This document shows, piece by piece, positions 1-32,185 of a DNA stretch of 32,185 bases; the first letter of the stretch is position 1; each line of letters opens with the position of its first letter. A program made the position numbers and the translations under genes. The notes under the pieces are model-generated. The model searched no databases and had not been told where the DNA came from. It was given only the letters and a program-made list of their open reading frames with translations. The stretch covers positions 1 to 32,185 of the forward strand of contig QCNM01000013.1 of assembly GCA_003210115.1 (NCBI GenBank), written 5' to 3'. Origin of the DNA: SAR116 cluster bacterium AG-426-A06. GTDB taxonomy: Bacteria > Pseudomonadota > Alphaproteobacteria > Puniceispirillales > Marisalimonadaceae.

Positions 1-1155
1 ACAAATAAAATTGATGAAAAATCATTAATAAAATTAGCTGATAAAGCTACAGAAATTGCTGAAGTTTCACCTGAAGATAATTTTAGTGGCATTGCCACAA
101 AAAATGATATGAATCAGAATCCTATAAATAAAAAAGTTAAAATTCTTACAAATGATGGTTTTGAACCTTCAATTGATCAATTAGAGATCAGGGCTAATGA
201 AATAGAAAATCATGCTCTAAATTTTTCTGATAAATTAGTCAGTGATGGAGTTCAAGTAGCGTGGACTAAGAGTGAAACTTATTATTCTAATAGCAATAAT
301 TTTCATAACAAACATCTTAAATCAAACAATTTAAATTCTCTGACACTTATAGCTTCTAAATCAGATAAAATGGTAAGAGATTATGATTATTCTTCAAAGG
401 TATTTTATAACGACATTGAAGAACCAAAATTAATAGCTAGGAGAGTTGCTAAAAAGGTTTTAGATAAAATTGGATCAACTAAAGCACCGACAGGTAAATT
501 CCCAGTAATTTTTGAACCAAGGGTAGCTAAATCAATTCTTAGCCATATAATTTCTGGAATTAATGGAACTTCAATTATAAATGGAACAAGTTTTTTAAAA
601 GGAAAACTAAATGAACATATCTTCAATAAAAAAATAAATGTCTTTGATGACCCACATTTAAGCAAAGGACTAGGATCAAAATTATTTGATGCAGAGGGTT
701 TAGGAACAAAAAAAAATGAGCTTGTTTCTAATGGGATATTAAAAAATTATCTGCTTAACCTTTCATCAGCAAGACAGTTAGGTTTGAATACCAACTGTAA
801 TGCTATAAGAAGCTTGACTTCACCTCCAAGCATAGGAGTAAGTAATGCTATGATTATGCCAGGCAATATTGATGAAAAAGATATGATAAAAAATATTTCA
901 AATGGGTTTTATATTACAGAATTACTCGGATCAAGCGTTTCTTTAATTACTGGTGATTATAGTAGAGGAGCTAGCGGATTTTGGATTAAGAATGGCAAAC
1001 TCTCAAATCCAATATCTGAAGCTACTATTGCAGGAAATTTAAAAGAAATGTTTTTACAAATGGTGCCTGCTAATAACTTAGATTTAAATTCAACCATTTC
1101 TGCACCCAGCATATTAATTAATGAGATGACAATTGCAGGGGGATCTAATACTTAA
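1..1155 (+). CDS. pmbA: TldE/PmbA family metalloprotease-like protein, 5' truncated by the window edge
   Basis: The frame of the 109..1155 ORF is open back to base 1 (TNKIDEKSLIKLADKATEIAEVSPEDNFSGIATKND-M...). C-terminal features are TldD/PmbA-like: LLGSSVSLITGDYSRGASGFWIKNGKLSNPISEATIAGNLKEM and APSILINEMTIAGG. Confidence 0.9.
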   Translation, partial: TNKIDEKSLIKLADKATEIAEVSPEDNFSGIATKNDMNQNPINKKVKILTNDGFEPSIDQLEIRANEIENHALNFSDKLVSDGVQVAWTKSETYYSNSNNFHNKHLKSNNLNSLTLIASKSDKMVRDYDYSSKVFYNDIEEPKLIARRVAKKVLDKIGSTKAPTGKFPVIFEPRVAKSILSHIISGINGTSIINGTSFLKGKLNEHIFNKKINVFDDPHLSKGLGSKLFDAEGLGTKKNELVSNGILKNYLLNLSSARQLGLNTNCNAIRSLTSPPSIGVSNAMIMPGNIDEKDMIKNISNGFYITELLGSSVSLITGDYSRGASGFWIKNGKLSNPISEATIAGNLKEMFLQMVPANNLDLNSTISAPSILINEMTIAGGSNT

Positions 1156-1801
1156 TAGTAAACTTAAAATTTTAAGATATTGGTATGAAATGATGATAGT
1201 TGATCATGGTTTTTTAAGACTATTATATAATAATTTTCATAAAATTGATGACAATATGTATAGATCTAACATGCCAACTCCTCAAAGAATTAAAAAATAT
1301 AAAAAACTTGGAATCAAAACTATTATCAACCTTCGAGGTGGAAAAAAAGATGGTGGCTGGTTTCTTGAAAAAAAAGCATGTGAACAAAATAGAATAGAGC
1401 TTGTAAACTTGGTAGCTCGATCACGTGCAGCACCAGATAAAAATATGATTTTTAAAGCTAACGCAGTTTTTAACTCAATAAAATACCCAGCCTTAATTCA
1501 TTGTAAGTCTGGAGCTGATAGAGCTGGCATTATAGCATTTCTTTTTAAAGTTTTAAAGTCCAAAGAAAATCCAGAAGTAGCAAAAAAACAACTTTCATTA
1601 AAATATCTTCATATAAAACACGCAAAAACCGGTATACTTGATGCTTTTTGTGATCTTTACATCAAATACTATAAAAAAACTAAAAATGCAGATTTTATTT
1701 ATTGGACAAGAAATGTTTATAAACCTCAAGAATTAGAAGCAAGTTTTTCTGAAAATAAATTTTTTGAAAAAATAATTACAAAAATTTTGAGAAGAGAATA
1801 A
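1133..1801 (+). CDS. Dual-specificity/tyrosine phosphatase-like protein
   Basis: Contains a Cys-phosphatase P-loop HCKSGADRAG (HCX5R) and an upstream MYRSNMPTPQRIKKYKKLGIKTIINLRGG motif. The start may be internal (ATGATG near 1187-1192) rather than 1133. Confidence 0.8.
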   Translation: MQGDLILNSKLKILRYWYEMMIVDHGFLRLLYNNFHKIDDNMYRSNMPTPQRIKKYKKLGIKTIINLRGGKKDGGWFLEKKACEQNRIELVNLVARSRAAPDKNMIFKANAVFNSIKYPALIHCKSGADRAGIIAFLFKVLKSKENPEVAKKQLSLKYLHIKHAKTGILDAFCDLYIKYYKKTKNADFIYWTRNVYKPQELEASFSENKFFEKIITKILRRE

Positions 1802-1803
1802 TT

Positions 1804-3474
1804 TTATTTAATTTTACTATTAGAAATTATTAATTTTTGAGAATTTTTATTTATTTCATAGTCATCATGAGAAATATATATACATGTTTTATTTTTACTT
1901 AATTGATTAATAGATTTTAAGATATTTTTTGAGGTTTTAGAATCTAGAGCACTAGTAACTTCATCTAACAACAAGATTTTTGAGTTTTTTAAAAACGCTC
2001 TAGCTATTGATATTCTTTGCTTTTGACCTCCAGATAAATTACTACCTGCTTCACTAATAACAGTATCATAACCATTTTCTTGACTTATAATAAAATTATG
2101 AATATTAGCTAATTTAGCTGCTTTTATTATTTCGGGTTTTGTGGCGTTTAATTTACCTAAAGATATATTATTATGAAAAGTATCGTTGTAGATCATCGTT
2201 TCTTGACTAACTAAACTTATATTTTGTCTCAAAGAAAAAAGTGATACATCTTTTATATTTACATCATTTATGAAAATATTTCCTTTTTTAGGATCTATAA
2301 ATCTACTAATTAAATTAAATATTGTTGATTTCCCACTCCCACTTGTTCCAATAATATACATTTTTGATTTTTTTGTTTTAAAGGAAATTTTATCAAGAAT
2401 AATTTTATTTTTTTCGTAAAAAAAACTTACATCTTTAAATTCAATAGTGGGATTATTAGGAATTTTAAGTTCTTTTTTAACATTACTAATTCTTTCAATT
2501 TTTGGCATTTCGTTTAATTGTTTATATATTCTTTGCAATGCGCTTAGACCTTCTTGCAAAATAGTGTTAAACGTTCCCAAAGCTCTAGCAGGTTGAGCTA
2601 ACATTAGTAATGCAGTAACAAATCCGATTACACTTCCAATTGTCATAAAACCAGAATTAATTCTATAACTAGCAATTAAAATTACAAAGGCTGCTGCAAT
2701 TCCTCCCAACACCTCTAAAAGTGGTAAAACTTTTGCTCTTCCCTTAACAATATCAAATAAACTTAAAAATAAGCTATCTAAAGATTTATTTATTCTATTC
2801 TTCTCTAGTTTTTCTAATGAATATGACTTTATCATTGAGATATTTCTAAAAACTTCAGATAAAAAAGAGGTTAAGCTCTCCATTTTTTCTTGTAATGATA
2901 ATGCATAAAATCTTTGTTTTTTACCAATGGATATAATCGGTTTCAATGCAAGTGGATAAATTGATAAGACAACTACAGCCAAAACCCAATCTAACCAAAT
3001 CAAATAAACTATCAAAAATATAATTGTTATTAGATCTCTAATTAAATTATTTAAAGATCTTTCTAGACTATCTCTTATTAGATTAACATCATTCATTATT
3101 CTAGAAATATGATTTCCAGAAGAGATTTTTTTAATCATATCTAAATCAGAGAATAACAAATGATTTGATAATTTTTTTTGAATATCAATACTAACTTTTA
3201 ATGTTACTTTTGATACTTGTTTTATTTGAAAAAACATTGCTATACCTCTTATAGATGCAACAAGAGCAATTATAGTTGGAAGAAAAAACCATGAATATTT
3301 ATTTTCAGTGAAATTATCAAAAACTTTTTGTATTAGAAATGGATAAATTGCAGTAGTTAGACTTACAATTAAGAGAAAAATTAAACAAATAAAAATATCA
3401 GACTTTCGATTAATTAAAAAATCTTTGTTTATTTTTTTTATTAATTCTAAGTTTTTTAGATTTTTTTTATTCAT
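1804..3474 (-). CDS. msbA: ABC transporter with fused membrane and ATPase domains, MsbA-like lipid exporter
   Basis: N-terminal transmembrane domain. Walker A GTSGSGKST, signature LSGGQKQR, Walker B ILLLDEVTSALD. Lies next to lipid A genes. Confidence 0.8.
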   Translation of the reverse strand: MNKKNLKNLELIKKINKDFLINRKSDIFICLIFLLIVSLTTAIYPFLIQKVFDNFTENKYSWFFLPTIIALVASIRGIAMFFQIKQVSKVTLKVSIDIQKKLSNHLLFSDLDMIKKISSGNHISRIMNDVNLIRDSLERSLNNLIRDLITIIFLIVYLIWLDWVLAVVVLSIYPLALKPIISIGKKQRFYALSLQEKMESLTSFLSEVFRNISMIKSYSLEKLEKNRINKSLDSLFLSLFDIVKGRAKVLPLLEVLGGIAAAFVILIASYRINSGFMTIGSVIGFVTALLMLAQPARALGTFNTILQEGLSALQRIYKQLNEMPKIERISNVKKELKIPNNPTIEFKDVSFFYEKNKIILDKISFKTKKSKMYIIGTSGSGKSTIFNLISRFIDPKKGNIFINDVNIKDVSLFSLRQNISLVSQETMIYNDTFHNNISLGKLNATKPEIIKAAKLANIHNFIISQENGYDTVISEAGSNLSGGQKQRISIARAFLKNSKILLLDEVTSALDSKTSKNILKSINQLSKNKTCIYISHDDYEINKNSQKLIISNSKIK

Positions 3475-3528
3475 TTGATTTATGTATACAATATATTAAT
3501 TAATTAATAAAAATGTAATTATTATAAG

Positions 3529-4215
3529 ATGAAATTTATAAAAAGAATTAGCAAAAATAAATTTGGACAAAAATTCCTGGGTTTTTTAGTATTTATTGTT
3601 ACAAACTTTACATATAAATCAATATCTTGGAAAGAGCTAAAAAAACCAAATAGTTATCATTATAAAAAAAAAGAACCTGTTATTTTTTGCACTTGGCATA
3701 ATAGACTTTATTGTGGACCATATTTATTACCAACAAAAAAATTAGAAATAAATGCTCTACAATCATCTCATTCTGATGGAATGATGACTGATATTTTATT
3801 TAAATTAATAAATATGAAAATAATTTATGGCTCCTCCAAAAAAAAAGGTGTTAGCGCATTTATAAAAATGATTAAAGCTATTGAAAATGGAGAAAGTATA
3901 GCAATAACACCTGATGGACCAAAAGGTCCAAAAGAAATCGTAAAAGATGGAATAATCAAACTTGCACAAACAACTGGAGCTCCAATTGTACCTTTATTTT
4001 GGAAAGTTAAAAATCATAAACTTTTGAATTCATGGGATAACTTTATAATACCATTTCCTTTTTCAAAAGGTGTTTACATTTTTGGTGAGCCCATTCATGT
4101 TGAAAGGAAAGTTACAGCAAAAAAACTCTTCCAAATTAAGCATTCGATTCAAAATGAATTTGATAAACTTACAAAAGAAGTAGAAAATTATAATTTTAAT
4201 AAAAAAGTTAAATAA
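3529..4215 (+). CDS. DUF374 family lysophospholipid acyltransferase-like protein
   Basis: Motifs CTWHNRLYCGPYLL, SSHSDGMMT and ITPDGPKGPKE typical of DUF374, located next to waaA. Confidence 0.85.
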   Translation: MKFIKRISKNKFGQKFLGFLVFIVTNFTYKSISWKELKKPNSYHYKKKEPVIFCTWHNRLYCGPYLLPTKKLEINALQSSHSDGMMTDILFKLINMKIIYGSSKKKGVSAFIKMIKAIENGESIAITPDGPKGPKEIVKDGIIKLAQTTGAPIVPLFWKVKNHKLLNSWDNFIIPFPFSKGVYIFGEPIHVERKVTAKKLFQIKHSIQNEFDKLTKEVENYNFNKKVK

Positions 4216-5529
4216 ATGACCTATGCGTTTTATAATTTTTTATGGAAATTAATTGATTATTTTTTAATTAATTACCTTAATTTCAGAGTTGAAAAAGGGA
4301 AAGAAATTAAATCAAGGCTTAATGAAAGATTTGGCAACTGTTATATAAGAAAAGAAAATAAAAAAATCATTTGGATTCATGGTTCAAGTGTTGGAGAGTC
4401 AGTTGCTGCTCTTGCTTTAGCAAACTCAATGTTAAAAAACGGATTTGATAAAAAGAAATTCCATTTTTTAATTACAACAAATACTGTTACTTCATCAAAC
4501 TTTGTCAATAATAAAATTAAAAATGGGTTTCCAGGAACACATCAATTTAATCCTCTGGACAACCCAAAGTTCGTAAACAAATTTTTAGACTTTTGGACGC
4601 CAGAAATGGCCATATTTGTAGAATCAGATTTTTGGCCAAATTTAATTTATAGATCATCAGTTAAAAAAATTCCCTTAATTTTAGCATCATCTCAAATGTC
4701 CATTAAATCTTCTAGATTTTGGCGAGGATTAGGAAGAGGGTTAGCTAAAAAAGTTTTTAAAAAAATTGATCTTGTTTTAGCTGTTGATCCATCAAATGCT
4801 GAATTATTTAAGTCCTTAGGCTCCAAAAAAGTAAAAAGTTTAACAAGTTTAAAATCGATTGCTGAAAAACCACAAGTTAATATTGAATACATATTGAAAT
4901 TAAAAAGTTGTTTTAAAAATAAAAATATTTTTTTAGCTGCATCGACACATCCTGGTGAAGAAGAAATTCTAATTAAGCTTGCAAATAATTTAAGAAGCAA
5001 AGGAATTGATAATATACTTATTATTATTACTCCTCGGCATATTGAAAGAGGAAAAGATATAAAAAAACTTATATTAAGTGCCGGATATGATATTAAATGC
5101 AGAAGCAATGATGAATTGCCTTCTCAAAGCGATTATTTTTATTTGGCAGATACTATGGGAGAAATGGGATCGTTAATTGAAATTTCTAATCTTGTTTTTG
5201 TAGCTGGCTCTCTAGTTAAAAAAATTGGAGGTCACAATCCTATAGAGGCTGCTAGTTTAGGAAAGGCTGTAATTATGGGGCCTTACACAGAAAAATGTGA
5301 TGCGCAAATCAACGATCTAGTTTGGTCAGGAGGTGCAATTAAAATTGAAAACTCAACTGAATTTAAAAATGTTTTTATTGAAAAAGTAATTTCATTACTT
5401 AATCAACCATTAATACTAGAGGATATGGGCAAAAATGCTCTAGATGCTTGTAGTTACGCTCAATTAAGAGCAGATGAAGCTAGCGATTATCTTTTAGAAA
5501 TCTTCAAGAATAGAAGCGTAATTAAATGA
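4216..5529 (+). CDS. waaA: 3-deoxy-D-manno-octulosonic acid (Kdo) transferase
   Basis: WIHGSSVGES, FLITTNTVTSS, AIFVESDFWPNL, AASTHPGEEE and GGHNPIEAASLGKAVIMGPY motifs of Kdo transferase. Confidence 0.92.
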   Translation: MTYAFYNFLWKLIDYFLINYLNFRVEKGKEIKSRLNERFGNCYIRKENKKIIWIHGSSVGESVAALALANSMLKNGFDKKKFHFLITTNTVTSSNFVNNKIKNGFPGTHQFNPLDNPKFVNKFLDFWTPEMAIFVESDFWPNLIYRSSVKKIPLILASSQMSIKSSRFWRGLGRGLAKKVFKKIDLVLAVDPSNAELFKSLGSKKVKSLTSLKSIAEKPQVNIEYILKLKSCFKNKNIFLAASTHPGEEEILIKLANNLRSKGIDNILIIITPRHIERGKDIKKLILSAGYDIKCRSNDELPSQSDYFYLADTMGEMGSLIEISNLVFVAGSLVKKIGGHNPIEAASLGKAVIMGPYTEKCDAQINDLVWSGGAIKIENSTEFKNVFIEKVISLLNQPLILEDMGKNALDACSYAQLRADEASDYLLEIFKNRSVIK

Positions 5530-6512
5530 CTTTTTTTTATAATTTGTGGTACTCAAACTCATCACAATACAAATTAATTTCCTTAATGCTTTACCCTTTT
5601 TCTTTATTATGGATTATTATAGATAAATTAAAATTTCTTATGACAAAACCTTACACTTCTAATCTCAAAATAATATGTGTAGGTAATATAAATGTAGGTG
5701 GAACTGGAAAAACTCCGATATCAATATTTATATTTAAAATACTAAAAAAAATGGGGTATAATCCCATATTCTTGACTTCCGGCTATAAAGGTAAAATTTC
5801 TAAACCTTGTATGGCTAATAATGATGTTATCCTATTTGGAGATGAAGCTATAATTTTAAAAAATATAGGACCAACAGTTGTATCAAAGAATAAGTTAGAA
5901 GGGGTCAAATATATTGAAAACTTAAACTTAAAAAAGAAAATTTACGATATTATAGTTATGGATGATGGCTTACAAAATTATTCAATAGGAAAAGATTTAT
6001 GTTTTTTGACCGTTGATAGAAAATCATTATTTGGAAATGAGTTTTGTTTACCTTCAGGTCCTTTAAGACAATCATTAAATTCATGCAAAAAAAATATAAA
6101 CAAAATTATTTTAACTGGAAATCGAAATTTTAAAAAAAATCATAATATTTTAAAAAAAGATATTTTGAATAGTTATATAAAAGTTGACAAAGTTTCTGTA
6201 AAAAAAAAATATTTAGCTTTCTCTGGCTTAGGTAATAACGTAAAATTTTTTGATACTCTTAAAAGCGCTAATTATAATATAGCTTTAACAAAAGAATTTG
6301 AGGATCATCATAATTATAAAGAAAATGAAATAGCTGATCTTATAAAACTTGCAAATGTAAATAACCTTAAATTAATCACTACTGAGAAAGATATTGTTAA
6401 GATACCAAAAAAATATCATTTAAAAATTAATTACCTTAAAATGAAAATTGAATTTGATAAACAAGATTTAATTAGCTTAAAATCATTACTAAAAAAAAAA
6501 TTAAATGACTGA
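5526..6512 (+). CDS. lpxK: Tetraacyldisaccharide 4'-kinase
   Basis: CVGNINVGGTGKTP P-loop, LTSGYKGK, GDEA, VMDDGLQN and FEDHHNY motifs. Overlaps waaA by 4 nt. Confidence 0.92.
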   Translation: MTFFYNLWYSNSSQYKLISLMLYPFSLLWIIIDKLKFLMTKPYTSNLKIICVGNINVGGTGKTPISIFIFKILKKMGYNPIFLTSGYKGKISKPCMANNDVILFGDEAIILKNIGPTVVSKNKLEGVKYIENLNLKKKIYDIIVMDDGLQNYSIGKDLCFLTVDRKSLFGNEFCLPSGPLRQSLNSCKKNINKIILTGNRNFKKNHNILKKDILNSYIKVDKVSVKKKYLAFSGLGNNVKFFDTLKSANYNIALTKEFEDHHNYKENEIADLIKLANVNNLKLITTEKDIVKIPKKYHLKINYLKMKIEFDKQDLISLKSLLKKKLND

Positions 6513-7392
6513 CCCATTATCTTTTAGAATTAAAAAAAAATTTGATAGATATATTCATGATCCTATAATTGCATTAATTATACTCCCTTTTTTTTTAATA
6601 TTAAAAATTCTACCATTTAAGATTTCTTCATTAATTTGCGGATCTTTAGTATATTTAATTGCTCCATTTACCAAATATCAAAAAAGAGTTCTTAATAATT
6701 TAAATATTGCTTTCCCCCAAAAAAAAGAAATAGAAAAAATTAAAATTTCAAAGAGATTTTGGTTTAATTTTGGTCAAATAATCGGCGAACTTCCTCATAT
6801 AGATAAAATTATATCATCAAAAAAAATTTTAATTTCAGGTCACAAGAAAATTCAGAAAGGTCCAGCTATTTTAATTGGAGCTCATTTAGCAAATTGGGAG
6901 TTTTTATTGCGAGTTGGAGAGATGTCTGGAAGACGAGTAAGTTTTGTGTATAGACCAATCAATAATTGGATATTAAATAAATTACAATTTTCGAGGAATA
7001 GTAAAATTAATGCTGATTTTTTTAAAAAAGGACGTACAGCTGCTATTGGAATGGCAAATAAACTAAAAAAAGGTGAAGTAATTGGATTAACAAATGATCA
7101 AATTTTAAGAGAAGGTATTATGGTTCCTTTTTTTGGAAAAAAAGCACCAACTCCACAAGCTGCCGCGATAATGTCGCTTAAATGGAATGTTCCCATTTTT
7201 ATGGTAAGAGTTGAAAGGTTCAACTTACTTAATTTTAAATTAACTATTGAAGATAAAATTAAATTACCAAAAAGTATTAAAAATGATGATGCTGTCTACA
7301 AATTAACTGAATTAATTTCTAAAAGAACAGAGCAATGGATAATTGAGAGGCCTGAGCAATGGCTTTGGGCTCACAGAAGATGGGGGAAATAA
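6505..7392 (+). CDS. LpxL/HtrB-like lipid A acyltransferase
   Basis: LIGAHLANWE, VYRPINN, TNDQILREGIMVPFFGKKAPTPQ and ERPEQWLWAHRRWGK motifs. Overlaps lpxK by 8 nt. Confidence 0.88.
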   Translation: MTDPLSFRIKKKFDRYIHDPIIALIILPFFLILKILPFKISSLICGSLVYLIAPFTKYQKRVLNNLNIAFPQKKEIEKIKISKRFWFNFGQIIGELPHIDKIISSKKILISGHKKIQKGPAILIGAHLANWEFLLRVGEMSGRRVSFVYRPINNWILNKLQFSRNSKINADFFKKGRTAAIGMANKLKKGEVIGLTNDQILREGIMVPFFGKKAPTPQAAAIMSLKWNVPIFMVRVERFNLLNFKLTIEDKIKLPKSIKNDDAVYKLTELISKRTEQWIIERPEQWLWAHRRWGK

Positions 7393-7396
7393 TTAT

Positions 7397-8734
7397 TTAA
7401 TTTTTAAATGTTATTTTTTTTATTCCATCAATAAACTGAACTTTACCTTCTTCATAGCCTTTTACATCATCATATTTTTTTATTATATTATTTTCAGTAT
7501 CAAGTACTATGGCAAATCCCTTTTCTAAAGTTTTTTGAAAACTATTTGCCTCCATTAATTTTGATGTTGTAATTAATTTTAATTCTTTACTATCAATTAT
7601 CTTTTTAAACGAATTGACAAATTTTAATATTAACAAATTGAATTTATTCTCTAAATTATTAATTAAAATAATGGGTGGTTTTAGCAAATTAGAGTTAGTA
7701 TAAAATATATTCTCAATATCTTTAATTTTTTTATTCATTAAATTAAACATGCTCATTAGAATAAAATCATAGCTTTGTATTTTATGATTTAATAAATCTT
7801 TTGGCCTAGTTAATTTCATTTTAGATAATAAATTTTTTAAATTTTCTAAATTATTTTGATAAGCAACATATCTCCTTGAATTTAATTCAAAAATTTTTCT
7901 TTTTAATTCTTTTGCAACCGGAAGACATAGTTCAATCGCTGCAGAGGGTGTTGGTGCTCTCAAATCAGCAACATGGTCTATTAATGTTACATCAGTCTCA
8001 TGCCCAATAGCAGAAATTATAGGAATTTTACTTTCAAATGTTGATATTATAACATTCTCTTCATTAAACCCCCAAAGATCTTCAACACTTCCCCCTCCTC
8101 TGGCTATAATTATAATATCAACATCGTGAAGAATTTTGTCAGACTTAAGTTTATTGACCTTTTTTATTGCATTTGAAATTTCATTAGATGAATTAATGCC
8201 CTGTACGCTTACAGAAAACAAATAAATCTTTAATGGAAATCTATCTAATACTCTATTTATCATGTCTTGAATTACAGCACCTGATTTACTTGTAATAATA
8301 GCTAAAGATCTTGGCAAAAAAGGTAATCTCTGTTTTTGATTGTTTTCAAAATAACCCAATTTAAGAAATTTTCTTTTTCTTTCCTCATAAAGCTTTAATA
8401 AAGCTCCTTCTCCTGAAATTTCTATTGATTCAACAATAATTTGATATTTAGATTGACCAGAAAAAGTTGTAATTTTACCTGTACATATTATCTCTAAACC
8501 TTCTTCGAGGTTTATATTTATTTTAGAGGAATTATATCTCCAAATAACTGCGGAAATAATTGAATTTTCATCTTTTAAATTGAAGTAAATATGGCCTGAT
8601 GCAGGAAAGGATGGCTTTGAAATTTCGCCTTTTATTTTAATTAACGAAAAATTTAGTTCTACCAATTTCTTAATTGAATCGGAGATATCGGATACAGAAA
8701 AAATAGAATTATTTAAATTAAAATTTGTTGGCAT
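7397..8734 (-). CDS. xseA: Exodeoxyribonuclease VII large subunit
   Basis: N-terminal OB-fold (KGEISKPSFPASGHIYFNLKD), IARGGGSVEDLWGFNEE and SAIGHETDVTLIDHVADLRAPTPSAAIEL. Confidence 0.95.
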   Translation of the reverse strand: MPTNFNLNNSIFSVSDISDSIKKLVELNFSLIKIKGEISKPSFPASGHIYFNLKDENSIISAVIWRYNSSKININLEEGLEIICTGKITTFSGQSKYQIIVESIEISGEGALLKLYEERKRKFLKLGYFENNQKQRLPFLPRSLAIITSKSGAVIQDMINRVLDRFPLKIYLFSVSVQGINSSNEISNAIKKVNKLKSDKILHDVDIIIIARGGGSVEDLWGFNEENVIISTFESKIPIISAIGHETDVTLIDHVADLRAPTPSAAIELCLPVAKELKRKIFELNSRRYVAYQNNLENLKNLLSKMKLTRPKDLLNHKIQSYDFILMSMFNLMNKKIKDIENIFYTNSNLLKPPIILINNLENKFNLLILKFVNSFKKIIDSKELKLITTSKLMEANSFQKTLEKGFAIVLDTENNIIKKYDDVKGYEEGKVQFIDGIKKITFKN

Positions 8735-8788
8735 TTATAAATTCTATGTCATATTTTTAGAAATAAAAACAATTTTGGAAATAAAAAT

Positions 8789-10057
8789 ATGATTATTTTG
8801 TTAATTGGAAGTGGTGGAAGAGAACATGCAATTGCAAGAGCTATAAAAAATTCACCTCTTACAAGTAAATTATTTATTGCTCCTGGAAATCCAGGAATGC
8901 AAAAACTTGGTGAATGCAAAAATATTCCTGCAGATGATATAGAAGCACTTTGTAATTTAGCAAAATTAATTGAAGCTAATCTAGTGATTATTGGACCAGA
9001 AGTGCCTCTTGTAAAAGGACTTAAAAATAAACTTAATGATATTGGCATCAAAGCATTTGGACCTACTGCTGAAGCAGCTATGCTTGAGGGTTCAAAAACA
9101 TTTTCTAGAAATTTTTGCAAAAAATATAATATTCCTCAACCAACATTTAATAATTTTTCTGATATTGAATTGGCATTAGCTGAAGTAGAAAAACTCAATG
9201 GTTACTGCGTAGTAAAAGCAGATGGGTTGGCAGCTGGTAAAGGTGTTATTGTTTGTGATAATATAGAACAAGCACAACTAGCATGCGAAGAAATGTTGAA
9301 TAATAAAAAGTTTGGACAATCTAGTTCGAAAATTCTTATTGAGGAGAGAATATCCGGCAGAGAAGCAAGTATTTTTGTCGTATCTGATGGATATGATTTT
9401 AAGCTTTTAGGAACAGCACAAGATCATAAGCGAGCTTTTGATAATGACCGTGGACCAAATACTGGAGGAATGGGAGCTGTTTCGCCAGCACCAACTCTAA
9501 ATCAAAAAATACTTCAAAAAATAATTAAAGACATTGTTGAGCCAACAATTAAAGGTATGCATTTAGAAAATAAAAATTATGAAGGTATTTTATATATTGG
9601 AGTTATGATCACTAATGATGGGCCAAAACTTATTGAATATAATTGTCGTTTTGGAGATCCTGAAGCACAAGTTATTCTACCATTACTTGATACAGACATA
9701 TTAGAAATTATGCTGAAATCATTAGATAATAATCTAAAAAACTGTTTAATTAAACTTAAAAATAAAAAAGCAATAACAGTTGTACTTGCTAATAGGGGAT
9801 ACCCAAATGAATTTGAAAAAAATAAAATCATACCAAATATTTCTTCGTTCGATAATGATGATGATATCATTATTTTTCATGCGGGAACTGGTCTTAACAG
9901 TAAGAATGAATTAATTGCTAATGGTGGTAGAGTTTTATGTATAACGTCAATTTCAGACACAATCGAAAGTTGTAGAAAAAAAGCCTATACAACTATAGAT
10001 AAAATAAATTGGTCTGAAAGTTTTTACAGAAAAGATATAGGTAAATTATCAATCTGA
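8789..10057 (+). CDS. purD: Phosphoribosylamine-glycine ligase
   Basis: LLIGSGGREHAIA, GNPGM, KADGLAAGKGV, DHKRAFDNDRGPNTGGMGAVSPAP and EYNCRFGDPEAQVILPLL. Confidence 0.97.
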   Translation: MIILLIGSGGREHAIARAIKNSPLTSKLFIAPGNPGMQKLGECKNIPADDIEALCNLAKLIEANLVIIGPEVPLVKGLKNKLNDIGIKAFGPTAEAAMLEGSKTFSRNFCKKYNIPQPTFNNFSDIELALAEVEKLNGYCVVKADGLAAGKGVIVCDNIEQAQLACEEMLNNKKFGQSSSKILIEERISGREASIFVVSDGYDFKLLGTAQDHKRAFDNDRGPNTGGMGAVSPAPTLNQKILQKIIKDIVEPTIKGMHLENKNYEGILYIGVMITNDGPKLIEYNCRFGDPEAQVILPLLDTDILEIMLKSLDNNLKNCLIKLKNKKAITVVLANRGYPNEFEKNKIIPNISSFDNDDDIIIFHAGTGLNSKNELIANGGRVLCITSISDTIESCRKKAYTTIDKINWSESFYRKDIGKLSI

Positions 10058-10486
10058 CCTTATTTTTTTGAAGAAATCTTTTATTAATTTTGAACATTCA
10101 TCTTCTTGTATCCCTGAATATATCTCACTACATACTCTATTATTAATTTTATTTTTTATACTACTATGAGGAATACTTGCTCCATAATACAACCTTTTAA
10201 TTCTTACTTGTTTTATCATTCCCATGCACATTTCGCAGGGCTGTAATGTTACCCAAATATCACAATTATCTAAGTATCTTTTATTAGTTTTTAAAAGAGC
10301 TTTATCAATTGCTATTTTTTCAGCGTGGAATAATGGATTATTTTTTTCTTCAACTTTATTGTATCCTTTTGAAATAATATTTTTAAATTCGTCAACAATA
10401 ATTGCTCCAACTGGAATTTCTTTTTTTCGTAAACATTTTTTTGCTTCATTTAAAGCTAGTTTCATAAAATCATCATACTTTAACAT
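10049..10486 (-). CDS. tadA: tRNA adenosine deaminase-like CDA-fold protein
   Basis: HAEKIAI and TLQPCEMCMGMI zinc-binding motifs with length and fold typical of TadA. Overlaps the purD 3' end by 9 nt. Confidence 0.88.
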   Translation of the reverse strand: MLKYDDFMKLALNEAKKCLRKKEIPVGAIIVDEFKNIISKGYNKVEEKNNPLFHAEKIAIDKALLKTNKRYLDNCDIWVTLQPCEMCMGMIKQVRIKRLYYGASIPHSSIKNKINNRVCSEIYSGIQEDECSKLIKDFFKKIRSD

Positions 10487-10552
10487 TGAAAGCCCCTCTA
10501 ATTTAAATTAATTAATACTGTAAAAGTGAATTAGTTAATAATAAACTTAATA

Positions 10553-11281
10553 ATGGTTGATAATTTAATTAATGAAAGAATAGCAAAAAAAATTGCCAAT
10601 TCAGGCTTATGCTCAAGACGAGAAGCTGAGCGTTTAATTAATAATGGATGTGTTAAGTTAAATGGTAATGTTATAAAAAATTGTAACATTAATGTTACAA
10701 CAAAAGATATTATTGAAGTTAATAACCAAAAACTAAAAGCAAAAGAAAAGGTTAAACTTTGGTTATATTATAAAAAAAAAGGCTTTCTAGTAACAACAAA
10801 GGATACACAAGGAAGACCTAATATTTTTGATGAAATAAAATTTAAAATTAATAAAAGATTAATATCTATTGGTAGACTTGATTATTATTCTGAAGGATTA
10901 TTGTTATTAACAAATAATGGCGACTTTGCTCGAAAACTTGAATTGCCTCAAAATAAATTTCAAAGAACTTATAAAGTAAGAATTTTTGGAACAATTGATA
11001 ATAAAATCAAAGATAAACTTAAAAATGGAATTACAGTGAAAAGTATTAAATACAAACCTATCGAATTAGAACTTGAAGAAGAAAAAGGGAAAAACAGATG
11101 GTTAACTATGAGACTATATGAGGGTAAAAATCGAGAAATAAGAAAAATAATGGAGCATTTTGGTTGTACAGTAAATAGACTGATAAGAATATCATACGGT
11201 CCATTCAATTTAAAAGACCTTAAACCTGGGCAGTTAACTGAACTTAAATATAAAAATTTTAACAAATTACTAAAATCTTAA
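10553..11281 (+). CDS. rluB: Pseudouridine synthase, RluB/RsuA family
   Basis: S4 domain (RIAKKIANSGLCSRREAERLINNGCVKLNG), SIGRLDYYSEGLLLLTNNGD, YEGKNREIRKIMEHFG. Confidence 0.9.
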   Translation: MVDNLINERIAKKIANSGLCSRREAERLINNGCVKLNGNVIKNCNINVTTKDIIEVNNQKLKAKEKVKLWLYYKKKGFLVTTKDTQGRPNIFDEIKFKINKRLISIGRLDYYSEGLLLLTNNGDFARKLELPQNKFQRTYKVRIFGTIDNKIKDKLKNGITVKSIKYKPIELELEEEKGKNRWLTMRLYEGKNREIRKIMEHFGCTVNRLIRISYGPFNLKDLKPGQLTELKYKNFNKLLKS

Positions 11282-11288
11282 ATATTTT

Positions 11289-11867
11289 ATGAGGATTATT
11301 TCAGGCAAATTTAAGGGTCATAAGTTAAATATTCCTAAAAACTACTTAATAAGACCTACTACTGATAGGTTTAAAGAGACATTATTTTCAATCATTAATT
11401 CAGAAAAATATTCAAGTAATATTGATGGAAAATATTTTCTAGATTTATGCTCGGGATCAGGTGGAATTGGAATTGAAGCTTTTTCCAGGGGGGCGAAAAA
11501 AGTATACATGATTGATAAAAATCAAGATGCAATAAATTTAATCAATACAAATTTATCAAAAATAGAATTAAACATTGAACTTGGTAAAAACTTATTTGTT
11601 TTAAAGCAAGATATTACAAAGTTCGAAAAATTACAATTACCTCAATTTGATTTCATTTATTTAGATCCACCATATAGCTCTAATATTTATTCGATTGTTT
11701 TAAAAAATATTTCAGATAGTAAAATTTTAAATAACAAGGGGCTTATTTTAATTGAAACTGACAAATTAATAAATGTAGATGAACTTAATTTAGAGGAGAT
11801 ATTCTCAAAAAAAATTAGTTCATCATATTTACAGTGTTTTAAAAAGTTACTGAATCCTCTCAAATAA
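11289..11867 (+). CDS. rsmD: 16S rRNA (guanine966-N2)-methyltransferase
   Basis: MRIISGKFKGHKL, RPTTDRFKETLFSII, FLDLCSGSGGIGIEAFSRGA and the catalytic motif FIYLDPPY. Confidence 0.93.
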   Translation: MRIISGKFKGHKLNIPKNYLIRPTTDRFKETLFSIINSEKYSSNIDGKYFLDLCSGSGGIGIEAFSRGAKKVYMIDKNQDAINLINTNLSKIELNIELGKNLFVLKQDITKFEKLQLPQFDFIYLDPPYSSNIYSIVLKNISDSKILNNKGLILIETDKLINVDELNLEEIFSKKISSSYLQCFKKLLNPLK

Positions 11868-13604
11868 CTTTTCAATTTGTTTTACAGACAAAGCTATAGA
11901 AGTGGGCCTTCCATGATTACACTGACCTGAGTTTGGAGTGAGTTCCATTTCTCTTAGCAAAGCGTTCATTTCGTCGAGATTTAATATTCTTCCTGACCTT
12001 ATTGATTTATGACAACATATATTTCCTAAGATTAAATTAATTTTTTCATCTAGACTTTTGGGCATTCCTATTTCCATTAAATCATCACATAAATCAACTA
12101 TAATTTGTTTAATATCATAATTTATTAATAAAGACGGCACCTCTCTAACAAGAATGGACTTCTCACCAAATTTTTCAATTTCTAATCCAATTTTTTTTAA
12201 TAAATCATTATATTCAAATAATATTTTGATTTTAATTTGATCCATGTTTATGTTTATAGGAATTAATAAAATTTGCTTAGTTACATTTTGTGTGGAAATA
12301 TTTCTTTTCAATTTTTCGAATAATATTCTTTCATGCGCAGCATGTTGATCAATTAATAAAATATCATCAGAGGTAATAGAAATAATAAAATTTTTCTTAA
12401 ACTGATATAGAGCGGATCCTAATGGGTATTCTGTCGTTTTTTTAAAAAATTCATCCTTTTCTTGATCATATAAAGTCTTAATTTTAGGATTTGCATTTAA
12501 AGTATCTAGAAAGGTTTGTTCTTCTAATTCACCTTTATGTGATGGAAGTTTGTTACTTATTTCTGAAATGTTAAAAGTCTTACTTATCTTGTTATTATTT
12601 TTAATTTGTAATGCTTTTGTAATTGAGTTTATTACAAAACTCTTTAAAAATTCATAATTTTGAAATTTAACTTCTAATTTTGTAGGATGAACATTTACAT
12701 CAATTTGGTCATTTGAAAGATCTAGCATTAAACAATATAAAGGATGTCTTCCCCTAGGCAAAGTGTCTCTATAAGATAGCCTAATAACTGAAGACAAACC
12801 TCTATCTTGAACTGGTCTTCCATTTACGAATAAAAATTGATAACTTTGATTTACTTTATTATAACTTGGAATACTAATAAATCCTCTCAACTTTATATCA
12901 TATAGATCAGATTGAATTCTATTTTCAACTAGTAATGAATTTGAAAAAAATTCATCTTGAAATACTTCTAAAATTCTTTGTTTAAAACCTTCATTATTAA
13001 AATTTTGTTTTTTATAAATATGACTTAAATTTTCTTCAAACTTATATAAAAACTTTATCTCAGGATGACCTAAGGCTATTTTTTTTATAATTTGTAATGA
13101 ATTTTTATTTTCTACTTGATTAGATTTTAAAAATTTAAGTCTTGCAGGAACATTTTCAAATATATTATTTACTGTTATTTTCGTACCAAATTTTATAGAT
13201 GAAGGGCAAAATTGAATAACCTTATTATTTTTTAATTTAATACACCAACCATCATTTAGCTCTTTTCTACAACTTTCTATTTTTAATTCACTTATAGATG
13301 CAATTGAAGGTATTGCTTCACCTCTAAACCCTAGAAATTTGATGTCATTTAAATTATTTTTAGGAAGCTTAGATGTGGCATGTCTTTTTATACAAAGCTT
13401 TAACTGATCAGAAGTCATTCCCATTCCATTGTCAGAAACAATTATTTCTTTTTTTCCACCATTCTTAACAATTATATTTATTTCAGTAGCTTTTGCATCA
13501 ATAGCGTTTTCTATAAGTTCTTTTATTATAAACGCAGGTCTTTCTATTACTTCTCCAGCTGCAATTTGGTTAATTAAAAAATCAGGAAGTGTTCTAATCT
13601 CCAT
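11847..13604 (-). CDS. mutL: DNA mismatch repair protein MutL
   Basis: IAAGEVIERPAFIIKELIENAIDA, DNGMGM, GFRGEAIPSIASI, VNGRPVQDR, DQHAAHERI and CNHGRPTSI. Confidence 0.97.
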   Translation of the reverse strand: MEIRTLPDFLINQIAAGEVIERPAFIIKELIENAIDAKATEINIIVKNGGKKEIIVSDNGMGMTSDQLKLCIKRHATSKLPKNNLNDIKFLGFRGEAIPSIASISELKIESCRKELNDGWCIKLKNNKVIQFCPSSIKFGTKITVNNIFENVPARLKFLKSNQVENKNSLQIIKKIALGHPEIKFLYKFEENLSHIYKKQNFNNEGFKQRILEVFQDEFFSNSLLVENRIQSDLYDIKLRGFISIPSYNKVNQSYQFLFVNGRPVQDRGLSSVIRLSYRDTLPRGRHPLYCLMLDLSNDQIDVNVHPTKLEVKFQNYEFLKSFVINSITKALQIKNNNKISKTFNISEISNKLPSHKGELEEQTFLDTLNANPKIKTLYDQEKDEFFKKTTEYPLGSALYQFKKNFIISITSDDILLIDQHAAHERILFEKLKRNISTQNVTKQILLIPININMDQIKIKILFEYNDLLKKIGLEIEKFGEKSILVREVPSLLINYDIKQIIVDLCDDLMEIGMPKSLDEKINLILGNICCHKSIRSGRILNLDEMNALLREMELTPNSGQCNHGRPTSIALSVKQIEKLFERIQ

Positions 13605-13610
13605 AGTTTT

Positions 13611-14123
13611 TCATTTAATTAGTAAATTCTTACTATCAATAATGTTAATAGATGGTGAAGGCTTGGAAAGTAGAGATTTGTCCTTAGTGTTTTTAATTCT
13701 TAAGGTTTCTTTTTCAGAATCCAAATAAACTCCTACATCTGGTTCATTACCTAATAGAACATCCAAACCAGTTCTTTCGCTTCTACTAATACCCAAAGTT
13801 TCGTCGTCAACAATTTTCCTTATATCTTGTGGTACTGAATTAAAATTAAACAAATAGTCAAACCCTGATTTATTATCTTGATTTTTTAAACTTAATTCAG
13901 GTGTTTGTTTTGTAGAGCTTCTTTTTTCAATAATATTATCTTTGTTGCCAAATTCTGGTGGCATAATAAGTTTGGGAGTACTTAAAAACGAATATTCATT
14001 GGGAATGAACTTTTCTTTTCCAATAGCCTGCCTAAAATCTGAACATCCTGAATTAAGAAAACTAAATAATATTAGTAATATAAATGCACTAAATTTTCTT
14101 AAGCACAAAATAAAATCATACAT
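13611..14123 (-). CDS. DUF3035 lipoprotein (BamF-like)
   Basis: Lipobox-like FSFLNSGC, then EYSFLSTPKLIMPPEFG and D.TLGISRSERTGLDVLLG typical of alphaproteobacterial DUF3035. Next to lspA. Confidence 0.72.
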   Translation of the reverse strand: MYDFILCLRKFSAFILLILFSFLNSGCSDFRQAIGKEKFIPNEYSFLSTPKLIMPPEFGNKDNIIEKRSSTKQTPELSLKNQDNKSGFDYLFNFNSVPQDIRKIVDDETLGISRSERTGLDVLLGNEPDVGVYLDSEKETLRIKNTKDKSLLSKPSPSINIIDSKNLLIK

Positions 14124-14601
14124 TTTTTTTACCCCTTAAAAATATTAATTCGTTATATAGAAATAATAACACACCTACCAAAATAAAACTATCTGCCATA
14201 TTAAATGCTGGCCAATGGTATTCTTTAAAATGAATATCTATAAAATCTATAACTTTACCATGAACTATTCTATCTATAACATTGCCAATAGCTCCACCTG
14301 CAATCATATTATAACCTACAAAACCAATAGTATTTAGTTTTTTAGAATATATTATGATCCACAAACTTATAATTAAAGCTATAATAATAAATATAACTCT
14401 TCCAAGATTACCATATCCCTGTAACATACCAAAAGAAATACCATCATTCCATACTGGCCTAAAATTTAAATAATGATTTATGATTAAAACTTGTTGGTCT
14501 TTAAATAAAACAATAAAAGCAACATATTTTGTAATTTGGTCTACCAATATAGTTAGAGATAAAATTAAAATTACACTTATGATAAATTTTTTAATACTCA
14601 T
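14116..14601 (-). CDS. lspA: Lipoprotein signal peptidase
   Basis: DQITKYVAF, VWNDGISFGML, GAIGNVIDRIVHGKVIDFID and WPAFNMADSFI. Confidence 0.95.
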   Translation of the reverse strand: MSIKKFIISVILILSLTILVDQITKYVAFIVLFKDQQVLIINHYLNFRPVWNDGISFGMLQGYGNLGRVIFIIIALIISLWIIIYSKKLNTIGFVGYNMIAGGAIGNVIDRIVHGKVIDFIDIHFKEYHWPAFNMADSFILVGVLLFLYNELIFLRGKKNV

Positions 14602-14602
14602 T

Positions 14603-17377
14603 TTATCTTAAAGTATCAATTACATTTGTACATCTTGGACATAATGAAGAAGCAATTTGCACATCATCTGAAATTTTCCAACATCTTTCGCATTTTAAAC
14701 CAGAAACTTTTTTACAATTAACTCTGATTTCATCATTTTCAAGATCATCAGAGACCTTAAACTCTACCTTAGAACATATAAATATTTCTGATAAATTTAA
14801 ATTACTTAGTATTTTGAAATAATTAGTTGGAACCTCTAAATCAATTACTGCTTCTAAACTTGAACCTATTAAACCCTCTCTTCTTTTCTCTTCAATTTTA
14901 TTTGTTACTTTTAATCTTAAACTTCTAATGACTTCCCATTTTTTTGACAAAGTATCATTATTCCAAACATCATTAGGTTTAAAGTATTCTTTTAAATGAA
15001 CAGATTCATTCTCATCGACATTTTGAGTTTTCCAAGCTTCTTCAGTTGTGAAACAGAGAATTGGAGCCAACCATGTACAAATACAATTAAATAAAATATC
15101 TAAAACAGTTCTGCACGATCTTCTCTCAACACTATCATAGCTAGAACAATATAAAGTATCCTTTCTTATATCAAAATAAAATGAGGACAAGTCATCATTA
15201 CAAAAATCGTAAACTTCTCTATAAATGTCACCAAGCTGATAATTTTGAGTAAATTCAATTATTTTTTTTGACAATTTATAAACTTCATTTAAAACCCATT
15301 TTTCAATCTCAGGCATATCTGAGTAATCTATAGTTTCTTTTTTATCAAAATCACTTAAAGCGCCTAAAAGATATCTTAGAGTATTTCTGAGTCTTCTGTA
15401 GTGATCAGCATGTCTTACTAATATCTCTTTACCAATTCTTAAATCGTCATAATAATCTGAACCTATAACCCATAATCTTAAAATATCAGCACCATACTCT
15501 TTCAAAACATCTTGTGGTGAGGTTACATTCCCTAATGACTTGGACATTTTTCGACCATTTTCATCTAATACGAATCCATGAGTTAAAACTGATTCAAAAG
15601 GAGCAACACCTCGGGTGCCACAAGATTCTAACAATGAAGAATGAAACCAGCCTCGATGTTGATCTGTACCTTCTAAGTATAAAGAAGCAGGCCATTTAAG
15701 ATCATTTCTATCTTCTAAGACATATGTATGTGTAGAACCAGAATCAAACCAAACATCAGCAATATCTGTAACTTTTATATAATCTTCTGGATTATATTTT
15801 TCACTAAGAAAAAAAGAAGCATCAAATTTATACCATGCATCCGCTCCATGCTCTTTAAAAGATTTTATAACTCTATCTAAAACTTCTTGATCTCTTAAAG
15901 GTTCAAGTGTTGTTTTGTTATAAAAGATACCAATTGGAACACCCCAAGCTCTTTGCCTAGATATACACCAATCAGGTCTACTCTCAATCATACTTGATAG
16001 ACGATTTGCGCCTTGTGATGGAAAAAAATTTGTTTCTGAAATACCTTTTAATGATTTTTTTCTTAAATCATTTTCATCCATTGATATAAACCACTGTGGT
16101 GTGGTTCGAAAAATTAAAGGTGCTTTTGACCGCCAGCTATGTGGGTAAGAGTGATTAATAGCACCTCTTCCAATGAGACATTCATTTTCAGTTAAAATAT
16201 CTGCCATTTTTTCATTATCACGAAGAACGTGCAATCCACCAAATAATGGCAAAGTTTCTTTTAAAAAACCATCATCCTCTACGGTCTCTGGTGTTGGAAG
16301 AGAATGTTTTCTACCTAACTCAAAATCATCTGCACCATGACCAGGTGCGATATGGACAAAACCTGTCCCTTGTTCTGTAGTAACAAAGTCAGCTTCTAAT
16401 AAAGGTACATCATAATCATAACCTTCGTCACATAAAGGGTGTTTTAAAATTATTCCTTCTAGTTCTTTTCCTTCTAATTTTAATTTGGTGTTAAACTTTT
16501 CAATTAAAGTGTCTTCAATGAAACTATCCAATAATTCTTCTGCAACAATTATTTTATCAGATATTTTAGCAATAGAACCTTCTTTAACTGATGAAACTTC
16601 GATAAGTAAATATTTAAGATCAGCTTTATAGGCAACAGCTCTATTACCTGGAATGGTCCAAGGTGTAGTTGTCCAAATTATGATGTTAGAATTTTTAAAA
16701 TCTTCAATTTTAGTTTTATTCACAGGAAACTTAACATAAATTGTAGTACTTCTATGTTCATGATACTCAATTTCAGCTTCAGCTAATGCAGTTTTTTCTA
16801 CTGTAGACCACATAACTGGCTTAACACCTCTATAAAGACCTCCGTTCATTAAAAATTTACCTATTTCTGACATTATCTTTGCTTCAGATTCAAATTTCAT
16901 TGTCGAGTAGGGGTCCTTCCAATCGCCACAAACACCTAGTCGTTCAAATTCTTCACTTTGAAGTTTCATCCATTTATCAGCAAATTCTCTACACTCTTTT
17001 CTAAAATCTATTATGGGAATTTCATCTTTATTCTTTTTTTTCTTTCTATAATTTTCTTCGATTTTCCACTCAATAGGTAGACCATGACAATCCCATCCTG
17101 GAACATAATTGGCATCTTTACCTAGCATAGACTGAGATCTATTAATTATGTCTTTTAATATTTTGTTTAATGCATGACCAATATGAAGATTACCATTTGC
17201 ATATGGTGGACCGTCATGCAGTACGAACAATTCTCTTCCTTTTCTTGCACTTCTTAATTTCGAATAGATATCTATATCTTGCCAAAACTTTAAAATTTCT
17301 GGCTCTTTCTTTGGAAGTCCTGCCCTCATAGAAAAAGTGGTTTTAGGTAAAAATACAGTATCTTTATATTCAGACAT
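14603..17377 (-). CDS. ileS: Isoleucyl-tRNA synthetase
   Basis: HDGPPYANGNLHIGHALNKILKD, KMSKSLGNV and a C-terminal zinc finger CERCWK...CPRC. Confidence 0.98.
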   Translation of the reverse strand: MSEYKDTVFLPKTTFSMRAGLPKKEPEILKFWQDIDIYSKLRSARKGRELFVLHDGPPYANGNLHIGHALNKILKDIINRSQSMLGKDANYVPGWDCHGLPIEWKIEENYRKKKKNKDEIPIIDFRKECREFADKWMKLQSEEFERLGVCGDWKDPYSTMKFESEAKIMSEIGKFLMNGGLYRGVKPVMWSTVEKTALAEAEIEYHEHRSTTIYVKFPVNKTKIEDFKNSNIIIWTTTPWTIPGNRAVAYKADLKYLLIEVSSVKEGSIAKISDKIIVAEELLDSFIEDTLIEKFNTKLKLEGKELEGIILKHPLCDEGYDYDVPLLEADFVTTEQGTGFVHIAPGHGADDFELGRKHSLPTPETVEDDGFLKETLPLFGGLHVLRDNEKMADILTENECLIGRGAINHSYPHSWRSKAPLIFRTTPQWFISMDENDLRKKSLKGISETNFFPSQGANRLSSMIESRPDWCISRQRAWGVPIGIFYNKTTLEPLRDQEVLDRVIKSFKEHGADAWYKFDASFFLSEKYNPEDYIKVTDIADVWFDSGSTHTYVLEDRNDLKWPASLYLEGTDQHRGWFHSSLLESCGTRGVAPFESVLTHGFVLDENGRKMSKSLGNVTSPQDVLKEYGADILRLWVIGSDYYDDLRIGKEILVRHADHYRRLRNTLRYLLGALSDFDKKETIDYSDMPEIEKWVLNEVYKLSKKIIEFTQNYQLGDIYREVYDFCNDDLSSFYFDIRKDTLYCSSYDSVERRSCRTVLDILFNCICTWLAPILCFTTEEAWKTQNVDENESVHLKEYFKPNDVWNNDTLSKKWEVIRSLRLKVTNKIEEKRREGLIGSSLEAVIDLEVPTNYFKILSNLNLSEIFICSKVEFKVSDDLENDEIRVNCKKVSGLKCERCWKISDDVQIASSLCPRCTNVIDTLR

Positions 17378-17431
17378 TTTAATAACCTTTAGTTTTTTAT
17401 TAACTAAATAACATTTTTGAGATTAATTTCA

Positions 17432-18421
17432 TTATTTATTTTCATGAAAAAGTTTTGCTTTTTTTACGTCCTTTAATATTTGATCTTTTAACTCTTCAAA
17501 AGAATTAAATTTTTTTTCATCTCTTAAAAAATCTAATAATTCAACATATATCCTTTGATCATAAATTTCATGATTTTTGAAATAATCTTCGTAATTAAGA
17601 ATATGTGTTTCGAAAAATTTTTTTTGTCCATCTAAAGTAGGCCTAATTCCAAAATTTGTAATTGAGGGCATATGTGTAGAGGTAAAGTCACTTCCATCAT
17701 GATTCATGATTCGTGATCTAGTAAAATAAACTCCGAATTTTGGTTCTAAAGTTTTTAACAAATGTATATTAGCAGTAGCAAATCCAAGCTTTCTTCCATT
17801 TTGATCACCTTTTTTAACTACTCCAGTTAAAGCCCAATTTCGTCCTAGACAAGATTTTACAAATTTAAAATCTAAACTTAAGATTGATTTTCTAATTGCT
17901 TCTGAGCTAACTATTTTGTCATTTTCATTTTTATGTAATACGCAAGTCTTAGCCTCAATTTCATATTTTCGAAAAAGTACTTTATCTTCAAATGAACCCT
18001 CTCTATTTTTTCCGAATCTAAAATTTTCCCCGGCATAAATAGAGAGTACATTGATTGTATTTTTCAAGATTGATTTAATAAAATTTTCTGGATTTAACAT
18101 TCTTAAATCATCATTAAATTTTATTTTAAAAAAATAATCTATTCCTGACTCGTTAAATAATCTTTTTTTCTCTAAAGAATCCGTTAATAAAAAATTAGAT
18201 TTTGATTTTGAAAAAAAATCTCTGGGATGAGGGTCAAAGGTAACGATGCCTAAAGGTAATTTAAGATTAGTTGCTTCTTTTTTTGCAGCCTTTAAAAGTT
18301 TTTGATGTCCTTTATGCAATCCATCAAAATTACCAATTACTACTACAACTTTTGAATTACAATCTAGAGTAGAAAAAACTTTATCGTTAGAAATATGAAT
18401 ATCTATTAATTTCATTATCAA
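17432..18421 (-). CDS. ribF: Bifunctional riboflavin kinase/FAD synthetase
   Basis: VIGNFDGLHKGHQKLL, TFDPHPRDFF, GENFRFGKNREG and GRKLGFATANI. Confidence 0.95.
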   Translation of the reverse strand: MIMKLIDIHISNDKVFSTLDCNSKVVVVIGNFDGLHKGHQKLLKAAKKEATNLKLPLGIVTFDPHPRDFFSKSKSNFLLTDSLEKKRLFNESGIDYFFKIKFNDDLRMLNPENFIKSILKNTINVLSIYAGENFRFGKNREGSFEDKVLFRKYEIEAKTCVLHKNENDKIVSSEAIRKSILSLDFKFVKSCLGRNWALTGVVKKGDQNGRKLGFATANIHLLKTLEPKFGVYFTRSRIMNHDGSDFTSTHMPSITNFGIRPTLDGQKKFFETHILNYEDYFKNHEIYDQRIYVELLDFLRDEKKFNSFEELKDQILKDVKKAKLFHENK

Positions 18422-18512
18422 TTTATTTGCAAAATTTTAGTTATATAAAATATCTTATTATGTATAGTATAAAATTATTTATATTATTTTATTAACTCTT
18501 TTAGGGGAAAAA

Positions 18513-19364
18513 GTGAATAAAAATAATTTTGAATTAGACATAGAAATTTTGAGTAATTTAATCCAAAATTTCGTTGAGATTTCAGTTTCTTACACTGGAC
18601 AAATAATTGGTGCTGCACTAATACTAATTCTAGGATTTTATCTTGCTGGTAAACTTGGAAGAATTGTTAGAAATAATTTAGAAAAATTTAACAAATTAGA
18701 TCCACTTATTGTTCCAATTATCGGTAATGTTGTTAGATATGGTATTATTGTACTGACAATTATTGCGGTACTTGGTCAATTTGGTGTTCAAACAACTTCA
18801 ATAATTGCGGTTTTAGGTGCTGCTGGTTTAGCTATTGGCCTAGCCTTACAAGGAACTCTGTCAAATGTCGCTGCTGGCGTAATGCTTTTATTGTTAAGAC
18901 CATTCAAGAGTGGTGATTGGGTTGAAACTACAGACATTTCTGGGACAATTAAAGAAGTAGGATTATTTACAACTATAATTAATACTTTTGATAATGTTTT
19001 TGTGTCAATTCCAAATTCAAGCATTTGGAATAATACAATAAAAAATCACTCTCATTATGATACTAGAAGAATTGATGTTGATATTGGAATTCATTACGAT
19101 ACTGATCTTGAACTTGCATCTCGAACTCTCTTAAAACTAGCAGATGATAAAAGAGTTTTAAGAAAACCAAAAGAACCACAATTTCTTGTTATGAGTTATG
19201 ATGATAGTGCGATAACTGTGAGATTAAGATTATACGCTAATACTAATGACTGGTATAATTTATATACAGACTTGATGAGAAAATTAAAGCCTTCACTTGA
19301 TGAAGCGGGAATTGAAATTCCATATCCACACAGAGTAATTAACACTAATCCTATTAAAAAATGA
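18513..19364 (+). CDS. Small-conductance mechanosensitive channel (MscS family)
   Basis: AVLGAAGLAIGLALQGTLSNVAAGVMLLLLRPFKSGDWVE and VSIPNSSIWNNTIKN. GTG start preceded by an AGGGG-type ribosome-binding site. Confidence 0.94.
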   Translation: MNKNNFELDIEILSNLIQNFVEISVSYTGQIIGAALILILGFYLAGKLGRIVRNNLEKFNKLDPLIVPIIGNVVRYGIIVLTIIAVLGQFGVQTTSIIAVLGAAGLAIGLALQGTLSNVAAGVMLLLLRPFKSGDWVETTDISGTIKEVGLFTTIINTFDNVFVSIPNSSIWNNTIKNHSHYDTRRIDVDIGIHYDTDLELASRTLLKLADDKRVLRKPKEPQFLVMSYDDSAITVRLRLYANTNDWYNLYTDLMRKLKPSLDEAGIEIPYPHRVINTNPIKK

Positions 19365-20041
19365 AAATAACAAAAAAACTTAATGATGGAAAAATAAAGC
19401 TTACCAAAAATAATATTAATGATGGTTATATTAGGGAATTTATAAGTAAAATTGAAGGAAGTGACAAGGTCTTAACTGATAAAGAACTTATCGAAGAAAG
19501 AGATAAAATTTTACCTAAATCAATTATAAATAAAAATTTATATGTTTTCGCATATGGATCTTTAATATGGAATCCTACAATTGATTTTGAAAAACAAGTT
19601 TTAGGAAAAATATATGGATTTCACAGAAGTTTTTGTATGTTAACAAAACTAGGACGTGGATCATATGAAAACCCAGGCTTAATGTTAGGTCTAGATAAAG
19701 GCGGTTCATGTAAAGGTATCTTGTTTAAATTAAATAAAAAAGACGCTTTAAAAAATGTAGATATTCTTTTTAAAAGAGAAATGGTTACTAAAGCTTATGT
19801 TCCTAAATTACTAAATGCTCATTTAAAAAATGGAAAAAAAGTTAAAGCAATAACTTTTACAGTTGATAAAAATCATAAAAATTATTTTGGAGAAAAATGC
19901 TATTATAAAAAAATAAATTTAATATCAAAAGCTTCTGGTTTTTTAGGAAGTTGCAAAGAATATTTAAAAAATACAGCAAAAAGTTTTGAGGAAATCAATA
20001 TTAAAGATAAAGAAATTTTGAACTTAATGAAAATTTTATAA
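19361..20041 (+). CDS. ChaC-like gamma-glutamylcyclotransferase
   Basis: FAYGSLIWNP, GFHRSFCMLTKLGRGSYENPGLMLGLDKGGSCKGILFKL. Overlaps the mscS stop by 4 nt. Confidence 0.85.
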   Translation: MKITKKLNDGKIKLTKNNINDGYIREFISKIEGSDKVLTDKELIEERDKILPKSIINKNLYVFAYGSLIWNPTIDFEKQVLGKIYGFHRSFCMLTKLGRGSYENPGLMLGLDKGGSCKGILFKLNKKDALKNVDILFKREMVTKAYVPKLLNAHLKNGKKVKAITFTVDKNHKNYFGEKCYYKKINLISKASGFLGSCKEYLKNTAKSFEEINIKDKEILNLMKIL

Positions 20042-20083
20042 AAGAATGTTTAAGAATTTTTTTTTACTATAATTATTCTGTCT

Positions 20084-20590
20084 ATGAGTTTTAAATCACA
20101 TTCAGAAATTGTTTTTACTGATAAATTCAACACAAATACAAACTGGAAGATTATAACAGATCAGGTTATGGGGGGTATTTCTCAAGGTCAATTTAATTAT
20201 CAAAAAATAGGTAATGATAATGTTGTAGTTTTAACTGGCAGCGTATCCACAAAAAATAATGGTGGTTTTATTCAAATAAGAAGAAATTTAAATAATATTA
20301 ATTTGAATAAAGTAAATGAAGTAAGAATTAATGCTAAAGGAAATAATGAAAAATATTTTATACATTTGAGAACAACTTTTACTGTTTTACCATGGCAATA
20401 CTATCAATACTCTTTCACTGTCCAAAAAGATTTTAAAAATTTTATTTTACCAATACGTAATTTTAAAAAATCAGGTTTCTTATTACCTGACAAAATAAGC
20501 CCAAAAAATATTAAGTCTATTGGCATTGTAGCATTTGGAAGAGACTATAAGGCAGAGTTAATTGTTAAAGAAATAAGTTTTGTAAAGTAA
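20084..20590 (+). CDS. CIA30 (NDUFAF1-like) domain protein
   Basis: TNWKIITDQVMGGISQGQF, NNGGFIQIRR and KSIGIVAFGRDYKAELIVKEISF. Confidence 0.75.
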   Translation: MSFKSHSEIVFTDKFNTNTNWKIITDQVMGGISQGQFNYQKIGNDNVVVLTGSVSTKNNGGFIQIRRNLNNINLNKVNEVRINAKGNNEKYFIHLRTTFTVLPWQYYQYSFTVQKDFKNFILPIRNFKKSGFLLPDKISPKNIKSIGIVAFGRDYKAELIVKEISFVK

Positions 20591-20603
20591 TTTTATAAAG
20601 TTA

Positions 20604-21869
20604 CTATATTATTTCATTATAATTATCTCTTAAGTCTAAGATACTTTTTAAAATCACCTCAGAACCTTTTTTTATATTAATACTTTTTGTAAATTCCTCT
20701 GGGCAATGACTTAAACCTTTGTGACATGGTATGAAAATTATTGATGCTCTTGAAACTTTTGCTAAATGAGCTGTATCATGGCCAGCTCCACTATCCATCA
20801 TCATAAATGTGTAGTTTAAATCATTTGCTGATTTTTTTAAACTTTCATTTATGCTTTTGTTCATCTCTATATAAGGTGAATTAATAAGATCGTTAAAATT
20901 AATTTTTAAATTTTCTAATTTTTTTAATTTTATAATTTCTTTATTTAATTGATTTAAAAAAAGATCTCTTGATGTTTCATTTACCACTCGTAAATCAATT
21001 ATAAACTCTACATCAGAAGGTATAATCGTCACATAATTTGGAGAGACTTCAATTTTTCCAACTGTTGCAACAAAATGTCTATTATCTTTTTGTGAGATTT
21101 CTTTTGCTAACTTATTAATAAATATTATCAATTTTGATGCCAGAACTAAAGCATCTTTTCTATTTTCCATCAAAGTTGTCCCGCTATGACTAGCTTGACC
21201 TTCAATTAAAATTTTGTGCCTTGAGATATTGGGCATTGACTCTACAACTCCAATATCAATTCCTTTATTTTCTAAAGTAGTCCCTTGTTCAATATGAAGT
21301 TCAAAGCATGCTAAAACGTTTTCAAATTGATTTGATAATTTCTTAATGTTTTTTGTGTTACCTCCAATTCTATCAATTTCGTCTTTTAGCATGATTCCTT
21401 TAGAATTTTTTCTATTAAGCATTCCTTCACTTAAAGTACCACATATGCCCCTAGAACCAATACAAGACATATTCCAATCATTAAGTTCTTCACCTAAATA
21501 ATCATAAACTTCAATGTCAAAGGGTAATTTTATATCGTTATCTGACAAAAATTTTATGATAGCGAGACCCGAAATAACTCCTGCAATACCATCATACTTA
21601 CCACCACAAACTACTGTATCTATATGAGATCCAATTAATATTTTTTTAGAGGCATTAGTTATTGATTTGTAGATACCAATTAAATTGCCTGAATCATCTA
21701 CTTTAGTAATTAAATTAAGTTCTTTAAATTTTTCAGTTAACCAAGCTCTACCTTGAATAAATTCTTCACTAAAAACTAATCGAGTAAAAGGTCTATCTTT
21801 TTCAGTACAGTTTGCTAACTGAGAAATACATTTATCAATAAAATCTAGATCAACGAAATTCATATTCAA
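20604..21869 (-). CDS. M20-family Zn-dependent amidohydrolase (N-carbamoyl-amino acid hydrolase/allantoate amidohydrolase-like)
   Basis: LIGSHIDTVVCGGKYDGIAGVISGL, CFELHIEQG, GQASHSGTT and MMDSGAGHDTAHLA. Confidence 0.85.
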   Translation of the reverse strand: MNMNFVDLDFIDKCISQLANCTEKDRPFTRLVFSEEFIQGRAWLTEKFKELNLITKVDDSGNLIGIYKSITNASKKILIGSHIDTVVCGGKYDGIAGVISGLAIIKFLSDNDIKLPFDIEVYDYLGEELNDWNMSCIGSRGICGTLSEGMLNRKNSKGIMLKDEIDRIGGNTKNIKKLSNQFENVLACFELHIEQGTTLENKGIDIGVVESMPNISRHKILIEGQASHSGTTLMENRKDALVLASKLIIFINKLAKEISQKDNRHFVATVGKIEVSPNYVTIIPSDVEFIIDLRVVNETSRDLFLNQLNKEIIKLKKLENLKINFNDLINSPYIEMNKSINESLKKSANDLNYTFMMMDSGAGHDTAHLAKVSRASIIFIPCHKGLSHCPEEFTKSINIKKGSEVILKSILDLRDNYNEII

Positions 21870-21897
21870 AAAAATAATCTTAGTTTAATTTAATTTT

Positions 21898-21950
21898 TGG
21901 TAGGGATACCCGGAATCGAACCAGGAAGCCTTACGGCACTGGTTTTTGAG
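21898..21950 (-). repeat. Truncated tRNA-Leu 3' fragment (att-like duplication)
   Basis: tggtagggatacccggaatcgaaccaggaagccttacggcactggtttttgag differs from 28728-28780 by two substitutions. Similarity ends after the anticodon loop. Confidence 0.93.
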
Positions 21951-21991
21951 TTACTTGATGACACTTATGTATAATCAACATAGTCAAGTAA
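21951..21991. repeat. 8-bp perfect inverted repeat just inside the left att fragment
   Basis: TTACTTGA (21951-21958) and TCAAGTAA (21984-21991). Confidence 0.6.
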
Positions 21992-22063
21992 TTCTAGGTA
22001 TTCCGCCAATTACAAATCAATTGTTATTCTGTATTATAAACACAGTCAAGCCAGTTTAAACAA

Positions 22064-22089
22064 TTTTCGTACCATTTTTCGTACCATTT
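22064..22089 (+). repeat. Tandem TTTCGTACC-type repeat, left island end
   Basis: TTTTCGTACCATTTTTCGTACCATTT. The two CGTACC units start 12 nt apart. A related pair is at 28623-28641. Confidence 0.75.
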
Positions 22090-22113
22090 ATTTATCAACA
22101 ATGGAGGATTATT

Positions 22114-22305
22114 ATGGAAAACAAAAACTTTAAACACGAAATAAATTATAAAATTGTTCATGCTTGAAAAGAAACCAAAAATGTAATTCAGCTATAAACT
22201 CTTTTAATTTCATCTTTTAAAGAGATTGATAACGAACAGATTACTAATAGCAAATCAGGGGAAAATGGACTACGAGTGACAATCCTTAAGCCCTTAGATT
22301 TATAA
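22114..22305 (+). pseudogene. Possible decayed small ORF of unknown function
   Basis: ATG downstream of a GGAGG motif opens a frame MENKNFKHEINYKIVHA*KETKNVIQL*TLLISSFKEIDNEQITNSKSGENGLRVTILKPLDL* with two in-frame stops. Confidence 0.25.
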
Positions 22306-22330
22306 AAATAATTTAATAACCGGAACGATA

Positions 22331-24034
22331 TCAGAACTGGTTCGGAAATAATTTTTTAGCTGTTTTCAATGAAATCAACCCATCAGCGATGTCTCGATCT
22401 ATAGCTGCTCTTTTGCGCAACTCAGGATTTCCATAACCACCACCACTAGGACCAGTAGATACCAGTGTTTCACCTGCCTTAACCGTGAAATATGGAACCT
22501 TTGAAGGCAAAGATGTAGATGTACCATCAGTATGTAATAATTTTAGATGTGCCTTGTGGCCACTTTGGCCACCATCAAAACCCCACGGCTCGAAAGCATG
22601 ACCTTCTCCTTCTAACGAAAAGCCGGCGTCATCCAAAAACGTAAACTCTCTAATAGCACCTATCCCACCCCGCCATTGTCCTGCTGCCATAGCGTCTTCT
22701 CTAAGTTCATACCGATCCACTCTGACGGGAATATGTGTTTCTATATCTTCAATTGGGTTATTGCGAGTGTTTGCATACAAGGTATCAACCGCATCCATAC
22801 CATCTAAGCCAGAGCGTCCGCCATAGCTACCTTCCATTATTTCCATATGCACCCAATGATTACCTTCACGTAGTCCTGAGAGGGCAACAACTCTCAAATT
22901 ACCTATACCTGCAGAGACTTTATCGGGAACAATTTGTGCAAATGCTTTCATAACAGTATCAGCAAGTTGGTTTCCCGGGCAGAAGCGCGCGATGACAGGT
23001 GCTGGAAAAATCGGATTTACCAAACTACCTTCGGGTGCCATAATCTCGATCGGGCGTGTAAGTCCAGAGTTTTGTGGTATTGACCCATAAATAACGCTGT
23101 CTAATAAAATTGAGCGAATAGTAAGCCAAATCGAACAATCTACAGTACCTACCAGAGGCATATTAATAGGTTTATCATCGACCTGCCTAGCAGTGCCTGA
23201 CAAATCTACTATTATAGAATCACCATTAATTTTTAGAGTAACTTTAATTACTAACTCGCGATGTGCTGGATCTGGGTCATCTAAATAACCATCAATTTTG
23301 GTTGTTGCGCTATACTCACCATCGGGAAGAGCACGAATAGCATCTCGCATCATTCTTTCAGAATAGTCCATAAGGTCATGAAAGGCATTGACAATTTTTT
23401 CTAAACTATATTTTTTCACTAACTCTAACAATCTTCTGGACCCAATTTTGGCGGCTTCGATTTGAGCCTCCATATCACCGACCACCAATTCTGTTGCTCG
23501 GATATTAGCTCTCAGGATGTGCCAAACGGCATCGTTGCGCTTGCCCTCATCAAACACTTTGATCGCCTTAAATTGTAATCCCTCTGCATATGTATCCACA
23601 GCATCCACTATTCCACAGCTTCCGGGAGAAAGCGCTCCAATGTCTAAGTGATGCGCAGTAGTTACCGACCAACCGATGAGTAGTTTGTCCAGAAAAACCG
23701 GAACACAAAAGGCAACATCTGGTCCATGAGATGCTCCACCATAAGGATCATTATGCATTATCACATCACCCGGCCTAACAGGATCTTCGCGCTCAGCAAG
23801 AACTTTGATTACATTCTTCACATAGCCTGGAATTGGACCTGACTGCAGTGGTGTAGACATCTTACATTCGCACATCTGTAGTCCGTTTGCATCTGTCAAC
23901 GCTGCACCAAAATCTTCAGATTCACGGATTATTGATGAATAAGACATGCGCATTAACTTATGCCCCATTTCGAGTGCAATGCTCTCGAGCGCACCCTGAA
24001 TCACGGCACCAGTTACAGGATCAATTCTGCTCAT
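22331..24034 (-). CDS. hyuB: Hydantoinase B/oxoprolinase family subunit
   Basis: DPVTGAVIQGALESIALEMGHKLMRMSYSSIIRESEDFGAALTDANG, HNDPYGGASHGPDV and PSGGGYGNPELR. Confidence 0.93.
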   Translation of the reverse strand: MSRIDPVTGAVIQGALESIALEMGHKLMRMSYSSIIRESEDFGAALTDANGLQMCECKMSTPLQSGPIPGYVKNVIKVLAEREDPVRPGDVIMHNDPYGGASHGPDVAFCVPVFLDKLLIGWSVTTAHHLDIGALSPGSCGIVDAVDTYAEGLQFKAIKVFDEGKRNDAVWHILRANIRATELVVGDMEAQIEAAKIGSRRLLELVKKYSLEKIVNAFHDLMDYSERMMRDAIRALPDGEYSATTKIDGYLDDPDPAHRELVIKVTLKINGDSIIVDLSGTARQVDDKPINMPLVGTVDCSIWLTIRSILLDSVIYGSIPQNSGLTRPIEIMAPEGSLVNPIFPAPVIARFCPGNQLADTVMKAFAQIVPDKVSAGIGNLRVVALSGLREGNHWVHMEIMEGSYGGRSGLDGMDAVDTLYANTRNNPIEDIETHIPVRVDRYELREDAMAAGQWRGGIGAIREFTFLDDAGFSLEGEGHAFEPWGFDGGQSGHKAHLKLLHTDGTSTSLPSKVPYFTVKAGETLVSTGPSGGGYGNPELRKRAAIDRDIADGLISLKTAKKLFPNQF

Positions 24035-26109
24035 GAGTTTGGCTCCAATGAAATTATTATATTGCCAGTGCTATGTACCTTCGCGGTTGCGTTTGGCGGC
24101 ACAACGGTTGTACTATCTTTTTGTAAAAAGATTGCAGGTCCCAAAATTTCAACGTTTATTGGCAACATGTTACGACGGTAAATCTGAGTCTTGAAATTTT
24201 GTAAGGAACCATCTAATCGAAAAACAGCGTCACGAGTTTGAACAAGAGCATTCTTTAAATCCCCATCTGCTTTGAAAGGAGAAAATATCATTTCTTTTGG
24301 TTGCCCTATTGCACTGACCCTTAGATTTACTACTTCTATGGGGCTTTCCGGAAAAGCTTTGCCGTATTCAACTGAATGGATCTCATGAAATTTTTGCCAG
24401 AGGGTTTGCAAACTTTTTTCAGAAATTTTTCCATTACCTAAACCCACTCTTAATTCATAACCTTGTCCAAGATATCGCAGATCGGCAGCCCGCTCAAAAT
24501 GAACTTCATTAGATGATAAGCCATCCTCGGCTAGTCGCTCATGGATCTCAGCTTCCATCTCTGCAAATTCAGAGTTAAATCTATACAGGTTTGGTTTGGT
24601 CGAAGATTGGAATTGAGTGCGTATTACATCATATTTGAGATCAGCAATTAAAAGCCCGAGGGCAGAAGTTATGCCAGGACTAATCGGTACGATAACTTCA
24701 GGCACTTCCAGCATCTGCGCTACCTCAGCTGCTTGGAGTGGACCTGCACCGCCCATTGCTACAAGTGAGAACTCTCTAGGATCTATGCCACGCTGTACTG
24801 TGCGTGACCTGATTGCATTGGCCATGTTAGCATTTAGTATCGTTAAAATACCTTCAGCAGCTTCTAAAAGATCAATCTTGAGTTTATTGGCCAACTCGCC
24901 AACAACATTTCTTGATGCGTTTACATCTAACGACATTTCGCCGCCTAAAAAATCATTGGGTTCGAGACGTCCTAGTACTAGGTTGGCGTCAGTGACAGTA
25001 GGTTTTTTACCTCCAAGTCCATATGCTGCTGGGCCGGGCATTGCACCGGCACTTTGTGGTCCTACTTTAAAAGCACCACCTTTATCTAAATAAGCAATAG
25101 ACCCTCCTCCAGCGCCGATTGTGTGAATATCGAGCATAGGCATTAAAAGCGGGAATCCAGCAATAGATGTAGATCGGGAATCAGTTTCAGAACATTTTCC
25201 ATTAATTACAATACCAATGTCTGCAGAAGTGCCTCCAATATCAAAGGTAATAACTTTACTCCGCTCACATTTTTCACCCACCCAAGCGCCGCCCAAAACA
25301 CCCGCGGCAAGGCCAGACATCATTGTAAGCGCAGGGTTTTGTAAAACCATACGAGGGGTAATCACACCACCATTGGACGCCATAATTCGCAAGTCGCCGG
25401 TTATATTATTTTTTGAAAGTGAATTTGCTAGATTTTTTACATATTTAGCAACTTTTGGACCAACAAACGAAGCAAGCGCAGTAGTTGTGAACCGCTCAAA
25501 TTCACGAAATTGTGGGGAAATCTCTGAGGAGGTGGTGATAAAAGCGTCAGGCATTATTTCGCCGACTAATTCCTTAGCGCGTCGCTCGTGTTTGGGATTC
25601 AGGTAGGAAAATAAAAAACAAATAGCTAGCGAGTCTACACCACTTTCTTTGAGCTCACTAGCAATTCTTAATACTTCATTTTCATCAAGTGGCTCCAGTT
25701 CATGACCAGTCGGAGGGGTTAGGCGCCCTTTAACAGTTTTTCGATATTGTCTTTGCACAAGAGGCCTGTTCTGCCATGGAATCTCTTGCATAATCGAGTA
25801 ATGATCAGGCCTTTGGTGACGACCAATATGAATGATGTCACGAAAGCCTTCATTTGTTATCATTCCTGTACAAGCACCTTTACCTTCAAGAACTGAGTTG
25901 GTTGCTGTTGTTGTTCCATGGAAAATCTGATTGATGCTTTTGGGTTTTAATTTACCCTTATCGACAAGCTCCAAAAGTCCAGTTATTACCCCGATGGAGG
26001 GATCGTCCTGCGTAGTCGACACTTTGTGAATATCAGTCTTCCCAGTTTCATGGTCCAAATAAATAAAGTCGGTGAAAGTACCACCCACGTCAATTCCTAC
26101 TAAGATCAC
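24031..26109 (-). CDS. hyuA: Hydantoinase A/oxoprolinase family subunit
   Basis: VGIDVGGTFTDFIYLD, HGTTTATNSVLEGKGA, TFDIGGTSADIGIV, MGGAGPLQAAEVA. 4-nt ATGA overlap with hyuB. Confidence 0.94.
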   Translation of the reverse strand: MILVGIDVGGTFTDFIYLDHETGKTDIHKVSTTQDDPSIGVITGLLELVDKGKLKPKSINQIFHGTTTATNSVLEGKGACTGMITNEGFRDIIHIGRHQRPDHYSIMQEIPWQNRPLVQRQYRKTVKGRLTPPTGHELEPLDENEVLRIASELKESGVDSLAICFLFSYLNPKHERRAKELVGEIMPDAFITTSSEISPQFREFERFTTTALASFVGPKVAKYVKNLANSLSKNNITGDLRIMASNGGVITPRMVLQNPALTMMSGLAAGVLGGAWVGEKCERSKVITFDIGGTSADIGIVINGKCSETDSRSTSIAGFPLLMPMLDIHTIGAGGGSIAYLDKGGAFKVGPQSAGAMPGPAAYGLGGKKPTVTDANLVLGRLEPNDFLGGEMSLDVNASRNVVGELANKLKIDLLEAAEGILTILNANMANAIRSRTVQRGIDPREFSLVAMGGAGPLQAAEVAQMLEVPEVIVPISPGITSALGLLIADLKYDVIRTQFQSSTKPNLYRFNSEFAEMEAEIHERLAEDGLSSNEVHFERAADLRYLGQGYELRVGLGNGKISEKSLQTLWQKFHEIHSVEYGKAFPESPIEVVNLRVSAIGQPKEMIFSPFKADGDLKNALVQTRDAVFRLDGSLQNFKTQIYRRNMLPINVEILGPAIFLQKDSTTVVPPNATAKVHSTGNIIISLEPNS

Positions 26110-26257
26110 CAGAAAGTCCTTCCAATTTTATAAATTATGAACAAATCAAGTACATTTCTGCTGCAAGATAACAGTATTTCAAAGGTTACAAATAAATTAT
26201 TTTTAATTTTTTGGCTATATATCATTAACATAGGGTTGGTAAAATGCTTTGCTCATA

Positions 26258-27124
26258 TTAATAACTCTGTGCTAAACGCCACATCAAGTATTCTTTACTT
26301 TCAATAGGTTCATACTTATCTGGTTCGTTTGTTAAATTTTTTACTATTGTTCCGGGTGTAGGATCAACAAAATGTGGCATACTATAACGTGGCATATGTA
26401 TATGAGTATTTACCACTCTATGCTTTGTGCTTACAAAGTAATCATTTGTCCAACGTTGTAATAAATCTCCAATGTTAACTACGACACAATCTTCCTCGAA
26501 AGGTACTGGATGCCAAACACCTCCTAAATCCTGAACTTCTAATCCGGGTACATCATTGATTTGCCAAAGCAAAGTAATGGTGCCGTAGTCACTGTGTTCT
26601 CCTATCCTCATTTGTCTATTCTCTAAGGAACCTTCATATGCTGGATAGTGAATTATTCTTGTAGTATTGTACATTTGCTGATGTGCATCAACCAGTGAAG
26701 TACCACAATCTAATATCGTATCAAACTTGTTAAGTATATTGTAAGTAAGTGTATCTGCAATACGTATAGACTCTTCTGCCTTGTTTTGAAAACCTGGAAC
26801 CCATCCATGGGGCCATAATTCATCAGGCATTCTTAAATTATTATAATTAAAACTTTCTTTCATATCTTTAGGCGCAGTTGGGTCTACATTTTCAGCACCC
26901 ATTACTGAATAACCTAAATTATTTTCTTTTCTATAAGAATATTTTTGTTTTGTTTCTAATGGTAGTTCAAAAAAATCTTTTATTGTTTTGAACCAATTAT
27001 CCATAGTCTTTTTATCTTCTGATGCAAGTGTATTTGTAAAGACTGCAAAGCCTACAGTAGTATAGGCTTTGCGGATCTCGTCTAATACTGATTCACTTTT
27101 AAAATCAATAATAGGGACTGACAT
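26258..27124 (-). CDS. 2OG-Fe(II) oxygenase, isopenicillin N synthase-like family
   Basis: HxD in GEHSDYGTITLL, distal His in FVSTKHRVVN, RxS in PRYSMPHFVDP and an N-terminal DIOX_N-like region. Confidence 0.9.
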   Translation of the reverse strand: MSVPIIDFKSESVLDEIRKAYTTVGFAVFTNTLASEDKKTMDNWFKTIKDFFELPLETKQKYSYRKENNLGYSVMGAENVDPTAPKDMKESFNYNNLRMPDELWPHGWVPGFQNKAEESIRIADTLTYNILNKFDTILDCGTSLVDAHQQMYNTTRIIHYPAYEGSLENRQMRIGEHSDYGTITLLWQINDVPGLEVQDLGGVWHPVPFEEDCVVVNIGDLLQRWTNDYFVSTKHRVVNTHIHMPRYSMPHFVDPTPGTIVKNLTNEPDKYEPIESKEYLMWRLAQSY

Positions 27125-27126
27125 AA

Positions 27127-28197
27127 TTATTTTCCAACAGGAACTTTAGCATCAATACCTTCTACATAGTACATCATACTATTTAGATGTGTATCGCTTG
27201 CTACTTCGCCATCTTTTAATTGCAATTTACCTGTATTGTCCTTTAACGGACCTGTAAATGCAAAATATTTTCCATTCCTTATGTCATTTTTAATTTTTTC
27301 TGCTTTTGCTTTAACATCTGCAGGCATATTTGTAAAAGGAGCCATTTGCACTACATCTTCGTTCATGTGTCCGAAGTAATCCATACTCTTCCAATTACCA
27401 TCAATTACTGCTTGTACTTTACTAATGTAGTAAGGTGACCAATTATCGATTGTTGCTGTCAACTGTGCCTTTGGTGCAAATCTGTATTGATCACTTGCTT
27501 GACCAAATCCAAACACTCCAGACTTTTCTGCAACTTGAATTGGAGAAGGAGAATCTGTGTGTTGTGCAACCATATCACATCCTTCTGCAATCATAACTTT
27601 TGCGGCATTTGCTTCTTTTGGTGGGTCATACCAAGTGTTTACCCATATAACATCGATATCAACTTTTGGGTTTACTGATTTAGCACCTAAGTAGTATGTG
27701 TTAATTTCACGTATAACTTCTGGAATAGGAAATGCGGCAACGTAACAAATTTTATTTGTTTTTGTCATCATGCCTGCAATAACACCTTGTACGTGTCTTG
27801 CTTGATATAATCTTAGTCCATAACTAGACATATTCTTAGATTGTTTATAACCAGTAGCATGTTCAAACTTTACGTTTGGAAATTCTTTAGCAACTTTTAA
27901 CATTGGCTCCATGTAACCAAAACTTGTAGCAAATATGATATTTGCTCCTTCTTTTGCCATGTTACGTATTGCTCTTTCAGCATCTGGTCCATATTTAACA
28001 TTTTCTAAATACATAGTTTCGACTTTGTCACCAAATGCCTTCTCAACATCTAATCTTCCAATGTCATGTCTATAAGTCCATCCATGATCACCAATTGGTC
28101 CAACATAGATAAAACCTACTTTGACTTTGTCACCAGCATGAGCAATACTGATAAACATCATTGACAATAAAACTGTCAATATTTTTAGTAGTTTCAT
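27127..28197 (-). CDS. BMP-family (PnrA-like) ABC transporter substrate-binding protein
   Basis: Sec-type signal peptide MKLLKILTVLLSMMFISIAHA, then KVGFIYVGPIGDHGWTYRHDIGR and IIFATSFGYMEPMLKVAKEFPNVKFEHATG. Confidence 0.9.
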   Translation of the reverse strand: MKLLKILTVLLSMMFISIAHAGDKVKVGFIYVGPIGDHGWTYRHDIGRLDVEKAFGDKVETMYLENVKYGPDAERAIRNMAKEGANIIFATSFGYMEPMLKVAKEFPNVKFEHATGYKQSKNMSSYGLRLYQARHVQGVIAGMMTKTNKICYVAAFPIPEVIREINTYYLGAKSVNPKVDIDVIWVNTWYDPPKEANAAKVMIAEGCDMVAQHTDSPSPIQVAEKSGVFGFGQASDQYRFAPKAQLTATIDNWSPYYISKVQAVIDGNWKSMDYFGHMNEDVVQMAPFTNMPADVKAKAEKIKNDIRNGKYFAFTGPLKDNTGKLQLKDGEVASDTHLNSMMYYVEGIDAKVPVGK

Positions 28198-28230
28198 TAT
28201 TTTTCCTTTCTCTTAGAGGGTGTTCTTTAA

Positions 28231-28423
28231 CTAAAATGCCTCACCCGGGGTTGATACTCTGTGTAAATCTAGTGTAACACGATTGTGTCCTCCACTACTG
28301 TTCTACTATGCTTAAACGGCACAACATAAGTTTTGATGTCATGCTTGTTTAATTCTTCTTCAAGTCTTGGGCAGTCATCAATAACTGCTTATTTGGAGAG
28401 ATCATAAGAAAATTTAGCAAAAT
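28231..28423 (-). pseudogene. C-terminal remnant of an amidinotransferase-superfamily (GATM/ADI-like) gene with two apparent frameshifts
   Basis: Joining frames on the minus strand gives ILLNFLMISPNK/AVIDDCPRLEEELNKHDIKTYVVPFKHSRTV/GGHNRVTLDLHRVSTPGEAF*. This resembles the amidinotransferase C-terminus (NVLML...V.VD....L...LEKHGI..I.V..RH.RTLGGGFHC.TLD..R). Each junction can be explained by one missing base. Confidence 0.65.
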
Positions 28424-28603
28424 CTAATTATGAGCGAATGTTTCTCCAACAAAACTTTGATAAACTAAATCATCTTTACCTAATTTATTAAAGAAACAAA
28501 AAAAAAGAAAATCAAATGGTCTTAGTTGATTTTTTTTAAATTGCTTAAAATATTTGCATAAACATTAAAATTCCCAAAGAAAGTCCATAAGTAGGATGCA
28601 TAT

Positions 28604-28614
28604 AGTGTCATCAA
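28604..28614. repeat. Right-end copy of an 11-bp inverted terminal motif
   Basis: AGTGTCATCAA is the reverse complement of TTGATGACACT at 21955-21965. Confidence 0.5.
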
Positions 28615-28622
28615 ATACTCAA

Positions 28623-28641
28623 TTTCGTACCATTTTCGTAC
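28623..28641 (+). repeat. Tandem TTTCGTAC-type repeat, right island end
   Basis: TTTCGTACCATTTTCGTAC. Units start 11 nt apart, in the same orientation as the pair at 22064-22089. Confidence 0.7.
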
Positions 28642-28727
28642 AACGTTTAGATAAATTAGAAATGTTGGTTAAATTTAAAACCACGAATAAGCTTCCGAAA
28701 TCGTTATCTACCTTTATTTGTGAAGTT

Positions 28728-28812
28728 TGGTAGGGATACCCGGAATCGAACCGGGAAGCCTTGCGGCACTGGTTTTTGAGACCAGCGTGTTTACCTATTT
28801 CACCATATCCCC
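28728..28812 (-). tRNA. tRNA-Leu (anticodon CAA), CCA encoded
   Basis: Reverse complement GGGGATATGGTGAAATAGGTAAACACGCTGGTCTCAAAAACCAGTGCCGCAAGGCTTCCCGGTTCGATTCCGGGTATCCCTACCA. Acceptor GGGGATA/TATCCCT, anticodon arm CTGGT-CTCAAAA-ACCAG, long variable arm GCC/GGC and T-arm CCCGG-TTCGATT-CCGGG. Confidence 0.96.
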
Positions 28813-28858
28813 AAATATAATTCTTTAATAAATATCATATTAGTATAATTATACGGAT

Positions 28859-29455
28859 GTGAAAACCAAAATCAAAATTACAAATCCCTCTTTTTTTGAA
28901 AAACTAATTGAACAATCCAAATCAATTTACGCAAGAACATTGCTCTATTTTATTTCCTTCATAGAAGCTATTTTTTTTCCAATTCCAGTAGATCCTTTAT
29001 TGGCAATTTTAGTATTTAATAACAAACAAAAATATATTGAACTTACTATTTTTTGTACATTAGCTTCAGTAATTGGGGGATTAGTTGGTTGGCTTTTAGG
29101 TTATGTTATAGGAGAAGAAATAGAAGAACTATTGACTATTATTCCATGGATAAAAAATGATAGCTTTAATACTGTCAAAACAGCTTTTGATGAACACGGT
29201 ATTTTAATTATATTTTTAGGAGCATTTACACCTTTACCATTTAAAATAATTTCAGTAACAAGTGGAATCTTTCATATTAACATTGTAGCGTTTTTTGTTA
29301 TGTCTTTAATTGGAAGAGGGTTAAGATTTTTTTTGGTAAGTTTAATTGTTAAAAATTTTGGTGACAAAGGTATTTATCTTTTAAAAAAACATACTTTTTT
29401 ATTTTCAACTTTATTTGGATTGATACTGACTTTATTGTATTTTATACTTATTTGA
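28859..29455 (+). CDS. VTT/SNARE-associated (YqaA/DedA-like) membrane protein
   Basis: FISFIEAIFFPIPVDPLLAILVF, GGLVGWLLGYVIG and FLGAFTPLPFKIISVTSGIFHINIVAF. GTG start. Confidence 0.82.
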   Translation: MKTKIKITNPSFFEKLIEQSKSIYARTLLYFISFIEAIFFPIPVDPLLAILVFNNKQKYIELTIFCTLASVIGGLVGWLLGYVIGEEIEELLTIIPWIKNDSFNTVKTAFDEHGILIIFLGAFTPLPFKIISVTSGIFHINIVAFFVMSLIGRGLRFFLVSLIVKNFGDKGIYLLKKHTFLFSTLFGLILTLLYFILI

Positions 29456-29946
29456 AAATGAAAATTATATCTAATAATTTAAACGCAACTCTATCTTTAT
29501 TTCTATCTTCAGGTTTGCTAATTGGAGCATATTTTTTAGAGTTTTATCTCTCTCTTATCCCATGTGACTTATGTATTAAACAGAGAATTGTTCATATCTC
29601 TATTCTAATATTAAGTTTGTTAATTTTCCCATTATATACATTTTCTAAGTTAAAGTTCACTATGTTATCAATTTTAAATTTACTTTGGTTAGGTAGTTTC
29701 TCTTTAGCTTTTTATCACTTCGGTATCGAAAAAAAAATGTGGCAAGGATTTTCAAAATGTAGCTCAAATATAACATTTAATGAAAATACTTTAGATCAAT
29801 TATTATCAAGAAGCCCTATTACATGTGATGAAACACAATTTGAATTGCTTAACCTAAGTTTAGCTGGATGGAATGGAATTTTATCTATCATTATCTTTAT
29901 TATTTTATCATATCTATTATATAGAAATTATGAGGAGACAAAATGA
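29452..29946 (+). CDS. DsbB-like disulfide bond formation protein
   Basis: Four-TM layout with the redox pair PCDLCIKQR and later Cys residues (KCSS, ITCDE). Confidence 0.85.
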   Translation: MKMKIISNNLNATLSLFLSSGLLIGAYFLEFYLSLIPCDLCIKQRIVHISILILSLLIFPLYTFSKLKFTMLSILNLLWLGSFSLAFYHFGIEKKMWQGFSKCSSNITFNENTLDQLLSRSPITCDETQFELLNLSLAGWNGILSIIIFIILSYLLYRNYEETK

Positions 29947-30455
29947 AGAATAAACTAGATAAAATTTTACGTGTTGATCATGCTGGTGAAGTTGGTGCAG
30001 CCAAAATATACGAGGGTCAATTAAAGGTTTTAGGAAAAACTAAAGTTGGTCCTATGATACAACATATGAAAGACCAAGAAAAAGAACATCTAGATACTTT
30101 TCATGATCTATTAAATGAACATGAGGTCAGACCAACTATAATGCTACCTATTTGGAACCTCGCTGGATACGGGTTAGGTGTTATTTCAGCTGCAATGGGT
30201 AAAAAAGCTGCAATGGCCTGTACCATTGCTGTTGAAGAAGTAATTGGAAAGCATTATGAAAAACAAGCAAATCAATTAACAGAAAAAAAATATCAAGGTC
30301 TTAAAAAGAAGCTTCTTAAATTTAGAGATGACGAATTAGAACACAAGGACATTGCAATTGAACATGATGGACAAGAAACACCAGGATATAAACTTTTAAA
30401 ATTCGTTGTTCAATCTGGATGTAAAGCAGCGATTAAAATTTCAGAAAAGATTTAA
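29943..30455 (+). CDS. coq7: Demethoxyubiquinone hydroxylase family protein
   Basis: LRVDHAGEVGAAKIYEGQLKVL, DQEKEHLDTF, GKKAAMACTIAVEEVIGKHYEKQ and RDDELEHKDIAIEH diiron motifs. Confidence 0.94.
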   Translation: MKNKLDKILRVDHAGEVGAAKIYEGQLKVLGKTKVGPMIQHMKDQEKEHLDTFHDLLNEHEVRPTIMLPIWNLAGYGLGVISAAMGKKAAMACTIAVEEVIGKHYEKQANQLTEKKYQGLKKKLLKFRDDELEHKDIAIEHDGQETPGYKLLKFVVQSGCKAAIKISEKI

Positions 30456-31030
30456 TTTTTTAAAAGTTCAGTATCCCAATACAAGAAATCCATCCAGGTT
30501 TCGTGCAAAAAATTTGGAGGAAATGATCTACCATTATTTTTTAATACAGCTTCAGAAGGAATGTAAGGTTGAACCTTTAATTTTAATCCAGAATTCTTCA
30601 GAGATTTATTTCCTTTTTTAAAATTACAACTTCTACATGCTGAGACTACATTTAGCCAATTAGTTTTTCCACCATGTGATCTAGGTATTATGTGGTCAAA
30701 AGTTAAATCTTTTATTTTTTTCTTAATTCCACAATATTGACATGTACATTTATCTCTTAAAAAAACATTGAATCTAGTAAATGCAGGATCTTTTTTTGCT
30801 GAAACATATTCTTTTAAGGCAATTACACTAGGTAACTTAAGTGAGAGTTTTGGAGAATTTATTACCTGGTCATATTCAGCAACTATATCAACTCTATTTA
30901 AAAAAACTGCCTTTACAGAATCCTGCCAAGACCATAAAGAGAGTGGATAATAACTTAAGGGTTGATAATCTGCATTAAGTACAAGAGTAGGAGAAAAATT
31001 AAGCATAATGTTCTTTAAATCTAAAAACAA
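30452..31030 (-). CDS. Stand-alone HNH endonuclease domain protein
   Basis: CQYCGIKKKIKDLTFDHIIPRSHGGKTNWLNVVSACRSCNFKKGN. Probable true start at internal Met (MLNFSPTLVLNADYQPL). Confidence 0.88.
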   Translation of the reverse strand: MFLDLKNIMLNFSPTLVLNADYQPLSYYPLSLWSWQDSVKAVFLNRVDIVAEYDQVINSPKLSLKLPSVIALKEYVSAKKDPAFTRFNVFLRDKCTCQYCGIKKKIKDLTFDHIIPRSHGGKTNWLNVVSACRSCNFKKGNKSLKNSGLKLKVQPYIPSEAVLKNNGRSFPPNFLHETWMDFLYWDTELLKN

Positions 31031-31075
31031 ATATTAAGTCTTTACAACTATTATTTTAGTTTAATTAAATATATC

Positions 31076-31738
31076 TTAGGGGTTGATTATTTTTTTTACA
31101 AAATCCATTCCAGCAGAAATTCCATCAGGGTCTATCCCATGACCTAATCCAGGCCTATTTACTGCTTTAACGTTAAAACCAATTCCAATAAGTAGTTTTC
31201 TTGTATTTTCTAGAGAGCTAAATGGAACAATCTCATCTTTTTCTCCGTGAACTAGCAAGACAGGTGTTGAAGAGTTTTTATGTATATTTTCATTAATTAA
31301 ATGTTTTGAAGCGTTAATATTGCCTAGGGATGTTCCTCCAGAATAACCAATAATACCTAAAAAATTGTTCTCACTTAATAACAAACTTTGAATGCTCATC
31401 ATTGCACCTTGAGAAAAACCTATTAATAAAACATCTTCAAATTTTAAACTTTCCTTATCACACTCTTGTTTTATTAAACTCAATAATTCGTTAGACGCAT
31501 TTATTGCACCATTTGGGATTTCTTCTATAGGAAACCATTCTTTACCCATCGGTGACATCTTACAATTAAAAGGAGCATCAGGAGAAATAAATTTTGCGTA
31601 AGGTAAAACCATTGAAAATGGTGATGAAAGATCTATAAGGTCTGCTCCATCAGCGCCATAGCCATGTAGCAAAAAAACTATTTGTTTAGGGGACGTTCCT
31701 CCCGTTGGCGATTTTGTATGAATTTTTCTTTCTTGCAT
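31076..31738 (-). CDS. Phospholipase/carboxylesterase family alpha/beta hydrolase
   Basis: VFLLHGYGADGADLIDL, nucleophile elbow LIGFSQGAMMS, VHGEKDEIVPF and GLGHGID. Confidence 0.9.
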   Translation of the reverse strand: MQERKIHTKSPTGGTSPKQIVFLLHGYGADGADLIDLSSPFSMVLPYAKFISPDAPFNCKMSPMGKEWFPIEEIPNGAINASNELLSLIKQECDKESLKFEDVLLIGFSQGAMMSIQSLLLSENNFLGIIGYSGGTSLGNINASKHLINENIHKNSSTPVLLVHGEKDEIVPFSSLENTRKLLIGIGFNVKAVNRPGLGHGIDPDGISAGMDFVKKIINP

Positions 31739-31819
31739 ATATAATTATTATGTATACTTGTAATGTTAATATTTTTACAATTAGATTAAATTATTTTTTT
31801 GTTAATTAAAGGATAAATT

Positions 31820-32185
31820 GTGTCAAATCAATTAATCGATCCATTTGGTAGAGAAGTAAATTATTTAAGAGTATCAGTCACAGACAGATGTGATTTCAGA
31901 TGCACATATTGTATGTCTGAAAATATGAATTTTCTTCCAAAAAAAGATATTCTTTCTCTAGAAGAAATTGAAATAATTTGTAACGTATTTATAAAACTTG
32001 GAACAAGAAAAATTAGACTTACAGGTGGTGAACCATTGGTAAGAAAAGGAATACTAAATTTAATAAAAAATCTCGGAAAAAACATTGGGAATGGTTTAGA
32101 TGAATTGACTTTAACTACTAATGGAAGTCAGCTTGAGAAATATGCAGAATTTTTAAAAGAAAATGGTGTGAACAGAATAAATGTC
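31820..32185 (+). CDS. moaA: GTP 3',8-cyclase MoaA, truncated by the window end
   Basis: GTG start: [50 protein letters not shown]...[14 protein letters not shown]. Radical-SAM CxxxCxxC. Absent from the ORF track because it is open-ended. Confidence 0.95.

Follow-up and report, generated by a model that had tools for sequence, protein, structure and literature searches.

A metabolic island without an integrase gene at tRNA-Leu(CAA) in a SAR116 bacterium, and its near-identical copy in another genus

Genes and boundaries of the island

The window analysed here is the whole 32,185-nt stretch of SAR116 cluster bacterium AG-426-A06 (contig QCNM01000013.1), and its sole tRNA, as detected by ARAGORN, is a tRNA-Leu(CAA) on the minus strand (Table 1). 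Between this tRNA and a second copy of its 3′ half lie four genes, all on the minus strand: hyuB, hyuA, a gene for a 2OG-Fe(II) oxygenase and one for a Bmp-type binding protein. An earlier note on this DNA had described the intact tRNA, a same-orientation copy of its 3′ part at 21898-21950 with two substitutions that ends at the anticodon loop, and accessory metabolic genes in the ~6.8 kb between the repeats, and had explained the arrangement by site-specific integration into the tRNA gene with displacement of the old 3′ end. ARAGORN and our repeat search agree with this geometry in each detail examined, the distal copy terminating in the anticodon loop, and Pfam recognises the four genes. The repeat is a 55-nt core, composed of 53 nt of tRNA and 2 nt past the tRNA 3′ end, whose two copies are identical at 53 of 55 positions in the same orientation and lie ~6.8 kb apart. 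No other direct repeat in the 9-kb region searched comes near it in length, the next having at most 23 nt, and a chance origin is therefore excluded. GC content is ~25-30% in the flanks (about 27% overall) and 34-44% inside the island, with ~43% in hyuAB and ~34-35% in the Bmp and 2OG genes.

Table 1. Features of the island and of its target tRNA, in window positions.
Feature	Position	Strand	Basis
Distal core repeat: displaced host tRNA 3′ half, 2 substitutions	21896-21950	-	Repeat search, empty-site alignments
Conserved left element end; inverted repeat TTACTTGA...TCAAGTAA at 21951-21991	21951-22090		Alignment to 30 further left ends
Two arm-type repeats (TTTCGTACCAT on the + strand), 22065-22075 and 22077-22087	22065-22087	-	Left-end alignment
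hyuB, Hydantoinase_B, 567 aa	22331-24034	-	PF02538, E=6e-147
hyuA, Hydantoinase_A, 692 aa	24031-26109	-	PF01968/PF05378
Bmp-2OG block, inserted in hyuA upstream region	26245-28357		Also near tRNA-Arg in G028, G072
2OG-Fe(II) oxygenase, 288 aa	26258-27124	-	PF03171
Bmp/PnrA-like ABC substrate-binding protein, 356 aa	27127-28197	-	PF02608
Integrase gene remnant, last six codons (PKKVHK) and stop	28574-28594	+	Aligned to integrase ends of G002, G005, G023, G067
Right element end; arm-type repeats 28623-28633 and 28634-28644 (latter with 2 mismatches)	28595-28725		Alignment
tRNA-proximal core repeat (3′ half of tRNA + 2 nt)	28726-28780	-	Breakpoint of empty-site alignments
tRNA-Leu(CAA), intact, integration target	28728-28812	-	ARAGORN; single copy at empty sites

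Empty sites in related genomes, which the earlier note had proposed as a check, are found in five congeners and in a sixth genome. In the five (G004, G007, G009, G011 and G012) a single intact tRNA-Leu separates the M20 and VTT genes, which lie ~160 bp from each other; G006 is also empty at tRNA-Leu, but M20 itself is missing. The alignments to the empty sites break at 21950 and 28726, leaving exactly one 55-nt core, and in the nearest congener, G011, the flanks of the site are 97-98% identical to the window. Just outside the fragment, positions 21840-21895 run continuously into the empty-site flank, which identifies the fragment as the displaced host 3′ end; the 3′ half of the intact tRNA-Leu(CAA) is, on this comparison, the one now supplied by the element. 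With a tRNA 3′ repeat at the far boundary and an empty site in close relatives, the segment from 21896 to 28780 is thus identified as a tRNA-integrated genomic island, of whose own integrase gene just the last six codons are left.

The earlier note had named an ancestral tandem tRNA cluster as one case that would speak against integration. Under this explanation the fragment would be what is left of a second tRNA gene, and the genes that separate it from the intact one would be resident. The orientation of the fragment, which is that of the tRNA, fits such a cluster, but all four island genes are absent from the empty sites, where there is one tRNA, and this refutes it. In addition, the tRNA fragments are followed not by a tRNA 5′ half but by a conserved element end of ~140 nt that recurs in other islands, and GC content breaks at the island edge, so that we give this explanation practically no weight.

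Element ends and a shared insertion site

The left element end (~140 nt) carries an inverted repeat and two CGTACC arms. Among 31 left ends of the family, the distances of the arms from the core are ~115 and ~127 nt; both arms, at no more than 2 mismatches, are kept in 20 of the 31. The right-end arms have been lost in some cassettes, which are probably fixed. A stretch within the window's left end, 21990-22020, was considered as a possible tRNA 5′ half; the resemblance was rejected by eye, and the stretch belongs to the conserved element end.

The family of integrases to which the remnant can be aligned is preserved in relatives. An intact 370-aa tyrosine integrase adjoins the same tRNA in G023 and G067, and the congener G002 has a different insertion of 2.4 kb at this position. 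Its left end is the same, it has arm-type repeats, and what adjoins the tRNA is the C-terminus of a broken integrase. A tblastn search found no integrase within the window island, and none of this tRNA-Leu type was found in the window's own assembly, which is 57% complete. Across 385 genomes of the class (E <= 1e-60), the sole match was the window genome's own relative of this integrase, which is 50-52% identical and located beside a tRNA-Trp (L106 9099-10337; tRNA at 10486-10561). A stretch resembling the left-end arms lies 3.6 kb from it, and the tRNA-Trp element is, by these similarities, a sister element with another target.

Neither the island nor those integrase-bearing elements that were examined showed recognisable genes for conjugation or packaging, and the island has no phage or phage-satellite genes. 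Searches of IMG/VR for the att pattern (in two forms), the integrase and hyuA gave no match, and phage records contained no match to the integrase at 60% identity or above, the best among the matches listed being streptococcal satellite phages at 27-28%.

The left element end was also searched across 136 genomes of the order. In the sister genus, islands are present at this tRNA in many genomes, several of them in tandem, and tRNA-Leu(CAA) is, on the strength of these genomes, a family-wide hot spot of accretion. We counted 24 complete core-to-core segments. A full integrase is present in one of them and pieces in four; the other 19 gave no convincing integrase match, three hits with E 0.004-0.009 in cassettes of G030, G023 and G065 having been treated as chance and counted as none. 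The segments are not independent, as an amidohydrolase-plus-ABC-transporter cassette of 42-48% GC recurs among them, and the cassette counts are affected by contig breaks; all relatives used are drafts. One further cassette pairs an amidase with an ABC transporter of the branched-chain type, and TPR-methyltransferase proteins are encoded in two. The segments with an integrase or pieces of one have restriction or defence-like genes, McrBC and a DpdF-like protein among them. Examples are L102 6603-9628 and L104 11184-17119, integrase or remnant elements with McrBC and DpdF/Mko-like defence genes, in contrast to the metabolic cassettes, which have no integrase. A second integrase-free element, in which two large ORFs of 459 and 744 aa gave no Pfam match, is found in G035 and G030 (L054 1224-5752, L138 1-3686), where it is 99.3% identical over 3.5 kb and adjoins different cassettes.

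The tandem arrays of G067 and G077 have the integrase-bearing element closest to the tRNA and the cassettes distal to it, an order predicted by accretion; the G077 integrase is N-terminally truncated. The same order seems to be present in G023, where it is pieced together across two contigs. The window island stands alone at its tRNA.

A copy in another genus and a composite interior

The same island is carried by G030 (matching the SAR116 single cell AG-915-M14), which belongs to a different genus. The two islands are 98.06% identical exactly from core to core. Beyond each core, identity over the next 100 nt is at background level, 31-38%. The chromosomes around them are far more diverged: ileS is 70% identical at the DNA level with a dS of ~1.5, and the 20-kb flanking core genome is mostly 63-73% identical to G030, G077 and G072, against 95% to G011. 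The cargo, by comparison, has a dS of 0.012-0.064 and a dN/dS of ~0.12-0.25 and is free of internal stops, values that show it to have been kept intact under purifying selection. We show by sequence comparison that the island integrated and spread across genera as a unit.

Since draft genomes are involved and the named relatives have single-cell-style identifiers, one might suspect a chimera formed during assembly or amplification, or carry-over from one single-cell library into another. However, the copies are 98% and not 100% identical, their att cores are joined to different sequence (one copy to the host M20 flank, the second to further cassettes), and sub-blocks of the island recur in further genomes; an artefact of this kind is hardly credible.

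The sharp edges of the shared segment also bear on how it was transferred. Linear-DNA routes are known in marine alphaproteobacteria, and linear DNA from a gene transfer agent, transformation or a vesicle might have been recombined through the conserved 150-200 bp island ends, giving recent transfer without an integrase. Left ends are up to 97% identical over 200 bp among islands, so an occupied site would provide homology. However, identity ends exactly at the core edges on both sides, the congener sites are mostly empty, with the tRNA itself as the sole shared sequence, and chromosomal flanks are ~30% different between genera. We consider homologous recombination an unlikely route.

When was the integrase lost? 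The lineages could each have received an autonomous island whose integrase gene disappeared later, so that a fixed and immobile remnant was left. The island without integrase, the two substitutions in its displaced core and the decayed integrases common at this site would agree with such a history. Yet the window, G030, G077 and G072 copies share one truncated integrase junction, which dates the loss to a time before the spread, and the dS between the window and G030 cargo is very low, as given above. Separate late losses seem improbable to us, well below even the homologous route; the island could be immobile from now on.

Two gene blocks make up the interior of the island: the Bmp-2OG block interrupts the region upstream of hyuA, a composite structure that accounts for the two levels of GC. 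In the congeners G001, G008 and G011 the hyuAB block, 93% identical, occupies another locus, away from tRNA-Leu and without att arms, and the region upstream of hyuA is unbroken there (L192 7157-11318, L193 7196-11337 and L194 1438-5598); the tRNA-Leu site of G011 is empty. The 2.1-kb Bmp-2OG block is found near a tRNA-Arg(ACG) in G028 and G072 at 97.7% identity (L195 8756-10868 and L196 8407-10520). An orphan C-terminal coding fragment on the minus strand at 28259-28357 (RLEEELNKHDIKTYVVPFKHSRTVVEDTIVLH and a stop, read by eye; no Pfam match) travels with this block. At tRNA-Leu-type att sites, hyuAB stands alone in G072 and G026, and Bmp-2OG alone in G077. Fusion of two att cassettes, one with Bmp-2OG only as in G077 and one with hyuAB only as in G072, was considered and dropped: right-end sequence is shared and the G077 left end is missing, which suggests deletion or rearrangement of a common composite. 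Inspection by eye revealed no vestigial att between the hyuAB and Bmp-2OG blocks.

Mobility and relation to known systems

How might an island that lacks an integrase move between genomes? The reading we favour, and hold to be probable, is that of a CIME-like metabolic cassette of the cis-mobilizable type, moved by the integrases of neighbouring elements. The island would originally have been made by a tyrosine integrase of the family found beside the same tRNA in relatives, with the crossover in the anticodon loop. A foreign hyuAB block would then have replaced the interior of an integrase-bearing element, and the Bmp-2OG block would have been placed upstream of hyuA. As the island cannot excise itself, it would move by means of an accreted or trans-supplied integrase: either an element with an integrase integrates next to it at this tRNA and mobilises it in cis, or the integrase is given in trans. 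Some vehicle would carry the excised DNA to another cell; this step and the helper step are ones we infer.

CIMEs and their accretion have been described for streptococcal ICEs and IMEs (review PMC5704250). The island fits this concept in retaining attL and attR, with cores and arm sites at both ends, in having no integration or transfer genes, as judged from Pfam analysis of its four genes and the negative integrase tblastn, and in the tandem arrangement with integrase-bearing elements at one target that is seen in its relatives G067, G077 and, across contigs, G023. As to descent, it appears to derive from an integrase-bearing element, in whose relatives no conjugation genes were recognised; the integrase-bearing relatives seen here carry replication- and defence-type genes. 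The closest worked example is the set of Dehalococcoides ssrA islands, 15 of which have no integration module and were suggested to be cis-mobilizable (PMC3146451). These are likewise tandem islands with metabolic genes downstream of one small-RNA gene, but they use a tmRNA target and a serine recombinase, whereas here the target is tRNA-Leu(CAA) and the enzyme a tyrosine integrase, and here a near-identical integrase-free island is present in two genera. Tycheposons, described from marine Prochlorococcus and Methylophilaceae, contain a tyrosine recombinase (PMC10872708). They resemble the present system in their marine hosts, tRNA border, tyrosine recombinase system and nutrient-related cargo; in contrast, our island has no tyrosine recombinase and is bounded by a partial tRNA copy.

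A wider reading, which we put forward tentatively and rather doubt, is integron-like exchange without an integron: tRNA-Leu(CAA) would be a docking site shared across a SAR116 family, the integrase would come from a few defence-bearing elements, and metabolic cassettes without an integrase would form a pool that crosses genera as exact att-to-att units. The pool in this same joint reading would comprise hydantoinase, amidase or amidohydrolase cassettes, often with matching transporters. Integron gene-cassette arrays hold integrase-free cassettes in tandem at one docking site, the newest nearest to the site, and the tandem integrase-free cassettes at a single docking site are alike. In contrast to integrons, neither an integron integrase nor attC hairpins were recognised here, recombination sites consist of a tRNA 3′ half plus arm sites, and each cassette has several genes.

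SAR116 is an abundant bacterial group of the surface ocean whose gain of metabolic genes is little described; the literature searched gave no description of this tRNA-Leu(CAA) site. The island type is already known, and it is the documentation that is unusually good: target, empty site, crossover region, arm sites, lost integrase, intact integrase in relatives and recent cross-genus spread are visible together. Relative to the earlier note, the loss of the integrase, the two-block composite, the family-wide island set at this tRNA and the near-identical copy in another genus are new. This makes it possible to test whether nutrient genes spread with the aid of a helper among uncultured marine bacteria. 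Surveys keyed to recombinases would overlook most such islands, here 19 of 24 segments.

Finally, the island cargo probably serves to scavenge nitrogen and carbon from cyclic amides or nucleobase-like compounds. From their protein families, HyuAB would open the ring of hydantoin- or lactam-type compounds, and the Bmp protein would be a nucleoside-type binding protein. The nearest named NCBIfam models for hyuA and hyuB are caprolactamase subunits (alpha for hyuA), below cut-off, and the nearest PDB relative of the 2OG-Fe(II) oxygenase is thymine dioxygenase. The M20 gene resident beside the site (20604-21869, minus strand), already present at empty sites, matches TIGR01879, the hydantoinase/carbamoylase family, over cut-off. 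The island thus sets a hydantoinase beside a possible carbamoylase partner, and we speculate that it may have landed next to a useful one.
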